A DNA stretch of 64,000 nt from Oscillospiraceae bacterium (GTDB taxonomy: Bacteria > Bacillota > Clostridia > Oscillospirales > CAG-272): positions 1 through 64,000 of the forward strand of contig SVSE01000004.1 in the NCBI GenBank assembly GCA_015064445.1. Reading direction: 5' to 3'. This document shows positions 1 through 64,000 of this stretch, piece after piece. A program made the position numbers and the translations under genes. The notes beneath the pieces are model-generated. The model was not told the origin of the DNA and made no database searches. It worked only from the letters and a program-made list of their open reading frames with translations. Every line of letters starts with the position of its first letter. Position 1 is the stretch's first letter.

Positions 1-142
1 TTACCTCGCTTGTCTGCTCGGGCTTTGGCAATACATTTACATATCCACAAAACGGGCATCTATGCACGCCCTTTTCGACGATTACCTCGCTTATCGGTGC
101 AGTACAGCCTGCACATTCAAGTGTAAACATTGAAGTCGACAT
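1..142 (-). CDS. Zinc-ribbon protein, 5' part only
   Basis: The frame begins with ATG at 140-142 and runs off the left edge, so only 47 codons are visible. They contain two cysteine knuckles, C10/C13 and C29/C32 (CAGC and CPFCG), which is the spacing of a small zinc ribbon that would bind one metal ion. The ATG shares one base with the stop codon of pyruvate kinase (a TAATG junction), so translation is probably coupled to pyk. A second in-frame ATG four codons later could also be used. The family and function cannot be named from this fragment. Confidence 0.6.
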   Translation of the reverse strand, partial: MSTSMFTLECAGCTAPISEVIVEKGVHRCPFCGYVNVLPKPEQTSEV

Positions 143-1554
143 TATATATCTTCCATTCTAATTGTATTTGTGTTACCGCTTGCGCCAGTTTGTGAGCCAC
201 CTGTTATAACAACCTTATCGCCCTTTGTGAGCTTCAAGGCTTGCTTTGCAAGATTCTTTGCGGTATAGAAAAGAACCTCAATTTGTGGATACACCTCGCA
301 CATAATAGGCATTACGCCCCAAGAGAGCGCGAGCTGGTGGAAGGTCTTTTCGCTTACAGTAAGACCGATTATATCAACAGGGGAACGGAAGCGCGATACC
401 ATTCGTGCAGTCATTCCCGACATTGAGCAAACAACGATTGCCTTAGCGCCGATATCTATCGACATTCCACAAACGGAGTGAGAGATTGCGTCAAGGGAGT
501 TCTTTATTCTAAACTCGGTTGAGTAGAAAAGCTTCTTATAGTCGATGCTCTTTTCAGCCTGCTCTGCAATCTTTGCCATTGTGGCAACGGTCAAAACAGG
601 ATACTTGCCCGCGGCAGTTTCGCCCGAGAGCATTACAGCGCTTGTGCCATCGAAAACAGCATTTGCGACATCAGAAATCTCGGCTCTTGTTGGGCGAGGA
701 TTTGTTGTCATGCTTTCAAGCATTTCAGTGGCCGTAATTACACGCTTACCGAGCATACGACATTTTGTGATTATCTTCTTTTGAATTGCAGGTAATTCCT
801 CAAATGGAATTTCAACGCCCATATCGCCACGGCCTATCATAATTCCGTCACACTCGGAGCAAATTGACTCGATATTGTCAACTCCACTCTGATTTTCAAT
901 CTTAGCGATAAGACCGATGCTTGTGCAACCGTTTTCCTTTAGGAAATTCTTAACATCGAGCACATCCTGAACGGTTGAAACAAAGGAGCAAGCCACATAT
1001 TCAATATCGTTTTGGATTCCAAAAAGCAAATCCCTCTTATCCTGCTCGCTAAGATACACCTGCTTCATAACCTTTCCAGGGAAGCTCATGCTCTTACGAT
1101 TAGAGATAACGCCACCAGAAAGAACGGTGCAGACAATCTCCGTGCCCTCGATTTTCTCAACCTTAAATGCAAGAAGACCGTTATTTACGAGGATTTTATC
1201 TCCCATCTCAAGCTCGTTATTTAGGTTTTTGTAGCTAACGGAAACGATTTCCCTGCTACCGATAATATCTCTTGTTGTAAATGTAAAGGTATCTCCGTCC
1301 GAGAGCTCCTCCTTACCGTTTTCGAATGTGCCAAGACGGTATTCCGGGCCCTTGGTGTCAAGCATTATTGCAAGAGGCATATTAAGCTCAGTCCTTACCT
1401 TCTTGAGCAAATCTATGTTTTTTTGATGGTCCTCGTGAGTTCCGTGTGAGAAGTTGAGTCTTGCGACATTCATTCCCGCCCTTGCCATTTCGGTAAGAGT
1501 TTTCTCATTATTCGAGGCTGGTCCTATTGTACATACAATTTTGGTTTTTCTCAT
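142..1554 (-). CDS. pyk: Pyruvate kinase
   Basis: Converts phosphoenolpyruvate and ADP to pyruvate and ATP, the last step of glycolysis, in the cytoplasm. The 470-residue product has the usual length for a pyruvate kinase without the extra C-terminal PEP-utiliser domain found in Bacillus. It starts with the typical MRKTKIVCTIGPAS segment, contains the substrate-binding NFSHG, MLDTKGPE and IGRGDMGVE motifs, and the signature ITATEMLESM followed by NPRPTRAE. The C-terminal allosteric domain is complete up to the stop. It has its own promoter and overlaps the next zinc-ribbon gene by one base. Together with the lactate dehydrogenase at the right edge it fits a fermentative lifestyle. Confidence 0.97.
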   Translation of the reverse strand: MRKTKIVCTIGPASNNEKTLTEMARAGMNVARLNFSHGTHEDHQKNIDLLKKVRTELNMPLAIMLDTKGPEYRLGTFENGKEELSDGDTFTFTTRDIIGSREIVSVSYKNLNNELEMGDKILVNNGLLAFKVEKIEGTEIVCTVLSGGVISNRKSMSFPGKVMKQVYLSEQDKRDLLFGIQNDIEYVACSFVSTVQDVLDVKNFLKENGCTSIGLIAKIENQSGVDNIESICSECDGIMIGRGDMGVEIPFEELPAIQKKIITKCRMLGKRVITATEMLESMTTNPRPTRAEISDVANAVFDGTSAVMLSGETAAGKYPVLTVATMAKIAEQAEKSIDYKKLFYSTEFRIKNSLDAISHSVCGMSIDIGAKAIVVCSMSGMTARMVSRFRSPVDIIGLTVSEKTFHQLALSWGVMPIMCEVYPQIEVLFYTAKNLAKQALKLTKGDKVVITGGSQTGASGNTNTIRMEDI

Positions 1555-1585
1555 GGTGCGTATTTCCTTTTTGTAAGATACTTAA

Positions 1586-1614
1586 ATTTTATCATAATAT
1601 ATAGTACTTTTCAA
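1586..1614 (-). promoter_or_regulatory. Sigma-A promoter of pyk
   Basis: On the minus strand TTGAAA (1609-1614) and TAAAAT (1586-1591) are separated by exactly 17 bp. Transcription would start about 25-30 bases before the pyk ATG. Confidence 0.7.
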
Positions 1615-1634
1615 GACAAAATCATCAAAAAATA

Positions 1635-1663
1635 TTGATTGCCCTATAACTTTATGTTAAAAT
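1635..1663 (+). promoter_or_regulatory. Sigma-A promoter of rmuC
   Basis: TTGATT (1635-1640) and TAAAAT (1658-1663) with a 17-bp spacer, 28 bp before the rmuC start. It is arranged back to back with the pyk promoter. Confidence 0.7.
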
Positions 1664-1690
1664 AATAATATATGGACAAGGGGGATAGCT

Positions 1691-2971
1691 ATGGAAGCCT
1701 TAATTATTGTAAATATAGTCCTAACCGCGCTTTTGGCGTTAGGCGTTGTATATCTTATTTTGAAAAGCAGAAAAGGTGGTAGCGAGGGTGCGTCCTCGGG
1801 CGACGCGTCGTCGATAAATGCCACAATTGATGCATCGGTTAAGTCGATAAATTTGCAAATCGAGAAGCTCGAAAGGCAGATGAGTGCCTTAAAGGAGGAA
1901 AACGCGAAGAGTCAGCTTGAAATTGTAAAGGCGCTTGGCGAAAACTTCGGCAAGATTATCGAATCGAGTGCGAAAAGCAACGAGGCAAATATAAAGCACT
2001 TGAGCGACGGTCTTGAATCAATTCGCAAGCAGAATAACGAAAAGCTTGAGGCTATTCAAAAGGCAGTTGATGAAAAGCTTGACGCAACACTTACCTCTCG
2101 ACTTAAAACCTCGTTTGACAATGTTATTAAGCAAATTAGTGATGTCAATACAGCTGTTGGCGAAATCAAGGGGCTTGCAAAGGATGTTAGCTCGCTTAAT
2201 CGTGTGCTTACAAATGTTAAAACGAAGGGTATTGTAGGCGAAATTGCGCTTGCAAATATCATTGAGCAGACGCTCACTCCAGACCAGTACGAAACAAACA
2301 AGGTTACCAAGGCAGGCTCGAGCGATCCTGTTGAATTTGCGATAAAAATGCCAGGAAGTGACGATAAATCGGTATATATGCCGATTGATGCCAAATTCCC
2401 TCTTGAGGCATATCACGCAATGAAGGACGCATCCGATGCGCTTGACAAGGAAAGATACGAGAGTGCAAAGAAGGAGCTCAAAGCACGCATAAAGAGATTT
2501 GCCAAGGACATTCGCGACAAGTACATAGACCCACCGAATACAACCGATTTTGCAATTATGTTCTTGCCTATCGAGGGGCTTTATGTTGAGGCGCTCGATA
2601 TGGGACTTTTTGAGGAGCTTCAGCGCGATTACAAGATAAACATTGCAGGTCCATCAACCTTGACTGCGCTTCTCAATGCACTTCAGGTTGGCTTTAAGTC
2701 GCTTATCATTCAAAAGCGTTCAAGTCAGGTGTTCGATTTGCTTGGCGCAGTTAAGCACGAGTTTGGCAAATTTGCCGACTCTCTTAGTAAGGTTCAAAAG
2801 AAATTTGGCGAGGCAAGCAACGAAATGGAAAATCTCGTTGGCACTCGTACAAGAATGATAAACTCCAAGCTCAAATCAATTACTGCTCTTGATGAGCCAA
2901 GCGCCGAGGCGATTCTTGGCACAGCCGACACCGAAAAGGAAGAGGCCGACCCACTTTGGGCAATAGAATAA
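1691..2971 (+). CDS. rmuC: DNA recombination protein RmuC
   Basis: RmuC proteins are membrane-anchored coiled-coil proteins with a restriction-endonuclease-like core that limit inversion events at short inverted repeats in E. coli. The 426-residue product has one N-terminal membrane segment (about residues 3-23), a long coiled coil (about 45-150) and the RmuC core from about 175, including the GIVGE, IDAKFPLE, DPPNTTDF and GPSTLTALLNALQ blocks that define the family. The start follows a GGGGG ribosome binding site. It is a single-gene unit with its own promoter and terminator. The biochemical activity remains poorly defined even in model organisms. Confidence 0.93.
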   Translation: MEALIIVNIVLTALLALGVVYLILKSRKGGSEGASSGDASSINATIDASVKSINLQIEKLERQMSALKEENAKSQLEIVKALGENFGKIIESSAKSNEANIKHLSDGLESIRKQNNEKLEAIQKAVDEKLDATLTSRLKTSFDNVIKQISDVNTAVGEIKGLAKDVSSLNRVLTNVKTKGIVGEIALANIIEQTLTPDQYETNKVTKAGSSDPVEFAIKMPGSDDKSVYMPIDAKFPLEAYHAMKDASDALDKERYESAKKELKARIKRFAKDIRDKYIDPPNTTDFAIMFLPIEGLYVEALDMGLFEELQRDYKINIAGPSTLTALLNALQVGFKSLIIQKRSSQVFDLLGAVKHEFGKFADSLSKVQKKFGEASNEMENLVGTRTRMINSKLKSITALDEPSAEAILGTADTEKEEADPLWAIE

Positions 2972-2972
2972 T

Positions 2973-2999
2973 AAAAAGGCACTCATCGAGTGCCTTTTT
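2973..2999. terminator. Intrinsic terminator after rmuC
   Basis: A hairpin GGCACTC-ATC-GAGTGCC flanked by A5 and T5, two bases after the rmuC stop. It is symmetrical enough to work in both directions. Confidence 0.9.
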
Positions 3000-3037
3000 G
3001 ATTTTGTGAACATTTTATGAAAATTAAGCGAAAAGCA

Positions 3038-3067
3038 TTTACAAGCACATTTTTCGTATGCTACAAT
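3038..3067 (+). promoter_or_regulatory. Promoter of the lipoprotein pair
   Basis: TTTACA (3038-3043) and TACAAT (3062-3067) with an 18-bp spacer, 23 bp before the start codon of the first lipoprotein. Confidence 0.65.
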
Positions 3068-3090
3068 AAAATTAGAAAGGAGTTGATTTT

Positions 3091-3669
3091 ATGAAAAAAC
3101 TACTATCTTTATTACTTGCGTTAGTTTTGTGCCTTGGAGTGCTTGTCGCTTGCGACAGTGAGGCTCAAAAGGAGCGCTTGCGTGCCGAAATAGAGTCGGA
3201 GATTCGCGCCGAAATTGAGGCACAGGAAATGGCAAAAAGAGAAAAAACATACACCTTTTACAGTGTGATGTTGGACTGCAATCCTGACGTTTTTAAAACA
3301 AATCAATTGTTTGGCAATTATGATATCTTTTATAGTTCGTATCGCCAGTTATATGATTATAACGATGAGAATATAGTTAAAATCACAAGAGACACCTTTG
3401 AAAGCTATTATGTTTTATCTGTCTACGCAGGAAATCTTTTACATAGCCCGTTTCAAACAAGCTATAACAACTTGAGGCACGAAGCAGGGAGCCTTTATTC
3501 GCTTGACTTTTGCTTAGAGTATGATCCAAGCGAAACAGTAAATTCGTTTGAATATGCAGTTTATTCTCAAACAGGACACCATTTGGTTTTGGTACCAAGA
3601 GAAGAAATTGAGATTCAAGGCACGCCCGAAATCCTTGTACACAAGATAATAACAGTTACAACCGAATAA
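3091..3669 (+). CDS. Small lipoprotein, paralogue 1
   Basis: A 192-residue secreted lipoprotein of unknown function. It begins with a lipoprotein signal peptide ending in the lipobox L-V-A-C (Cys21), so the mature protein would be lipid-anchored on the outer face of the membrane. A short Glu/Arg-rich helix (about 24-50) follows, then a globular part. The start follows AAAGGAG. The signal-peptide coding DNA is almost identical to that of the next gene, and the two mature proteins share weak similarity (aromatic-rich middle part, then a beta strand ending LVPREE or LIPKSE), so they look like a tandem duplication that has diverged. No known domain recognised. Confidence 0.85.
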   Translation: MKKLLSLLLALVLCLGVLVACDSEAQKERLRAEIESEIRAEIEAQEMAKREKTYTFYSVMLDCNPDVFKTNQLFGNYDIFYSSYRQLYDYNDENIVKITRDTFESYYVLSVYAGNLLHSPFQTSYNNLRHEAGSLYSLDFCLEYDPSETVNSFEYAVYSQTGHHLVLVPREEIEIQGTPEILVHKIITVTTE

Positions 3670-3722
3670 CAAAAATCACAGAACAAAAAACTGTAACATT
3701 ATCATAGCAAAGAGGTGATTTT

Positions 3723-4310
3723 ATGAAAAAACTACTATCTTTATTACTTGCAATGATTTTGTGTCTTGGAGTGCTTGTTGCTTGCAATGGCGAGAACGAT
3801 TCATTAGAGGTTGACACCTCGAAAAGTGCGACAGTACAATATTATTATCACGAAACAATAAGCGAAGAACTGAACGCTCCTTTTGAAAACGAGGCTGTTC
3901 TAATTAAAAATTATAATGATTTTATTGATTTCGCCGAGGAAAGAACGGATTATTCTTACAAGACACGAACCAGCATAAACGAACAACTTTTTGATAATTA
4001 TTATCTTTTGAGAGTTACGAGAGGATACTGTGAAGAAATAGGGTACAGGTCCTTTAAGGCACAAAATGGCAGCAAGAAATCATTCTCTATTATTTTTGAC
4101 AAATTGTCTTTTTATGATGGCAAACATTTTCGCAACGGCAAGGTTGAATACTCGATAAGCTATATACCATATGAGCCGCCCACTCAAGCAACAAAAATCT
4201 ATAAGGCGTATTATGACTTTGTTTTGATTCCGAAAAGCGAAGTAACCATAAATTCGTTTGATGAAGTCAACGTGGAAGTTTATACTCTTACATATTATGT
4301 GCAAGGTTAG
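3723..4310 (+). CDS. Small lipoprotein, paralogue 2
   Basis: A 195-residue lipoprotein that follows its paralogue by 53 bp and is probably co-transcribed with it. The signal peptide again ends in L-V-A-C, and the ribosome binding site AGAGGTG and the first codons are nearly the same DNA as in the upstream copy. The mature domain is rich in Tyr, Phe and acidic residues and has alternating hydrophobic stretches that suggest beta structure. It has no recognised domain. The much stronger conservation of the signal peptide DNA than of the mature domain fits either rapid divergence of the surface-exposed part or signal-peptide gene conversion. Confidence 0.85.
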   Translation: MKKLLSLLLAMILCLGVLVACNGENDSLEVDTSKSATVQYYYHETISEELNAPFENEAVLIKNYNDFIDFAEERTDYSYKTRTSINEQLFDNYYLLRVTRGYCEEIGYRSFKAQNGSKKSFSIIFDKLSFYDGKHFRNGKVEYSISYIPYEPPTQATKIYKAYYDFVLIPKSEVTINSFDEVNVEVYTLTYYVQG

Positions 4311-4363
4311 CAAAATGATTTTGCGCATCGTTACTGTTCCCATATGTATACACTAATCATCAA

Positions 4364-4388
4364 AAAAGACGCTCGTTGAGCGTCTTTT
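4364..4388. terminator. Bidirectional terminator between convergent genes
   Basis: AAAAGACGCTC-GTT-GAGCGTCTTTT lies between the lipoprotein gene (plus strand) and the phosphatase gene (minus strand). The stem is followed by a T tract on both strands, so it serves both genes. Confidence 0.9.
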
Positions 4389-4389
4389 C

Positions 4390-5187
4390 TTATTCAAGGT
4401 AGTTGTCGCGAAGAGCGTTTATATAGTCCTCGTCTATGCCCATTTTGGCTTTAAAGAAGTCCATTTCGCTTGGATATGTGTCGATAAAATCGAAAACAGC
4501 CTTCGCATATTCGGGCAGAACGCAGTTTACTCTTTCGATGTCGAGAATGATTTGCTCATCATAGCCCTGTTCTCTGCCTATTGCCTGTGCCTCACGAACA
4601 TCAATCATTGCGCTTTCGTTAGTTTTAAGGTAATCGTCAAGAATTTGCTCTCGCTTAACTCCGAGCGCGCTAAGAAAGAGGATTGCGCCCACTCCCGTCC
4701 TATCCTTGCCTGCTGTACAATGGAAAATGGTCGCACCCTGTGTCGTTTCTTTTAGATAGTCAAAGAAAATTTTATATTGTGAGAGCGAATAATCGCTTGA
4801 ATACAAATCACGATAGAACGACTGCATCCACTCGTAGCCCTTGCCCTGAAAATCGGCTGTAAAGTGCAACAAAATATCGCCTATGGTTTTAGTTTGATAA
4901 TCATTTTTGCTCATTACTCTTGTAGCGAGCTCCTGCACGATAGGAATGTGTATATATTCGACACCATCTATTTTTACATTAGGTGTGGAATTTATAACGG
5001 TTTGTGTGCGAAAATCAAGCACTCTTTTTAGTCCCAAGCGCTTTAAAAGCGCGATGTCCTCGCAGGTCAGCATTGAGAGATTTCCTGTGCGAAGAAGTCT
5101 GCCACTCTTGACTCTTCTGCCATCGTGCGCCTCAAGACCACCAAGGTCACGCGCGTTTTTTGTGCCTTTAAGGTCTAATTTAGCCAT
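4390..5187 (-). CDS. Tyrosine-protein phosphatase (Y_phosphatase3 family)
   Basis: A 265-residue cytoplasmic phosphatase of the atypical tyrosine phosphatase / phosphoinositide phosphatase group found in many Firmicutes (Listeria LipA-like). It shows the N-terminal NARDLGG motif, and the P-loop HCTAGKDRTG at residues 156-165 with the catalytic Cys157 and Arg163. The start chosen is the ATG at 5185-5187, because GGAGGTG lies ten bases before it. A TTG further upstream would overlap that ribosome binding site. The substrate cannot be deduced from the sequence. There is no secretion signal, unlike the exported virulence-associated members. Confidence 0.9.
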   Translation of the reverse strand: MAKLDLKGTKNARDLGGLEAHDGRRVKSGRLLRTGNLSMLTCEDIALLKRLGLKRVLDFRTQTVINSTPNVKIDGVEYIHIPIVQELATRVMSKNDYQTKTIGDILLHFTADFQGKGYEWMQSFYRDLYSSDYSLSQYKIFFDYLKETTQGATIFHCTAGKDRTGVGAILFLSALGVKREQILDDYLKTNESAMIDVREAQAIGREQGYDEQIILDIERVNCVLPEYAKAVFDFIDTYPSEMDFFKAKMGIDEDYINALRDNYLE

Positions 5188-5228
5188 TTTTTCACGCACC
5201 TCCAACTTTTTTAATATTATATAGCAAA

Positions 5229-5273
5229 ATTATATCACATTTTCTTGATATTTTCAACCGATTATGGTATCAT
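5229..5273. promoter_or_regulatory. Overlapping divergent promoters (phosphatase / cysE)
   Basis: Minus strand: TTGAAA (5252-5257), 17 bp, TATAAT (5229-5234) for the phosphatase. Plus strand: TTGATA (5245-5250), 17 bp, TATCAT (5268-5273) for cysE. The two -35 regions interlock, so the two promoters may compete for RNA polymerase. Confidence 0.7.
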
Positions 5274-5309
5274 TAAATAAAGATTTTCATTTTGCCAAAG
5301 GAGATTATT

Positions 5310-6179
5310 ATGGCAGATATTTCAAAAATTGCAAAAGAGATGGCGAGGGCTTACGACAAGTCGGAGATTACAATGCACGGCTCGTCACTTACATTGCCCG
5401 ATAAGGAAGAAATTATAAGCATACTGGGCGACATTAAAAAGCTTATGTTTCCTGCTTATTTTGCCTCGGGCGAGGCGAAGGGCGATGCTATTACCTTCTG
5501 CGAGCCACTTTTATATTCAATATACGGAAGAATTAAAAAGCAAATTTCGCTTGCCCTTTCCTTTAAGGAAAAGGATGTTGGCGACAAGGCAAACGAGATT
5601 GCAGAGCGCTTTATCAGTGCGCTTCCAGGCATACACGCGCTTTTGTTAACAGATGTTGATGCGTCCTTTGAGGGCGACCCTGCGGCGCAAAGCAAGGAGG
5701 AAATTGTTTTCTCTTATCCTGGCTTTAATGCGATTTTCGTATACAGAGTCGCACATTTGCTCTATCTTGACAAGGTTCCGTTCGTTCCTCGTATGATGAC
5801 AGAGTATGCGCACAGCTTGACTGGTATTGATATAAACCCCGGTGCGACAATAGGCGAATACTTCTTTATCGACCACGGTACAGGCGTTGTTATCGGCGAA
5901 ACAACCGTAATCGGCAAGCGAGTAAGAGTTTATCAGGGCGTAACACTCGGTGCGCTCTCTCCAAGAAAGGGACAGTCCCTTGCCGGTGTTAAAAGACATC
6001 CTACAATTTGCGACGGAGTTACAATTTACTCGGGCGCATCTATTCTCGGTGGCGAGACCGTGATAGGCGAGGGCGCCATTATCGGCGGTAACTCGTTTAT
6101 TTGCGAGAGCGTTGATGCAAATGCAAAGGTTAGCATCAAGCTTCCAGAGCTTATTATAAAGAGTGAGAAAAAGAAATGA
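5310..6179 (+). CDS. cysE: Serine O-acetyltransferase
   Basis: Transfers acetyl from acetyl-CoA to L-serine, the first step of cysteine synthesis. The 289-residue product has an alpha-helical N-terminal domain and a C-terminal left-handed beta helix of hexapeptide repeats. The diagnostic block DINPGATIGEYFFIDHGTG and IGETTVIG is present, as is the RHPTI segment. Start: ATG 5310 with AAGGAG seven bases upstream; an in-frame TTG six codons earlier would destroy that site. It heads an operon in which every junction overlaps by four bases or is separated by a few bases. The length is that of the long-N-terminus form rather than the short Bacillus form. Confidence 0.93.
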   Translation: MADISKIAKEMARAYDKSEITMHGSSLTLPDKEEIISILGDIKKLMFPAYFASGEAKGDAITFCEPLLYSIYGRIKKQISLALSFKEKDVGDKANEIAERFISALPGIHALLLTDVDASFEGDPAAQSKEEIVFSYPGFNAIFVYRVAHLLYLDKVPFVPRMMTEYAHSLTGIDINPGATIGEYFFIDHGTGVVIGETTVIGKRVRVYQGVTLGALSPRKGQSLAGVKRHPTICDGVTIYSGASILGGETVIGEGAIIGGNSFICESVDANAKVSIKLPELIIKSEKKK

Positions 6180-6658
6180 AGTGCAAAATAAAAACAGTTA
6201 CAAGACAGCGCGAGGACAAGATTTCCCTCTTCGATGATACGTTTTCGGGGGGCTTTACCTCGGTTAGTGGCACGCTTGATGCGCACGATATCGACACTAT
6301 AACCTCTTATTATGAGGGCGATATTTGCGTCGAGGGCGACGAGGTTAAAATCTCGTATGTCGAGTCAGGTGGCGATATGGAGGGTGTAAACACTACCGTT
6401 TCGTATAGCATATCAAATCCTGACGAGCTTACAATTTCTCGTGAGGGCGAGGTTAATGCGATTATGCTCTTTTCAAGAGGCAAGCGCACAATCTCAATTT
6501 ATCAGACTCCATTTATGCCATTTGAGATAGGAATTTACACAAGTCGCATAAAAAACGAGATTATGGACAAGGGCACGCTTGAGCTTTCTTATATTATCGA
6601 AATCAAGGGCGCGCTCGCACAAAAAACAGAACTAAAAATGGAAATTAAGAAGATATGA
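6176..6658 (+). CDS. DUF1934 family beta-barrel protein (YwiB-like)
   Basis: A 160-residue protein resembling the calycin-like YwiB/DUF1934 family, predicted eight-stranded beta barrels of unknown function conserved in Firmicutes. Visible family features are the central Y-E-x-x-G-like turns, the segment S-R-x-G-E-V-N-A-I-M-L-F followed by R-G-K-R, and the Y-x-T-P-F-M-P-F-E-I block. The ATG overlaps the cysE stop by four bases (ATGA), and its own stop overlaps holA in the same way. There is no signal peptide. The assignment is by pattern, not by alignment. Confidence 0.75.
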   Translation: MKCKIKTVTRQREDKISLFDDTFSGGFTSVSGTLDAHDIDTITSYYEGDICVEGDEVKISYVESGGDMEGVNTTVSYSISNPDELTISREGEVNAIMLFSRGKRTISIYQTPFMPFEIGIYTSRIKNEIMDKGTLELSYIIEIKGALAQKTELKMEIKKI

Positions 6659-7683
6659 CAGAGGCAGAATTTAGACAAGAGCTAAAGGACCTCAAGGGCG
6701 GATATCTCTTTTACGGAGATGAGGATTATTTAAAGCTTTCCTACGCCAAGGAGGTGCAAAAAAGAGTGCTTGACGGTGCGTTCGATGACTTTAATCACAT
6801 CGTAATTTACGGTGAGGATTACAGCGCGAGCGAGCTTTCTGGCGCAATCGCATCGCTTCCTATGATGACAGAAAAGAAGCTCGTCGAGGTGAGGGCACTT
6901 GACTTCAAGTCGCTCAAAAAGGACGAGATTTTGGCTCTTGGCGAGGCTCTCGAGGCGCTTGAGGACTGTGACCACACAATCCTTATTATGCGTGCCGACT
7001 CAAATCTTTTCGACGCAGGCAGACCTAAAGCACCAAGCGAGCTTTTCAAGCTTTTGACTAAGCATCTAACGCCTGTTGAATTTGCATTCCCAGCGTCAGG
7101 CAGGCTTTCCTCTTGGATTTTAAGACACTTCTCCGAGGGAAACATCGCATTTTCTGCCGAGCTTTGCGATTATCTTGTTGAAATTTGTGGCCATAGCATG
7201 TGGACGCTTTCAAACGAGATAGACAAGCTTTGTGCTTATGCAAAAAGCAACTCTCTTGCAACCATTGACAGAAAAACCATCGACCTTGTGTGCTGTAAAA
7301 GCATCGAATACGACGATTTTCAGCTTACAAATGTGCTTCTTGAGGGCAATAATGCGCTCGTTTTCGAGACACTTCGTCGTCAAAAGCTAAATCACGAGCC
7401 AGCGAATATGATTTTATTCTCCGTTGTTAAGATGTACACCGAGCTTTATGCTGTGTCTCGCCTTTATCAAACGGGAATGAGCAAGGGGCAGATCGCATCA
7501 ACGCTCAAGATTCACGAGTTTAAGGTTGGAAAATATCTTACTCGAATCGCGCGCTCCTCGCCTGCGAGAATCGAAAGAATGCTCGAGCTTTGCAGAGATG
7601 CCGACCTTCAATCTAAATCGGCACAAAATCTTGACACATACGGTGCGCTCGAAAGACTTATCAGCACTCTTTGTGCGCTTTGA
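6655..7683 (+). CDS. holA: DNA polymerase III delta subunit
   Basis: The delta subunit opens the beta sliding clamp within the clamp-loader complex so that it can be placed on DNA. The 342-residue product starts with the family's typical region (YLFYGDEDYLKLSYAKEV) and continues with the AAA+-like fold lacking a true Walker A, the segment LPMMTEKKLVEVR, and a helical C-terminal collar domain. Length and block order match HolA. It overlaps the DUF1934 gene by four bases and is followed six bases later by rnmV, so it is part of the same operon. Confidence 0.92.
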   Translation: MTEAEFRQELKDLKGGYLFYGDEDYLKLSYAKEVQKRVLDGAFDDFNHIVIYGEDYSASELSGAIASLPMMTEKKLVEVRALDFKSLKKDEILALGEALEALEDCDHTILIMRADSNLFDAGRPKAPSELFKLLTKHLTPVEFAFPASGRLSSWILRHFSEGNIAFSAELCDYLVEICGHSMWTLSNEIDKLCAYAKSNSLATIDRKTIDLVCCKSIEYDDFQLTNVLLEGNNALVFETLRRQKLNHEPANMILFSVVKMYTELYAVSRLYQTGMSKGQIASTLKIHEFKVGKYLTRIARSSPARIERMLELCRDADLQSKSAQNLDTYGALERLISTLCAL

Positions 7684-7689
7684 GGTTAT

Positions 7690-8268
7690 ATGAAAAGAAT
7701 TAGGTATCCGATTATTGTCGAGGGCAAATATGACAAGATAAAGATTTGCTCTCTCTTTGATGCGACTGTTATCACAACAGACGGATTTTCAATATTTAAT
7801 AAAAACGAGAAGCTTTCGCTTCTTCGCTCGCTTGCCGAAAGAGGTAAGATTATATTGCTTACCGACTCGGACGGTGGCGGGCATCTTATTCGCTCCCATA
7901 TCAAGAGTGCGATTCCCCCAGATAAGCTAATCAACCTTTACACTCCAAAGGTAGAGGGTAAGGAAAAGCGCAAGCGCGAGGCGTCAAGAGAGGGCTTTCT
8001 TGGCGTTGAGGGCATTGACAAGGACACTCTTATAAGCCTTCTTTCTCCGTTTACAACCGACGAGGACTCTCCAAAGGGCACAGGGCTTACCAAGGCTGAT
8101 TTGTATGCGCTTGGACTTAGCGGGCGCGAGGACAGCAAATCAAGACGCGAGACGCTTTTAAGGGCATTAAATCTCCCGCACGATATGACAGCTAACGCAA
8201 TGCTTTCAGCACTCGACATTCTCTATTCAAAAGAGGAAATCGAGGCGAAAATCAAGGAATTAAATTAA
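7690..8268 (+). CDS. rnmV: Ribonuclease M5 (Toprim domain)
   Basis: RNase M5 cuts both sides of 5S rRNA precursors in low-GC Gram-positive bacteria. The 192-residue product has a Toprim domain with the glutamate of IIVEGKYDK (around residue 11) and the aspartates of LLTDSDGGG (around 58), and a C-terminal helical domain of the DUF4093 type. These are the metal-binding residues expected for catalysis. It is the last gene of the cysE operon and is followed directly by a strong terminator. Confidence 0.88.
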   Translation: MKRIRYPIIVEGKYDKIKICSLFDATVITTDGFSIFNKNEKLSLLRSLAERGKIILLTDSDGGGHLIRSHIKSAIPPDKLINLYTPKVEGKEKRKREASREGFLGVEGIDKDTLISLLSPFTTDEDSPKGTGLTKADLYALGLSGREDSKSRRETLLRALNLPHDMTANAMLSALDILYSKEEIEAKIKELN

Positions 8269-8297
8269 AAAATCCTCGACTGTGTGTCGAGGATTTT
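8269..8297. terminator. Bidirectional terminator (rnmV / xylB)
   Basis: AAAATCCTCGAC-TGTGT-GTCGAGGATTTT begins right after the rnmV stop and also lies 23 bp beyond the xylB stop on the other strand. Confidence 0.9.
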
Positions 8298-8320
8298 GTT
8301 TTTATTCTTGCTATTTTATT

Positions 8321-9793
8321 TTATATTTGCTTATATACCTCTTTGAGAGCTGGATAAAGCTTCTTAAAGGCTTGGTATTTTTTCTCGTAGGCTTCTACAA
8401 GGTCGGGGCTTGGGAGAACGCTATCCTTGATTTTGATAAGTGCCCTTGTAGCGCTCGCTACACTGTCGTACTCGCCACAGCCAACCATTGCAAGAATTGC
8501 TCCACCATAAGCGGGGCCCTCCTCGATTTGTGGTCTTTGAATTTCAATTCCAAGGACATTAGCACACACAATACGCCAAATCTCGTTCTTTGCTCCACCA
8601 CCACAAATAAGGCTTTTATCGATACATACTCCGCTGTTTTTCGCAATCTCAATGCAATCACGAAGTGCAAAGGTAACTCCCTCCATTACGGCAAGAGTCA
8701 TTTGCTTTCTTGTGGTGCTTGGACGCATACCTATAAACGCGCCTCTCGCATCGGCATCATTATGAGGGCTTCTCTCGCCCATAAGATATGGGAGAAAATA
8801 CACATCGTTTTTGCCAAGATACTTATAAAGCTCCTTTTGCTCGCCTGCGTAGTCGCTGGTTTCGAGAATGCTCTCCATCCACCATTTATTGCACGACGCA
8901 GCGCTCAAAATGCATCCCATAAGATGATATTTTCCGTTTGCGTGACAAAAGCTGTGGAGTGCGTTTGCGCTATCAACCGAGAACGAATCCTTTGAGATAA
9001 ACACAGTACCACTTGTTCCAAGTGAGATATTGCACGAGCCATCGCTTACAGTTCCTGTTCCGATTGCAGCAGCTGCGTTATCGCCTGCACCTGCGCAAAT
9101 AAGCACGCCCTTATCAAGACCTAACTCATCTGCGATTTCGCTCTTTATTGTGCCAACTGCCTCGTAGGACTCGTAAAGGCGTGGAAGCCACTCGTCCTTA
9201 ACATGGCAAATTTTTGTCATTTCGGCGCTCCACTTGCGATTTTTTACATCTAAAAGAAGCATTCCACTCGCATCAGAGAAGTCCGTTGCGTGAACGCCCG
9301 AAAGCATATACACAAGGTAATCCTTTGGAAGCATAATTTTTGCTATTTTCTTGAAGTTATCGTTTTCGTTTTCCTCAAGCCAAAGGAGCTTAGGCGCTGT
9401 AAAGCCTGCAAACGAGATGTTCGCTGTGTGCTCTGACAAAACGCGCTTTCCTATCTTTTCGTTAAGATAATCGCTGTGAGCTTGTGTTCTACCATCGTTC
9501 CAAAGAATCGCAGGGCGAATTACATTATCATCACTATCGAGCGCAACAAGACCGTGCATCTGTCCACCAAAGGAAATTCCCTTGACGGTGCTTTTATCGT
9601 AGCCATCAAGAAGCTCCTTTAAGCCCATTATGGTCTGCTCGAGCCAGTCCGCTGGATTCTGCTCACTCCAGCCATCTCTTGGATAGCAAATCGGATAATC
9701 ACGGCTTACGCTCTTAACTATTTCTCCATCGGCACGGGCAAGCAGTATTTTAACTGATGATGTGCCGAGGTCAATTCCTATATAACTGTTCAT
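8321..9793 (-). CDS. xylB: Xylulokinase
   Basis: Phosphorylates D-xylulose to xylulose 5-phosphate, which enters the pentose phosphate pathway. The 490-residue product is a FGGY-family kinase: phosphate-binding IGIDLGTSSVK at the N terminus, the xylulokinase block GISFGGQMHGLV, the catalytic-Asp segment PAILWNDGRT, and the C-terminal ADP-binding GGGAKNEIW. The ATG at 9791-9793 follows the xylA stop by a single base; there is no strong ribosome binding site, which suggests translational coupling to xylA. A TTG three codons earlier lies inside xylA and was rejected. Confidence 0.95.
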   Translation of the reverse strand: MNSYIGIDLGTSSVKILLARADGEIVKSVSRDYPICYPRDGWSEQNPADWLEQTIMGLKELLDGYDKSTVKGISFGGQMHGLVALDSDDNVIRPAILWNDGRTQAHSDYLNEKIGKRVLSEHTANISFAGFTAPKLLWLEENENDNFKKIAKIMLPKDYLVYMLSGVHATDFSDASGMLLLDVKNRKWSAEMTKICHVKDEWLPRLYESYEAVGTIKSEIADELGLDKGVLICAGAGDNAAAAIGTGTVSDGSCNISLGTSGTVFISKDSFSVDSANALHSFCHANGKYHLMGCILSAASCNKWWMESILETSDYAGEQKELYKYLGKNDVYFLPYLMGERSPHNDADARGAFIGMRPSTTRKQMTLAVMEGVTFALRDCIEIAKNSGVCIDKSLICGGGAKNEIWRIVCANVLGIEIQRPQIEEGPAYGGAILAMVGCGEYDSVASATRALIKIKDSVLPSPDLVEAYEKKYQAFKKLYPALKEVYKQI

Positions 9794-9794
9794 A

Positions 9795-11111
9795 TTAACC
9801 AAACAAAATGCTATTTACAATAGCCTCAAGACCTTCCTGCTTTCCACTTCCCGGCAAAGCGCATACGCCCTTATCGGTTGCGTAGGAAGCGATTTCCTCA
9901 AGAGTAGCATCGTCGCTTGTAATCTTCTTTCCAAGCTCGCTATTCTTGTAGGAGGAGTATCTATTTTCAATGAATTTGTCTATTCTGCCATCCTCGATAA
10001 TCTCTGAAGCCTTGATAAGACCGAGAGCAAATGTATCCATACCGAGAATAAATGCCTCGAACATATCCTCAACTGTATATGATGGACGACGGTTCTTTGC
10101 ATCGAAGTTAAAGCCACCTGTAAGTCCACCTGCCTTAAGCACCTCGTACATACACATTGTAGCTGTGTAAACATCGAATGGGAACTCATCTGTGTCCCAG
10201 CCGAGAAGCATATCGCCCTGGTTTGCGTCGATTGAGCCGAGCATTCCGTTGATGGCGCTTACACGAAGGTCGTGCTGGAAGGTATGACCTGCCAAGGTTG
10301 CGTGGTTAGCCTCAATGTTCATCTTGAAGTCCTTATCAAGACCGTGTGCCTTCAAAAATCCGATAGCTGTTGCAGCATCGAAGTCGTACTGATGCTTCAT
10401 TGGCTCCTTTGGCTTTGGCTCAATATAGAAATCGCCTGTAAAGCCTATCTTGCGTCCGTAAGCAACTGCCATTTTCATAAGACGAGCAATATTGTCCTGC
10501 TCAAACTTCATATCGGTGTTGAGAAGAGTTTCATAGCCCTCACGGCCACCCCAGAATACATAGCCACGACCACCAAGCTTAACTGTAAGCTCAAGTGCCT
10601 TTTTAACCTGTGCTGCTGCGAATGCGAACACCTCTGCGCTATTTGATGAGCCTGCACCGTTTACAAAGCGAGGATTTGAGAACATATTTGCAGTTCCCCA
10701 AAGGCACTTAATGTCTGTACCCTCCATCTTTTCGAGAATGTAATCGGTAATCTCGTCAAGGCGACGGTTTGTTTCGTTAATGTCCTCTGCCTCTGGCACG
10801 ATATCAACATCGTGGAAGCAGAAATACTTGATGCCGAGCTTCTTCATAAACTCAAAGCCTGCGTCAACCTTTGCCTTAGCGTGCTCCATTGTGCCCTCGA
10901 TTGCACCAAAGGATTTGTCAGCAACGCCACGGCCGAACATATCGGTACCTGTTGCGCAAAGATTGTGCCACCAAGCCATAGCGAAAGGAAGATGCTCGCT
11001 CATCTTCTTGCCCATAATAACCCTGTCTGCATCATAATATTTGAATGCAAGAGGATTTGTGCTCTTTGAGCCCTCGTATTTAATTTCGGGGATATTTTTG
11101 AAAATTTCCAT
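9795..11111 (-). CDS. xylA: Xylose isomerase
   Basis: Converts D-xylose to D-xylulose. The 438-residue product belongs to the longer class II isomerases. It shows [34 protein letters not shown] and the metal-binding [12 protein letters not shown] segment. The start is the ATG at 11109-11111 with AAGGAG eight bases upstream; the open frame runs 55 codons further upstream but that part is AT-rich leader and terminator sequence, not protein-like. It is the first gene of a xylA-xylB operon. No XylR gene or obvious xyl operator was found nearby. Confidence 0.97.
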
Positions 11112-11181
11112 AAGATTTCTCCTTATTATATTATCTCCTTTTATTTTAATATATATTAGTGAAATTTGCAATACCTCACGC

Positions 11182-11213
11182 AAAAAATCCAAGGATTTCT
11201 CCTTGGATTTTTT
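11182..11213. terminator. Terminator between serpin gene and xylA
   Basis: AAAAAATCCAAGGA-TTTC-TCCTTGGATTTTTT. It ends the serpin transcript on the minus strand. About 70 bp of AT-rich sequence remains for a xylA promoter, for which only a weak candidate (TTGCAA then TTAAAA) is visible. Confidence 0.9.
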
Positions 11214-11217
11214 GTTT

Positions 11218-12579
11218 TTACTGTATGTCGGTAAGACAACCGATAAAGATAGGAAGATTTGTTCCGTTATCCACAATCATATAAACGAATGGTCTGTCAA
11301 GAGTTACGCTCCAAGCAGGAACATACACGCTTTCCATGCAATCCTCTACAATGGTAACGGCTGCTGCCCTTGTTCCCTCGTTATCAACGGAAATAAAGGT
11401 TTTGTGTATAACGCTGCTTATAAAAACATCGTTATCTGTCATATTGGAAAAGTCTGCGCCTTCACTAAATGCGGTCGGCATACCAAGCTCGCAAAGCATC
11501 TCCCTCATTTCTATACCGTACTCATAGCTGAACTTCGGCATACGGATCTCTCCGTCGCCTGATGGCTGAATGCCCGACAGTGTGTCGATAATTTCCTCGC
11601 CATCAAGAGATGAAATATAGTCGTTTATCGACACTCCCTCGCGCGGAAGCAGTGCCACGAAGCTATAATCTCCGCCCTCATAATTCTTCTTAAAGCCTGT
11701 TGCGTTCTCGGTTTCGATATACAAATATTCACCGTCGTTATACATCATATCAACCTGCTTTTCCTCGCCGTTGATGTTGGTAAAGGTATCCTTGTAAATC
11801 GAATCATCATTGATAGGTCTTTGCCACTTTGCATCAAATGCAATCGCGTTTATAAGGTACATAACGGTATCGCCCGATATTTCTTCAAGCACCTTCTTTA
11901 TCATAGAGTCGGTGCTTTGGTCAATCCAGTCGTTTATGCTATTGACGGTTGTATTATCAAATTTCGCTTTATATATTTCGGCACGGTAATAGTTCGCATT
12001 TGTATATAAAAATTCATCCTTTACCGAGAAATAATCGGCATCTCTGAACCAAATAGAATTTGCAATTGAAAGCTTACTGTTCTCGCTTGACGGTAAATTG
12101 TCAGTATAGGAGCTAAGATATTCGTTGAGGTCCTCGAGAGCTATTCCGTTTGAGAGAACGCTCTCCATTTCGCCTTTTGTCCCACCGCCGGCACCGTTGG
12201 CAGTCATTGCAAGCGCTATTTGAACGGACAACGGAGAAACGAGTGTGTTTTCATTCTCGCCTCTGTTCCACGATTCCTTGAATAGCGTGAGCGAAAATGC
12301 CATTTGAGAGGAAAGAAATTCCTCATCCAAAATTCGCTCCTTAGGTCCCATTGCATCTATGCCGTCCATCAAATTAACAACGGTATTGTCAAGCTCCTTT
12401 GCCTCGGGCTCTTGTACGCTTGATGATGAAGTCTCCTCGCTTGATGAGGGCTCTTCGCTTGATGAGGAGCCTTGCACCTCTGATGACGAGCTATTCTCAG
12501 GCGTCTCCTCATTTGCGCACGAGGCAAGCAAGCCAAGACACATACAAAGAGCCAAGATAAGTGATATTAGCTTTTTCAT
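11218..12579 (-). CDS. Lipid-anchored serpin (serine protease inhibitor)
   Basis: A 453-residue serpin. The N terminus is a lipoprotein signal peptide (lipobox L-A-S-C, Cys21) followed by a Ser/Glu linker of about 40 residues, so the inhibitor domain would stand off the cell surface. The serpin fold is complete: NTLVSPLSV near the first helix, the breach and shutter segments, and the reactive-centre loop near the C terminus. The hinge GTRAAAVT has small residues and Thr at the P14 position, as expected for an inhibitory serpin. Counting from the hinge puts Glu-Ser at the predicted scissile bond (about one residue uncertain). Gut bacterial serpins are known to inhibit host and bacterial serine proteases. 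Single-gene unit. Confidence 0.93.
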
Positions 12580-12618
12580 AAATTGTCCCCCTTATATATT
12601 TGTTTGTTCCCCACTTTC

Positions 12619-12648
12619 ATTGTAGCACACAAAATTTGACTTTGTCAG
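12619..12648 (-). promoter_or_regulatory. Promoter of the serpin gene
   Basis: On the minus strand CTGACA (12643-12648) and TACAAT (12619-12624) with an 18-bp spacer. Confidence 0.6.
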
Positions 12649-12712
12649 CAATATCAGTAAACGCTCATCGTTTGTTCACAAAATTTTCAAAAAAATCTAC
12701 TTTTCAACACAA

Positions 12713-12743
12713 AAAAGCGTTTAGGACAAGCCTAAACGCTTTT
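12713..12743 (-). terminator. Terminator of the MoxR-VWA operon
   Basis: AAAAGCGTTTAGG-ACAAG-CCTAAACGCTTTT, 19 bp after the stop of the last operon gene on the minus strand. Confidence 0.9.
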
Positions 12744-12761
12744 GTTTTTATTAGTTTGAGA

Positions 12762-15662
12762 TTATCTACCTCTCATTGAAGCGATACGCTCTGCCTCAGT
12801 CATTGCGTCCTTCTTATCCTTCTTCTTAGGTGAGAAGTGTCTGAACAAGAGGTCGATTATGAAGAGCAAGAGAAGCACGATGATTGCTGGGGTTGAAATG
12901 TCGCGCTGATATTGTACGAATTCAGCCCTCTGAATATCGTAGAATGCCTCAGCATCTGCCATAACCTCACCCTTACCTGCTGTTGCAAGGTCCTCCATTA
13001 CGCTTTCGCCATCAATGTTGAACAAGTCATACTCGCTCGCATAGAAGCCAACTACTGCATACTCAGCTCTATCATAAAGCTGAGCGTCCTCCTTACCAAC
13101 GAGCTTAACCTCAATGTGGTATGTGCCCTCCTGGTCGGCGGTGGTAATTTCCTTTCTATACTTTGTATCGGAAACACGACGGAAGTCGGTATACTCAATT
13201 GTATTGCCCTCTGCGTCGGTTACGAATGCAACGATTTGCTCATCATCTCTGATACGCTTTTCAGTTTCAACTGTAAGCTTTGTAATATCATCATTACGCT
13301 CACTTGAAATGATAAGTCCTGATGCGCCCATCTTGTCATTTAGTGAGTTAACGAGAAGGTTTTCAACAAGACGAAGGTTGTCAATCTTGTCAGTTGTTTC
13401 ATTGAGTGTGAACAAAGGTTTTGACCATGAGCCAGCAAGGTCACTCATATATACTGTTGAGTGTCCAAGACCGATATCCCATTCAGCGATGATTGGACGA
13501 AGGTCGTCAGCTGAAATAACTATCTTAGCACCGTCCTTAATTGTTGTTCCATAGTAACCGTTAATCTTATCGAATTCGTTTGGAACACCAACAAGCACTG
13601 CACTGTCGTTACGCTTTTCAAGCTCAGTTACCTTTTCGTTGATTGGCTTACCCTTGATAGATTCAGCAATCTGAACGAGTGAGTTATTAAGGTCAAGTGA
13701 TGATGTTACCTGACTGAACTTACCGTGACCGATTGTTGCAAGAGTTGCAAGTTCATTAGCCTGGCTACTTGTGTCCTTACCAACCGAAATTGTTGATGTT
13801 ACAACGCCTGCGTTAGCCATTCTACGAATGGTGTTATCATAGCCTGAGTTCCTATCAGATGGCTCACCATCGGAGAGGAATACCATCTGCTTAAGGTCTG
13901 CATCAGACTCGGAGAGCATCTTGTTAGCCATATCAATACCAAACTTATAGTTAGTACCATATGCCTTGATTGTATATCCGTTAGCGTCCTTTGTTCCCTG
14001 ATTCATTATACGGTTAGAGAACGAAGGATTGCTTTCGTCTGTGTGCTTATAGAAATAAGACTCGAAGGAGTGTTCGATTTGCTCGATAATCCATTCCTTT
14101 TCGTAAAGCTGTGTAAGAGGAAGCGCAATTGAAGCATCGGAGTCGAAAAGAACGATACCGATATAGTCCTCTTCCTCAAATCCCTCAGAATCAAGCACCT
14201 TAATAACGCTCTGCTTAACCATGTCGTAACGAGTGAGCGTTCCACCATGCTCGTTCTTCTCTGTTGTGCCTGTAACTGCCTGACCCATTGAGGACGACAT
14301 ATCAACTGTGATAACTGTCGCGATTACCTCTCTGCGCTCGTCAATTTTAAGGTCAACTGGGAGAATATCGATAAGTGGGTTTTCTGCGTAATCCTGATTG
14401 TTATAGTTATAGGTGTTAGAGCCACAGGTGAACACAAGTCCACGACCAAGCTCCTCAACAAATCTCTTAACGAGGTCTGTGCCTCCTACCGGCATATCCG
14501 AGAAGTCGATATTCATCATAACGATTTCATCGTATGGAAGAAGCTCCTCCATAGAGTCTGGGAAGTCCACGGTTTCGATAACGGTGTACTCATAGTCGCC
14601 AAGAAGATTCAAAATCTTGTCCTGTGCCTGTGAGCCATCGCCATCTACTACGAGAATATTCGCCACGCCATCTATTGAGAACCACGAATAGAGTGTGTTG
14701 TTTTGATCGATTGCATCTGTGAATTGCTCGTTTTCATTTACCTCAAATACTGCATAAACGCTGTGAATACCTGCGCCCTCTGCGTCGTACTTGAAGGAGA
14801 AGGAGTTATTGCCCTTCTTAATTGATACATTCTGTGAATGTACCTCAAATGGCTCGCCTGAGCCCTCTGTGCCCTGTGGAATTTCAAAGAACTTAATCTT
14901 TCCACTTGTAGCCTTTGTGCTCTTGAGCGCCAAGCTGATAGCTACATTACCGTCTTTATCGTCCTCAACAACCTTTGTGGACATAGAAACCATCTGTACC
15001 TCAGCTGTATTCTCATCATCTATTATGTCAAAGTAAGCTGCGTCAAGACGGATATCATCTGAAACGAGCTTCTTTGCAGCGCTCCACGCGTTACCGAGAG
15101 TCTGACGACCGTCGGACATAAGGATTACTCTCTTATTTACACGAGAGGTCTGTGAGAAAAGCGTTGATGCGTATTCAATTGCACCTTGAATGTTTGTGTT
15201 TGTAGATTTAATGTCGCTTCCTGAAACATTGAGATAGTCCTCTACTATTTCGCCAAATTCAGTGAAATAGATATGGTCGTTAGCAAATACAACGACACCT
15301 ATCTCGGTGTTTTCGTCAGCATTTTCTTGAAGGTCCTTGATATATGCGTTCATCTTATCCTTCATAGGAGAGTTTGAATCGGACATATCGGCGACAACAA
15401 TTATTTGTGTATCCTCTGGTGCTGTTGTTGTTTCAATAATCTTTGGCTCGGTGATAAGCGCGCACGCTATCGCGATAATAAGAATATGAATGAACAATGG
15501 CACAATGTGCTTCATATTGTATCTACGACTCTTGTGGAGACGGAAGAATGGAATAATTGCAAGCACAAGTGCAGGGATAATTACAAGGAACAACAGTGGA
15601 CGAGCAACCTCGTACTTTATTCCAAGCTCTGTTGCCAAGAACGGGAGAAGATTAAAATTCAT
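12762..15662 (-). CDS. Membrane protein with two VWA domains and a GATase-like middle
   Basis: A 966-residue protein, last gene of the MoxR operon. Two membrane segments lie near the N terminus (about 21-41 and 52-70) and one near the C terminus (sequence AIIVLLLLFIIDLLF). A first von Willebrand A domain begins with the metal-site motif DMSDS (Asp92), followed by a beta-rich part, a Rossmann-like segment (NILVVDGDGSQAQ) resembling class I glutamine-amidotransferase-like folds, and a second VWA domain with an intact DMSSS motif. VWA domains bind partners through a metal ion. The ATG at 15660-15662 lies inside the end of the upstream gene (11-base overlap), which implies translational coupling; a TTG eight codons upstream is a weaker start. 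Confidence 0.85.
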   Translation of the reverse strand: MNFNLLPFLATELGIKYEVARPLLFLVIIPALVLAIIPFFRLHKSRRYNMKHIVPLFIHILIIAIACALITEPKIIETTTAPEDTQIIVVADMSDSNSPMKDKMNAYIKDLQENADENTEIGVVVFANDHIYFTEFGEIVEDYLNVSGSDIKSTNTNIQGAIEYASTLFSQTSRVNKRVILMSDGRQTLGNAWSAAKKLVSDDIRLDAAYFDIIDDENTAEVQMVSMSTKVVEDDKDGNVAISLALKSTKATSGKIKFFEIPQGTEGSGEPFEVHSQNVSIKKGNNSFSFKYDAEGAGIHSVYAVFEVNENEQFTDAIDQNNTLYSWFSIDGVANILVVDGDGSQAQDKILNLLGDYEYTVIETVDFPDSMEELLPYDEIVMMNIDFSDMPVGGTDLVKRFVEELGRGLVFTCGSNTYNYNNQDYAENPLIDILPVDLKIDERREVIATVITVDMSSSMGQAVTGTTEKNEHGGTLTRYDMVKQSVIKVLDSEGFEEEDYIGIVLFDSDASIALPLTQLYEKEWIIEQIEHSFESYFYKHTDESNPSFSNRIMNQGTKDANGYTIKAYGTNYKFGIDMANKMLSESDADLKQMVFLSDGEPSDRNSGYDNTIRRMANAGVVTSTISVGKDTSSQANELATLATIGHGKFSQVTSSLDLNNSLVQIAESIKGKPINEKVTELEKRNDSAVLVGVPNEFDKINGYYGTTIKDGAKIVISADDLRPIIAEWDIGLGHSTVYMSDLAGSWSKPLFTLNETTDKIDNLRLVENLLVNSLNDKMGASGLIISSERNDDITKLTVETEKRIRDDEQIVAFVTDAEGNTIEYTDFRRVSDTKYRKEITTADQEGTYHIEVKLVGKEDAQLYDRAEYAVVGFYASEYDLFNIDGESVMEDLATAGKGEVMADAEAFYDIQRAEFVQYQRDISTPAIIVLLLLFIIDLLFRHFSPKKKDKKDAMTEAERIASMRGR

Positions 15663-17658
15663 CACGATAATATACCCCCCATTCAATTACGATAACAGCA
15701 AGAAGAATCATTACTACATATGGCCAAGCCTCCATAGGATCCTTTTTAACCTCAATAGTAGTCAAAACCTCCTCTGCAACGATAGTGTCACCCATTGCGG
15801 TTGTATCACTTTCGCCAGCAGGAACGCTTGTTGGTAGATAGAATATCTTCTCATTATCGCCGTCATATTTTACAAGCAACGAGTAAATTCCTATATTTTC
15901 AAGAAGGAATTCGGTATCGTTTGCTTCCATTACATCAAGAACGCTGATTTCTCCGTCCTCATTATGATAACGAAGCTCAACCTCAACTGCTCCAACAGGT
16001 GCGCTGAACTTGACGGTCTGTCCAACATCGAACGCCCTCTGCTCAACAACTGATGGGAGTGAGTATGTAATCATATTGTTTATAAGAAGTGGGAAATCGA
16101 TAAGCATAGGAAGTGTTGTCATGTGAATATCAAAGGATACGCAAACAACTCTTACATTATTCTCCTTACCAGCCATTACTACTGCCTGGTTATTACAGGT
16201 GAATATTTCCTCATATTTCTTTGAATCGCTTGTGTAAAGCGCGCGATATTCGCCGACTGCAATATTTCTCTTACCGATGTTTCTTGTAAGAGTCTTATAT
16301 GCCTCGCTATCGCTGCTTACAGCAGGAATCATATAGAATGGAGAGCCAAGCTCTGCCGATTCCTTGTTTCCGATTTCAAGTGATGTTCCAACAGGGTCCT
16401 TTGGTGGATTGAAGAACCAAACGGCACCGTCGTCTGGAAGCACCTGAGGCATTACGCCATCAAAGATATAGAGGTCATAGCCCTCGATAGCTCCGCCATT
16501 ATTTACCTGACTGAGCTCCTTCTTAATGTCTGTCTTGTTGCTTAATGTGTAGCCTATATTACGAAGAACTGTGATAAGGAACGTGGTCTTAGATGAGCTT
16601 GCCTCCTCTTGACCGCCCTCAGGGTCCTTTACCATTTCTGCGTATGTACTTACTACAAGAATTTTTACTCTGTCTGCCTGTGCAGAATAGAGTGTGCGTG
16701 AGTCATCAGTTGCAAGACCGTCCTCCTCAAGACCGTCAAGAGTAACCTTAACGCTCTCGTACTCGGAGATGTTGCTTATCTGATAATAGATTGCGCTGTC
16801 GGCAACCATAGATTCCTTGGTCGCAAAGGTAATAATATTCTTACCTGCGTTCAAGGTTACTGTTTGTGTGCTAACGAGCTGACCATCAATATGAAGGCTT
16901 ACGCTTACATCTCTTGTCGCCACAGTTCCGTCCTCATTAAGAGGATTTGGTGTGAAGAAGTTTACGGTTGCGTTAAAGATATACTTTGCGCCCATAAGAG
17001 TATCTGTAAGGTTTGTAATGCCTATATTTTCGTCATCCTCGCTTGCGAAGTTAACAATTTCAACACCGTCAGCGTCGAAATATTCCTTATCTGTGTAGAA
17101 GAAAATGCTTGTATCTGGGTTCATGTTCTGAACATTACTTGCAAGAACAAGTGCACCCTCGATATCGCCCTCTCCGTCGTCACATATAAGACCCTCGATT
17201 GCGTTTGTAATTTCCACCTTGTCAGCACTTCTGAATACCTGTGTTTCAGGTGTGTTTCCTGCGCTGATAACGGTGATTTTATTATTTTCGCCCGCCTTGC
17301 CTGCTGTTGATTCGATTTCCTCGAGTGCAAGCTGGTAGCGAGTTTTGCCATCCTTATTTACTGTCATCATACTTGCTGATGAATCAAGCACAATTACAGT
17401 ATCCTTTGCCTTGAACGGGAGTATTGTAGGTCTGGAAATAGCCAAACTTGCAAATATTACCGTCAAAAGCTGTAAAATAAGCAAAAGTGAAAATATAAAA
17501 TTAAGTGGCAAACGAGTTTTTACATACTTTAAGCTTCGTTTCCATATAAAGGTACTTGATACTGGCTTTTGAACATACTTAGATTTAAGAAGATAAATAA
17601 GTATGATAATCGGAATGCCAAGTAAACCAAGTAAACCAAGAGGTTGCAGTAAACTCAT
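15652..17658 (-). CDS. BatA-type VWA membrane protein
   Basis: A 668-residue protein with the N-terminal BatA architecture: membrane segments at about 5-24 and 54-74 flank a short basic loop, followed by a VWA domain with the MIDAS motif DSSAS (Asp92). A long beta-rich part follows and a final membrane helix (VVMILLAVIVIEW) lies near the C terminus. In Bacteroides and other bacteria such proteins sit next to MoxR and DUF58 genes; their roles in stress tolerance or envelope biogenesis are only partly known. It overlaps the DUF58 gene by four bases and the next VWA gene by 11 bases. Confidence 0.85.
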   Translation of the reverse strand: MSLLQPLGLLGLLGIPIIILIYLLKSKYVQKPVSSTFIWKRSLKYVKTRLPLNFIFSLLLILQLLTVIFASLAISRPTILPFKAKDTVIVLDSSASMMTVNKDGKTRYQLALEEIESTAGKAGENNKITVISAGNTPETQVFRSADKVEITNAIEGLICDDGEGDIEGALVLASNVQNMNPDTSIFFYTDKEYFDADGVEIVNFASEDDENIGITNLTDTLMGAKYIFNATVNFFTPNPLNEDGTVATRDVSVSLHIDGQLVSTQTVTLNAGKNIITFATKESMVADSAIYYQISNISEYESVKVTLDGLEEDGLATDDSRTLYSAQADRVKILVVSTYAEMVKDPEGGQEEASSSKTTFLITVLRNIGYTLSNKTDIKKELSQVNNGGAIEGYDLYIFDGVMPQVLPDDGAVWFFNPPKDPVGTSLEIGNKESAELGSPFYMIPAVSSDSEAYKTLTRNIGKRNIAVGEYRALYTSDSKKYEEIFTCNNQAVVMAGKENNVRVVCVSFDIHMTTLPMLIDFPLLINNMITYSLPSVVEQRAFDVGQTVKFSAPVGAVEVELRYHNEDGEISVLDVMEANDTEFLLENIGIYSLLVKYDGDNEKIFYLPTSVPAGESDTTAMGDTIVAEEVLTTIEVKKDPMEAWPYVVMILLAVIVIEWGVYYRDEF

Positions 17659-18554
17659 TTTATTATTTCCGCCTCATATCCCTTTCCAAAAATAACCTTT
17701 TCGATTGGGTCCTCGCTCGATACGGTAAAGAAGGTCGCCTCTCTTGATGCGCAGAAGTCGATAAGCTCCTTTTCGTATTCGTCGAATGCCCTCTGGTAGG
17801 CCTCAACCATTTTTCTTGTGATACGCAATCTCATATTCTTGGGGTCATCAAATCCCACAGACTCGGAGTCTACCATATGAACGCGTCCGTCAAAGTTCGG
17901 GAACAGCTCGTCAGGAGAGAGAACCTGAATACAAAGCACCTCTCTGCGCTTGTATGTCAAAAAGTCGATAGCCTTTTTCCAGTCACTCTCTGTCAAGAAG
18001 TCCGAAATTATAATTGTTAAACCGTCATCATATCCCGGTGAATCAATGGTTACTATAGATTGCTCAAGGTCTGTCTCGCCCTCAAATTCTGTGTCCTCAA
18101 GATATTGAGCTGCACGATAGAAGGAGTCCTTGTTATATACAGTAAAGCCGATATCCTCTGCCTTATTTCCTTTAAGGAGCTTGTAGGATACACGGTCCAT
18201 TGCAGATACCGAGAGATATCCAAATGCTGCCGCTATTCTTAGCGCCTGCTCTGCCTTTTCAGGCTCTCCACAGGCCATAGAAGCCGAACAGTCAATCAAA
18301 ATCTGATTGTGCATCTGTCTTTCATCCGTGAAAAGTCTTATAAAGTACTTTTCAAAACGAGCGTATACGTTCCAGTCGATACGCCTGATATCATCGCCGG
18401 GGAAGTACTCACGGAAGTCAGCAAATTCAACTGTACTTCCGTATGAGCGGGCTTTTCTTCCACCACCGAAGTATCCTGTCATCGGATTTTTGAGCAATAA
18501 TGCGGCGGCATCAAGACGGTCAAGAAATGCACCGTCTAATATTCTTCTTTTCAT
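17655..18554 (-). CDS. DUF58 domain protein
   Basis: A 299-residue soluble protein of the DUF58 family, which is almost always encoded next to MoxR ATPases. The family hallmark GSTVEFADFREYFPGDDIRRIDW is present (about residues 39-61), followed by a VWA-like fold with the metal-site motif DCSAS (Asp88). It starts 12 bp after the MoxR stop and overlaps the following gene by four bases. Its biochemical role is not established; it is inferred to be an adaptor or client of the MoxR ATPase. Confidence 0.92.
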   Translation of the reverse strand: MKRRILDGAFLDRLDAAALLLKNPMTGYFGGGRKARSYGSTVEFADFREYFPGDDIRRIDWNVYARFEKYFIRLFTDERQMHNQILIDCSASMACGEPEKAEQALRIAAAFGYLSVSAMDRVSYKLLKGNKAEDIGFTVYNKDSFYRAAQYLEDTEFEGETDLEQSIVTIDSPGYDDGLTIIISDFLTESDWKKAIDFLTYKRREVLCIQVLSPDELFPNFDGRVHMVDSESVGFDDPKNMRLRITRKMVEAYQRAFDEYEKELIDFCASREATFFTVSSEDPIEKVIFGKGYEAEIIK

Positions 18555-18566
18555 TTTTACCGCCTA

Positions 18567-20855
18567 TTATCTTCTCTTTTTCTTCTTTTCGCCTTCTTTA
18601 ACTACTGTTTCAGTAGATACATTGTTAAGGTCAGCAATCAAGCTTCTTACAACATCGTCTGGAGACATCTTTGAGGTAACTGCCTCAAATCCGAGCTTAA
18701 GTCTGTGACGAAGAACAGGAACTGCCAAGGAGTTGATGTCCTCATAAGATACATTGTATCTTCCGTTGATAAGAGCTCTTACCTGAGCAGCTGTGATGAT
18801 AGCCTGCGCAGCACGAGGAGATGCTCCTGCACGGATGTATCTCTTTGTTGTCTGTGTAGCAACCTCACTGTCAGGGTGAGTAGATGCGATAAGTACCATC
18901 GCATAGTGGAGAACCTCGCTTGATACAGGGATTGTCTTAGCTACTGCTCTCATTCGGAGAAGCTCCTCACCATTACAAGCTGCCTGCGCGGTTTCTTCCA
19001 TTGTCTTGTGTGTCATATTAACGATTTGTCCAAGCTCATCAGCTGATGGGTTAGGAACGAGAATCTTAAACATAAAACGGTCCATCTGAGCCTCTGGAAG
19101 TGGGTATGTACCATCCTGCTCGATAGGGTTCTGTGTCGCAAGAACGAAGAATGGCTCATCCATCTTTCTTGTAACACCCATTACTGTAACCTTGTGCTCC
19201 TGCATGGCCTCAAGAAGAGCCGCCTGTGTCTTAGGAGTAGCACGGTTAATTTCGTCCGCGAGAACGATATTTGAGAAGATAGGACCCTTCTGGAACTCGA
19301 ACTTAGAGTTTCCGTCCTCGTCCTTTGTAATAACGTTGGTACCTGTTACGTCGGCAGGCATCAAGTCAGGTGTAAACTGAATACGTGAGAATGGAAGGTC
19401 GAATACCTTACCAAGAGATCTTACAAGACGGGTTTTACCAAGTCCAGGTGCACCCTCGAGAAGTACGTTACCACCAGCGATGATAGCTGCGATTGTAGAT
19501 TCAACAACCTCACGCTGACCGATCATATCCTTACGAACCTCTTCGAAGATTCTCTTACACTTGTCAGCGAAGAGCTTAAGCTCTACCTCTGCAACCTGAT
19601 CCATCTTTATTTCTTCTGCTGTACGAGGTGGCTCCTGCTCCTCAACCTTAGCCTTCTTATCAGCCTTCTTGTCAGCAACAGGCGCTTCAGCCTTTGCCTC
19701 ATCTGCCACAGGTGCATCCTCTGCCTTTGCTTCTTCTGCTACAGGAGCGTCCTCAACCTTAGCCTCTTCAGCTACAGGTGCGTCCTCAGCCTTTTCTTCC
19801 TCGGCTACTGCCTCTGGGGCCTTAACCTCTTCTTCCATCATTTCTTCTTTCTTTCTAAACTTTGCCATTTCTTCAGCCTCCGCTCTACTTTTTTCTTCTG
19901 CTGCCCTCTTAGCAGCTTCCTCTTGTTGTGCTTGCTCTTGTGCTATGCGCTCTGCTTCTGCCCTCTCGGCGTCCTCTCGAGCCTTTCTTTCGGCTTCCTC
20001 CTGAGCTATACGCTCTGCCTCTTGGCGAGCTCTTTCCTCCTCGGCTTTTCTTGCCTCAGCCTCAGCTCTTTCAGCCTCCTCACGAGCAATTCGTTCAGCC
20101 TCTGCCTTTTCAGCCTCCTCGCGAGCTATGCGCTCTGCCTCGGCCTTCTCGGCTTCCTCTCGGGCTATGCGTTCTGCCTCTGCTTTTTCAGCTTCCTCAC
20201 GAGCTATTCGCTCTGCTTCAAGACGCTCAGCCTCTTCCTTTTCTCTTTGCTCTTTTTCGGCTCTTGCTTTTTCGGCTTCCTCTTGAGCCCTTCGCTCCGC
20301 TTCCTCGCGTGCGAGTCTTTCTGCCTCAGCCCTTTCAGCCTCAGCCTTGGCTCTTGCCTCTACCTTTTCCTGTTCCTGTCTTGCCTTCTCGGCAGCCTTT
20401 TCAGCTTCAGCCTTTGCCTTGGCCTCCGCCTTTTCGGCTTCTGCTTTTGCCTTTTCCTCAGCCTTGGCTTGCTCTTTGTCTGCCTTAGCTTGCTCCTTTT
20501 CAGCCTTTGCATCTGCCTTCGCTCTCGCCTTTTCGGAGGCTCTTTGCTTCTCCTCCATGGCTCTTAGCGCATTCGCCTCTGCTCTTTCAGCATCGGCCTT
20601 TGCCTTAGCCTCTGCCTTTTCGGCATCAGCCTTGGCCTTCGCTTCGGCTTTGGCCTTTTCCTCAGCCTCAAGCCTTGCGAGCTTCTCAATCTCCGCGTTT
20701 TCCTTTGCATTGATTTGAGGAGCTAGCTTTTTTCGTTTATCTCTGGCAACAGAGGTGAGCTTTAAGCCCCCTACCTTTTTAGCAGCAGAAGCACCTGCCG
20801 GGGTGTTTGCCCCGACAGATGCTCCTCTATTGCCATTTGTTTCGTTGGTATCCAT
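18567..20855 (-). CDS. MoxR-family AAA ATPase with a long Ala/Glu/Lys extension
   Basis: A 762-residue protein. Residues from about 422 form a complete MoxR AAA+ ATPase: Walker A GAPGLGKT (468-475), LMPADVTGT, Walker B with [22 protein letters not shown], sensor segment [25 protein letters not shown]. MoxR ATPases act as chaperones for VWA proteins, and three VWA-type proteins follow in the operon. The first 420 residues are very unusual for the family: a Gly/Ala/Asn-rich start, then about 300 residues made almost only of Ala, Glu, Lys, Arg and Gln in repeats (predicted single long helix or coiled coil, like the TolA middle domain), then repeats of the type [11 protein letters not shown]. Ordinary MoxR proteins have about 320 residues. 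The start follows a GGGGAG site. Confidence 0.9.
20075..20230 (-). repeat. 39-bp coding tandem repeat in the MoxR extension
   Basis: Four successive near-identical units with a 39-bp period encode 13-residue blocks of the type [13 protein letters not shown]. The limits are approximate because the repeat fades into looser Ala/Glu repeats on both sides. Such DNA can change copy number by slippage. Confidence 0.75.
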
Positions 20856-20894
20856 ATCTCTAAATTCTCCCCAAAATATATGGTTTAGCTCAAA

Positions 20895-23800
20895 TTATTT
20901 GTTAAGTCCTGAGCCCCAGCCTTGGAGGTTTTCGAGGTAGTTGTTAATAAACTCCTGCTCCTCTGGGCTAAGCTCGTCATCAGCCTTAGAATTGTCAGTC
21001 TGGTTATTTACGTGTCCGCTGTTGTTGTTAAGATACTCCTCAACTGAGCTGCTACCACCATTGAATGGGTCCCAAACTGTTCCGTTTACCTCGCCAACGC
21101 CAGTACCGTCGGAAGGATCGCTTTCGCTCTTTTCCTCTTCCTCAGGAACCTCTTCCTTATCCTGCTCACTTGATGAGTCGGATGGCTTCTGTTGCTCCTG
21201 CTCCTGCTCACTCTCGCTCTTGCTCTCGGATTCCTGCTGTTGCTGGTTCTGATTCATTTGATTCTGAGCCTGCTGCATCTGATCCTTAAGCTGCTCGCTA
21301 GTTTGCTGATCCTGTTGCATTTGGTCGATTGTTTCTTGGAATTCTTTATTAAGTTCATCAAGGATTTGGTCAGCGTTTTCCTTCTTCTCCTCATCGCTCA
21401 TGGTCTCATCCTTTGCAACCTGATCCATTTTGTTAGCTGCATTTTCGAGTGATTCCTTGAACTCGTTGTTTTCTGGGAGCTCGGAAGCTGAATCCTTCAT
21501 ATCCTGTGCGATATCCTCGAGCTTTTCCTTGAGCTCATCGCCCTCGAGGTTTTCGTACTGGTCTTTCATATTTTCAAATGCGTTTTCCATGTCCTTCTGC
21601 GCATCGTCATACTCTTTGTCTGTCTCTGCGTTCTCGACCTTTTCCATCGCATCTCCAACCTCTTCCATGGTTTCCTTGTCCTTCATAGAATCGGATGAGT
21701 TTTCTTGTTGTTGCTTATCCTGCTCGATCATATCGTTAATCTCATTCTTAGCATCAGAAATCGATTCGTTAATCTCTTGCTTCAAATCAGAGTCTACCTT
21801 ATCCATAGCCTCTTGCTTTTCGGATTCAGACATTTCAGGATTTTGTGAAATCTCCTCTTTCTTCTGCTCTGCATTCTCGAATGAGCTTTCGAGCTTGTTT
21901 TCGAGGTCCTGAATTACATCGTTCATTTGATCCTTCGCTTCTTCACTTGCGTCGGACTTTTCAACGGTTTCCTTCATGTCGTCGAGCATATCGTCGGTAA
22001 ACTTCTGATCGCCTGCGAGGTTTTCCTCGGTCTTTTCAAGCTTATCAGTGATTTCCTGACCTGCCTGCTCGAGCTTATCCATGCTCTCCATTGAATCTTG
22101 AACATCCTGCTTGAAATCCTCGAATGCATCGTTGATTTCGCTATCCATGATTTCGCCCTGCTCCATCTTGTCAATAATCTGATCAAGCTTTTCGGAGAGG
22201 TCCTTCATATCTTCCTTAAGCTCTGAGTCAGGAGAGTTCTCAGTAATCTTATCGAGCTGCTCCTTCATGTTCTCGAGCTTATCCTGCTTTTCCTGTTCAG
22301 TTGAGGAGTTCTCAATGTTCTCCTTCATATTATCAACAGCCTGCTGGATATCCTCCATAGCATCCTGCTTTTCCTGCTCGGTTGTTGCATCTCGATAATC
22401 CTCAAGTGCATCCTTAAGGTCATCCATCTTATCCTGTGTTTCAAGGGTGTTCTGAATGTCCTGCTTAGCCTGGTCTACTGTTTCTTCAACATTTTCCTTA
22501 AGCTCTTCATCAGTTGTTGAGTTTTCAAGGTCTTCCTTGAGGTTATCCTTAAGATCCTCAAATACATCCTGCATTGTAGAATCCTTTGTGTTTTCTACAA
22601 CCTGCTCAAGATCCTCAACGGTTTCCTCAAGCTGCTCTCTGTCCATGTCCTTAATCTGGTCCATAGCATCGTTGAGCTCCTGCTTTGCATCCTCAAGCTC
22701 CTGCTTTGCATCCTCGAGCTCTTGCTTTGCATCCTCAAGCTTTTCCTGAGCCTCTTGCTTTTCCTGCTCAGTTGCGTTAGGATCCTGCTGAGTTTGCTCA
22801 AGCTCCTCTTGAGCTTGGTCAACCTGCTCTTGCTTTTGGTCTACCTGATCCTGCTTTTCCTCAACCTGCTCCATCTTATCAGCGATGTCCTGGAGAGTTT
22901 CGTTTTCAGTCTTTTCGAGCTCTTCCTTGATGTCCTCGTTATCCTGCTCCATCTTGTCGATGGTTTCTTCCATCTTAAGAAGCTCTTCTTCTATAAGCTT
23001 TTCAATCTCTTTTCTTGTTTGACGGATGTCCTCATACTTCTCGATATCGGAAGCGGTTACATCAAGTCTTTCCTGAAGACGGTCAACGATTTCGTGAAGC
23101 ATCTGAGCGAAGTTCTCGGAGAGGCCCTCCTCAACTGCTGCGTCGATAATATCACGGATTGCGTAAACCTCTTGTTGAATTACGATTGAGGTAAGAATTC
23201 TATCTCTTAGAGCCTGTGCCATGAATATCTTTTGTACGTTTGTATATTCTTCACTATCTCTAATATAATCTATTCTTGCATCAATCTGTTGCTTTGCCTT
23301 TGTCTTGAATGCTGAATCAGTTTCGGACTCATCGATTATCTCGTGGAGCTCTTCTCTAATTTCCTCAAGCTCTGCAACCATGTCCTCATACTCTTGAATC
23401 GACGCCGCATTTGGTGTTGGAACAAGTGTGAAGAGAAGGATGATTGCCAAAAGCATTGCTGTGCAAGAAATGATTCTTACGAGTGGGAGTCTAATCTTAA
23501 AGGACTTGATGTTGATCTTTGCAACTCTTTCCATTGTGTCCTCACGCTGAACCTTAGCAACATAAGAACGGTCCTTTCTAAACTCTACCATTGTTGTTAC
23601 ACGCTCATCAAGACCGAGCGCGTCAATTCTCTTAGCGAGCTTTTTTGAGTTTGATCTAAATCTCTTGAAGTAGGTCGAAACTCCGATTGATATTGCTGCT
23701 GCAGCACCGAACACTATTGTTGTAACCAGCATAAGTGTCTCAAGGCTCATTCCGAGGAAGTGTATATCTCTCATATTTGGAATTACCAAATATTTGAATG

Positions 23801-23918
23801 AGAGTGCTGTAACGAGCGAAAGTGAAAGTCCGAAGAACAAGCCTGTCATGATCGCTCTAATAAGCGCTTCAACTACAAGTCTTACTCTATAGGGCTTCAT
23901 TGCTTCATTAAATTCCAT
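20895..23918 (-). CDS. Giant coiled-coil membrane protein, first gene of the MoxR operon
   Basis: A 1007-residue protein with three predicted membrane segments (about 22-47, 59-84, 146-168) followed by about 750 residues of acidic, Gln/Glu/Lys/Asp-rich sequence with heptad-like repeats (for example DAKQELE three times in a row), predicted to be coiled coil. The C-terminal 100 residues change to a Ser/Glu tract and a Gly/Asn-rich tail. The layout of three N-terminal helices plus a long coiled coil resembles the DUF4175 proteins found with MoxR operons in other phyla, but sequence identity to that family could not be tested. It starts after AAAAGGAG and has its own promoter. Function unknown; a structural scaffold for the MoxR-VWA machinery is an inference. 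Confidence 0.8.
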   Translation of the reverse strand: MEFNEAMKPYRVRLVVEALIRAIMTGLFFGLSLSLVTALSFKYLVIPNMRDIHFLGMSLETLMLVTTIVFGAAAAISIGVSTYFKRFRSNSKKLAKRIDALGLDERVTTMVEFRKDRSYVAKVQREDTMERVAKINIKSFKIRLPLVRIISCTAMLLAIILLFTLVPTPNAASIQEYEDMVAELEEIREELHEIIDESETDSAFKTKAKQQIDARIDYIRDSEEYTNVQKIFMAQALRDRILTSIVIQQEVYAIRDIIDAAVEEGLSENFAQMLHEIVDRLQERLDVTASDIEKYEDIRQTRKEIEKLIEEELLKMEETIDKMEQDNEDIKEELEKTENETLQDIADKMEQVEEKQDQVDQKQEQVDQAQEELEQTQQDPNATEQEKQEAQEKLEDAKQELEDAKQELEDAKQELNDAMDQIKDMDREQLEETVEDLEQVVENTKDSTMQDVFEDLKDNLKEDLENSTTDEELKENVEETVDQAKQDIQNTLETQDKMDDLKDALEDYRDATTEQEKQDAMEDIQQAVDNMKENIENSSTEQEKQDKLENMKEQLDKITENSPDSELKEDMKDLSEKLDQIIDKMEQGEIMDSEINDAFEDFKQDVQDSMESMDKLEQAGQEITDKLEKTEENLAGDQKFTDDMLDDMKETVEKSDASEEAKDQMNDVIQDLENKLESSFENAEQKKEEISQNPEMSESEKQEAMDKVDSDLKQEINESISDAKNEINDMIEQDKQQQENSSDSMKDKETMEEVGDAMEKVENAETDKEYDDAQKDMENAFENMKDQYENLEGDELKEKLEDIAQDMKDSASELPENNEFKESLENAANKMDQVAKDETMSDEEKKENADQILDELNKEFQETIDQMQQDQQTSEQLKDQMQQAQNQMNQNQQQQESESKSESEQEQEQQKPSDSSSEQDKEEVPEEEEKSESDPSDGTGVGEVNGTVWDPFNGGSSSVEEYLNNNSGHVNNQTDNSKADDELSPEEQEFINNYLENLQGWGSGLNK

Positions 23919-23964
23919 TGTTTACTCCTTTTCCTTAGCTAAATAACTAAATATATATATTTAT

Positions 23965-23993
23965 ATTATAGCACGCGGTCGGTTGTTTTTCAA
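23965..23993 (-). promoter_or_regulatory. Promoter of the MoxR operon
   Basis: On the minus strand TTGAAA (23988-23993), 17 bp, perfect TATAAT (23965-23970), about 47 bp upstream of the operon start codon. Confidence 0.75.
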
Positions 23994-24020
23994 CCATAAA
24001 CCGTGGCTATTCCGATTTTT

Positions 24021-24217
24021 GGCACTTTCCACAAAAAACTCTTTTGTAGCTTTTTCAACTATCTTGTTTTTTTGTGGAAATTGCCCAAAAGCTTGAGGAT
24101 GCTCCCAAGCTTTCCTGAGGCATTGTCGCTTTCACGCTCCTTTTTTTCATAGCCCCGAAAAGCTGGGGGCCGAATTTAGAGATATTTGGATTTTGCGGGT
24201 TCTTTTTCCTCCCCGCA
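24021..24217 (-). ncRNA. Candidate structured RNA of about 195 nt upstream of the MoxR operon
   Basis: This non-coding stretch has its own minus-strand promoter (next entry) and several strong hairpins in the predicted transcript: GCGGG...CCCGC near the 5' end, GCCCC-(9 nt)-GGGGC, AAAGCTTG-GGA-GCA-TCC-T-CAAGCTTT, and at the 3' end a 13-bp perfect stem (24026-24038 with 24068-24080) extended by GGCA/TGCC. The loop of the GCCCC hairpin contains AGCTTTT, which could pair with the AAGCTT hairpin. No T tract follows the last hairpin, so the 3' end is uncertain and the RNA could also be a leader reading into the operon. I do not recognise it as a known riboswitch, 6S, SRP, tmRNA or RNase P RNA. The flank 24252-24413 is AT-rich and shows nothing. 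Confidence 0.5.
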
Positions 24218-24222
24218 CTGTC

Positions 24223-24251
24223 ATTTTACGATAATATATAAGGAAAATCAA
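24223..24251 (-). promoter_or_regulatory. Promoter of the candidate structured RNA
   Basis: On the minus strand TTGATT (24246-24251), 17 bp, TAAAAT (24223-24228). A start near 24217 is expected. Confidence 0.65.
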
Positions 24252-24413
24252 TAGACTTCATTTTCTTTTCGGCATTTCTTCACAAAACTTTCACATAAGG
24301 ACGCCTTTCATCACATAATATACAAAAAAGTATTGATTTAGTTAATAAATTTAAGTAGTAAATTAGATAGAACTTGTAGTATTCTTGTAGTATTAGTATA
24401 ATAAGTATAAAAG

Positions 24414-24443
24414 AAAAAGAGACGACCGAGATCGTCTCTTTTT
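24414..24443 (-). terminator. Terminator of the deacetylase lipoprotein gene
   Basis: AAAAAGAGACGA-CCGAGA-TCGTCTCTTTTT, five bases beyond the stop codon. Confidence 0.9.
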
Positions 24444-24448
24444 GTTTA

Positions 24449-27400
24449 TTATTTCTTTGTGATTACAACTGTGCCTGCGTCAGGAATTGCGTCGAAATAG
24501 AGGACGCCATCCTTGATTGTGCAAGCCATATCCTCTTCCATGTTTGGCTTGTAATCAGAGCTTGAAACCATTGGAACCTCTACACCGTTTTGTGTAACTG
24601 TTACATTTGTCCAGCCACTTGGCAGGCCGAACTGGAGTGTAAGAGGATGATTGAGCATTGTGTTGTCAAGACCGTCTGTTATCTCAAAGGAAACAGCTGT
24701 TCCTTCAATGGTCATATCCTTAATTTCAGCTGCGTGAGCCTCTCTGAAATACTGAGATGCCTCGGTGTAGGATGCAACCCAAACGCCCTTTGTTACAAGA
24801 TAGTCAAGCTTCTTTTCAAATACAAACTTGTTTGTACTGAACTTATCGCCTGCTATATCACTTTCGCTTGTCGCGCCTGTGTGAATTGTATGGATACATT
24901 CAACAGTCCAAAGCTTCTTGGATGCGAGGTAGTCAATTGCTCCCTTATAGCTTACGCCATCTGCGGAGCTTGTTCCGTCAAACTTTGTGGTTGCGTATGC
25001 AACATAGCATGGCAAGTTACCCCATGCTCCTCTCGATGTAAGAGTATCTGGGTCACAATATGTACCAGCCTGACCACCGCTTCGTCCAGCGAGCATAAGG
25101 TCATTTACAAAGTTAGCTGTGTCGCTACCTGTAGCTCCATTAGGTGTAGCAAAGCCAAGTACTCTCTGTCCTGGGAACCAGCTCATAAATGTAAAGTGAG
25201 CGTCGTCGATTTCCTTGACAAGAACCGCCTCATCGGCAGGATCGGAATGGAATGGTCCACCATGCTTTGTAGAGTGTGAGCCTATGTCAAACGCGCCAGT
25301 GGCAAGATACGACTTCCACTCATTTATATAAGAGCTTGAATACTGTACAGTAATAACCGCTGTAGCCTTCATATTACGAGCAGCGAGCTGTGGCGCAACC
25401 CACTCGTAGGTGTCGATATAGTTACCGTCGTCAAAGGTCATTGACCACGCGCCATTAGCGTTGTGGTAATACTTTGTTACGGTAGGAGCTGTAATATAGT
25501 TCTCTGCCGTTGTATCATAGAGCCTTGTTACAACCTTCTTTGTTACCTTACAGCCACCTGTCTTACACTTGTAGGTCTTAACCTCGTTAAGTCCATCAAA
25601 GCCAACAGTTCCCTGATCCCACTTATGTCCTGTTGCATCAACAGCATCAGTTTTCCAAGTAAAATCGCAGGTAAAGCACTTGAATACAGAGTAACCAGCG
25701 GTTGTACAGGTTGGAAGCACGATTTGAACAGGGTCAAGAGTTGAATACTTATGCTTACAGCCTGTTGCATCGGGAAGCTCGGTTGCCACTTCCGCAACGG
25801 TATAAGGAATTATGTCTAGGATATACGCACCGAAAATTGCAGGCTCTACTGTGATTTCAACACGAATCTTTGATACGTAGAAGCCAAAGTCGCGTGTGAA
25901 GAGCGCAGTTCCACCGACAGCGGAGTTCTCAAACACCTCTATCTTGTCGCCGTATTCTTCCCAATATCCGCCATTTGGATGAGTTTGATCCTCTTTCCAT
26001 GTTTGGATAGACATAATTCTTCCTACGTCCTTGTTACAGTTAATATCAAGGTAAGCAACGTATGTGCTTTGTGGGAAGTCGAACTGCGCATAAACCTTTC
26101 TTCTGAGGTTCCAATCAAGGTCGTTGTAGGTTTTGTCTGTGCCACCCTCGTTAATTACAACAGAGGTAATACCGGGCTTGTTAACTGTGTCGTCTGCGCC
26201 ATAGTTATCAACCTCAACACGAACAGCAACGATATCGCTAAGTGTTGTTTGTGCAAGAGTTTCGCCTGTCATAGGAACAAACTCGTATGAGGATGCGCTA
26301 TTTGCGTCAATCTTGATTGTTTTTGCGGGCTTGTCATTTTCATCCTTGATTGTTGGGGAGTAGAGGTTGTACCACTCTGTCTTCATATCAAAGATAGGAT
26401 CACCATTTTCATCAGTTGCTTGAATGTAAACTGGCTTGTTTGTTTCAGGATCAAGAACATCCTCGTAAACGTCCTTCATTATAGGATCGCCATTTTCATC
26501 AACCTTTGGATTGCCCTCTTCATCAACATCAGGAACCTGAGTTACATTCTGTTGCTTAACCATTCTTGGCTCCATCCACTGACGGCAAGCCACAACGGAG
26601 AAGGTCTGACCTATGAGCTTATCTGTATTAACTACAACCTTGCTAATAGTCTTAGTTGCAGTAGAAAGTGTTGTTTCATCATTGTCGTTATCATAAACAG
26701 TTATCCAGTTTGTGATAATGTTAGTGCTTCTGCCATAGTACATAGAATCTCTCCATACACGGGCATCGGTACACCAAGAGGTACCACTATCGCCGTCCAA
26801 GAGGTTTTCTGCACTCGAGTTAACCCAAGAGTTATATGAGCCTGTGATGCTACCTATTACGACAGAACCAACGCTCTGTGGAGCTCTCTTAAACTCTTCA
26901 ACCTTACCGTACACCTTGATTTCACAAATCATAGCAGGGGTGTAACGAGTTGCGTGAGTTACGGTCGCTCTAATTTCTGTGATGTTGTAAACCCTGTCAA
27001 GCTCAAGCGCTACAACAGCGTTCTTTGAAAGCGAATCCTGAACGTCAGCGTCGGAAATTGTTCCAACCTTAATCCATTCTCCGTTTTCGCAAACCTCAAC
27101 GTCATACTTAACTGTGCACTCAGGACCAAGCTTCCATGCCCAGTAGTTAGGAATTGTAAATTCGATAACTGCAACATCAAAGGCAGTTGCGAGCTTCAAA
27201 TTAAGAACATCGCCTGTGTACTTGTCGCTATCTGCGAGAGTATCTGCTCTCCAATATGTGCCAGGAGCACCATCAATTACATTACCTGCCTGTGTAAGTC
27301 TATAAAGAGAGGTAGCGTATGCAAGACCTGTGCTTGCAACGTCAACGTAAACCTGTCCGCCAACTACAACCTGCTTAATAGGAAGCGAGTCGAATTCGGA

Positions 27401-28111
27401 AAGCTTATTAGGCTCAATGTATCTATACTCGTACAAGCCACAAATTTGACAAGGTCTTCTCTCCTCGCCGTATGAGTAGTCTGTTTGAGTTCTTACAAGG
27501 AACCATCTGTCAATACGTGTATGAATTCCTGTTGCGGGAACGATGTCAACCTTCTCCTCCCACTTACAGCCCTTTCTTGTACACTCCTTAAGAGTATATC
27601 CGTCATAACCACAGTTTGCAGGCACAGGATCATTTGTTTTTATCTTGTGTCCGAGTGCCGGCTGAAGCAGTGTTTCCTTTGTCTCACCACAGTTAAGACA
27701 TCTCTGGATGAGCATAGATGGGCTTTCACAGGTTTGAGGTGTTACTGCTGCGTTTTCGTAACCAACTGAGTGGTCACATGGTGGAATCGGAACCCAGTTA
27801 GGAACAAGGATAACATCCTCCTCGAATTTTGAGGAGGAGGTAACCTCCTTCTTGAATTCCAAGTCGGTCGAAAGGAACCAGCCACCAAAGGTGTATCCGT
27901 CTCTTTCAGGCTCTGGTGGAAGCTTTCCTATTTTTCTTCCGATAGCTATTTCTTTCGTTTCAATTATATCGTTCGTGCCATAGCCGAGGATAAACGAAAC
28001 GGTGTATGTGCCTTCCTCTTCATCATCTCCACCGCCATCAGGACCGCAGGCAACAAAGACTGCGAGAAGCGATAAAAGAAGCGCGAGAAGGACTAATAAA
28101 CTCTTTTTCAT
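24449..28111 (-). CDS. Large surface lipoprotein with F5/8-type and polysaccharide deacetylase domains
   Basis: A 1220-residue lipoprotein (lipobox F-V-A-C, Cys22). After an acidic linker comes a Listeria-Bacteroides type repeat (about 36-110, GYTFGGWF), Cys-rich CxxC segments of unknown role, beta-rich regions resembling F5/8 type C (discoidin) carbohydrate-binding domains (about 260-420 and a second one near 420-500), and a C-terminal NodB-like deacetylase domain. The latter shows the catalytic MTFDDG (Asp894, Asp895) and the metal-binding GSHSTKH (His946, His950). It would remove acetyl groups from an extracellular glycan, substrate unknown. It follows a smaller lipoprotein that shares the repeat and Cys-rich segments and may be co-transcribed with it. 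Confidence 0.87.
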   Translation of the reverse strand: MKKSLLVLLALLLSLLAVFVACGPDGGGDDEEEGTYTVSFILGYGTNDIIETKEIAIGRKIGKLPPEPERDGYTFGGWFLSTDLEFKKEVTSSSKFEEDVILVPNWVPIPPCDHSVGYENAAVTPQTCESPSMLIQRCLNCGETKETLLQPALGHKIKTNDPVPANCGYDGYTLKECTRKGCKWEEKVDIVPATGIHTRIDRWFLVRTQTDYSYGEERRPCQICGLYEYRYIEPNKLSEFDSLPIKQVVVGGQVYVDVASTGLAYATSLYRLTQAGNVIDGAPGTYWRADTLADSDKYTGDVLNLKLATAFDVAVIEFTIPNYWAWKLGPECTVKYDVEVCENGEWIKVGTISDADVQDSLSKNAVVALELDRVYNITEIRATVTHATRYTPAMICEIKVYGKVEEFKRAPQSVGSVVIGSITGSYNSWVNSSAENLLDGDSGTSWCTDARVWRDSMYYGRSTNIITNWITVYDNDNDETTLSTATKTISKVVVNTDKLIGQTFSVVACRQWMEPRMVKQQNVTQVPDVDEEGNPKVDENGDPIMKDVYEDVLDPETNKPVYIQATDENGDPIFDMKTEWYNLYSPTIKDENDKPAKTIKIDANSASSYEFVPMTGETLAQTTLSDIVAVRVEVDNYGADDTVNKPGITSVVINEGGTDKTYNDLDWNLRRKVYAQFDFPQSTYVAYLDINCNKDVGRIMSIQTWKEDQTHPNGGYWEEYGDKIEVFENSAVGGTALFTRDFGFYVSKIRVEITVEPAIFGAYILDIIPYTVAEVATELPDATGCKHKYSTLDPVQIVLPTCTTAGYSVFKCFTCDFTWKTDAVDATGHKWDQGTVGFDGLNEVKTYKCKTGGCKVTKKVVTRLYDTTAENYITAPTVTKYYHNANGAWSMTFDDGNYIDTYEWVAPQLAARNMKATAVITVQYSSSYINEWKSYLATGAFDIGSHSTKHGGPFHSDPADEAVLVKEIDDAHFTFMSWFPGQRVLGFATPNGATGSDTANFVNDLMLAGRSGGQAGTYCDPDTLTSRGAWGNLPCYVAYATTKFDGTSSADGVSYKGAIDYLASKKLWTVECIHTIHTGATSESDIAGDKFSTNKFVFEKKLDYLVTKGVWVASYTEASQYFREAHAAEIKDMTIEGTAVSFEITDGLDNTMLNHPLTLQFGLPSGWTNVTVTQNGVEVPMVSSSDYKPNMEEDMACTIKDGVLYFDAIPDAGTVVITKK

Positions 28112-28141
28112 ATTTGCTCCATTTTCTTATTTGGGCATTAA

Positions 28142-28168
28142 GCCCCCTCGTAATTTAAGCGAGGGGGC
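28142..28168 (-). terminator. Stem-loop between the two surface lipoprotein genes
   Basis: GCCCCCTCG-TAATTTAAG-CGAGGGGGC, a very stable hairpin with only a weak T tract afterwards. It may lower rather than stop transcription into the deacetylase gene, for which no separate promoter is visible. Confidence 0.6.
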
Positions 28169-28190
28169 AAAATGCTCTAAATGCTAATAA

Positions 28191-29285
28191 TTATTCTTCC
28201 TCTTCAGGCGCGATTGCTATGGCAATTTCTTCCCAATATTCTGAACCTTCTTTAGGATCTTTAAGGATTATTTTAATGCCTTGGAGAATACCGTCGTCAT
28301 GTGTACGGTCAATGCAAATAGCACCGTCCTTAGTTCCTGATGTCTCAAGGAACGCTCCTGATACAGCCATTTCCTCACGGAAGTCCTCTTCATTTGCATA
28401 CCAGAGGTAAACTTCAAACTTAGATGAATATCCGTCGTCGCCCCATCCCTTGCATGCTATTGCAAGTTGGTCGATTTCTGTAGGCTTATTAAATAGGATA
28501 GTAACAACAAGTGGCTTTCCGCCCTTGGCAGCAGCGTTTGGCTTGCCTTCCCAAATACCGTCAGTCAAAATACCTGACCACTCAGGAAGTGCTGGCCATC
28601 CGCCTGCATCGGATGAAACTGTAATTGTTGCGTTAGATGTGATGTTTTGAAGCTGCTTAATTTCTGTCTCATCACAGCCTTCTCTGTGGCACTCTCTCTT
28701 TCTTGCGAGAGCTACATATGTCCAACCACCATCATCAACTGCACCGTCAGCTACCCACTGATGTCCAAGTGCTGGGTTTTGTGCTGCATAAACAGCGTCT
28801 GTGTTTGACTTATGGCAAATCTGGCACTCCTCAACCTTTGTTCCTGCCTTTGTACAGGTAGGCTCAGTTGTAGCGGTTGCCCAGTTGTGTACGCCCTTTG
28901 CACAGTCGAAGCTACCTGACTGTGATGAATTGCTACCAGAATTATCGTCGTCTGTTGCTGTCTTCTCAAAGTATGCGTAGAGTATAATATCGCTTTCAAC
29001 AACAAGTGTTGTCTTAACCTTTTCAGCATCCTCGCCAGTTGATACGAGCTCATACTCCTCCTCGGTGTACCAGCCCTTGAACTTGTAGCCCTCAAGTGTT
29101 GGCTTTGGAAGCTTACCAATCTTTGCGCCGATTTCCAAAACTCTTTCGTCCTCGTCACACTCAGCATCTTCCCATTCGCTATAGTCAAATGTAACTGTGG
29201 CTGTCTTAGGTCCACAAGCTATAAGACCGAAAATCATGGTAAGAGCAAGAGCGAGGCACATCAAAATTCTAATTGTGTTTTTCAT
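28191..29285 (-). CDS. Surface lipoprotein with Listeria-Bacteroides repeat
   Basis: A 364-residue lipoprotein (lipobox L-I-A-C, Cys24). The mature part has a Listeria-Bacteroides/InlB-type repeat (about 30-110, ending GYKFKGWY and ILYAYF), a Ser/Asn linker, a segment with paired CxxC motifs that closely resembles one in the next gene (ALGHQWVADG), and a C-terminal beta-rich domain that may be F5/8-like. No catalytic motif was seen. The start has AAGGAG seven bases upstream. Presumed to be cell-wall associated and to work with the deacetylase lipoprotein downstream. Confidence 0.82.
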   Translation of the reverse strand: MKNTIRILMCLALALTMIFGLIACGPKTATVTFDYSEWEDAECDEDERVLEIGAKIGKLPKPTLEGYKFKGWYTEEEYELVSTGEDAEKVKTTLVVESDIILYAYFEKTATDDDNSGSNSSQSGSFDCAKGVHNWATATTEPTCTKAGTKVEECQICHKSNTDAVYAAQNPALGHQWVADGAVDDGGWTYVALARKRECHREGCDETEIKQLQNITSNATITVSSDAGGWPALPEWSGILTDGIWEGKPNAAAKGGKPLVVTILFNKPTEIDQLAIACKGWGDDGYSSKFEVYLWYANEEDFREEMAVSGAFLETSGTKDGAICIDRTHDDGILQGIKIILKDPKEGSEYWEEIAIAIAPEEEE

Positions 29286-29333
29286 CTCTGAAACTCCTTA
29301 TGTATTCCGCGTTCGCGGTGTATTTGCTTTATT

Positions 29334-29362
29334 ATTATAACTCTTATAGGCAAAAAAGTCAA
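29334..29362 (-). promoter_or_regulatory. Promoter of the surface lipoprotein genes
   Basis: On the minus strand TTGACT (29357-29362), 17 bp, TATAAT (29334-29339). The leader contains a small CCGCG-TT-CGCGG hairpin. Confidence 0.7.
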
Positions 29363-29398
29363 TAGAGCCAAGGGGCGAGCGCGCTTTTTCGTAGGCTT

Positions 29399-29447
29399 GC
29401 ACAAAAAATCAAGAAAATTCGTTGAGCAAAAAATTCGATTTTTGTGC
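29399..29447. repeat. Inverted repeat containing GCACAAAAATC
   Basis: GCACAAAAAATC (29399-29410) faces GATTTTTGTGC (29437-29447). The same 11-mer GCACAAAAATC lies upstream of the two LRR genes in this window. The remainder of the 309-bp gap between the lipoprotein gene and copA (29448-29560) shows nothing else apart from the copA terminator. Confidence 0.6.
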
Positions 29448-29560
29448 ATTTTGCCAAGATTAAGATGTCAAAGCGCCAAAAAAGCGCCCACCAAAAGCTG
29501 ACATTTTTCAACATTATTCAAATCGTGTGCGCGCCCAAGAACATATGTGCGTAATAAAGC

Positions 29561-29587
29561 AAGGGAAGGGCTGTGCGCCCTTCCCTT
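29561..29587 (-). terminator. Terminator of copA
   Basis: AAGGGAAGGG-CTGTGCG-CCCTTCCCTT, eight bases beyond the copA stop on the minus strand, followed by a short T-rich stretch. Confidence 0.8.
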
Positions 29588-29594
29588 GTGGTAA

Positions 29595-32054
29595 TTATTC
29601 AGCCTTGTAACCAGCCTCTGTTATGGTAGCCTTCAAGGAATCAATGTCGACCTCCTTGTCGAACACAACCTTTACAAGACCCCTTTTGTGATTTGGCTTT
29701 ACCTCCTTAACGCCCTCGATTGCCTCAAGCGCGCTCTTAACTCTCGCCTCGCAGTGTGGGCACATCATTCCCGACACCTTAATTACTGTTACCATTCCGT
29801 TTTCCTCTTCTCTTTCTGTATTTTCAAGCTTCTTTATCGGCTTAAAGAAATTCAATCTAAGCGCATTCGTAACAACGCAAACACTCGACAGGCTCATAGC
29901 AAGCGCGCCTATCATCGGACTTAGCGTAAAGCCAACCGACGCAAGCGCTCCCGAGGCTATCGGAATTGCGATTACATTGTAAAAGAACGCCCAAAATAGG
30001 TTTTGTCTTATGTTTGCAAGCGTTGCTTGACCTAATTTTATTGCGTTGCAGGCATCAAGGGGCTCTCCCCTCATAATTACTGCCTCTGCTGTGTCAATTG
30101 CAATATCAGTTCCTGCGCCTATTGCGACTCCGATATCGGCCCTTGCAAGGGCAGGCGCGTCGTTTACACCATCGCCAAGCATTATAACCTTGCCCTGCTC
30201 CCTTAGGCTCGCTATTGCTTTTTCCTTTTCGTTTGGCAAAACGCCTGCGATTATCTCATCAATTCCGATTTCATCTGCGATAGCGCGTGCTGTTCTTTCG
30301 TTATCTCCCGTTATCATAACTGCACGGAAGCCATTTTTCTTAAGCCAAGCGATTGCCTGTGCGCTACTTTCCTTGACTGTATCACGGACTCCGATAAGAC
30401 CTATGAGTTTGCCATTCAAGGCAAAATATAGCGGAGTTGCGCCCTTATCTGCCATTTCGAGAGCTTTTTCAGCAAAATCCTCAGGAATGTGTGCATAATT
30501 TGATACGAAATTCGCCTTTCCACCAGCGATTGTGCCAGCGCCTACGGTTGCCAAAACGCCACTTCCTGTAACCGAGGAGAACTCACTCGACTCCTCAAAG
30601 GACACGCCCTGCTCCTCGCCCTTATTCATAATTGCACGCGCCAAAGGATGCTCGCTCTTTTGCTCTGCCGACATAGCAAGGCTCAAAAGCTCCTTGTGGC
30701 TAAGAGAATCAATCGGCACAAGCTCACTTACATGCATTTGACCACTTGTAAGAGTTCCTGTTTTATCAAAGGCGACAATTTGTGCCCTGCCTATTCCCTC
30801 AAGCGCCTCGGCTGTTTTGAATAGAACTCCGTTTTTAGCGCCAACTCCACTTCCTACCATTATTGCGACAGGCGTTGCAAGTCCGAGCGCACACGGACAG
30901 CTTATTACAAGCACCGATATTCCACGACCGATTGCGTAGCTAAATTCGGCATCTAAAATCAGCCATATTCCCGTTACTATAAGCGCTATTGTTATTATCG
31001 TTGGTACAAAAATTCCAGACACTCTGTCGGATATTTTGGCAATCGGCGCCTTTGTAGCAGTGGCATCTGTTACTGTTTTTATAATTTGAGCAATTACGGT
31101 TTCGTTGCCTGTGCGCTCTGCCCTACATTTGATAAAGCCTGCACGGCTTACAGTAGATGCCGAAACGCTATCGCCCTCTTTTTTATCGACAGGAACGCTC
31201 TCGCCTGTAAGAGAGGATTCATCAACGCTCGCCTCTCCCTCAATCACAATCGAGTCAGCAGGAATGCTCTCGCCAGCCCTTATAACGAATATATCGCCCT
31301 TTACAAGAGAGGACGCAGGCACGACAATCTCTTGACCGTCCCTTATAACCGTTGCGAGCTTTGGTGTTAAGTCGATTAGCGATTTTAGTGCCGAGGTGGT
31401 TCTTCCCTTTGCCCTCGCCTCAAGGATTTTACCTAAGGTAATCAGAGTTAAAATCATTGCCGAGCTATCAAAATAGAGCTGATGCAAATATTCAGATGCG
31501 TCAGGGGCAAAAATCATTGAAATTAAGAGATAAAGGCTATATGCCCACGACACGCCCGAGCCGAGAGCAACGAGAGTGTCCATATTCGGAGATAGCTTTA
31601 TAAGAGAGCGCGCTCCATTTACGAAGAATTTGCCATTTATTATGATTATCGCAAGCGACAAAAGCGCTTGAAGTGATGCGATTATCACAGGCCTCTCAGT
31701 TAAGAGCGACGGAAGCGGAAGGTTCCACATTGAATAGCCCATTGAGATATACATAAGAGGCACAAGAATAGCGATTGAGAGGAAAAATCTTTTTTTGAGC
31801 CTTGGCGTTTCCTTGTCCAAAAAGCGCTCTGATGTGTCGCTAATTTGCTCATTTTCATCAATTTTCATAGCATTATAGCCCGCACTCTGCACTGCGCTGA
31901 TAACGCCTTGCTCGTCTGCGCTTCCATAGACCGTCGCACTATGCGTCAAAAGACTGACAGCGCAATCCTCGACTCCGTCAACTCCCTTTATCGCCCTTTC
32001 GACACGGGCAACGCAGGCGCTACAGGTCATACCAGAAATTTCATATTTCTCCAC
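29595..32054 (-). CDS. copA: Copper-exporting P1B-type ATPase with N- and C-terminal HMA domains
   Basis: Pumps Cu(I) out of the cytoplasm using ATP. The 819-residue product has an N-terminal heavy-metal-associated domain (GMTCSAC), eight membrane helices, the ion-binding VISCPCALG, the phosphorylated Asp in DKTGTLTSG, the TGES actuator motif and the GDGVNDAPAL hinge. A second HMA domain with MMCPHCEAR sits at the C terminus, after the last membrane helices; CopZ chaperones usually are separate proteins. The most likely start is a GTG (32052-32054), because GGAGG lies eight bases upstream; another GTG three codons earlier overlaps that site. The gene has a strong promoter with a perfect palindrome over its -10. 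Confidence 0.95.
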   Translation of the reverse strand: MEKYEISGMTCSACVARVERAIKGVDGVEDCAVSLLTHSATVYGSADEQGVISAVQSAGYNAMKIDENEQISDTSERFLDKETPRLKKRFFLSIAILVPLMYISMGYSMWNLPLPSLLTERPVIIASLQALLSLAIIIINGKFFVNGARSLIKLSPNMDTLVALGSGVSWAYSLYLLISMIFAPDASEYLHQLYFDSSAMILTLITLGKILEARAKGRTTSALKSLIDLTPKLATVIRDGQEIVVPASSLVKGDIFVIRAGESIPADSIVIEGEASVDESSLTGESVPVDKKEGDSVSASTVSRAGFIKCRAERTGNETVIAQIIKTVTDATATKAPIAKISDRVSGIFVPTIITIALIVTGIWLILDAEFSYAIGRGISVLVISCPCALGLATPVAIMVGSGVGAKNGVLFKTAEALEGIGRAQIVAFDKTGTLTSGQMHVSELVPIDSLSHKELLSLAMSAEQKSEHPLARAIMNKGEEQGVSFEESSEFSSVTGSGVLATVGAGTIAGGKANFVSNYAHIPEDFAEKALEMADKGATPLYFALNGKLIGLIGVRDTVKESSAQAIAWLKKNGFRAVMITGDNERTARAIADEIGIDEIIAGVLPNEKEKAIASLREQGKVIMLGDGVNDAPALARADIGVAIGAGTDIAIDTAEAVIMRGEPLDACNAIKLGQATLANIRQNLFWAFFYNVIAIPIASGALASVGFTLSPMIGALAMSLSSVCVVTNALRLNFFKPIKKLENTEREEENGMVTVIKVSGMMCPHCEARVKSALEAIEGVKEVKPNHKRGLVKVVFDKEVDIDSLKATITEAGYKAE

Positions 32055-32080
32055 TCGACTCACCTCCTCGCTTTTTTCGT

Positions 32081-32113
32081 AATTATTATATAATAATTAT
32101 TTTCGAAAGTCAA
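32081..32113 (-). promoter_or_regulatory. copA promoter with palindrome over the -10
   Basis: On the minus strand TTGACT (32108-32113), 17 bp, TATAAT (32085-32090). A perfect 18-bp palindrome (32081-32098) covers the -10 and could be a repressor operator, although an AT-only palindrome may also be chance. Confidence 0.65.
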
Positions 32114-32117
32114 CAAA

Positions 32118-32142
32118 AAATCCCGATTTTTAATCGGGATTT
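32118..32142 (-). terminator. Terminator of mntP
   Basis: AAATCCCGATT-TTT-AATCGGGATTT, just beyond the mntP stop codon. Confidence 0.88.
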
Positions 32143-32144
32143 CC

Positions 32145-32726
32145 TTAGAAAAAGCTACTTATAAAGATTTCAAGACCTATGAAAATTAGGATTGCTCCGC
32201 CCAAAATGCTCGCCTTATGGGAGAATTTTTTGCCCACATGGACGCCTATTTTCACTCCAACAAAGCAAATTCCAATTGTTACTGTGGCGATTATAAGTGC
32301 ACAAATCAAGGCTGGAATAAAGGTGTATTCAGCTATGGTAAAGCCAACGGAGAGTGCGTCAATTGAGGTGGCGATTCCCTGTGCGATAAGAAGTGAAAGC
32401 GCAAGTGGCTTGCACTCTGCCTCCTCATCCTTGCCCTTGATGCCGTCATAGAGCATTTTTCCACCTATGTATCCAAGAAGTGCGAGGGCAATCCACGGGA
32501 TAAATGCCTCAAGAGCCTTGAATTTTTGAACAATTGTATGAACGAGAATCCAGCCGATAAGTGGCATAAGCGCCTGAAAGAATGCGAACATTCCCGATAT
32601 GCCGAGCGCCTTTTTATTGCTCATACAGGGCTCATTAAGTCCGTTTGCAAGCGACACCGAAAAGGCGTCCATTGCAAGACCTATTCCGAGCAATATGCTC
32701 TCAAAAAAGAACCAAAAATCAAGCAT
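32145..32726 (-). CDS. mntP: Manganese efflux pump MntP
   Basis: Exports Mn(II) in an unknown energised manner. The 193-residue product has six predicted membrane helices in two repeats; each repeat begins with the conserved acidic motif, GLAMDAFSVSLANG at the N terminus and GIATSIDALSVG in the second half. The ATG at 32724-32726 overlaps the stop codon of the WYL regulator by eight bases, and AGGGAG lies seven bases upstream. The open frame continues 29 codons further upstream, but that part lies inside the regulator gene. The well-known Mn riboswitch (yybP-ykoY) is not visible; control by the coupled WYL protein is likely. Confidence 0.92.
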   Translation of the reverse strand: MLDFWFFFESILLGIGLAMDAFSVSLANGLNEPCMSNKKALGISGMFAFFQALMPLIGWILVHTIVQKFKALEAFIPWIALALLGYIGGKMLYDGIKGKDEEAECKPLALSLLIAQGIATSIDALSVGFTIAEYTFIPALICALIIATVTIGICFVGVKIGVHVGKKFSHKASILGGAILIFIGLEIFISSFF

Positions 32727-33735
32727 TCTTATCTCCCTTGCTGGTCTTGTACATATAGTAAAGCTCCTGCGCGTAGTCCTTAACATCGTGAACAACGGTA
32801 GGTGGCGAAACAACCTTTAGCTTGTCGCCAAACGAGCAACACCAGGCAATAAACATAGGACTGATTTGAACATCGCTCTCAAAAACGATTTTCTCGCCCT
32901 TTTTGCTCATTTTTATATCGCCAAATTTGTCAAAAATTACATCAATTAGCGACACATCAGCCTCAAAAACGACATTTTTGCGCTCTCCTGTATACATTGA
33001 GAACACCTGTCTTTTGTGACGCTGAACATCGAAGTCTATAGTTTCTGGAGTTGGAGTGATTTCCTCATCAAGAACTCTTACTCTCTCCATACGGTCAACG
33101 CGATAGTGCGACATGCTTCCGTGCTTGTCATCGTAGCACAAAAGGTAATACTTATCGTCTGAAAAAACGGTTGCGTACGGATTAACCTTGTAGAGCCTTG
33201 CCTCTCCGTCGGAGTTGGTCTTATATGCTCTTTCGTGGCTCAAATCGTACTTGAAGTATGTAAATTCTATCTTCTTTTTGTCATTTATCGCATTTGCAAT
33301 TTCGTTTACAGTGTAATATATGTGCTCGTTTGTGCTTTTAGTCGTGTTAAATTCAACGATATTTTGCTTTAAAACCTCAGCACGACGACTTCCTGCAAGA
33401 TGCGCTATCTTGTCAACGAGCGCTCTTGTCTTCTTATCGGTAATAAAGGACGATGCCTGAACTGCGTCCATAAGAATACGAAGCTCGGTAACATCAAAGT
33501 CTCCTCTGTCAACGCTATACTCGTTTGACGCACCACGCACACATTCCACCTCGTAGCCGAAGTGGTTAAGGGTTTTTATATCATCGTAAAGCGTTCTTCT
33601 GTCGCAATCAATGCCCATTTCAGCAAGCCTTTCAAGAATTTCGGGCGTGCCCATAGGATGCTCTGCATCGGTGTTTTGACAAAGAAGCTCCCAAAGCTTC
33701 AAAAGCTTTATTTTGTTTGGTTTTTCAGTCTTCAT
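32719..33735 (-). CDS. WYL-domain transcriptional regulator
   Basis: A 338-residue regulator with an N-terminal winged helix (about 5-65, with GTPEILERLAEMGIDCDRRTLYDDIKTL-type layout), a linker and a WYL domain, which binds ligands or nucleic acids, followed by a C-terminal WCX-like extension. YafY/DeoR-type members regulate neighbouring genes. The start is the ATG at 33733-33735 after AAGGAG; 39 in-frame codons upstream belong to the promoter region and terminator. The stop codon is embedded in the mntP start (ATGCTTGA), so the two are translated together and the regulator is probably concerned with mntP. Confidence 0.88.
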   Translation of the reverse strand: MKTEKPNKIKLLKLWELLCQNTDAEHPMGTPEILERLAEMGIDCDRRTLYDDIKTLNHFGYEVECVRGASNEYSVDRGDFDVTELRILMDAVQASSFITDKKTRALVDKIAHLAGSRRAEVLKQNIVEFNTTKSTNEHIYYTVNEIANAINDKKKIEFTYFKYDLSHERAYKTNSDGEARLYKVNPYATVFSDDKYYLLCYDDKHGSMSHYRVDRMERVRVLDEEITPTPETIDFDVQRHKRQVFSMYTGERKNVVFEADVSLIDVIFDKFGDIKMSKKGEKIVFESDVQISPMFIAWCCSFGDKLKVVSPPTVVHDVKDYAQELYYMYKTSKGDKNA

Positions 33736-33763
33736 TATTCTATCTCCTTGATATGCTGTCTTG

Positions 33764-33792
33764 ATTTTATCACATCTTGGCGCATTTGTAAA
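33764..33792 (-). promoter_or_regulatory. Promoter of the WYL regulator and mntP
   Basis: On the minus strand TTTACA (33787-33792), 17 bp, TAAAAT (33764-33769). Confidence 0.7.
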
Positions 33793-33804
33793 GGGCGATA
33801 AATA

Positions 33805-33832
33805 AAAAATCACCTCGTTTGAGGTGATTTTT
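33805..33832 (-). terminator. Terminator of the first LRR gene
   Basis: AAAAATCACCTC-GTTT-GAGGTGATTTTT, three bases beyond the stop codon. Confidence 0.9.
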
Positions 33833-33835
33833 GTA

Positions 33836-35737
33836 TTATTCTTGGTCTTCATTACTTGGCAACAAAGCCTCTACCATTTGGGGCGCAACGCTTTGAACTG
33901 TTACAGTAGAAAGAGTGTAGCCACTGTTGTCTGTATAGGTTTTCTTTATTGCCGATTCCTCGTTTTGTGCATAGGTCTTTTGAACGAGCTCTGTTTTTGT
34001 GCCATCAGAAACAAGCAATCCAAAGGCAAGCTCAAGATTTTGCATATTTTCAAGGCTAAAGCCAGAGATAAAGTAGTTGTAATTTTCATAGCTAAGCTCG
34101 CTAATATCAACCTGAATTACGCCCTTGTTTCCAGAAACAACAACACGACCATCTTCAAAGAAGCTCTCGCCGAGGTAGGTTGGATTTACAACGAAGATGC
34201 TAACAACGAGCTCTGTGCCATCGTGATATGAAAGATACTCGTCGAGCAATTCCTTCTTCACCTCAAAGCCACTTGTAAGACCACTTCTGCTTGTGTTTTC
34301 CTTATAGGAATAGCCAACAGATGTAAAGATAGGGTCTGGATTTTCGGTTTTGTTTGCTACGGTGCACCTTTCCCAGTTTTGACAAACTGTAGTCTTAAGT
34401 CCCTTGCTTGCAAAGCCATCAGGATATGTAAAGGTTGTTACAAGATTATGCTCAGAAGCAATTCCGGCAAGAGCAGTTGCACAAACTATGCAATTACCGC
34501 CACTTGTACAACTATTTACGCTTGCAGGCTTCTCGTGTCCGTTAAAGAAGACCTCGCACTTTTTTGAAAGTGGAGTGTTGAGCTTAATTCTATCAGTTCC
34601 CTCTCCCTTAACAATCGCGTTCATAACAGGGTCGTTATTATAGCTGTCGTTTGAGAAGGTAACCGTAACGCTTGCGGTTGTGAAATAGAAGTTTATGTTT
34701 TTGCTTGCACCAACTTGACCAAACACCTGTGTTGCGAACGAAACGCTAACTGACGGGAACCAAATGTCGGTGAGTGCGGTGCACTTTTCAAAGCAATAGT
34801 TTCCAACCGACGTAAGTCTTGATGAGAAAACTACTTTCTGAAGACTCTTGCAGTCGGCAAATACGTGGTTAGGAAGCGTGGTAACGCTTTCAGGGATAAC
34901 GATTGATGAAATCTTTGTTCCTCTTAAAGCCTCGCTGGAAATGCTTGTTACTCCGTTCCAAATCTTAACGTTTTCAAGAGCGTTGCATCCGTTGAACATC
35001 TTTTGGTTCATTCTGTTAGTGCCGCTCATGAAGGTGTAAAGGTTGTTAACGGTTGTAAGCGCCTTGCATCCGTTGAACATATAGTCGGTTGCATAGTTTA
35101 TTTTTTGTCCCTCTCCGTTAACAAACGCTTCTTCAGGGAGTGTTACCGTTACAAGGCTATCACAATATTCAAAAACTGAATAGGTAGAGTTTGGATGATT
35201 GAAATTCATCATCGAAACGTCAAGCTCAGTAAGAGCCTTACAGTACTGAAAAGCTTTAAAGGTTCCGTCTGCGATAAAGCTCAATCCCTCGTTAAGCTTA
35301 ATTTCAACAACGTTTGTAAAGCCATTGAAACATCTGTATTGGTTGCTGTTAGCGTTAGAGGAGTCGAGAAAATCGATTGACCCGGGAAGCTCTGTTCTTA
35401 TAACACTATTAACAGTAAACGTGTAGCCAAGCTTAGCGCTAATTCCGCTAAAATCCCACCAAAGGCAAACTCCGTTAGCTTCGGATCCCCCCTTGGTCAA
35501 CAAATAAACGGTCGGAACGGTATAATAATTTGTACCGTCAGACAAAACGGTACGGGCAATAGCACCGTCATCCTTTTTGTCACCAATGTCGGTTCTTCCG
35601 ATTGCCTCATCAAAAAGCGTAAGCTCTCCGAAAGCGTTGCTAGTAGACGGCTTTATTGTGTCCGCGCTTACCGAAACGGCAAAAACGCACGCAACAATCG
35701 CAACTATGGCAACAAAAAGAAATAGTCTTTTCTTCAT
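33836..35737 (-). CDS. Secreted BspA-type leucine-rich repeat protein, paralogue 1
   Basis: A 633-residue exported protein with a signal peptide (cleavage near SVSADT, residue 26) and no lipobox. The middle (about 130-370) consists of LRR_5/BspA-type repeats, for example the blocks around ISSIVIPESVTTLPNHVF and ADCKSLQKVVFSSRLTSVG, a fold often used for adhesion. A Cys-containing linker and a beta-rich C-terminal domain (about 480-633) follow. The signal peptide and the C-terminal domain match the plus-strand gene at 43449, so the two are paralogues. No cell-wall anchor motif is visible, so the C-terminal domain may attach the protein to the surface. A ten-base G tract lies upstream of its promoter. 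Confidence 0.87.
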   Translation of the reverse strand: MKKRLFLFVAIVAIVACVFAVSVSADTIKPSTSNAFGELTLFDEAIGRTDIGDKKDDGAIARTVLSDGTNYYTVPTVYLLTKGGSEANGVCLWWDFSGISAKLGYTFTVNSVIRTELPGSIDFLDSSNANSNQYRCFNGFTNVVEIKLNEGLSFIADGTFKAFQYCKALTELDVSMMNFNHPNSTYSVFEYCDSLVTVTLPEEAFVNGEGQKINYATDYMFNGCKALTTVNNLYTFMSGTNRMNQKMFNGCNALENVKIWNGVTSISSEALRGTKISSIVIPESVTTLPNHVFADCKSLQKVVFSSRLTSVGNYCFEKCTALTDIWFPSVSVSFATQVFGQVGASKNINFYFTTASVTVTFSNDSYNNDPVMNAIVKGEGTDRIKLNTPLSKKCEVFFNGHEKPASVNSCTSGGNCIVCATALAGIASEHNLVTTFTYPDGFASKGLKTTVCQNWERCTVANKTENPDPIFTSVGYSYKENTSRSGLTSGFEVKKELLDEYLSYHDGTELVVSIFVVNPTYLGESFFEDGRVVVSGNKGVIQVDISELSYENYNYFISGFSLENMQNLELAFGLLVSDGTKTELVQKTYAQNEESAIKKTYTDNSGYTLSTVTVQSVAPQMVEALLPSNEDQE

Positions 35738-35780
35738 ATGTTTTACTCCTTTTTAAAGTTATATAAGCTTTTACATAATA

Positions 35781-35849
35781 ATTTTAACATATTTTTATAA
35801 TATATGTCAATATGCACAATAAACAAATCCCCCCCCCCGATTTTTGTGC
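35781..35849 (-). promoter_or_regulatory. LRR paralogue 1 promoter with upstream G10 tract
   Basis: On the minus strand, reading toward the gene: GCACAAAAATC (35839-35849), immediately a run of ten G (plus-strand C10 at 35829-35838), 18 bp, TTGACA (35805-35810), 18 bp, TAAAAT (35781-35786). The tract is in the place where length changes could alter promoter strength. Confidence 0.65.
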
Positions 35850-35855
35850 ACAAAG

Positions 35856-35887
35856 CACAAAACCGCAGATTTCTCTGCGGTTTTGTG
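35856..35887 (-). terminator. Terminator downstream of rubrerythrin
   Basis: CACAAAACCGCAGA-TTTC-TCTGCGGTTTTGTG. It lies beyond the repeat elements at 35902-36121 and probably ends the icd-rbr transcript. Confidence 0.85.
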
Positions 35888-35901
35888 TTATTCATGCCCT
35901 C

Positions 35902-36121
35902 TCGGTTGATTAGAACAAGTTGGGTTAGGCGCAGCTCGCGCTTTAAAGTCTTTAGAGCAAGCAAGACAAGGCGCACCCTGCTCTTTCAAGACCCCAGGGT
36001 TTTCGATTGATTAGAACGAGTTAGGCTAGGCGCAACGGAAACCGCGGACGAAGGTGTACTCCTCGTACATCAAGGTCGTGGTTGAGTAGCAACAACGCAT
36101 AACAAAGTTATAATCGGTCGA
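35902..36121. repeat. Dispersed repeat family B, one partial and one complete copy
   Basis: A complete 119-bp copy (36003-36121) has terminal inverted repeats: TCGATTGATTAGAAC at the left and GTTATAATCGGTCGA at the right. Its core contains GACGAAGG, a small hairpin, AAGGTCG and GAGTAGCAACAACGCA. A partial copy with the same left end (TCGGTTGATTAGAAC) precedes it at 35902-36002. Related copies occur at 53669-54090. No coding potential was seen. The complete copy stops two bases from the rubrerythrin stop codon. A MITE-like element is the simplest reading. Confidence 0.7.
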
Positions 36122-36123
36122 AA

Positions 36124-36666
36124 TTAATAGTTTTCTGCGTGAATTTCAAAATACGCCTTAGGATGTGCGCAGGTTGGGCAAATTTCAGGAGCCTTTGTGC
36201 CAACAACGATATGTCCGCAGTTACGGCACTCCCAAACCTTAACCTCGCTCTTTTCGAATACCTGTGCGGTTTCTACATTCTTAAGAAGCGCTCTATATCT
36301 TTCCTCGTGGTGCTTTTCTACTGCTGCAACCAAACGGAACTTCTTTGCAAGAGCTGTGAAGCCCTCTTCCTCGGCGTCCTTTGCAAACTGCTCATACATT
36401 TCTGTCCACTCGTAGTTCTCGCCCTCTGCTGCGCTTCCGAGGTTTTCAGCTGTATCGCCGATTCCGTTCAATTCCTTGAACCACAGTTTTGCGTGTTCCT
36501 TTTCGTTTTCTGCTGTCTTCAAGAAGAGTGCAGAAATCTGCTCATAGCCTTCCTTCTTTGCAACGGAAGCGAAGTATGTGTATTTGTTTCTTGCCTCGCT
36601 CTCGCCTGAAAAGGCTGCTCTGAGGTTTTGCTCGGTCTTTGTGCCTGCGTACTTGTTTTCTTTCAT
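36124..36666 (-). CDS. rbr: Rubrerythrin
   Basis: A non-haem di-iron peroxidase that protects anaerobes by reducing hydrogen peroxide. The 180-residue product has a ferritin-like four-helix domain with Glu and His ligands ([29 protein letters not shown]) and a C-terminal rubredoxin-like domain with two CxxC pairs (CRNC and CPTC). The length is slightly below the classical 190 residues but complete. It starts after AAAGGAG and follows the isocitrate dehydrogenase gene by 30 bp, so the two are probably co-transcribed. Repeat family B lies immediately downstream. Confidence 0.95.
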
Positions 36667-36696
36667 AGTTCAATCTCCTTTTTTATTATGTATTGA

Positions 36697-37914
36697 TTAT
36701 GCTAATTTTGCCTCAAGGCGCTCTCTGATTGCCTTGATAAATCCGATTGTGTTAACTGCGGTTGCCTTTGTGCCCTCGCTTACAAGACCAACAAGGTCCT
36801 TTGTCATAATACCGTCATTGAGAGTATCAATGCAAGCACTCTCAAGCTTATCTGCGAAGTCAACGAGTGCGTCAAGACCGTCCATCTCTCCACGCTTACG
36901 AAGCGCGCCACTCCAAGCAAAGATTGTTGCCATAGGGTTGGTCGAGGTGTCCTCTCCCTTGAGGTAACGATAATAGTGCCTTGTAACTGTACCGTGTGCC
37001 GCCTCATACTCATACTGACCGTTAGGAGATACGAGCACGGATGTCATCATAGCGAGTGAGCCGAATGCTGTTGATACCATATCGGACATAACATCTCCGT
37101 CATAGTTCTTGCAAGCCCAAATGTAACCACCCTCGGAGCGAATTACACGAGCAACTGCGTCGTCAATTAAGGTGTAGAAGTATTCAATTCCAAGCTCATC
37201 AAACTTAGCCTTGTATTCGGTGTCGAAAATCTCTTGGAAAATGAGCTTAAAGGTTTGGTCATACTGCTTTGAGATTGTGTCCTTTGTAGCGAACCAAAGG
37301 TCCTGCTTTGTATTGATTGCATACTGGAAGCAGGAGTGTGCAAAGGATCTGATTGAGCTGTCCTTGTTATACTGACCCTGGAGCACGCCTGCGCACTCGA
37401 AATCATAGATTTCCTTATTGAAAAGCTCGTTTCCGTCCTTGTCGGTAAATACAAGTGATGCCTTACCCTGTGCTGGCACTCTATATTCAGTTGCCTTATA
37501 AACATCTCCGTAAGCGTGACGGGCGATTGTGATAGGCTTTTTCCAGTTGCGAACAGCTGGCTTAATTGAATCGATAAGAATAGGTGCACGGAATACAGTT
37601 CCGTCAAGAATTGCACGGATTGTTCCGTTAGGGCTCTTCCACATTTCGCTGAGGTTATATTCCTCGACTCTCTGCTTGTTAGGTGTGATTGTCGCGCACT
37701 TTACAGCAACACCGTACTTCTGAGTTGCATAAGCGCTGTCAAAGGTAACCTTGTCCTTTGTCTTTTCTCTTTCAGGCAAGCCGAGGTCGTAATACTCTGT
37801 TTTAAGGTCGATGAATGGGAAAAGAAGCTCATCCTTAATCATCTTCCAAATGATTCTTGTCATTTCGTCGCCATCCATCTCAACGAGAGGCGTGGTCATC
37901 TTGATTTTTTCCAT
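36697..37914 (-). CDS. icd: NADP-dependent isocitrate dehydrogenase (eukaryote-like type)
   Basis: Oxidises isocitrate to 2-oxoglutarate with NADP. The 405-residue sequence belongs to the homodimeric type II group that includes mitochondrial and cytosolic animal enzymes, not the E. coli type: [37 protein letters not shown] and [12 protein letters not shown] are typical. The start chosen is the ATG at 37912-37914 with GGAG eight bases upstream; the TTG four codons earlier overlaps that site. In a fermenting anaerobe the enzyme would feed 2-oxoglutarate and NADPH into glutamate synthesis. Confidence 0.95.
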
Positions 37915-37954
37915 GTTTTTCTCCAAAAATTCATTTTATTTTTACTTCAGTATT

Positions 37955-37983
37955 ATTTTAACTCATTTGTGCTAAATTTTCAA
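37955..37983 (-). promoter_or_regulatory. Promoter of icd-rbr
   Basis: On the minus strand TTGAAA (37978-37983), 17 bp, TAAAAT (37955-37960). Confidence 0.7.
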
Positions 37984-38042
37984 GAGCATAACTAAAAATA
38001 TAGGATGTTTTTTATACTTTTAAAAATTTTTCAAAAAAACTA

Positions 38043-38071
38043 TTGACAAGGTTAAAAAACTATGTTAAAAT
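38043..38071 (+). promoter_or_regulatory. Promoter of the tRNA pair
   Basis: Perfect TTGACA (38043-38048), 17 bp, TAAAAT (38066-38071), 33 bp before tRNA-Thr. Confidence 0.8.
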
Positions 38072-38103
38072 AGCAATCGTCGCAAGAAAAGCGACAATAA
38101 AAT

Positions 38104-38178
38104 GCTGGCGTGGCTCAATGGCAGAGCAGCTGATTTGTAATCAGCAGGTTGATGGTTCGACTCCGTTCGCCAGCTCCA
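38104..38178 (+). tRNA. tRNA-Thr (anticodon TGT)
   Basis: A 75-nt cloverleaf with acceptor GCTGGCG/CGCCAGC, anticodon arm CTGATTTGTAATCAG with TGT in the loop, GGTTCGACTCC in the T arm and an encoded CCA end. Confidence 0.97.
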
Positions 38179-38181
38179 TAC

Positions 38182-38266
38182 GGGAGAATAGCGAATCGGC
38201 AAACGCGGCGGACTGTAACTCCGTTTCCTTCGGGAACAGTGGGGTCGGCACCCACTTCTCCCACCA
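38182..38266 (+). tRNA. tRNA-Tyr (anticodon GTA)
   Basis: An 85-nt class II tRNA with acceptor GGGAGAA/TTCTCCC, anticodon arm CGGACTGTAACTCCG (GTA), the long variable arm around TTCCTTCGGGAA and an encoded CCA. Only three bases separate it from tRNA-Thr. Confidence 0.97.
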
Positions 38267-38268
38267 AA

Positions 38269-38295
38269 GAAGACAGGCAAGAGCCTGTCTTTTTT
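38269..38295 (+). terminator. Terminator of the tRNA pair
   Basis: AGACAGGC-AAGA-GCCTGTCT followed by a T tract, three bases after tRNA-Tyr. Confidence 0.9.
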
Positions 38296-38299
38296 GTAT

Positions 38300-38421
38300 C
38301 CATTGCGAAAGCAATGGTATATCATCAACCTTTGGTTGTATATCATCACCGTCAGGTGTATCCCCTTTCGCAATGATGATATGCAATTCTTACGAATTGA
38401 TGATATACACGCAAAAGCGTG
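38300..38421. repeat. Mini-hairpin array with GTATATCATC spacers
   Basis: Five short hairpins (CCATTGC-GAAA-GCAATGG, AACC-TTT-GGTT, ACC-GTCA-GGT, CAATTC-TTAC-GAATTG, CACGC-AAAA-GCGTG) are separated by a constant 10-mer. In the left half it reads GTATATCATC and in the right half GATGATATAC, its reverse complement. The whole array can therefore also fold as one long branched stem. It fills most of the gap between the tRNA genes and the next operon and has no coding potential. Confidence 0.75.
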
Positions 38422-38439
38422 ATTAAATTAGACTTTTTA

Positions 38440-38468
38440 TTGACACACCGCAAAAAAGGTGGTATTAT
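38440..38468 (+). promoter_or_regulatory. Promoter of the mnmM operon
   Basis: TTGACA (38440-38445), 17 bp, TATTAT (38463-38468), 31 bp before the first start codon. Confidence 0.75.
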
Positions 38469-38499
38469 TTTAGCAGATAGAAAGCGCGAGGTGACGAAA

Positions 38500-38748
38500 A
38501 TGAAAATCGTATTTTCAGATAACACATTTCAGGACAACTCAAGAGTTGGCTACGACTATTCGTTTCCAACCTACTCAATTGAGTCGGGCGACACAGCCAA
38601 AAATAGCGATGAAATCGTAGTGCCCGAGCACTTTACAATCGAAAAGGCAAGAAAGCTCGGCGAGGCGATGATAAAGCATATGATGGACGGCTATTGCAAT
38701 TCCACCGCTTATAAGCTTGCAATGAACGAGCTCGGAGAAAAGATATGA
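38500..38748 (+). CDS. Small protein of unknown function
   Basis: An 82-residue soluble protein, first gene of a four-gene overlapping operon. It has no signal peptide or membrane segment; the C-terminal half looks helical (VPEHFTIEKARKLGEAM). The start is ATG 38500 because GAGGTG precedes it by eight bases; the open frame extends 27 codons upstream through the promoter. Its stop overlaps the next start by four bases (ATGA), so the two products are made together. No family recognised. Confidence 0.75.
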   Translation: MKIVFSDNTFQDNSRVGYDYSFPTYSIESGDTAKNSDEIVVPEHFTIEKARKLGEAMIKHMMDGYCNSTAYKLAMNELGEKI

Positions 38749-40022
38749 CCGACGGCTCTATAAAGCGCCTCAAAAAGGCTCTTCGTGCAATCGCTCTTTC
38801 AACCTCTCGAGGCTTAAAGGATCGCCAAATTGAGGAGGAGCTATACGAGATACGACTTGTTAAAAAGCAGATCGACAGCATCTCGTCAAAAAAGGATCGC
38901 GAGCTTATTCTATATTGCATTGACACCTTGCTCGAAATTCGAGAGGAAAGCAATGCGCAAAAGCTTGCCGATTTTGCCAAGGCGATACGAGGTGTGCCAG
39001 ATATTTTTCAAGGCAACAGAAATCTTTATTCCCTTTCAGATGATTTTGATGCTTTTAAGCAAAAATATGGGGAGGAGTATTTCAAATCCGTAGAAAAGAT
39101 ATATCCCCGTTTTACCAAAAAAGCGCCAAAAAACGCACTTTCGTTTTTCAATCCCGCCTCAGACGATGCTTTCAAGAAAAAGCATCCTATAGGATATCCC
39201 TTTCTCGTCATCCTCGGAATATTCGCCTTTATGCTTCCAATGATAGGCGTTCTCGTCTTCACCTTGGTCGTGGACGAGAGCAGAATTGTAAGCGGAGCTT
39301 GGATTGTATTTATGCTAGCTGGCGCTATAATAATGGGAATCGGACTTTTTAACATCGTTGCTGCAATAATTCATCAATATTTAGGGCACAAGCTGACAAT
39401 CATTTGCATTTTCGGTGGCTTAGCTCTCATAGGAATCTCTGTATTCCTTTGCATTGATACAACTATGGCGCAAATTTTCAAGCCCGAGCTTGTAAGCTTT
39501 ATCCTTTTTTCTCTAATTTTGTGCATAGCCACAATTATCTACTCGTACAGCTGGTTTCGACTTGGTGTAAGCCACTATTTGAAAGCCTCAAAAAAGCTAA
39601 ATGGCTCATCAGAATCCAAGCTAAAAAGAGGTGGATTTTTCAAAAATTGGCTTCTTTATACTGAAATCCACAAAAAAGTGAATATGGGTGCGATTTATTA
39701 CCTTAACGCAATCTATGTCTATCTCTTTTTGTTCAACACAGCATTTACTCTTACGCTTGGACTAATAAAGCCACTTTCGCTTGTGATTTGCGCAACCTGC
39801 GTTTTAATGCATCTTATGTGCGCCATTATGTCTATTTTCGCAAAAATTCAAAACAACTTAGAGGATCACGGGAAACCGATTGTTTTCTTCGCAAAAAGAT
39901 CAAACGGTGGGATTGATTGCATATTTTTTGACTTACTTATCTTAATTCTCCCATTCCTTTTTGCATATCTTCAAATCGCAGTAACAGGCGATTTGTGGGG
40001 AATTAACCTTCGATTTTTTTAG
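38745..40022 (+). CDS. Polytopic membrane protein of unknown function
   Basis: A 425-residue protein with a charged, helical cytoplasmic N-terminal domain of about 145 residues followed by about seven predicted membrane segments (first at about 151-175 and 182-208). The N-terminal domain is rich in Lys, Arg and Glu and includes a possible coiled coil (RQIEEELYEIRLVKKQID). No transporter or enzyme motif was recognised. It is translationally coupled to the small protein upstream and followed ten bases later by mnmM. Confidence 0.8.
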   Translation: MTDGSIKRLKKALRAIALSTSRGLKDRQIEEELYEIRLVKKQIDSISSKKDRELILYCIDTLLEIREESNAQKLADFAKAIRGVPDIFQGNRNLYSLSDDFDAFKQKYGEEYFKSVEKIYPRFTKKAPKNALSFFNPASDDAFKKKHPIGYPFLVILGIFAFMLPMIGVLVFTLVVDESRIVSGAWIVFMLAGAIIMGIGLFNIVAAIIHQYLGHKLTIICIFGGLALIGISVFLCIDTTMAQIFKPELVSFILFSLILCIATIIYSYSWFRLGVSHYLKASKKLNGSSESKLKRGGFFKNWLLYTEIHKKVNMGAIYYLNAIYVYLFLFNTAFTLTLGLIKPLSLVICATCVLMHLMCAIMSIFAKIQNNLEDHGKPIVFFAKRSNGGIDCIFFDLLILILPFLFAYLQIAVTGDLWGINLRFF

Positions 40023-40032
40023 GAGTTTTTAA

Positions 40033-40647
40033 ATGACTGATTTACTAACGCTACAAAAAAGCTTCATTCTCTCTCATTTAAGGGAGGGCGACACCTGTGC
40101 CGATTTTACAATGGGCAACGGGCACGATACCTTGTTTTTGTCCACTACTGTTGGCGAAAGGGGTAAGGTTTACGCCTTTGACATTCAAGAGAGTGCGCTT
40201 GAGTCAACTCGTGCGCGTCTTGAGGCTGAGGGAGCGCCAAAAAATTACACTCTCATAAAAGATAGCCACTCAAATCTTGGTCTTTATATCAAGGAAAAAA
40301 TCAAGGCAGGAATGTTCAACTTGGGATATCTGCCAGGGAGTGGCAATAAAGCCCTTACCACTATGCGAGAAACGACTATTCCAGCTGTAATGGGCGCGAT
40401 TGATTTGCTTGACGCCAAGTCGATTTTGCTTATCGCTATTTATCCAGGACACGAGGAGGGCGACGCAGAGGGCAAGGCGCTTGAGGAAATATTTAACAAA
40501 ATTGACCGACACGCAATAAGCGTAATGAAGGTTAAAATAATAAATTCACCAACCTCTCCGTACTTTTTCGTGCTTGAAAACGGAAAAATCTCAATTCAGG
40601 AATACAAGGAAAAATACGGAAGCATTTATGAAGAGGAAAAGATATGA
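40033..40647 (+). CDS. mnmM: tRNA (mnm5s2U) methyltransferase MnmM-like (YtqB)
   Basis: A 204-residue class I SAM-dependent methyltransferase of the YtqB family (pfam rRNA_methylase). In Bacillus subtilis this family was shown to make the last methylation of mnm5s2U at the tRNA wobble position. The SAM-binding motif is CADFTMGNGHDTLFL near residues 18-32, followed by VYAFDIQ; the family block FNLGYLPGSGN, and AIYPGHEEGD further on, are present. It starts after AGGAG and overlaps the next gene by four bases. The assignment rests on motif recognition. Confidence 0.88.
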   Translation: MTDLLTLQKSFILSHLREGDTCADFTMGNGHDTLFLSTTVGERGKVYAFDIQESALESTRARLEAEGAPKNYTLIKDSHSNLGLYIKEKIKAGMFNLGYLPGSGNKALTTMRETTIPAVMGAIDLLDAKSILLIAIYPGHEEGDAEGKALEEIFNKIDRHAISVMKVKIINSPTSPYFFVLENGKISIQEYKEKYGSIYEEEKI

Positions 40648-41192
40648 AAAGAATAATTTGTCTTGCCCTGTGTTTGATTTTGGGCATTTGCATTGTCGCT
40701 TGCTCGCGCGAAAAAACGCTTGATGCGCCTGCTTTGACTCTCTCCGATACGGGCAACGCTACTTGGGGCGCTCAAGAGGGCGCGACAGGCTACGAATACA
40801 AGATAAACGACCGAGCGAGCGTTAAGGTTGACGCATCGGTTACTGCGATTGTGCTTTTGCCTGGCGAGAGCATTATTGTGCGTGCGCTCGGCGATAACGA
40901 AAAATATTTTGATAGCGAATGGAGTGCGCCACTTACAAACGATAACGCAACAAAGCTACCAAAGCCCGTGATTGACAAGAAGATAATCGGCTCTCAAATT
41001 GTGCTTTCCTGGGAAAAGGATGCAAGGGCGACCTCGTACAAGATACGCATAAACAACGAGAGTGAGCAAATAATTACCGAAAATCAATATATGATAAGCG
41101 AAAATGACATCTTCCGTCTTCAAGCTGTTGGAGATGAGGAAACCTATATCAGTAGCGACTGGGCAATTATTTCTCCTACACCAACACATTAA
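40644..41192 (+). CDS. Small lipoprotein with two fibronectin-like domains
   Basis: A 182-residue lipoprotein (lipobox I-V-A-C, Cys20). Two beta-sandwich-like units of about 75 residues follow, each with the pattern W-x(6-8)-A-x-x-Y-x-(Y/I)-x-I-N seen in bacterial fibronectin type III domains (GATGYEYKIN and RATSYKIRIN). The final residues are a Pro/Thr tail. It shares the ATGA overlap with mnmM and ends the operon. Function unknown; the operon link to a tRNA methyltransferase may be only transcriptional convenience. Confidence 0.82.
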   Translation: MKRIICLALCLILGICIVACSREKTLDAPALTLSDTGNATWGAQEGATGYEYKINDRASVKVDASVTAIVLLPGESIIVRALGDNEKYFDSEWSAPLTNDNATKLPKPVIDKKIIGSQIVLSWEKDARATSYKIRINNESEQIITENQYMISENDIFRLQAVGDEETYISSDWAIISPTPTH

Positions 41193-41197
41193 AGCAA

Positions 41198-41226
41198 AAA
41201 CACACCGTGCGTGGCACGGTGTGTTT
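41198..41226. terminator. Bidirectional terminator (mnmM operon / GH31 gene)
   Basis: AAACACACCGTGC-GTG-GCACGGTGTGTTT between convergent genes, with T-rich sequence on both sides. Confidence 0.9.
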
Positions 41227-41230
41227 GTTT

Positions 41231-43213
41231 TTAGTATTGGAACATTTTAAAATCAATGTCCTTATCTGCTCTTACATAGAGTGGGATTTCATCGAGCTTA
41301 GCGCTTACCCTTAGCGTTGTGCCACCGTTGATTTTCGAGCCATCGCGAACGCAAATCCACTCACAGCCCTCGGGCAAATATACCTCTCTTTCGGTTGCGC
41401 CCTGATATGAAATCGGTGCTACCAAGAGTGCATCTCCAAAGATAAACTCATCCTCAATCTCCCACGCTCTTGCGTCCTTGTCAAAGTCGTAGAAAAGTGG
41501 GCGCATAGGTGGAGTTCCTACCTTGTGTGCCTTGTCCATTGCACGCTTTATGTATGGCTTAATCCTCTCGCGAAGGAAAATAAGTCGCTTGAAAATCTCG
41601 TATGCCTCATCTCCGTAGCTCCAAATCTCGTTGCCACCACCTGTGTAGCATTGTCCACCGCCCTTTGCGTCCTCTGGGGCTGGAATGTATGGCATTTGAT
41701 AGCCGTGCAATCTCAAAACAGGACAAAATGTTGCATATTCAAACCATCTAACAGTAAGCTCTCTGCACACAGGGTCCTCTGGATCGCCCGAATCGAAGCC
41801 ACCAATGTCAGTTGTCCACCACGGAATTCCTGCCATAGCCATATTAAGACCTGCTCTTATTTGACACCTCAGCGCCTCATAGGTTGGCATAATGTCGCCA
41901 CTCCAAACGAGCGCACCGTATCTTTGGCTTCCTGCCCAAGCGCAACGCACCAGTGTGATTATTTCCTTCTCTCCTACGCTCTTTAGCCCCTCATAGAAGC
42001 CCTGTGCGTATCTTGATGGATAAATGTTGCCAACCTCGGCACAATTTCCCTCAAAATAGCGATGATTATCATAATCGTAAAGCATAAATTCGGGCTCTGC
42101 CTCGTCAAGCCAGAAAAGACGAATGCCCTTGTCGTAATAGTTCTTTTTTACAGTATCCCAAACAAATTTACGCGCGTCGGGATTTGTAGTATCATAGAAC
42201 ACTGCAGGATGCACAAATTCAGTATGATTTGATGGACCTCTATCGTTGCGAATAAGATAGCCCTTCTCAAGCATTTCCTTGTAATTTTCGCTTCCGAATT
42301 CAATTGTTGGCCAAACAGAAACCATAAGCTCCGTGCCCATTTCCTTTAGGTCCTGCACCATTTTCTCTGGCTCTGGCCAGTAATCGTAATCAAAGCGAAA
42401 ATCTCCTTGGCAGGGCCAGTGGAAGAAATCGCAAACGATAACAGATAGGGGCACTCCGATTTCCTTATATCTTCTTGCAACGCTAAGAAGCTCCTCTTGG
42501 TCACGATAACGAAGCTTGGATTGCCAAAAGCCCATTGCAAGCTCAGGCATATGAGGTGGTCTTCCTGTCGCCTCCATATATTCCTCAACAATTTCAGCAG
42601 GAGTGTCGCCTGCTATTACAAGATAATCAAGCTCATCAGTCTGCTCTGCCTTGAATTGCGTAATGTTTTTGCTAAAATTCGCCTCGCCGACTGCTGGAAT
42701 GTTCCAAAGGAAGCCATAGCCAAGGCTTGATACGAAAAATGGAACTGATGCCTGTGAGTTGCGATGCGCCATTTCGAGCGTACAGCCCTTCAAATTCAAA
42801 AATTCCTGCTGATACTGTCCCATACCGAAGATTTTCTCGCTCGGATTCGACTCAAAGCTCATTGTAAGCTCATATTTTCCTTTTAAATGAGGCTTGAAGG
42901 CTCTTGCAGGTCGCTTTAAGGGCTGAAGGCGAAGGGCCTCCTCCAAAAGTAGCTTTCCGTGCTGGTTATAAAAGGACAGCTTTCCGTTTTTATCGACACA
43001 GCACCTTGTTTTTCCGTTGACAATCTCGCCAAAGCCCTCGCCCACGCTTATCTGAGCCTTTGGGCTTTCTATTTCAAGCAAAGCCCTCATTTTGTCGGAA
43101 ATTCGCCCCTCGGGAGAGCATCTTACCCTAAGACCGTTCTTACCCCAGGGCTCTATTTTAATTATCTCGCTATTAAAAAAGTGAACGAGCGCGCCGTTCT
43201 TCTCGTATATCAT
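41231..43213 (-). CDS. Alpha-xylosidase (glycoside hydrolase family 31)
   Basis: A 660-residue cytoplasmic enzyme (no signal peptide) that would release xylose from alpha-xylosides such as those of xyloglucan. It has the N-terminal beta-sandwich, the GH31 TIM barrel and the C-terminal domains. The catalytic nucleophile lies in RLFWLDEAEPE (Asp370) and the acid/base in VWSGDIMPTYE (Asp440). The WLDEAEPE form of the motif is typical of the xylosidase-like branch rather than alpha-glucosidases. Single-gene unit with its own promoter. Together with xylA and xylB it completes a route from xylosides to xylulose 5-phosphate. Another alpha-glycosidase specificity cannot be excluded. Confidence 0.9.
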   Translation of the reverse strand: MIYEKNGALVHFFNSEIIKIEPWGKNGLRVRCSPEGRISDKMRALLEIESPKAQISVGEGFGEIVNGKTRCCVDKNGKLSFYNQHGKLLLEEALRLQPLKRPARAFKPHLKGKYELTMSFESNPSEKIFGMGQYQQEFLNLKGCTLEMAHRNSQASVPFFVSSLGYGFLWNIPAVGEANFSKNITQFKAEQTDELDYLVIAGDTPAEIVEEYMEATGRPPHMPELAMGFWQSKLRYRDQEELLSVARRYKEIGVPLSVIVCDFFHWPCQGDFRFDYDYWPEPEKMVQDLKEMGTELMVSVWPTIEFGSENYKEMLEKGYLIRNDRGPSNHTEFVHPAVFYDTTNPDARKFVWDTVKKNYYDKGIRLFWLDEAEPEFMLYDYDNHRYFEGNCAEVGNIYPSRYAQGFYEGLKSVGEKEIITLVRCAWAGSQRYGALVWSGDIMPTYEALRCQIRAGLNMAMAGIPWWTTDIGGFDSGDPEDPVCRELTVRWFEYATFCPVLRLHGYQMPYIPAPEDAKGGGQCYTGGGNEIWSYGDEAYEIFKRLIFLRERIKPYIKRAMDKAHKVGTPPMRPLFYDFDKDARAWEIEDEFIFGDALLVAPISYQGATEREVYLPEGCEWICVRDGSKINGGTTLRVSAKLDEIPLYVRADKDIDFKMFQY

Positions 43214-43242
43214 AATTTTCTCCTTAAAATGGTCTTTATCTT

Positions 43243-43271
43243 ATTTTATCACACACACCCTCTTAAGTCAA
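43243..43271 (-). promoter_or_regulatory. Promoter of the GH31 gene
   Basis: On the minus strand TTGACT (43266-43271), 17 bp, TAAAAT (43243-43248). Confidence 0.7.
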
Positions 43272-43332
43272 TATATAATCGCGCGCTTTTACGCTTTTGC
43301 ATGCGCAGTGTGCTTGTCTTTTTGTGCGATTT

Positions 43333-43406
43333 GCACAAAAATCACTACCCCCCCCCCTTTTTTTTGTCCATTTTGCCTTGACGCGCGCCTATTTTTATTA
43401 TATAAT
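43333..43406 (+). promoter_or_regulatory. LRR paralogue 2 promoter with upstream C10-T8 tract
   Basis: GCACAAAAATC (43333-43343), four bases, C10 (43348-43357) followed directly by T8 (43358-43365), 12 bp, TTGACG (43378-43383), 17 bp, TATAAT (43401-43406). The order of 11-mer, homopolymer and promoter is the same as at LRR paralogue 1. Confidence 0.7.
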
Positions 43407-43448
43407 TACAATAGATAAATGTATATCACGCTTTAAAAGGAGATTAAG

Positions 43449-45572
43449 ATGAAAAAGAAATTATTTATCCTTCTTGCCACTGTGGCAATTCTTATGTGCC
43501 TTTTTGCTCTTTCGGTGAGTGCCGAGGCTGTAAACATTACCAATGTGGCAAACGACGGTATTCCCGATTGGGACCAAAAGGTTTTGCTTGACGGCAAGGA
43601 ATACGCACTTTGGGAGCTTGACTCAAACGGAGTTTACCATCCACTAATTTGGTATAACAACGGAACGGAGCTTGCCTCGGTTAGAGCCGACAATATAACT
43701 GTTGCCGGTGCTGACACAACCATTCCTCGCATTACACAATCCATGTATCGTAGTAGTGAATATGCCGAACTCCAAGGAATGACCATCGTTTTACCGGACG
43801 GCACAACATTTGACGGCAAAGCAACTATCGTTATTGCCAACCTCAATGGAGTAAAGGTTTGGAACGGAAGTGGCGAATATGATATGGACGCAGTCAAGAG
43901 CACGACATTTTCGGGTAGCACCGCGCTCAAATATATCTACCTACCAAGCACGATAAACACCGTTGCATATCAAGATGCAAGAGGCGTATTCCAAAACTGC
44001 ACTGCCCTTGAAGCGGTTATTTTTGCAAAGAGCGCGAGCATCGGAACTATCTCGCATAACTTTGTAATGGGCTGTTCAAGCCTTAAGTGCGTATCGCTTC
44101 CCGCATCTGTTGGAATCATCGCACACAACTCCTTTAATAGCTCCCATATCGGGGCGCTTTACCTTGGCGAAACACTAACTGAGATAGGCGCAGGCGGAAA
44201 CTGGAACGCAGGCGCATTCTATAACTGCGCAAATCTATACCTTGTGCAAAATCCGTTTGAATATTATGGATACGAGGGCACAATACCCGAAAAGCCTGAA
44301 ATCTATTTCTTCCCAAACACACTTGCAACACTATCTGACCACGCGTTTAGAGATTGCCCAAATATGAACACAACCGTTGTGTTCGGCACAAGCCTTACAA
44401 GCTGGTCAGGACATATGTTCACAAACTGGACACCATCTACCTCGGGAGATAAAAATGTTGTATTCCTTGGAAATATGACAAGCTTCAGCGTCTCCGAAGT
44501 GATAAGCGGTGGCGGATATATCCATTTTTACTTCCCTAACACCACTGACAAGAGCGTGCTTACACACTCGAGGAGTGGCGAGGGTCTTGTTTACTACTAT
44601 ACCGAGCTTGGCTATGTTGGCAGAGCGCGCTGGAACACTGTAACATGGCTGACTGTTGAGGAGCTTGCTACAACGACCGATGGACTTTTTGGCAATGTAA
44701 GAAAAACACCTCACCTTGAAAATCCACGCCTTGCCGAGATTGTAGAGGCAACCTGCTACTCTAACAAGAGCGCAGTTACAAAATGCTTCTGCGGTACGGT
44801 TCTTACAAGCGGTGAGGTAGAAAACTCAATGCTTGAGCATGAGTACATTGACGATTTCGACTGCACAACCGCTAACTATTGCAAAAACTACAAAGAAGAG
44901 GAAAATGAAGGCTGTAAGGCATTCCTCGTTGCTGATGCAAGCGAGCATGCTGAGACTCACGATGTAATCTTTGAAAATGGATTTACAAGTGCAGGTGTTC
45001 ACAACACTTACTGTGCTAATGCTACCTGTAAGGTGCTTGACAAGGTTGAAGACCTTGATGCTATGTTCACTCACGAGGGATATGCATACAAGGAGCGCAC
45101 CTCGGGTGGTATTGATACAAAGTTTAAGATTAACACAAAGGCTATGAAGCTTTACGAGAAGTACAAGGGCGCAATCCACTTCGGTATCATTATCGCTAAC
45201 GCTTCTCACTTCGAAAACGTTGACGTATTTATTCAAAACGGTGAGCTTACCTCTACTAACGCAAAGGGCGAAAAGACTGGTATCATCGTTGAGATGACCT
45301 CAAGAGATTACGACTACTTCAACTGCTACATTGGTGGCTTTGACTTCTCCGACTCTCGTTATACTGAGCTTGGACTTATCGTTGCAGGCTACGTATATGG
45401 CGAGGATGAAAGCGATATCGCATTTATTCAAAAGCAATATACAACTGACAGCGACGATAACACACTCGAAACTCCTTACACAGCTATGGTTACCAAGGGC
45501 GCAACCCTTAAGGCTGTAAACATTGTTACAGTAAGAGATTTCATTCCTCTTTCAAGCAACACTGAAGAATAA
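43449..45572 (+). CDS. Secreted BspA-type leucine-rich repeat protein, paralogue 2
   Basis: A 707-residue exported protein with a signal peptide (cleavage near LSVSAEA, residue 26). A degenerate BspA/LRR_5 region spans about 130-390, with blocks such as CTALEAVIFAKSASIG and CVSLPASVGIIAHNSF. A Cys-rich linker with paired Cys (about 435-520) leads to a C-terminal beta-rich domain (about 540-707, beginning HEGYAYKERTSGG) that matches the end of paralogue 1. Paralogy therefore covers the signal peptide, linker and C-terminal domain; the repeat region is more divergent. The start follows AAAGGAG. Probable role in adhesion, inferred from the fold only. Confidence 0.87.
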   Translation: MKKKLFILLATVAILMCLFALSVSAEAVNITNVANDGIPDWDQKVLLDGKEYALWELDSNGVYHPLIWYNNGTELASVRADNITVAGADTTIPRITQSMYRSSEYAELQGMTIVLPDGTTFDGKATIVIANLNGVKVWNGSGEYDMDAVKSTTFSGSTALKYIYLPSTINTVAYQDARGVFQNCTALEAVIFAKSASIGTISHNFVMGCSSLKCVSLPASVGIIAHNSFNSSHIGALYLGETLTEIGAGGNWNAGAFYNCANLYLVQNPFEYYGYEGTIPEKPEIYFFPNTLATLSDHAFRDCPNMNTTVVFGTSLTSWSGHMFTNWTPSTSGDKNVVFLGNMTSFSVSEVISGGGYIHFYFPNTTDKSVLTHSRSGEGLVYYYTELGYVGRARWNTVTWLTVEELATTTDGLFGNVRKTPHLENPRLAEIVEATCYSNKSAVTKCFCGTVLTSGEVENSMLEHEYIDDFDCTTANYCKNYKEEENEGCKAFLVADASEHAETHDVIFENGFTSAGVHNTYCANATCKVLDKVEDLDAMFTHEGYAYKERTSGGIDTKFKINTKAMKLYEKYKGAIHFGIIIANASHFENVDVFIQNGELTSTNAKGEKTGIIVEMTSRDYDYFNCYIGGFDFSDSRYTELGLIVAGYVYGEDESDIAFIQKQYTTDSDDNTLETPYTAMVTKGATLKAVNIVTVRDFIPLSSNTEE

Positions 45573-45575
45573 ACA

Positions 45576-45603
45576 AAAACCACACTCGGTCGAGTGTGGT
45601 TTT
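45576..45603. terminator. Bidirectional terminator (LRR 2 / MFS-GH2)
   Basis: AAAACCACACTCG-GT-CGAGTGTGGTTTT between convergent genes. Confidence 0.9.
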
Positions 45604-45608
45604 CTTTT

Positions 45609-48563
45609 TTAAAGCTTTAATTTCTCGGCAATTGCGAGCATTCGCTCTCTTGAAACCTTAAGGACCCTTCTGTCGTAGGTTAAAAGTCCGTTCGTTTCGT
45701 CCTCGACATCGCTGACCTGTGTGTAAATTGCGCCACAGAGTCCGTCCTTTACAAGTGGAGCTATCTCATTTTCGTAAAGGGAAACGAGTGCGTCCTCGAA
45801 TTTTTGTTGGTCATCAAAGAAGCGATAGCCATAGGTGTTATCGACATTAAAGCTATGGCCTGCCACCTTGTATGAGTAGCCACCAAACTCGCTCAAAACT
45901 ATTGGCTTGTCAGAGACTTGAAGCTTTACCTTTTTGAAATAAACATGCTCGCTCTCGACATCGCTATCTGCGCCCTTAAACCAGCCAGATGCCGTATCAA
46001 TTATGCGCGTGGTGTCGATAGTCTTCATTTTCTCGTACATTCTCTGAGAGTCGATTTGTCCCCAACCCTCGTTATAAATTGTCCAGTAGCAAATACAAGG
46101 ATGATTATAAAGAGCGCTTACTGTGTCGACCATTGATTGCTCAAAGAACACACGATAATCCCTTCTTCCTCTTTTGTCGTTGCGCCTTTTGAGTCCGATT
46201 GTAGGAAGCGCTGTATCACGAAGGAACGAATATGTGCCATTGTTTACCATATCCTGAAAAACAATCATTCCGTGCTTGTCGCAATAGTAATAGAACTGCT
46301 CAATTTCAACCTTTATGTGCTTACGCAGAGTGTTAAAGCCGAGCGCCTTCATTTCTAAAACATCGTTTTCGAGGCATTTTGGCGAGGCAGGTGTGTAAAT
46401 TCCTTCGGGGAAGTAGCCCTGGTCAAGCAGACCATGGAAGAAATATGGCTTACCGTTTAGGCAAATTCGCTTAACGCCATCTACCTCCTTAATTTCAAGA
46501 GTGCGAATGGCAAAGTATGATTCTACTCTGTCGCACGCACTTTCAATTACAAATTCATAAAGATAAGGGTTTTCAGGCGACCATTTTTGAGGATTTTCAA
46601 GCTCGATTCGGCACACCGAATCAACGAGTGTAAATTCAAGCGCGCCATTTGGTGCTTTTACGGTGATTTTTCCGTTTTTTGCGCCCTCTGTGTGAATAAT
46701 TACGCCATTTTCAAGTGGCTCTATTTTTATTTTTTTGATATATTCGCTTGGAACACTCTCGAGCCAAACGCTCTGCCATATACCACTAACCTCGGTATAC
46801 CACATTCCACCACGCTTTTCTCTTTGCTTGCCCCAAGGGAGCATTTTGCCCATATCCTCGCTTACAACCTCGAGGACATTTTCGTCCCTTAAATGCTCGG
46901 TTATATCGAACGAGAACGGCAAATAGCCATTAAGATTTATGCCGAGAAGCGCCCCGTTAAGAGAAACGGTTGTTGCTCCGTCACACGCGCCAAAATTAAG
47001 AATTACTCTATCGCGTACAAAGCCCTTGGGCAAGGTAAATTTCCTTCTATAATGCGCCTTCTTCTGCTTGCCAAGCAATCTGCCGATGCCCGACATATCG
47101 CTCTCTGGCGGGAATGGCACACGAATTTTTTCGCCATAGCTCTCGTCCTCGGAGAACTCCCACTCTCCATTAAGGGAAAGGAACGAATCGCGCCTTAGCT
47201 GTGGGCGAGGATAGTCGTTCCACGCATTTTCGTCATAGCTTTCAGCCTCGGGAGTAGATAATTTACACAGGTTGGGCTTTTTTAGCCTTTTCATTGCAAA
47301 AAACACGAGCACAAGGAATGCCGAAAGCACAATTGCAACGACGAGTGCGCCCATAAATATTCCCTCATTTGGAATAAACGAGGTCGTTCCGTCATCGTTT
47401 GTAACAAGCTCCGCATCCTTTAAAATCGCCTCGCCGATTGCTGGTCCGACAACTCCAGGAATAAGAACCTGTGCGACAATTCGAAGTCCTTGGAACATTC
47501 CAGATTTGTTTTCAGGGGTATTATCACGAATAGATGCGCCAAACACTGCCATTCCTGCAAGATATCCACACATCATAAGAAGTGAGCCTACAAACACCAA
47601 AAGCGTGCCACGGAAGAAGAAAAGAACAATGTAGCCTATCATCAAAAGAGCGATTGACGGTACAACCGAGCGACCGAAGCCAAGCTTATCGTATGCCCTG
47701 CCCCAAAGCGCCGTGAATATCGAGGCAAGCACGATTGCAGGCGCCATTACGAGCACATAGTCCGCCATTTTGAGGCTTTCCGTGTAATAAAGAATGAGAT
47801 ATGGCATAAAGATTTGGATTGAAATGCCGAATATTGCAAACGCAAAAAGCAACAAATAAAGGATTGGATTTTGCTTGATTACGCTCAATCTAAAGCCATA
47901 AACGATATTTTTAAAGTAGCTTTGATTTCCGTCTGTTTTGATTTTTGGCTCATCAATTAAGAAGAAGCCAAGAACACCGATTACAACAACGGATGCACCG
48001 ATTATTATGAAAATCGTTGTCCACGAGGAGCGCTCCGATAACTCAAAGGACATAAAGCCACCGAACACGCAAAGGATTGCAACGAGTGGCATCATTGCAT
48101 TTATTCCCTCTGCCTTGCCACGAGAGGAATCGTCTGTTACATCAGTCAGCCACGCATTAAAGCACGCATCATTTGCGCTTGAGCCAAAGAAGGTCATAAC
48201 GCAGTCCATTATGATAACGAGAGTTATACAAAGCGCGCTTGCGCTAACTGACGGGAAAAGATAGCCGATTACATCCTCACGAATAAGGGCGAAGGACAAA
48301 ATTGAAAGTCCCCATAAAATGTAGCCACCTGCGATAAAGACTCTTCTCTTACCGAGCTTGTCAGAGAGAGCGCCGATAAGTAGAGTAGTTACGGTTGCGG
48401 ACACAGCGCTTGCCATAACCATTGTGGCAATGTCCGAGGCGCTGGCGCTGAACATTTGATATATGAAGACATTGAAATACATATTTTCAACAACCCAGGC
48501 AATTTGACCGACAAGCGAGAAAATCACGAGGGCTGTGTAAAATTTACTCTTTGATTTTTGCAT
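45609..48563 (-). CDS. MFS transporter fused to a GH2 glycoside hydrolase
   Basis: One uninterrupted 984-residue frame encodes two complete modules. Residues 1-430 are a major facilitator transporter of the sugar-cation symporter type: about 12 membrane helices, the inter-helix motif LSDKLGKRRVFI after helix 2 and a second GRAYDKLGFGRS in the C half. Residues from about 443 are a complete family 2 glycosidase: jelly-roll domain (SLNGEWEF), Ig-like domain, and TIM barrel with the acid/base in TIYNEGWGQ (Glu832) and the nucleophile in VLSEFGG (Glu892). With MFS topology both ends face the cytoplasm, so the enzyme would cut the imported beta-glycoside inside. It follows a DUF1295 gene by three bases. 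The sugar (galactoside, glucuronide, other) is unknown. Confidence 0.92.
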   Translation of the reverse strand: MQKSKSKFYTALVIFSLVGQIAWVVENMYFNVFIYQMFSASASDIATMVMASAVSATVTTLLIGALSDKLGKRRVFIAGGYILWGLSILSFALIREDVIGYLFPSVSASALCITLVIIMDCVMTFFGSSANDACFNAWLTDVTDDSSRGKAEGINAMMPLVAILCVFGGFMSFELSERSSWTTIFIIIGASVVVIGVLGFFLIDEPKIKTDGNQSYFKNIVYGFRLSVIKQNPILYLLLFAFAIFGISIQIFMPYLILYYTESLKMADYVLVMAPAIVLASIFTALWGRAYDKLGFGRSVVPSIALLMIGYIVLFFFRGTLLVFVGSLLMMCGYLAGMAVFGASIRDNTPENKSGMFQGLRIVAQVLIPGVVGPAIGEAILKDAELVTNDDGTTSFIPNEGIFMGALVVAIVLSAFLVLVFFAMKRLKKPNLCKLSTPEAESYDENAWNDYPRPQLRRDSFLSLNGEWEFSEDESYGEKIRVPFPPESDMSGIGRLLGKQKKAHYRRKFTLPKGFVRDRVILNFGACDGATTVSLNGALLGINLNGYLPFSFDITEHLRDENVLEVVSEDMGKMLPWGKQREKRGGMWYTEVSGIWQSVWLESVPSEYIKKIKIEPLENGVIIHTEGAKNGKITVKAPNGALEFTLVDSVCRIELENPQKWSPENPYLYEFVIESACDRVESYFAIRTLEIKEVDGVKRICLNGKPYFFHGLLDQGYFPEGIYTPASPKCLENDVLEMKALGFNTLRKHIKVEIEQFYYYCDKHGMIVFQDMVNNGTYSFLRDTALPTIGLKRRNDKRGRRDYRVFFEQSMVDTVSALYNHPCICYWTIYNEGWGQIDSQRMYEKMKTIDTTRIIDTASGWFKGADSDVESEHVYFKKVKLQVSDKPIVLSEFGGYSYKVAGHSFNVDNTYGYRFFDDQQKFEDALVSLYENEIAPLVKDGLCGAIYTQVSDVEDETNGLLTYDRRVLKVSRERMLAIAEKLKL

Positions 48564-48566
48564 AAT

Positions 48567-49418
48567 TTAACGAAGCCTCTTAATTGGGAAAAACATTCTT
48601 GTTTCTTTTTTATACTGCTCAAAGCCTTCCTTTCTGCTCTGCCTTCCGTCTGCCATAGGCACGCTGACGAGGAGGAAAAGAAGATTATTGAGAATTGCGC
48701 CGATAATAAAATACCAGCAGGATGGCATATTGACAACGCAGAACGCGCCAACACCCCACCACATAAGTATCTCGCCCAGGTAATTTGGATGGCGCGAGTG
48801 CTTCCAAAGACCGTTTCTTATAAACGGTGTTGTCCTGTTTTTTCTATATTTGTGCATTTGAATGTCGGAAATCGCCTGCAGGGTAACACCTAAAAGGCTA
48901 ACACATGCAAAAATTATCGACACAGGGTTAAATTCCGCATCGCTTATCACAAGATAAACAGCAGGAAGCGTGCAGGCATAAACGATAAGCGTTGGCACCA
49001 TATGAATTCCAACAAAATTGATTATAGGATAAAGCTTACCCGTCTTTTCGCACAGCATTGTGTATCGCCAGTCCTGATATGCAAGACCGTGGAAGGTATA
49101 TGCCCAGTTGGCAGTTAGGCGAAGCGCCCAAATAGCAACGACGCAAATCACGATTATCGCGCCCACGCTAAGAGCTCTGCCCCACGCAAAGCAAGCCAAA
49201 ATCACAATTGGCTGAACGCTCCAGTATGGGTCGTAAACCGATGCGTTTTTAAAAATAAGACTAAAAATAAAGGTGACAACCGTTGCAACGGTGTCGGCAA
49301 TCAACAGCGACAGCCACACATCAAAATCGAGCGACAGGTATGTAAAAATTCCTGCCAGTGTCGCAACAATGTAAACAAGGGTAACTATTATAAAGCTTGG
49401 GGCTCTTTTAATGTTCAT
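48567..49418 (-). CDS. DUF1295 / steroid 5-alpha-reductase-like membrane protein
   Basis: A 283-residue membrane protein with about seven predicted helices. The C-terminal part shows the pattern shared by DUF1295, steroid 5-alpha-reductases and isoprenylcysteine methyltransferases: GLWKHSRHPNYLGEILMWWG followed later by a basic end (EQYKKETRMFFPIKRL). These enzymes act on membrane lipids or sterol-like substrates; the bacterial substrates are largely unknown. It is the first gene of a two-gene unit and its stop lies three bases before the MFS-GH2 start, so it may help modify a glycoside or its aglycone, which is inference only. Confidence 0.85.
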   Translation of the reverse strand: MNIKRAPSFIIVTLVYIVATLAGIFTYLSLDFDVWLSLLIADTVATVVTFIFSLIFKNASVYDPYWSVQPIVILACFAWGRALSVGAIIVICVVAIWALRLTANWAYTFHGLAYQDWRYTMLCEKTGKLYPIINFVGIHMVPTLIVYACTLPAVYLVISDAEFNPVSIIFACVSLLGVTLQAISDIQMHKYRKNRTTPFIRNGLWKHSRHPNYLGEILMWWGVGAFCVVNMPSCWYFIIGAILNNLLFLLVSVPMADGRQSRKEGFEQYKKETRMFFPIKRLR

Positions 49419-49439
49419 ATCGCACCACCTTTCGTAATT

Positions 49440-49468
49440 ATTTTATCATTTTATATTATAAAAGTCAA
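49440..49468 (-). promoter_or_regulatory. Promoter of the DUF1295 / MFS-GH2 unit
   Basis: On the minus strand TTGACT (49463-49468), 17 bp, TAAAAT (49440-49445). It starts just after the terminator of the non-coding RNA unit. Confidence 0.7.
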
Positions 49469-49476
49469 TAGCGCAC

Positions 49477-49505
49477 AAAAAACGGCAACCTTACGATTGC
49501 CGTTT
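49477..49505 (-). terminator. Terminator of the large non-coding RNA
   Basis: Stem AAACGGCAA / TTGCCGTTT (49497-49505 with 49480-49488) followed on the minus strand by six T. Confidence 0.85.
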
Positions 49506-50148
49506 CTATTTCGAATTAGTACATTGGTCTATCCTCTTTTTGAATTTTGATTTTCCTATGAGTTAAACTTAGTACATTGGTCTGTCCTCTTTTTCTTTAT
49601 TTTGGTTCTTAATCAAAGATAACTACTTGAAAGCTAAAACCTTGTCCTTTCCCACTTTAAATGCTTGTATTCGGATGAGTTTTATTTCTTTTGTTAAATT
49701 AAAGTAACTACTTGAAGACTTAAAACCTTGACCTTTCTTGTTAAATTCTTATATTCGAATGATATTCAATTTTTAAAGGGTTTTTAGCATAACCGAAATA
49801 CAATTTACCGTTCTCGCTCAAAAATCCTCAATTTCTACTTAAATCTTTTCGATAATAGGCTCTTTGCTTACTGTCTATGGCACGCTCCCATAGCAGTATA
49901 TTCAGTTATGCACTCACTCTGTGGTTCACTTGCCATTGGACCGTACCTCCTTGATAGTCTATATAGCTTCTTACCGATCCTCGCTTTCTCGTCACGAGGG
50001 CTGTTGGAGCTTTCCTTGCGTTTAGAAAGTCCTTCAATCTATATTCACCTTGGGACTTTGGTGAAGCTATAAGAGAGTTATTCTCGAATACCGACTCGCC
50101 CTTGCCCTCCCGGGCGTTGACTCTATCTGGTATTTGCTCTCTCTTTGT
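49477..50148 (-). ncRNA. Candidate large structured non-coding RNA, about 670 nt
   Basis: A complete transcription unit without a credible gene: strong promoter at 50155-50183, intrinsic terminator at 49477-49505, and in between no open frame with a ribosome binding site on either strand. The 5' half is GC-richer with many potential stems (for example CTATGG-GAGCGTG-CCATAG and CCTCG-TGA-CGAG). The 3' half is AT-rich and contains two duplicated modules: one reads TTAGTACATTGGTCT-TCCTCTTTTT on the plus strand at about 49516 and 49569, the other AACTACTTGAA...AAAACCTTG at about 49621 and 49707. The size is in the range of ornate RNAs such as ROOL, OLE and GOLLD, but I cannot assign it to one of them. 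Together with its flanks it fills the 960-bp gap before the beta-CASP gene. Confidence 0.65.
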
Positions 50149-50154
50149 ACCTTT

Positions 50155-50183
50155 ATTGTAGCAGACTTTTTTCGTTTTGTCAA
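50155..50183 (-). promoter_or_regulatory. Promoter of the large non-coding RNA
   Basis: On the minus strand perfect TTGACA (50178-50183), 17 bp, TACAAT (50155-50160). Confidence 0.8.
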
Positions 50184-50324
50184 TAGTTTTTCGTGATTTT
50201 TTCTAAAAAGCCTCATTTTTGGTATGTGCTTTTTGTGCACAAGATACAAAAATCTATAATATATATATACTTATATAATATGAAGAGATTTTTCAAAAAA
50301 TTTTTTGTCAAATGTGAGTTTTCC

Positions 50325-50353
50325 TTTACAAACGAGGCAAAAAATGCTACAAT
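50325..50353 (+). promoter_or_regulatory. Promoter of the beta-CASP nuclease gene
   Basis: TTTACA (50325-50330), 17 bp, TACAAT (50348-50353), 25 bp before the start codon. Confidence 0.75.
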
Positions 50354-50378
50354 GAAAATAGAAGAAAGGGGGAATTTT

Positions 50379-52004
50379 ATGAAAATTACCTTTATCGGTG
50401 CTGCACACGAGGTAACGGGCTCATGCACGCTTATCAGTATAGGCACCAAAAATATTCTTGTCGACTGTGGTATGGAGCAGGGCGTTGACACCTACGAGAA
50501 CGCAGATTTGCCTATTTTGCCTATCGACATTGACGCAATACTTCTAACTCACGCACACATAGACCATTCGGGCAAGATTCCTGCAATGGTGGCAAGTGGC
50601 TATAATGGTCCTGTCTATTCAACCATTGCAACGCATCGCCTTTGCGAGATTATGCTCCGTGATAGCGCGCACATTCAAGAATTCGAGGCAAAGTGGCGCT
50701 CCAGAAAGGCAAAGCGTGCAGGCGAGGACGAATATTCGCCGATTTACACTATGGCTGACGCAGAAAAGGCGCTTTCGCTTTTTGAATCTTATTCTTATAA
50801 TGAAGAAATCGAGATTCTTGACGGTGTTAAGATTTCGTTTCTTGATGCAGGACATCTGCTCGGCTCATCAAGCATTTATGTTACAATAACTGAAAAGGGC
50901 GAAAGCACGACGCTCCTCTTCTCGGGTGACATCGGAAACACTGCACGCCCACTTATTCGTGACCCCCAAAAGCCAAGGCTTGCCGATTATGTAATTGTCG
51001 AGTCTACCTATGGCGACAGACTACACGGAGAGCGCCCTGATTATGAAACTCAATTCACAAATATAATTCAGCGCACGCTTGATAGAGGTGGAAATGTTGT
51101 AATTCCGTCCTTTGCGATAGGTAGAACGCAGGAGATTCTATATCTTATAAGGAAGATAAAGGAAGAGGGGCTTGTGAAAAATCACGGGGATTTCCCTGTT
51201 TTCGTGGACAGTCCTCTTGCAATAGAGGCGACAGGCATTTACGCCTCGGGCTTGACTGATTTTTACGATGAGGAAACGCTCGAGCTACTGTCAAGAGGGA
51301 TTAACCCTATCACCTTCAAGAGCTTGAATTTGGCAATCACAAGCGATGATTCACGCGCGATAAACGAAAATATGACACCAAAGGTTATAATTTCAGCATC
51401 TGGAATGTGCGAGGCAGGTAGAATCAGACACCACCTAAAGCACAATTTGTGGCGAAGCGAGAGCACTATTCTCTTTGTTGGCTATCAAAGCGAGGGAACG
51501 CTCGGCAGACGCATAATCGACGGAGACCGCTTTGTTAACCTTTTTGGCGAGGAAATTGCTGTAAGGGCAAAAGTTGAAACAATCGCTGGAATTAGTGGTC
51601 ACGCAGACAAAAATATGCTTCTCGATTGGCTTAGCGCGCTCGAGAAAGCACCAAAAAAGGTTTTTGTTAACCATGGCGGAGATGGCGTATGCGACGATTT
51701 CGCCAAGGCTATAAGCGATACTCTCGGCTACGAGGCGATTGCTCCATTTAGTGGAGATGTGTTCGACCTTACAAGTGGAGAGTGCGTCGAAAAGGGCGTT
51801 GTAACTCGTGTAACTCCAAGAATTGCTAATACCAAAAAGCGTGCGGGCGTTGTATTCGAAAGACTTCTTGCCGCTGGCAGACATCTTATGAATGTTATTG
51901 AACAAAATCGTGGTGGAGCAAATAAGGACCTCGCAAGATTTACAAGTCAAATCGAAGCGCTTTGCGAAAAATACGAGCGAAAAGACTATTCCAAGAAAAA
52001 ATAA
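50379..52004 (+). CDS. Metallo-beta-lactamase fold beta-CASP nuclease
   Basis: A 541-residue soluble protein of the beta-CASP family (CPSF73/Ysh1-like), enzymes that cut RNA with two zinc ions. The metal site THAHIDHSG (His58, His60, Asp62, His63), the later VESTYGDR and SGMCEAGRIRHHL segments and the GHADKNMLLDW motif are all present; the C-terminal 90 residues form an extra charged helix region. The start is ATG 50379 after GAAAGGGGG; the frame is open for 62 more codons upstream, but that stretch contains the promoter. The last 48 bases of the gene are duplicated downstream, flanking a palindromic element. The natural substrate is unknown. Confidence 0.92.
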   Translation: MKITFIGAAHEVTGSCTLISIGTKNILVDCGMEQGVDTYENADLPILPIDIDAILLTHAHIDHSGKIPAMVASGYNGPVYSTIATHRLCEIMLRDSAHIQEFEAKWRSRKAKRAGEDEYSPIYTMADAEKALSLFESYSYNEEIEILDGVKISFLDAGHLLGSSSIYVTITEKGESTTLLFSGDIGNTARPLIRDPQKPRLADYVIVESTYGDRLHGERPDYETQFTNIIQRTLDRGGNVVIPSFAIGRTQEILYLIRKIKEEGLVKNHGDFPVFVDSPLAIEATGIYASGLTDFYDEETLELLSRGINPITFKSLNLAITSDDSRAINENMTPKVIISASGMCEAGRIRHHLKHNLWRSESTILFVGYQSEGTLGRRIIDGDRFVNLFGEEIAVRAKVETIAGISGHADKNMLLDWLSALEKAPKKVFVNHGGDGVCDDFAKAISDTLGYEAIAPFSGDVFDLTSGECVEKGVVTRVTPRIANTKKRAGVVFERLLAAGRHLMNVIEQNRGGANKDLARFTSQIEALCEKYERKDYSKKK

Positions 52005-52119
52005 GACATAGTCTACACCTCATCCACCGTAAACGGTCCCCCTTCCCCTCCGTTCAAAGGGGAACGCTAAGGCGCTTTGCGAAAAGTACGAGCGAAAAGA
52101 CTATTCCAAGAAGAAATAA
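51957..52119. mobile_element. Palindromic element A1 flanked by a 48-bp duplication of the upstream gene's end
   Basis: The last 48 bp of the beta-CASP gene (51957-52004, ending exactly at TAA) recur at 52072-52119 with two substitutions, both of which would be synonymous (Lys AAA to AAG). Between the copies lies a 67-bp element with hairpins ACCGT-AA-ACGGT and TTCCCCT-CCGTTCA-AGGGGAA, homologous to one half of element A2 at 55123-55239 (shared CTCATCCACC and GGTCCCCCTTCCC). Confidence 0.8.
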
Positions 52120-52123
52120 AAGA

Positions 52124-52152
52124 CACAGGATAGGCATTTTGCCTATCCTGTG
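52124..52152. terminator. Bidirectional terminator (beta-CASP gene / MATE gene)
   Basis: CACAGGATAGGC-ATTTT-GCCTATCCTGTG with T-rich flanks. Confidence 0.9.
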
Positions 52153-52158
52153 TTTATT

Positions 52159-53487
52159 TTAGTAGTTAAATTTCTTTTTCTTTGCTATCATAAAGATTAT
52201 TGTTACAACGAACGCCATAAGCTCGGCAACGATGATTGATGCCCAAATCCCGTCCGTTTCCCAAATAAGAGGTAGCAAAATAACTGCCGAGATTTGAAAA
52301 ACGAGTGTACGCAAAAACGAAATGATAGCCGAGGTTACTCCGTCGTTTAATGCTGTAAAGAACGACGAGCCAAATATTGCCATTCCTGCAAAGACAAACG
52401 AGAAGCAGAAAATCCTAAACCCGTGAAGCGTGAGTGCATATAGCTCGGGGTCATAGCCAACAAAAATTTTTGAAAAGGTGGGGGCAAGCAACAGCCCGAG
52501 GGCGAGCATACAAGCCGAGAACGACATTATAATAAGCGTGCTTTTCCTTCGTAGGCTTTTCAGCTCATCGTGATTTTGCGAGCCGAGATTGTAGCTGAAA
52601 ACAGGCGCTATTCCGACACTGTATCCAATGAAAATAGAAATGAACACGAAGTTTACATACATCATAACACCATAGGCGCTGACTCCGTCCTCGCCCGCAT
52701 ATCTCATGAGCTGAATATTGTAAAGAATTCCGACAAGCGACATTGAAACCTGCGACATAAGCTCGCTCGAGCCGTTTGTGAGCATTTTGCCAAGCGCGCG
52801 TCCCTCAAAATAAGGCTTTGAGAGGCGAAGAATGCTCGCGTTCGGTCTTGCAAAATAGATAATCGGCACTATTCCACCGATAAATTGACTTGCTCCCGTG
52901 GCAATCGCTGCGCCTGCAAGTCCCCAACCGAATGCGCCCATAAAGAGTGCATCAAGAACCATATTTGCAACACCGGAAATAATACTCATATAAAGACCGA
53001 GCTGTGGCTTCTCTGCTGCGACAAATATGCTTTGGAAGCAAAGCTGTATCATATATGCAGGGAGTGCTACCGAAATAATTGCGCCGTATAGCGCGCAATC
53101 ATCTATCATATCTCCTGTCGCACCCATAGCGATTGCAACAGGGCGAACCGTAAGCACGCCAACTATCGCGAGGACAATTCCAAGCAGAATACCGATGTAG
53201 ATTACCATTGAAAAGAGCTTGTTTGCCCTTTCCTTATCTCCCTCCCCATAGGTCTTGGAGATTAGCGCACAGCCACCTGTGCCAAGCATAAAGCCAGGCG
53301 CACCAAGCACCATAAGATATGGCATTATAAAGTTGAGCGCAGCGAATTCCGTGTCGCCCACTATATTTGAAACAAAAAGCCCGTCAACAACACCGTAAAT
53401 CGAGGTGAATATCATCATTATAATTGACGGAAGCGTAAACCTAAATAGCTTCTTGTAAGTAAAATGCTCGTAAAGCTTTATCGCCAT
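52159..53487 (-). CDS. MATE family multidrug efflux transporter
   Basis: A 442-residue inner-membrane antiporter with about 12 helices in two homologous halves. The N-terminal FRFTLPSIIMMIFTSIYGVVDGLFV and the later pattern MLDALFMGAFGWGLAGAAIATG are typical of the NorM/MepA-like MATE group (DinF/MepA branch in Firmicutes), which exports cationic drugs or metabolites with Na+ or H+. The start is the second ATG (53485-53487) because a GGGGGG site lies seven bases upstream of it but only one base from the first. Single-gene unit. Confidence 0.92.
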   Translation of the reverse strand: MAIKLYEHFTYKKLFRFTLPSIIMMIFTSIYGVVDGLFVSNIVGDTEFAALNFIMPYLMVLGAPGFMLGTGGCALISKTYGEGDKERANKLFSMVIYIGILLGIVLAIVGVLTVRPVAIAMGATGDMIDDCALYGAIISVALPAYMIQLCFQSIFVAAEKPQLGLYMSIISGVANMVLDALFMGAFGWGLAGAAIATGASQFIGGIVPIIYFARPNASILRLSKPYFEGRALGKMLTNGSSELMSQVSMSLVGILYNIQLMRYAGEDGVSAYGVMMYVNFVFISIFIGYSVGIAPVFSYNLGSQNHDELKSLRRKSTLIIMSFSACMLALGLLLAPTFSKIFVGYDPELYALTLHGFRIFCFSFVFAGMAIFGSSFFTALNDGVTSAIISFLRTLVFQISAVILLPLIWETDGIWASIIVAELMAFVVTIIFMIAKKKKFNY

Positions 53488-53518
53488 ATTCATACCCCCC
53501 TTTTACGCGTCTTTGTCA

Positions 53519-53547
53519 ATCTTATCATATGTAAATTATATTGTCAA
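53519..53547 (-). promoter_or_regulatory. Promoter of the MATE gene
   Basis: On the minus strand TTGACA (53542-53547), 17 bp, TAAGAT (53519-53524). Confidence 0.7.
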
Positions 53548-53557
53548 GAGAATAATA

Positions 53558-53585
53558 AAAAATTCCGACTTGTGTCGGGATTTTT
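53558..53585 (-). terminator. Distal terminator downstream of trxB
   Basis: AAAAATTCCGAC-TTGT-GTCGGGATTTTT. It lies more than 500 bp beyond the trxB stop, after a stack of repeats, so a trxB transcript would carry a very long 3' tail. Confidence 0.8.
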
Positions 53586-53599
53586 AAGTGCGATGCTTT

Positions 53600-53668
53600 G
53601 CAAATGCAGAATTCGGAGTTCGGAATGCGGAATGAATTAACTTCGCACTTCGCATTTCGCACTTCGCA
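53600..53668. repeat. Low-complexity repeats (GGAATGCGG and ACTTCGC types)
   Basis: Two short-period repeats in a row: AATTCGGAGTTCGGAATGCGG-type units (also present near 62000) and about four copies of the 7-8-mer ACTTCGC(A). No coding potential. Confidence 0.7.
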
Positions 53669-54090
53669 CTTTTCGAGAGCCGAGGTCAAAGAAACAAGCA
53701 AGTCAAGGCGCACCACAGTAGACGGGCGAAGGCTATCTTCGCGATAGTCAAGGTCGGCTACGAGGAGCAACAACACAGAACGAAGCTTATTGGAAGCTGT
53801 CCCATCGACCGTTCAGAACGAGCTAAGCTAGGCTCTGCTTTGTCCTTGGGCGAAGGTGTTCTCGCGAACCCCCAAAACTTACTTCGTGCATTTCGGGGAA
53901 CCCCGAGGCGTGTACTCCAAGGTCAAGTGCGAAGCTAGTAACGACGATTAGCGAAGTTATCAACGGTCAACACTTTTCGAAAGCCGAGGCTAAAGAAACA
54001 AATAAGACAAGGCGCACCACAGGCGACAGACGAAGGCTATCTTTACGATAGTCGAGGTTGTCGGCGAGGAGCAACGCAGTATTATGAGGT
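53669..54090. repeat. Dispersed repeat family B, three modules downstream of trxB
   Basis: Modules a (about 53669-53790) and c (about 53972-54090) are about 75 percent alike by eye and share CAAGGCGCACCACAG, GACGAAGGCTATCTT-like and GAGGAGCAAC blocks. Between them module b (53805-53970) has terminal inverted repeats TCGACCGTTCAGAAC and GTTATCAACGGTCAA that match those of the complete copy at 36003-36121. A hairpin CGAAGGCTATCTT...ACGATAG lies in the middle of a and c. The array ends directly at the trxB stop codon. No open frame of note. Confidence 0.7.
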
Positions 54091-54999
54091 TTATTTGGAC
54101 TCGGAATCGATAAAGTCGCAAGCAGCGAGCGCCGCCACCGCCCCATCCGCACATGCAGTTGCAACCTGACGGATTCTCTTTTTACGACAGTCGCCTGCTA
54201 CGAAGATGCCTGCGGTTTTTGTCACGCACGCCTCGTCGCTATCGGCATAGCCCCATTTATCAAGAGCTATTACATTTTCAAATTGCTTGTTTTGTGGAAT
54301 AAGACCTATGGCAACGAAAAGTCCGTCTACTTCCAAGGTCTGCTCCTTGCCATTTGCCTCTATTTTGATTCCGTTAAGCTCGCTATCGCCGAGCAATTCG
54401 GTTATTTTTGCAAGAGTGATAATTTCTACATTATCCTTTTTGAAAAGCTGCTCTTGAAGCTTCTTTTCGCCTGTCAAAACCTCAAGATTTTGAACTACAT
54501 ATACCTTTTTGCAAAGGTCGCTAAGCAAAATGGCCTCTTGAAGCGCGCTATTTCCACCGCCCAAAACTGCAACGGTTTTGCCCTCATAGAACGCTCCGTC
54601 ACAAACAGCGCAGAACGAGATTCCGTTTCCTATAAAATCGAATTCTCTATCAAGCCCTGGCAAGCGATGAGTTGCACCTGTGGCGATAATTACAGCCCTT
54701 GCCTCGTATTCTCCACTATCGGTTACAACGATTTTTGTGTCGCCATTATCCTTTATCTCGGTAACCTCGCAAAGGTCAACCTCTGCGCCCTGTCCGAGCG
54801 CCTGATCAACGAGCTTTTCTGCAAACTCGTTTCCTGTAAGTGAAGCAAAGCCGGGAATGTTTTCAACCTTTGGAGAGAAGGTTATTTGTCCACCGAATGC
54901 GCCCTTTTCAAGCACCATTACGGTTTTCGATGCTCTGCGTGCGTAAAGTGCTGCGGTAAGTCCGGCAGGACCTGCACCTATTACAACTATATCGTACAT
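54091..54999 (-). CDS. trxB: Thioredoxin reductase
   Basis: A 302-residue FAD enzyme that passes electrons from NADPH to thioredoxin. It shows the FAD-binding GAGPAGLTAA at the N terminus, the redox-active CAVC (Cys130, Cys133), the NADPH-binding GGGNSALQEA and the C-terminal FAD motif FVAGDCRKKRIRQV. The start is the ATG at 54997-54999 with AGGAG seven bases upstream; another ATG seven codons earlier would remove that site. It lies downstream of nrdD on the same strand, and nrdD has a glutaredoxin-like tail that this enzyme could keep reduced. Confidence 0.96.
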   Translation of the reverse strand: MYDIVVIGAGPAGLTAALYARRASKTVMVLEKGAFGGQITFSPKVENIPGFASLTGNEFAEKLVDQALGQGAEVDLCEVTEIKDNGDTKIVVTDSGEYEARAVIIATGATHRLPGLDREFDFIGNGISFCAVCDGAFYEGKTVAVLGGGNSALQEAILLSDLCKKVYVVQNLEVLTGEKKLQEQLFKKDNVEIITLAKITELLGDSELNGIKIEANGKEQTLEVDGLFVAIGLIPQNKQFENVIALDKWGYADSDEACVTKTAGIFVAGDCRKKRIRQVATACADGAVAALAACDFIDSESK

Positions 55000-55027
55000 A
55001 TTTACTCCTGTTTTTGTCATTCAAATG

Positions 55028-55058
55028 ATTTCGGCGACTTTTTGAGGGTCGCCGAAAT
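55028..55058 (-). terminator. Stem-loop between nrdD and trxB
   Basis: ATTTCGGCGAC-(9 nt)-GTCGCCGAAAT, a stable hairpin just before trxB with only a weak T tract. It may be a leaky terminator or processing site. No separate trxB promoter was found. Confidence 0.6.
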
Positions 55059-55081
55059 GCTTTTATAGGGTTTTGATTTTT

Positions 55082-55280
55082 AAGGCTTAAACACCAAGAT
55101 ACTTCTTAATGTCGGATACGCCACTTAGGCTTCACCTTGAGGGGAAGCTGTCAACGCAGTTGACTGATGAGGTGTTTTTGTTAAATCTACAACTCATCCA
55201 CCATCAAAGATGGTCCCCCTTCCCTTCCGGTCAAAAGGGAAGGCTTAAACACCAAGATACTTCTTAATGTCGGAAACGCC
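55082..55280. mobile_element. Palindromic element A2 flanked by a 41-bp duplication of the nrdD end
   Basis: The 41 bp at 55240-55280 (last 12 codons and stop of nrdD plus five bases) recur at 55082-55122 with one mismatch, which would be synonymous (Val GTT to GTA). Between them lies a 117-bp element with terminal hairpins (GCTTCACC-TTGA-GGGGAAGC and CCTTCCCTT...AAGGGAAGG) and an internal CAACGCAGTTG stem. The segment AGTTGACTGA and its surroundings match the tail of the DUF559 element at 60399-60533. Confidence 0.85.
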
Positions 55281-57614
55281 TTTATACTTTGAAACATTAC
55301 CGTTTTCAACAACTACGAGAGTTGGAGCTTGGTTAATGCCAAACTTGTCAACGAGCGCCTTGTTTTCAGCAGTTGCAAGAATCTGCTCATACTTAACGCC
55401 TGCCTTATCAAGGAATGTCATTGCGATTTTGCAGTTTGGGCAGGTTGCTGTCTTGAAGAGGTAAATTCCGTTGTCAGAATCGCACTCGCAAGCGTCCTCA
55501 GCCTTTTCCTCAACAACTACGCCATTCTTCTTAAGCTTTGAGGTTTCGATGTTATAAACTGCTCTATCCTTATACTCCTGAGCCTTACCATCATTCCAGT
55601 TCTGAACAGGACGGTAGTAGCCTGTGATACGGCTATAAACCTCTGTCTTTTCGCCACACTCTGGGCAGGTGTAAACCTCGCCTGAGATATATCCGTGGTT
55701 CTTACATACTGAATATGTTGGGGACATTGTATAGTATGGGAGCTTGTAGTTTTCTGCAATCTTGCGAACGAGGTTAGCTGCACTCTTCCAGCTTGGGAGC
55801 TTTTCGCCCAAGAATGCGTGGAATACAGTTCCTGATGTGTAGAGAGTCTGAAGCTCGTCCTGAATGTCAAGAGCTGTGAAGATGTCGTCTGTGTAGCCAA
55901 CTGGCAAGTGTGAAGAGTTTGTATAGTAAGGAGTATCTCCGTTTACGCAAGGAGCTGTGATGATTTCAGGATAGTGCTTCTTATCGTGCTTTGCAAGACG
56001 GTAAGAGGTTGACTCAGCAGGTGTAGCCTCGAGGTTGTAGAGGTCGCCATACTTTTCCTGATAGTCGCTAAGACGCTCTCTCATATGGTTGAGAACATCC
56101 TGTGTGAACTTTTGAGCCTCCTCGTTTGTGAGGTCCTTCTTAATCCACTTAGCGTTGAGACAAGCCTCGTTCATACCAACAAGACCGATTGTGCTAAAGT
56201 GGTTATTGAATGTGCCGAGGTATCTCTTTGTGTATGGATAGAGTCCGTTATCAAGAAGCTTTGTGATAACTGTTCTCTTAACCTTAAGTGAACGAGCAGA
56301 GATATCCATAATCTTGTCAAGACGAGCGTAGAAATCAGCCTCGTTCTCTGCAAGATAAGCAATTCTTGGCATATTGATTGTTACAACACCAACAGAGCCT
56401 GTGCTCTCACCGCTTCCGAAGAAGCCACCGGACTTCTTACGAAGCTCACGAAGGTCAAGACGGAGACGACAGCACATTGAACGAACATCGCTTGGCTCCA
56501 TATCACTGTTGATATAGTTGGAGAAATAAGGTGTACCGTATTTTGCGGTCATTTCGAAGAGGAGCTTGTTATTCTCTGTTTCGCTCCAGTCGAAGTTGCT
56601 TGTAATTGAATAGGTTGGGATAGGATACTGGAAGCCACGGCCATTTGCGTCACCCTCGATCATAATCTCGATAAACGCCTTGTTTACCATGTCCATTTCC
56701 TTCTTACAATCCTTGTACTTGAAGTCAACCTCCTTACCACCGATGATACAGTTGAGCTCAGCCAAGTCAGCAGGAACTACCCAGTCAAGAGTGATGTTGC
56801 TAAATGGAGCCTGTGTTCCCCAACGAGATGGAGTGTTAACACCATAAACGAAGGATTGAATGCACTGCTTAACCTCTTTATATGAAAGGTTATCTATCTT
56901 TACAAATGGAGCAAGGTATGTGTCGAAGGACGAGAATGCCTGTGCGCCCGCCCACTCATTCTGCATAATTCCGAGGAAGTTAACCATCTGGTTGCAGAGT
57001 GTGGAGAGGTGAGATGCAGGAGCAGATGTAATCTTACCTGTTACACCACCAAGTCCCTCTTGGATGAGCTGCTTAAGTGACCATCCTGCACAGTAGCCTG
57101 TGAGCATTGAAAGGTCGTGAATGTGAATGTCTGCGTTTCTGTGTGCCTGTGCGATTTCCTCATCATAAACCTCGCTGAGCCAGTAGTTAGCTGTAATAGC
57201 ACCAGAGTTAGAAAGGATAAGACCACCAACTGAATATGTTACAGTTGAGTTTTCCTTAACACGCCAGTCATTGATTTTAAGATAGTTATCAACAATTTCC
57301 TTGTAGTCAAGAACTGTGTTGTTGATGTTTCTGATCTTTTCTCTTTGCTTTCTGTAAAGGATGTAAGCCTTTGCAATATCGTCATAGCCAGCCTTGATAA
57401 GAACGCTTTCAACGCTGTCCTGAATTTTTTCAACTGAAATTCTATCGTTTTCTACCTTGCTCTCGAAGTCTGCTGTTACCTTGAGTGCCAAGAAATCGAT
57501 GATATCCTGATTGTACTGCTTGCCACAAGCATCGAATGCCATTTTGATAGCATTTGCAATCTTGGAAATGTTAAAGTTTGCGATTTTACCGTCGCGTTTG
57601 ATTACATCATACAT
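55245..57614 (-). CDS. nrdD: Anaerobic ribonucleoside-triphosphate reductase with glutaredoxin-like tail
   Basis: Class III ribonucleotide reductase, a glycyl-radical enzyme that makes deoxynucleotides without oxygen. The 789-residue product has an N-terminal ATP-cone (VIKRDGKIANFNISKIANAI), the alpha/beta barrel, a Cys-rich metal site near the C-terminal core (CKNHGY and CPECGEK) and the glycyl-radical loop SRITGYYRP. Unusually, residues 716-789 form a glutaredoxin/thioredoxin-like domain with the active site CPNC (725-728) and the cis-Pro segment NQAPTLVVV. Together with trxB next door this suggests reduction by NADPH rather than formate, as described for NrdD2-type enzymes. The promoter carries two NrdR-like boxes. 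Confidence 0.96.
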   Translation of the reverse strand: MYDVIKRDGKIANFNISKIANAIKMAFDACGKQYNQDIIDFLALKVTADFESKVENDRISVEKIQDSVESVLIKAGYDDIAKAYILYRKQREKIRNINNTVLDYKEIVDNYLKINDWRVKENSTVTYSVGGLILSNSGAITANYWLSEVYDEEIAQAHRNADIHIHDLSMLTGYCAGWSLKQLIQEGLGGVTGKITSAPASHLSTLCNQMVNFLGIMQNEWAGAQAFSSFDTYLAPFVKIDNLSYKEVKQCIQSFVYGVNTPSRWGTQAPFSNITLDWVVPADLAELNCIIGGKEVDFKYKDCKKEMDMVNKAFIEIMIEGDANGRGFQYPIPTYSITSNFDWSETENNKLLFEMTAKYGTPYFSNYINSDMEPSDVRSMCCRLRLDLRELRKKSGGFFGSGESTGSVGVVTINMPRIAYLAENEADFYARLDKIMDISARSLKVKRTVITKLLDNGLYPYTKRYLGTFNNHFSTIGLVGMNEACLNAKWIKKDLTNEEAQKFTQDVLNHMRERLSDYQEKYGDLYNLEATPAESTSYRLAKHDKKHYPEIITAPCVNGDTPYYTNSSHLPVGYTDDIFTALDIQDELQTLYTSGTVFHAFLGEKLPSWKSAANLVRKIAENYKLPYYTMSPTYSVCKNHGYISGEVYTCPECGEKTEVYSRITGYYRPVQNWNDGKAQEYKDRAVYNIETSKLKKNGVVVEEKAEDACECDSDNGIYLFKTATCPNCKIAMTFLDKAGVKYEQILATAENKALVDKFGINQAPTLVVVENGNVSKYKGVSDIKKYLGV

Positions 57615-57806
57615 ACCGTTTTTCTCCTTGTTGTTATTGTTTCCTTTTAGTAGTATTTTGCGCCCTTTTTTCGACCAAATTCGTGAAATTGAGTGGTTTT
57701 TCGCGGAATTTTTGCGTAAAAATAGATGCTCCTTGCCTTCTCGGCCCGAAGTATCTTAAGTGTTGCTTTTTACTACCGTAAGCTTTTATTTTTCGTCGGT
57801 GTTTAC

Positions 57807-57891
57807 ATTGTATCACACGCATTATCGTTTGTCAATAGAAAAACCACAATATCTTGTAAATTTTTTTCAAAAAACACAAGATATTGTGGTT
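57807..57891 (-). promoter_or_regulatory. nrdD promoter with two NrdR-box-like sites
   Basis: On the minus strand TTGACA (57830-57835), 17 bp, TACAAT (57807-57812). Immediately upstream a perfect 16-bp inverted repeat (57842-57857 and 57876-57891) is made of two copies of a sequence like ACACAAGATATTGTGG, which agrees with the NrdR consensus ACACwATATATwGTGT at 14 of 16 positions in the better copy. The box centres are about 30 bp apart, three helical turns, as usual for NrdR. A leader of about 185 nt follows before the nrdD ATG; nothing else recognised in it. Confidence 0.7.
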
Positions 57892-57910
57892 GACTTATCA
57901 ACAAAACATA

Positions 57911-58597
57911 TTAAATTCCACGGATTTCTGACGACGAAATGTGCTCCAAAGTCGCTTGGCAAAAGGCTTCCAAGGTGTTTTTATCGTGTGCCGAAAAGCC
58001 CTCTCCGATGAGTTCTCCCGACTCGGCAAAGCACTGTATATAGTATTTTTTTGCGCCACTTATCCACTCGGCAATTTTTTTCATATCGTCAAGGGTGTGA
58101 AGCTCCCTTACGACGGTGGTGCGAAACTCGTATTCGACGCCACTGTTTTTTATAATTTCAACGCTTCTCTCAAAGGGGGCAATATCAAGAGCATCTATAC
58201 CTGTTGTGAGGGCATATTTCTCCTTTGAGTTCTTTATATCCATTGCGATATAGTCCACTAAGCCAAGGTCGATTATCTCTTGTAGCTTGTCGGGGTATGC
58301 ACCGTTGGTATCAAGCTTAATTGCAAGTCCGATTTCCTTTATTTTTTTCATAAATGGAATAATATCGCTCTGCAAAAGTGGCTCTCCACCTGTTATACAA
58401 ACACCGTCAAGAATTCCCTTCCTTTTATTTAAATATGAAAGGATTTCATCCTCGGAAAACAGCTCCGTCTTATGTGTTACAAGAGTTGCATTATGGCAAA
58501 ACGGACAACGAAGATTACAGCCATAGGTAAAAATTGTACACGCAATTCTGCCTGGGAAATCAAGCATTGTCATTTTTTGAAGTCCACCGATTTTCAT
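57911..58597 (-). CDS. nrdG: NrdD activating protein (radical SAM)
   Basis: Generates the glycyl radical on NrdD with S-adenosylmethionine and a 4Fe-4S cluster. The 228-residue product has the cluster-binding CNLRCPFC (Cys27, Cys31, Cys34), the SAM-binding GGEPLL and an N-terminal MTMLDFPGRIACTIFTYG region typical of the NrdG2/PflA-like group. It overlaps the upstream MFS gene by four bases, and the nrdD promoter with its NrdR boxes follows directly, so nrdG and nrdD are in separate transcription units in this genome, unlike the usual nrdD-nrdG operon. Confidence 0.94.
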   Translation of the reverse strand: MKIGGLQKMTMLDFPGRIACTIFTYGCNLRCPFCHNATLVTHKTELFSEDEILSYLNKRKGILDGVCITGGEPLLQSDIIPFMKKIKEIGLAIKLDTNGAYPDKLQEIIDLGLVDYIAMDIKNSKEKYALTTGIDALDIAPFERSVEIIKNSGVEYEFRTTVVRELHTLDDMKKIAEWISGAKKYYIQCFAESGELIGEGFSAHDKNTLEAFCQATLEHISSSEIRGI

Positions 58598-59895
58598 TGT
58601 TCGTTCTCCTCTCTTAATTTTATAGCTCGTGGCGATTTTCCACGCTTAACCATTGAAAATGTTACATAAAGCATTGTTAGCATTGTCATCACAAACGCAA
58701 GCGCGCTCAAAAGCTGTTGTGCATATATGCTCATTCCAAAAACAGTGTTTGCATTTTTCTGCACAGCCGACACAATAGGCGATACTGCAAGCGTTGTAAG
58801 GAAGCCACACACGCCTGAGATTGCAAGTGATACTGCGAGTGCGTCCGTGCGCTTGTCAGGTGTTACATAGTCGTAGCAAAGGTTGATTAGTGCGCTATTT
58901 ATTCCACCCATTGCAATCGCGTTTAGAGTGTAGTAAATTGTATATACTACCATTCCGTTTTCAGGACGGCAGAAGGCGTTTACAAGAAAGGCGATGCCTG
59001 CGATTGTAAAGCAGATTTGGAGCATTCTTGCAAAGGAATATTTGTCTGCATATTTTCCCCAAACAAACGAGAAAATTGAGCGTGCAAGCGCGTAAATTGC
59101 GCCAAGAATTGCAACTCCAAACACCGCATCAAAGCCGAGGTCGTTTTCCTTATACGCACCATAGAATGGTGTTGCGCACGCGTTTGAAATCTGCCAAAGG
59201 CAGAAAACGAGAGTTACCTTTAAAACATTCTTGTCCTTTAAGGCATCAAAAATGCTTCCATTTTTGACATTTTCCCTCTCGGCTGGCTTTTCCTGCTCCT
59301 TTTCCACGGTCAAAAGCATTGTTAGCGTGTGGATTACCATAAAGCCAAATATTGAAGCGCCACAAAGAATAAACGCACCTCTTATATTGCCCTGCGCCTC
59401 ATAATGCTCGATAAGTGCGCCCATCGCGAAGTTAAAGGCAACGCCTAAAACAAGCGAGATTACCTCTTTTTTAGCAGTAAAGCGACCTCTTTTTCCGTCG
59501 TCAACAAGTGACATAAGCCAGTTTATCTTTTTTGGATGAACGACATTATAGAAGAAGTACGCAAGCACTATTGTTACAATGAATATTCCCTGCCTTACTC
59601 CCTTGTCCCAGTCGGTCAACGGGATAACATAAAGGAACATAAAAAGAAGCTGATTTAAAACGCTAAACGCAATAACGATAGGCTTTGATTTGCCCCTGCG
59701 CAAAAGCGTAGCAACGAGCTGGAAAAGACAGCCAAGCGAGATAACAGAGGACAAAATTCCCGTTACATTATCGCCTATTCCAAGCGCCTTTGTAAGCCTT
59801 GCAAGGTACATGTCAGCTACAAGAATTGATATTAAATATTCAACGCCCGCCTCAATTATGTACATAAGACGGCCTCTTTTATATAGCTTTTCCAT
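58594..59895 (-). CDS. MFS transporter
   Basis: A 433-residue membrane protein with about 12 predicted helices. The motif after helix 2 is weak, while a second-half motif WGKYADKYSFAR is clear. The family is a major facilitator of unknown substrate, resembling uncharacterised Clostridia transporters. Its last four bases overlap nrdG, and the strong promoter upstream makes it the first gene of an MFS-nrdG unit. A link between the transported compound and ribonucleotide reduction is not evident. Confidence 0.87.
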   Translation of the reverse strand: MEKLYKRGRLMYIIEAGVEYLISILVADMYLARLTKALGIGDNVTGILSSVISLGCLFQLVATLLRRGKSKPIVIAFSVLNQLLFMFLYVIPLTDWDKGVRQGIFIVTIVLAYFFYNVVHPKKINWLMSLVDDGKRGRFTAKKEVISLVLGVAFNFAMGALIEHYEAQGNIRGAFILCGASIFGFMVIHTLTMLLTVEKEQEKPAERENVKNGSIFDALKDKNVLKVTLVFCLWQISNACATPFYGAYKENDLGFDAVFGVAILGAIYALARSIFSFVWGKYADKYSFARMLQICFTIAGIAFLVNAFCRPENGMVVYTIYYTLNAIAMGGINSALINLCYDYVTPDKRTDALAVSLAISGVCGFLTTLAVSPIVSAVQKNANTVFGMSIYAQQLLSALAFVMTMLTMLYVTFSMVKRGKSPRAIKLREENEQ

Positions 59896-59927
59896 TACTC
59901 ATTTCCTTTGATAGTTTTTCAACTTCC

Positions 59928-59956
59928 ATTTTAACAGTAGCGCACCGTTTTGTCAA
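59928..59956 (-). promoter_or_regulatory. Promoter of the MFS-nrdG unit
   Basis: On the minus strand TTGACA (59951-59956), 17 bp, TAAAAT (59928-59933). The -35 lies inside the left 47-bp direct repeat of element A3. Confidence 0.75.
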
Positions 59957-60035
59957 TAAGAAAAAGCAAGCTTTCGCTTGCTTTTGTCTTTATTTTGGGC
60001 TATACTTAATATAGAAAGGGCTTGGAGGTTTGGAA

Positions 60036-60398
60036 ATGTCACTTAAGTATAATAAAAGGAACATAATCTTGGCGAAAAATCTGCGTAAAAATGCAACGCC
60101 TCAAGAAAAGCGATTGTGGTATGATTTTCTATCAAAATACGAGATAAAATTCCAACGACAAAAGGCAATTGACGACTTCATTGTTGACTTTTATTGTCAC
60201 AGGGCAAGACTAATCATTGAAATTGATGGCTCACAGCATTACAGCGAAAAAGGCGTTATAAGCGATAGCCTTCGCACTGAAATTCTTGGTGGGTACAGCT
60301 TAAAGGTAATCCGATTCACCAATCATCAAATCGACACGTGCTTTCAAGCAGTATGCGCATATATAGACCAAGTGGTAAAATCCTCGCTTCAAGACTAA
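60036..60398 (+). CDS. DUF559 (Vsr-like) endonuclease domain protein
   Basis: A 120-residue protein of the DUF559 family, which belongs to the PD-(D/E)XK nuclease superfamily near very-short-patch repair (Vsr) endonucleases. Visible features are the N-terminal A-K-N-L-R-K-N-A-T-P-Q-E basic segment with the conserved LWYDFL, the family-typical F-Q-R-Q-K, and the catalytic core VDFYC...LIIEIDGSQH with Asp51, Glu62, Asp64 and His68. The start is ATG 60036 after GGAGG. A possible promoter (TTGCTT, 17 bp, TATACT at 59978-60006) has its -35 inside the direct repeat. The gene is the only one inside the element and is the obvious candidate for its mobility enzyme. Confidence 0.85.
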   Translation: MSLKYNKRNIILAKNLRKNATPQEKRLWYDFLSKYEIKFQRQKAIDDFIVDFYCHRARLIIEIDGSQHYSEKGVISDSLRTEILGGYSLKVIRFTNHQIDTCFQAVCAYIDQVVKSSLQD

Positions 60399-60545
60399 TC
60401 AAGCTCTTGCCTCCCTCCGAGAGGGAGGTGGATTGCATAGCAAGACGGAAGGAGCCTGCGTTGGTTTGATTTTCTTAAGCGCACTCTCCTTCAGTCAACT
60501 TCGTTGCCAGCTCCCTCCCAGAGGGAGCCTTTATTGTCAATAAGA

Positions 60546-60569
60546 AAAAGCAAGCTTTCGCTTGCTTTT
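60546..60569. terminator. Terminator of the zinc-ribbon gene (right copy of the direct repeat)
   Basis: AAAAGCAAGC-TTTC-GCTTGCTTTT, five bases beyond the stop codon on the minus strand. An exact copy lies at 59962-59985 because of the duplication. Confidence 0.9.
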
Positions 60570-60573
60570 GTCT

Positions 60574-61755
60574 TTATTTTTTCAAGCTCTTGAAGGGATT
60601 GTTCATAGGATCGAGTGATTCGAGGTAGTTGTAGTATTTTACAAAGCCAAGACCATCGAAGTTTGCGCCGATTCCCTCGAGCTCAATGCATCTGCCAAGG
60701 TAGTAAACAATTCTTCTTACCTCAATTGTAACAGCCTTAACTGCTGCGTTCTCTCTTGCCTGCTCTGGAGTTATTGTAGGCTCCTCTGGCTCGCCATCCT
60801 CATCCACGCTTTCGTCCTCGCTGGACTCTTCCTCGCTTGACTCCTCCTCGCTTGAGGATTCTTCCTCATCGCTTGATGACTCTTCCTCGTCAGGATTTTC
60901 TCCCTCAAGGTCCTCCTCTGGAGTCTCCTCCTCAACCTCTTCCTTAATTTGAGTTACGATTTCAACGCTCCAAGCGCCCTGCTCATCAGTTGCGGTAAAG
61001 GTTGATGGATCAAATGTGCCATAATATGTGTAGTCAAAGTCGTATCTTGAGTCAACTACATTGTCGCCTGTATAGGACATTCTATATTCCCAAAGCGCTT
61101 CCGTTGGAGTGCTTTCGTTTATCTCCATTACAATTCTATTGTAAAGGCCCTCTGCCTCTACCTCATAGATAAGATAGAAGGTGTCGGTTGCGTCCTCGAG
61201 ACAGCAGAGGTAATAGCCCTCTGTAAGCTCATAAACATATCTATTATAGTCGTCAGGCAAGGTAACTCTTCTTGGTGGAAGCTCCTCCTCGCTTGTCTGC
61301 TCTCCCTCAGTTGACTCGCCCTCGGTTTCGCTGTCAACAGAGCTTTCCTCGTCAGTTGAGGATTCAGATTCGCTTGAGGATTCCTCTGAGGATTCCTCAT
61401 CGGTCGAGGACTCCTCGCCCTCTACGCTTTCCTCCTCATCAGGCACAGGTGCTTCAATAAACTCGCCCTCCTCCTGAATAAACTCGATCACCTTCGAAAA
61501 GTCACTCTTGGTTATTGCCTTAACAATAAAGAAAACTGCAATTGCAATTACGAGCAAGATGCCAAGCACGATGCCAGCCTTGATTGCACTCTTTATCCAA
61601 AACTTCTTTCTCTTTGCCTTTTTCTCGTTGGCAAATGGGTCTTCCTCAGTGTAGGTGTGTCCACAATGCAAGCAAAAATCCTTGCCCTCGTCAAGAGGCT
61701 TCTTGCAATAGTGGCACTTTCTTATAACCACCTTTTCCTTTTTTTCCTTAGCCAT
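60574..61755 (-). CDS. Membrane protein with zinc ribbon and Ser/Glu-rich extracellular linkers
   Basis: A 393-residue protein. The N terminus holds a zinc ribbon (CHYC and CLHC, about residues 14-32), then a basic stretch, one membrane helix (about 57-78), a Ser/Glu/Asp-rich linker (about 98-160), a beta-rich domain (about 165-280), a second Ser/Glu-rich linker and a helical C-terminal segment. Zinc ribbon inside and repetitive acidic linkers outside is a layout seen in uncharacterised Clostridia surface proteins. Function unknown. It has its own promoter. Its terminator and stop codon are part of the duplicated sequence of element A3. Confidence 0.83.
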   Translation of the reverse strand: MAKEKKEKVVIRKCHYCKKPLDEGKDFCLHCGHTYTEEDPFANEKKAKRKKFWIKSAIKAGIVLGILLVIAIAVFFIVKAITKSDFSKVIEFIQEEGEFIEAPVPDEEESVEGEESSTDEESSEESSSESESSTDEESSVDSETEGESTEGEQTSEEELPPRRVTLPDDYNRYVYELTEGYYLCCLEDATDTFYLIYEVEAEGLYNRIVMEINESTPTEALWEYRMSYTGDNVVDSRYDFDYTYYGTFDPSTFTATDEQGAWSVEIVTQIKEEVEEETPEEDLEGENPDEEESSSDEEESSSEEESSEEESSEDESVDEDGEPEEPTITPEQARENAAVKAVTIEVRRIVYYLGRCIELEGIGANFDGLGFVKYYNYLESLDPMNNPFKSLKK

Positions 61756-61796
61756 ATGTATTCTCCATAAGCATAATATTTTAAAAAACTACAATT

Positions 61797-61825
61797 AGTT
61801 TATCACACTTTATTATATTTGTCAA
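61797..61825 (-). promoter_or_regulatory. Promoter of the zinc-ribbon gene
   Basis: On the minus strand TTGACA (61820-61825), 17 bp, TAAACT (61797-61802). Confidence 0.7.
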
Positions 61826-61878
61826 GATTGAGAAATTTTTTGATTTTTTAACCTCGCGTTTTTACTTCTAGCCTTAAT

Positions 61879-61913
61879 TTTAAGAGATTTAGGCAAAGCA
61901 TCAATCTCTTAAA
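61879..61913 (-). terminator. Possible terminator of the ldh-ABC unit
   Basis: Inverted repeat TTTAAGAGATT / AATCTCTTAAA with a 13-nt loop. AT-rich, with no strong T tract, so it is only a weak terminator candidate. Confidence 0.45.
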
Positions 61914-61936
61914 TTTCATTCCTCATTCCGAGTTCG

Positions 61937-62047
61937 TCGCGAAGCGATTTCATCCAAGTTCTACTTGGATTTCATCCGTCTTAGCGGATTTCGTCCCCTT
62001 CGCATTCCAAATTCCTCATTCCGAATTCCGCATTCCGAATTCCGCAC
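61937..62047. repeat. Mini-hairpin array and CATTCCGAATTCCG repeats at the end of the ABC gene
   Basis: Three small hairpins separated by TTC (TCGC-GAA-GCGA, ATCCAAG-TTCTA-CTTGGAT, ATCCG-TCTTAG-CGGAT) are followed from about 62002 by roughly three units of CATTCCGAATTCC. The latter run into the coding end of the ABC transporter gene. The same low-complexity unit appears near 53600-53640. Confidence 0.7.
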
Positions 62048-63743
62048 TCTGAATCAGCCTTGCATACTCGCCATCAAGTGCTAAAAGCTCGGTATGTGTG
62101 CCCTTTTCTACGATTTTTCCGTTATCTACTACTGCTATTTGATGGGCATTTTTAACAGTTGAGAGTCTATGGGCTACCACTATTGTGGTTCTGCCCTTAC
62201 AGAGCTCATCAAGTGATTTTTGAATCAAGATTTCGGTTGTGTTATCGAGCGCGCTTGTCGCCTCATCAAGAATCAAAATCGGTGGATTTTTAAGGAAAAC
62301 TCTTGCAATTGAAAGCCTTTGCTTTTGTCCACCTGAGAGCTTAACTCCCCTCTCGCCGATAACCGTATCATATCCGTTTTCGAGTGTCATTACAAAGTCG
62401 TGAATGCTTGCGCGCTTTGCTGCCTCGATTACCTCATCCTCGCTCGCATCTGGGCGACCGTAAAGAATGTTGTCGCGAATGCTTGCGTTAAAGAGATAAA
62501 CATCCTGCTGGACGATACCGATGTTTTTACGCAGGCTCTCCATTGTGATGCTATGAATTTCTCTATCGTCAATAAAGATTTCGCCCCTGTCAATTCTGTA
62601 AAAATGAGGAATCAGATGGCAAATTGTGGTTTTACCTCCACCACTCGGACCTACGAGCGCAAAAATCTCGCCCTGCTTTATGTCAAGTGAAAGACCGTGC
62701 AAAACATCGCTTGAGCCGTCGTAGCCATAGTGAACATCATTAAAGCGAATGTCGCCACGCACGCCCTCGATAGGTGTTGCGTCCTCGCTATCTGCCTCGG
62801 GGGGAGTGTCCATAATTTCAAGAAATCTCTTGAAGCCCGTTACACCGTTTTGGTACTGCTCCATAAAGCCGATAAGCGTATTAACTGGACCTATAAAGAG
62901 GTTAACCGAAACGATAAATGCTGTATAGTCGCCAAGCTGAATTTGTCCGTTATAGAGGAAAATTCCACCTGCGATAAGAACGATTACATTGAAAACATCT
63001 GTTACAAAAACGGTCGAGGAATGGAAAAGTCCCATTGCCTTGTATGCCTTTTTGCGACATTTTACAAATTCGCCATTACCAACCTCAAACTTGTCACTCT
63101 CCTCCTTGGCGTTTGTGTACGCCTTTGTTACACGAATACCAGAGATGCTACTCTCAATTGATGCGTTGATTTGTCCTGTCGCCTCTCTTGTTTGAGTGAA
63201 CGCCTCCTTCATTCTCTTGCGAAGCGCGCGAGAAATGATGATAAGGAAAGGAACGCACGCAAAAATTATGAGCGTGAGCCAAATATTGATTGTGGCAAGA
63301 TAAGTAAATGACAAAACGATTGAAATAGAGGAAATCAGGAGATTTTCAGGGCCGTGATGGGCGAGCTCACTAATTTCCCAAAGGTCGTTTGTCATACGAG
63401 TCATTATTTTTCCTGTCTCGTTGTCGTCGTAAAACTTATAGGGCAATTTTTGAAGATGATTGAACATATCACTTCTCATTTGCGCCTGCATTCTTACGCC
63501 TATTGTGTGTCCTTGATACTGAATGAAGTAGTTAAGAAGCATTCTTATCAGATACAAAGCAAGAAGCACACAGCCGAAAATCACGATAAGCCTAAATTGC
63601 TTGTTTGGAATGAAATCATTTAGCATATAGCGCGTGATTATCGGATAAAAAATTGCAATAACTGCCACCAAAAGTGACGCAAGCATATCAAAGATAAATA
63701 GCGTTTTGTGTGGCTTGTAGTATGAAATAAATCTTTTTATCAT
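62016..63743 (-). CDS. ABC exporter, permease fused to ATPase
   Basis: A 575-residue half-transporter of the MsbA/LmrA-like type: six membrane helices (about 1-310) followed by an ATPase domain with Walker A GPSGGGKTT, signature LSGGQKQRLSIARVFL, Walker B ILILDEATSALD and the switch His in VVAHRLST. It exports lipids, peptides or drugs as a homodimer or with a partner. It starts three bases after the lactate dehydrogenase stop. The last ten codons (after RLIQ) are encoded by the low-complexity CATTCCG repeat and are probably not ancestral. Confidence 0.92.
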   Translation of the reverse strand: MIKRFISYYKPHKTLFIFDMLASLLVAVIAIFYPIITRYMLNDFIPNKQFRLIVIFGCVLLALYLIRMLLNYFIQYQGHTIGVRMQAQMRSDMFNHLQKLPYKFYDDNETGKIMTRMTNDLWEISELAHHGPENLLISSISIVLSFTYLATINIWLTLIIFACVPFLIIISRALRKRMKEAFTQTREATGQINASIESSISGIRVTKAYTNAKEESDKFEVGNGEFVKCRKKAYKAMGLFHSSTVFVTDVFNVIVLIAGGIFLYNGQIQLGDYTAFIVSVNLFIGPVNTLIGFMEQYQNGVTGFKRFLEIMDTPPEADSEDATPIEGVRGDIRFNDVHYGYDGSSDVLHGLSLDIKQGEIFALVGPSGGGKTTICHLIPHFYRIDRGEIFIDDREIHSITMESLRKNIGIVQQDVYLFNASIRDNILYGRPDASEDEVIEAAKRASIHDFVMTLENGYDTVIGERGVKLSGGQKQRLSIARVFLKNPPILILDEATSALDNTTEILIQKSLDELCKGRTTIVVAHRLSTVKNAHQIAVVDNGKIVEKGTHTELLALDGEYARLIQSAEFGMRNSE

Positions 63744-63746
63744 TTT

Positions 63747-64000
63747 TTATAGGTCAAGGGAGTCGAAGATTTTCTTTAGCTGATCTGCGCTCTCCTGAAG
63801 CTTTACTCTTTCCTCGTCATTAAAGGTAATCGGCACATCTGCCTCAATTCCGTCGCTACCTACAATTGCAGGCATGCTGAGCACTACTCCGTCGATACCG
63901 TGCTCACCGTGAGTCATATGCGAGATAGGCAAAATCGACTTTTCATCTCTTGCAATTGCCTCGCAAATTCTCTTAACTGAGGTTGCAATTCCGTAATAGG
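63747..64000 (-). CDS. ldh: L-lactate dehydrogenase, C-terminal part
   Basis: Reduces pyruvate to L-lactate with NADH. Only the last 84 codons are in the window; the 5' part lies beyond the right edge. The visible segment YYGIATSVKRICEAI, the following I-L-P-I-S-H-M-T-H-G-E-H-G, the VVLSMPAIVGSDGI strand and the terminal helix match the C-terminal domain of L-lactate dehydrogenase more closely than malate dehydrogenase. The ABC exporter gene follows after three bases, so they probably share a transcript. Confidence 0.85.
   Translation of the reverse strand, partial: YYGIATSVKRICEAIARDEKSILPISHMTHGEHGIDGVVLSMPAIVGSDGIEADVPITFNDEERVKLQESADQLKKIFDSLDL

Follow-up and report, generated by a model that had tools for sequence, protein, structure and literature searches.

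The REP/RAYT system (TnpA-REP, or 'REPtron'), as set out in the accessible part of one account (PMC8266576), combines extragenic palindromes with a nuclease gene, shows co-variation of nuclease and palindrome, and includes copies of the palindrome that lack the gene. A different kind of nuclease, the homing endonuclease I-Bth0305I, dimerizes on target DNA spanning nearly 60 bp according to a review (PMC3943268), and groups of the IS1202 family are credited (PMC10132070) with target duplications of 3-5, over 15 or 0 bp. Among DUF559 proteins, VsrA of Caulobacter is required for the DNA-damage response of scmA (methyltransferase) mutants, as reported in the accessible portion of that study (PMC12907096); in the literature naming DUF559, to the extent of its available text, no mobile element tied to this family is evident. 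The locus described here lies in a window of 64,000 nt (the whole stretch of DNA that was analyzed) and associates a DUF559 gene with hairpin arms and long direct repeats in what appears to be a mobile element.

The structure at 59950-60580 consists of 537 bp between two exact 47-nt direct repeats (47/47 match), the insert holding a DUF559 gene and a tail with two hairpins, as the original prediction had described (Table 1). DUF559 is the sole gene of the insert (ORFs of at least 60 aa). Its ORF is listed from a TTG at 60030; since the ATG at 60038, which is preceded by GGAGG, agrees with the starts of relatives, the gene probably occupies 60038-60398. At one end the repeat takes in the stop codon of the target-side gene (minus strand), and at the other it reaches the -35-like TTGACA ahead of the MFS transporter gene; the hairpin within it was scored as terminator-like on both strands in a terminator scan. 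On reading the sequence, a palindromic arm is absent from the left of the insert; the window copy resembles its close relatives but begins at a -10 box, and thus looks truncated on this side.

Table 1. Coordinates of the window insert, its flanking genes and related palindromic inserts of the source genome
Feature	Coordinates	Strand	Details
Palindromic inserts with repeats in the source genome	C1: 51957, 55082, 59950; C12: 48730, 99912, 113930, 147877, 165292		
Half element without a gene (52005-52071); its 48-nt duplication stops exactly at the TAA stop codon	51957-52119		repeat 46/48
Palindromic insert without a gene (55123-55239); nrdD 3' end duplicated over 41 nt	55082-55280		repeat 40/41; empty site in G007 (L193)
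MFS transporter	58594-59895	-	-35-like TTGACA ahead of gene forms far edge of duplication
Direct repeat copy 1, target-site duplication	59950-59996		terminator hairpin 59962-59985; exact match to 60534-60580
Insert left end	59997-60037	+	-10-like TATACT, Shine-Dalgarno GGAGG, no palindromic arm (sequence)
DUF559 (PF04480) nuclease gene (probable extent)	60038-60398	+	predicted Vsr / I-Bth0305I fold
Tail palindromic arm 1	60409-60453		hairpin 60410-60428; similar tail sequence elsewhere in genome
Tail palindromic arm 2, outer end	60484-60533		hairpin 60510-60528, 8-pair stem, then C and TTTA
Direct repeat copy 2, target-site duplication	60534-60580		exact match to copy 1
Target-side gene, stop codon and terminator inside duplication	60574-61755	-	36% identity homologue beside MFS gene in G021

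The window ORF matches PF04480 at 93.9 bits, against a gathering score of 20.6 (E = 7e-27). The model of the protein (pLDDT 84.7) matches the folds of NGO0050 (3hrl), the catalytic domain of the homing endonuclease I-Bth0305I and Vsr, a mismatch-nicking endonuclease, and a profile search recovered 3hrl (E = 5e-18) as well as 3r3p (E = 0.016), so that a nuclease fold of the Vsr / I-Bth0305I type (PD-(D/E)XK) is predicted. Residues D53, E64, D66, Q69 and H70 are among those invariant in 43 DUF559 proteins, a pattern that would fit an active enzyme.

Comparison with relatives provides empty sites for two of the inserts, in agreement with the mobility originally proposed. In a genome of the same genus (G021; L213), homologues of both flanking genes (36% protein identity for the target-side gene, 68% for the MFS gene) are adjacent, with a single terminator and no insert; because this gene pair carries only one terminator there, the 47-nt repeat is a real target duplication, the second copy being the derived one. 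At nrdD, the DNA following the single gene end in another genome (G007; L193) matches the window DNA following the distal copy, as expected of the empty site of the 55123-55239 insert. When each genome's own gene-end sequence was used as query, none of 19 same-genus nrdD loci had a second copy of that end within 867 nt, while the source genome, serving as positive control, did; in three of the 19 (L203, L207 and L209) other palindromes follow nrdD with no duplicated nrdD end. The nrdD product itself (window 55245-57614) shows a weak glutaredoxin-like match at its C-terminus.

The tail of the DUF559 insert had been described as homologous to two gene-less insertions in the window. Both insertions exist (52005-52071 and 55123-55239) and resemble the tail in arm architecture and in arms matched by eye (for example CATCAGTCAACTGCGTTGACAGCTTCCCC versus CTTCAGTCAACTTCGTTGCCAGCTCCCTC), but sequence searches returned no match in either direction: the DUF559 insert as query matched neither of them (E up to 1), nor did 55123-55239 match the tail (E up to 0.01). 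A scan for repeats over 444,510 bases of the source genome, in which palindromes were not used as input, gave seven gene-less palindromic inserts together with the DUF559 insert, all with repeats of 36-64 nt; these eight were picked by reading from a longer list that also held coding and other repeats. Arms defined by pattern in relatives and the source genome occupied 97 places, of which 60 had enough flank to be examined. Bracketing repeats occur at 22 of these 60, against 3 of 295 random positions; at least four of the 22 repeats contain arm sequence (L278, L294 and two in source C7), and removal of four arm-like cases leaves 18/60 against 3/295 (p = 1e-12). No bracketing repeat is present at the other 38. 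Gene-less palindromes are thus inserted in the same way as the DUF559 insert.

Other repeats were noted in the same sequences. In source C7 (154264-154584; L191), a 147 bp unit of target plus palindrome is repeated in tandem. A long intergenic region of the window holds a repeat family of a different type (53667-53771 and 53971-54075; 105 nt, 84% alike), related by eye to repeats at C1 157759 and C12 134917, and a 26-nt repeat at 49516-49594 (96% alike, 53-nt spacing) is possibly a remnant of the same insertion process.

The association of DUF559 genes with arms and repeats was assessed across relatives. From 78 DUF559 matches 70 loci were obtained, 8 short fragments being omitted, and the best 80 of 237 further relatives were kept; after removal of 31 redundant loci from the sample of 150, 119 remained, of which 112 had enough downstream DNA for the arm motif, 109 enough flank for repeats, and 100 entered the Mantel test. 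The arm motif is strict and overlooks known cases such as L037. It lies downstream of 59/112 DUF559 genes versus 17/220 control ORFs of the same loci, upstream of 55/119 versus 11/220, and on both sides of 28/112 versus 1/220. The more alike two DUF559 proteins are, the more alike are the 200 nt downstream of their genes (100 loci, 4947 of 4950 pairs; Mantel r = 0.37, p = 0.002), while control flanks lying 400-600 nt out show no such relation (r = 0.018, p = 0.15); because of this difference, gene and arm are taken to be the unit of travel. Among 29 genomes of the genus, arm count rises with the number of DUF559 copies (Spearman 0.59, p = 7e-4, phylogeny uncorrected), and shows no significant relation to copies of the RAYT-type Y1 gene (0.12). 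The 20 genomes with DUF559 hold 92 arms, versus 6 in the nine without (one-sided Mann-Whitney p = 0.004); these six are spread over four of the nine, at 1-3 each, in genomes that are 63-90% complete.

Direct repeats of at least 30 nt bracket 40/109 DUF559 genes versus 1/247 control ORFs, and no bracketing repeat whatever is found at the remaining 69. Repeats passing a filter for host-derived sequence bracket 34/109 versus 0/247 (Fisher p = 5e-20); on reading, 15 of the 34 proved clean, 17 arm-dominated and 2 mixed, and the clean class alone still differs from controls (15/109 versus 0/247; Fisher p = 1e-8). The distribution is uneven, in that the filter passes 4 of 34 close relatives (at least 64% identity, window included) versus 30 of 75 others, and the window holds the only clean repeat among those 34. 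The mobile element originally proposed presupposed both empty sites and long duplications and palindromes around DUF559 genes elsewhere, and each of these was found.

Relatives also show how the element is built. In one type, mostly at 40-60% protein identity (e.g. L034), the gene lies between two inverted arms of ~47 nt each, every arm being built of two hairpins, an outer one such as GCCTCC...GGGAGG and an inner one with GTCAAC...GTTGAC, together with a stretch of GGAGGGAG or GGATGAG, and the adjoining arm apparently provides the Shine-Dalgarno sequence of the gene, as judged by reading. The window copy has no such terminal inverted repeat on its left. Among relatives close to the window gene (70-77%), a downstream arm pair was read in 17 of 19 inspected, and many have, again by reading, a hairpin just upstream of a promoter-like -10-like box. 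The upstream neighbor points the same way as the DUF559 gene at 56 of the 73 loci with less than 64% identity, and at 21 of the 35 close loci. Ends of the elements are ragged, with 0 to over 20 nt extra between arm and repeat (e.g. L314), which is unlike an end made by a transposase.

Individual loci add some variety. Downstream of the DUF559 gene in L083, a single gene end occurs three times. The DUF559 element and a half element with a different type of arm stand between these copies, and another half element follows the last of them, an arrangement of serial insertions at one stop codon. The DUF559 matches of L119, L124 and L167 have in-frame stops, within the coding stretch in the first two and near the start in the last, and are possibly decaying mobile genes. 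In a complete genome of Ktedonobacteria (AP024096.1; L164) a DUF559 gene lies between palindromic repeats (63/65), about two thirds arm-like, and the association may therefore extend beyond Clostridia. Named loci are nearly all metagenome-assembled, and among the loci studied no clean host duplication was found in a complete isolate genome.

Thirty-six cases were chosen by hand to compare target duplications: stretches supplied 9, the 22 arm cases 13, and the 34 filtered DUF559 cases 14, the other 20 of these being set aside as arm-dominated (17), mixed (2) or already entered as the window case (L022); a few of these 36 repeats contain some arm sequence (L033, L053). Lengths range from 26 to 134 nt with a median of 59 nt, gene-less inserts having 26-85 nt (n = 21) and gene-bearing ones, window included, 39-134 nt (n = 15). 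The median recalls the target of about 60 bp of I-Bth0305I, a parallel that is suggestive only. An ORF of at least 100 codons ends nearby in 29 cases, and in 25 of these the 3' edge of the duplication (in the sense of the gene) lies within 100 nt of the end of the stop codon. In 10 of the 25 the distance is 3 nt at most (p = 5e-9 relative to a uniform distribution, in hand-chosen cases), while the 5' edge is near the end of the stop codon in 2 of 29. Two more edges fall exactly at the stop of a shorter ORF (source C12 113930 and L083), which the longest-ORF rule misreads, and the count was left at 10. The window duplication is not among these cases, its stop codon lying at the opposite edge. 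In the cases examined, insertions prefer gene 3' ends; the clustering at stop codons may mix targeting with selection.

Some gene ends are targeted recurrently: dnaJ is hit in two species, and a sensor kinase with PhoR as its best match in three, as is a gene that we take to be nadE from recognition of the protein end. The mnmG end was targeted in two genomes (G022 and G026) by different inserts, with duplications of 74 and 47 nt whose edges are 1 nt apart. At nadE the repeats are alike at 101/102, 93/102 and 89/89 (of 102) positions within genomes and 71-80% alike between them, and they follow the host gene rather than the element; in L037 and L058 the DUF559 genes are 89% alike and the nadE genes 82%. 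This pattern indicates that the duplication is recent in each genome, or that the copies have undergone conversion. Half elements with an edge within 15 nt of a stop codon have, by reading, their outer end away from the gene in 10 cases and opposite in one (sign test p = 0.012), the exception being the tandem array in source C7.

We interpret these observations in terms of a family of small mobile elements defined by hairpin arms, whose autonomous form adds a single gene for a Vsr-like DUF559 nuclease, the nuclease making staggered nicks and repair inserting a copy; we assign this reading a probability of roughly 0.57. That the DUF559 protein cuts DNA, and that its cutting causes insertion, is what we infer. 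The nuclease, probably as a dimer or by acting twice, would nick both target strands tens of bases apart, one of the two nicks falling near a stop codon. The long single-stranded ends would undergo fill-in, and the element would be joined in as a copy, its arm being copied from the outer end and in many cases no further than halfway through the palindrome, which would yield half elements. Fill-in at both ends would create the long duplication, which would often preserve the target gene's coding end, and gene-less palindromes would be the non-autonomous products. Copying by repair synthesis seems to fit better than a cut-and-paste transposase, because half elements stop mid-palindrome, joins are ragged and polarity prevails. 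A partial precedent is that breaks with complementary 3' protrusions give rise to small tandem duplications in mammalian cells, as stated in the available part of one report (PMC8355091). The proposal that DUF559 takes the RAYT role in an autonomous element gains from the empty sites, the linkage to arms and the lack of any Y1_Tnp (PF01797) match in a profile search of the source genome (97.3% complete), but is weakened by the missing left arm of the window copy, by the near absence of clean repeats among its close relatives, by the many arms that have no repeat, by the three nrdD palindromes of relatives that lack a duplicated gene end, and by the arms present in four of the nine genomes with no DUF559 hit.

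The same data could be read in other ways. DUF559 may be a homing-type endonuclease that stands alone and is carried in or close to palindromes, their movement and the duplications being the work of some other activity, either a transposase in trans or the replication and repair of the host. It shares its fold with the EDxHD homing endonuclease I-Bth0305I, occupation of the nadE 3' end in three species is what a site-specific endonuclease would give, some genomes lacking a DUF559 match hold palindromes, and repeats are rare around close relatives of the window gene. Such an enzyme would leave the joint variation of arms and DUF559 gene to be explained, however, and homing copies flanking alleles, so that fresh target duplications are not expected; the nadE repeats are alike within genomes (although conversion could also explain this). 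Nor does a Y1 enzyme offer itself as mover, no such gene being found in the source genome and arm counts showing no significant relation to it. We therefore regard this account as unlikely, if deserving of attention.

Alternatively, palindromes could spread by accident, with fork stalling and template switching copying the palindrome and re-copying the target, no dedicated enzyme taking part and DUF559 traveling as a passenger. The variable length of the duplications, the ragged ends, the half elements and the tandem arrays of target and element (L083 and source C7) do look like repair synthesis, and the mammalian 3'-protrusion breaks would serve it equally well as a precedent; but a passenger should not be associated with arms, bracketing repeats and arm number alike, nor should one edge of the duplication cluster at stop codons, and we consider this origin improbable. 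Assembly artifact or coincidental repetition, finally, would be invited by the metagenomic nature of nearly all named loci and the mostly draft genus genomes, in which exact repeats can arise from assembly. Many repeat pairs carry substitutions, however (46/48, 45/47, 126/134), and there are empty sites and like structures in many separate genomes, leaving this explanation with hardly any weight.

Carried further, the reading of DUF559 as the nuclease of a mobile family would imply a new class of transposase-free element, in which a Vsr-like nickase of 120 residues and a hairpin arm suffice, gene 3' ends (or the state of the DNA at translation stops) are recognized, nicks are placed 25-130 nt apart, and host repair copies the arm from its outer end. 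We advance this stronger form tentatively, judging it somewhat short of an even chance. If this is true, a Vsr- or homing-type nuclease would stand in for transposase, integrase and reverse transcriptase alike within a lineage of Clostridia that is common in gut and rumen; one class of extragenic palindromes would have its explanation, and many DUF559 genes would gain a function. Insertion at gene ends would proceed without gene loss, making even essential genes enterable at their stop codons, and the system would offer a small test case for the generation of long duplications from staggered nicks in bacteria.

In the literature searched, we found no described mobile element that fits these DUF559-palindrome elements, and the resemblances to known systems are each partial. 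Miniature (MITE) and insertion sequence elements likewise have non-autonomous copies and target duplications, and their terminal inverted repeats have a counterpart in the DUF559 loci with two inverted arms, although not on the left of the window copy; those of the DDE type are recognized by a transposase within the element and a short fixed duplication, whereas the window insert has no transposase inside and duplications in the family vary from 26 to 134 nt. CRISPR spacer integration and casposons attack the two strands at positions tens of bases from each other, and a repeat-length stretch is duplicated as a result. The proposed staggered nicking by DUF559 would resemble this, their enzymology being that of Cas1 with fixed site and length, while DUF559-element duplications vary. 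LINE-type elements are target-primed retrotransposons; a reverse transcriptase (RVT_1) match was found in 3 of the 29 genus genomes, the other 26, source included, giving none. Vsr, the very-short-patch repair endonuclease, together with PRK09767 (which we take to be E. coli YcjD), NGO0050 and Caulobacter VsrA, has fold and family in common with the window protein, but where roles have been assigned they are in repair, whereas the window gene appears to sit in a mobile element. I-Bth0305I (PDB 3r3p) is the EDxHD homing endonuclease of a mobile intron, and homing copies a cognate allele without duplicating the target; the DUF559 elements instead bear hairpin arms and are flanked by duplications of host sequence. 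The most extensive likeness is to REP/RAYT, since the DUF559 elements also pair palindromes with a nuclease gene that co-varies with them and have gene-less copies. RAYTs, however, are HUH enzymes related to the transposases of IS200/IS605, whereas the only gene of the DUF559 elements encodes a protein of predicted PD-(D/E)XK fold and their insertions carry long target duplications.
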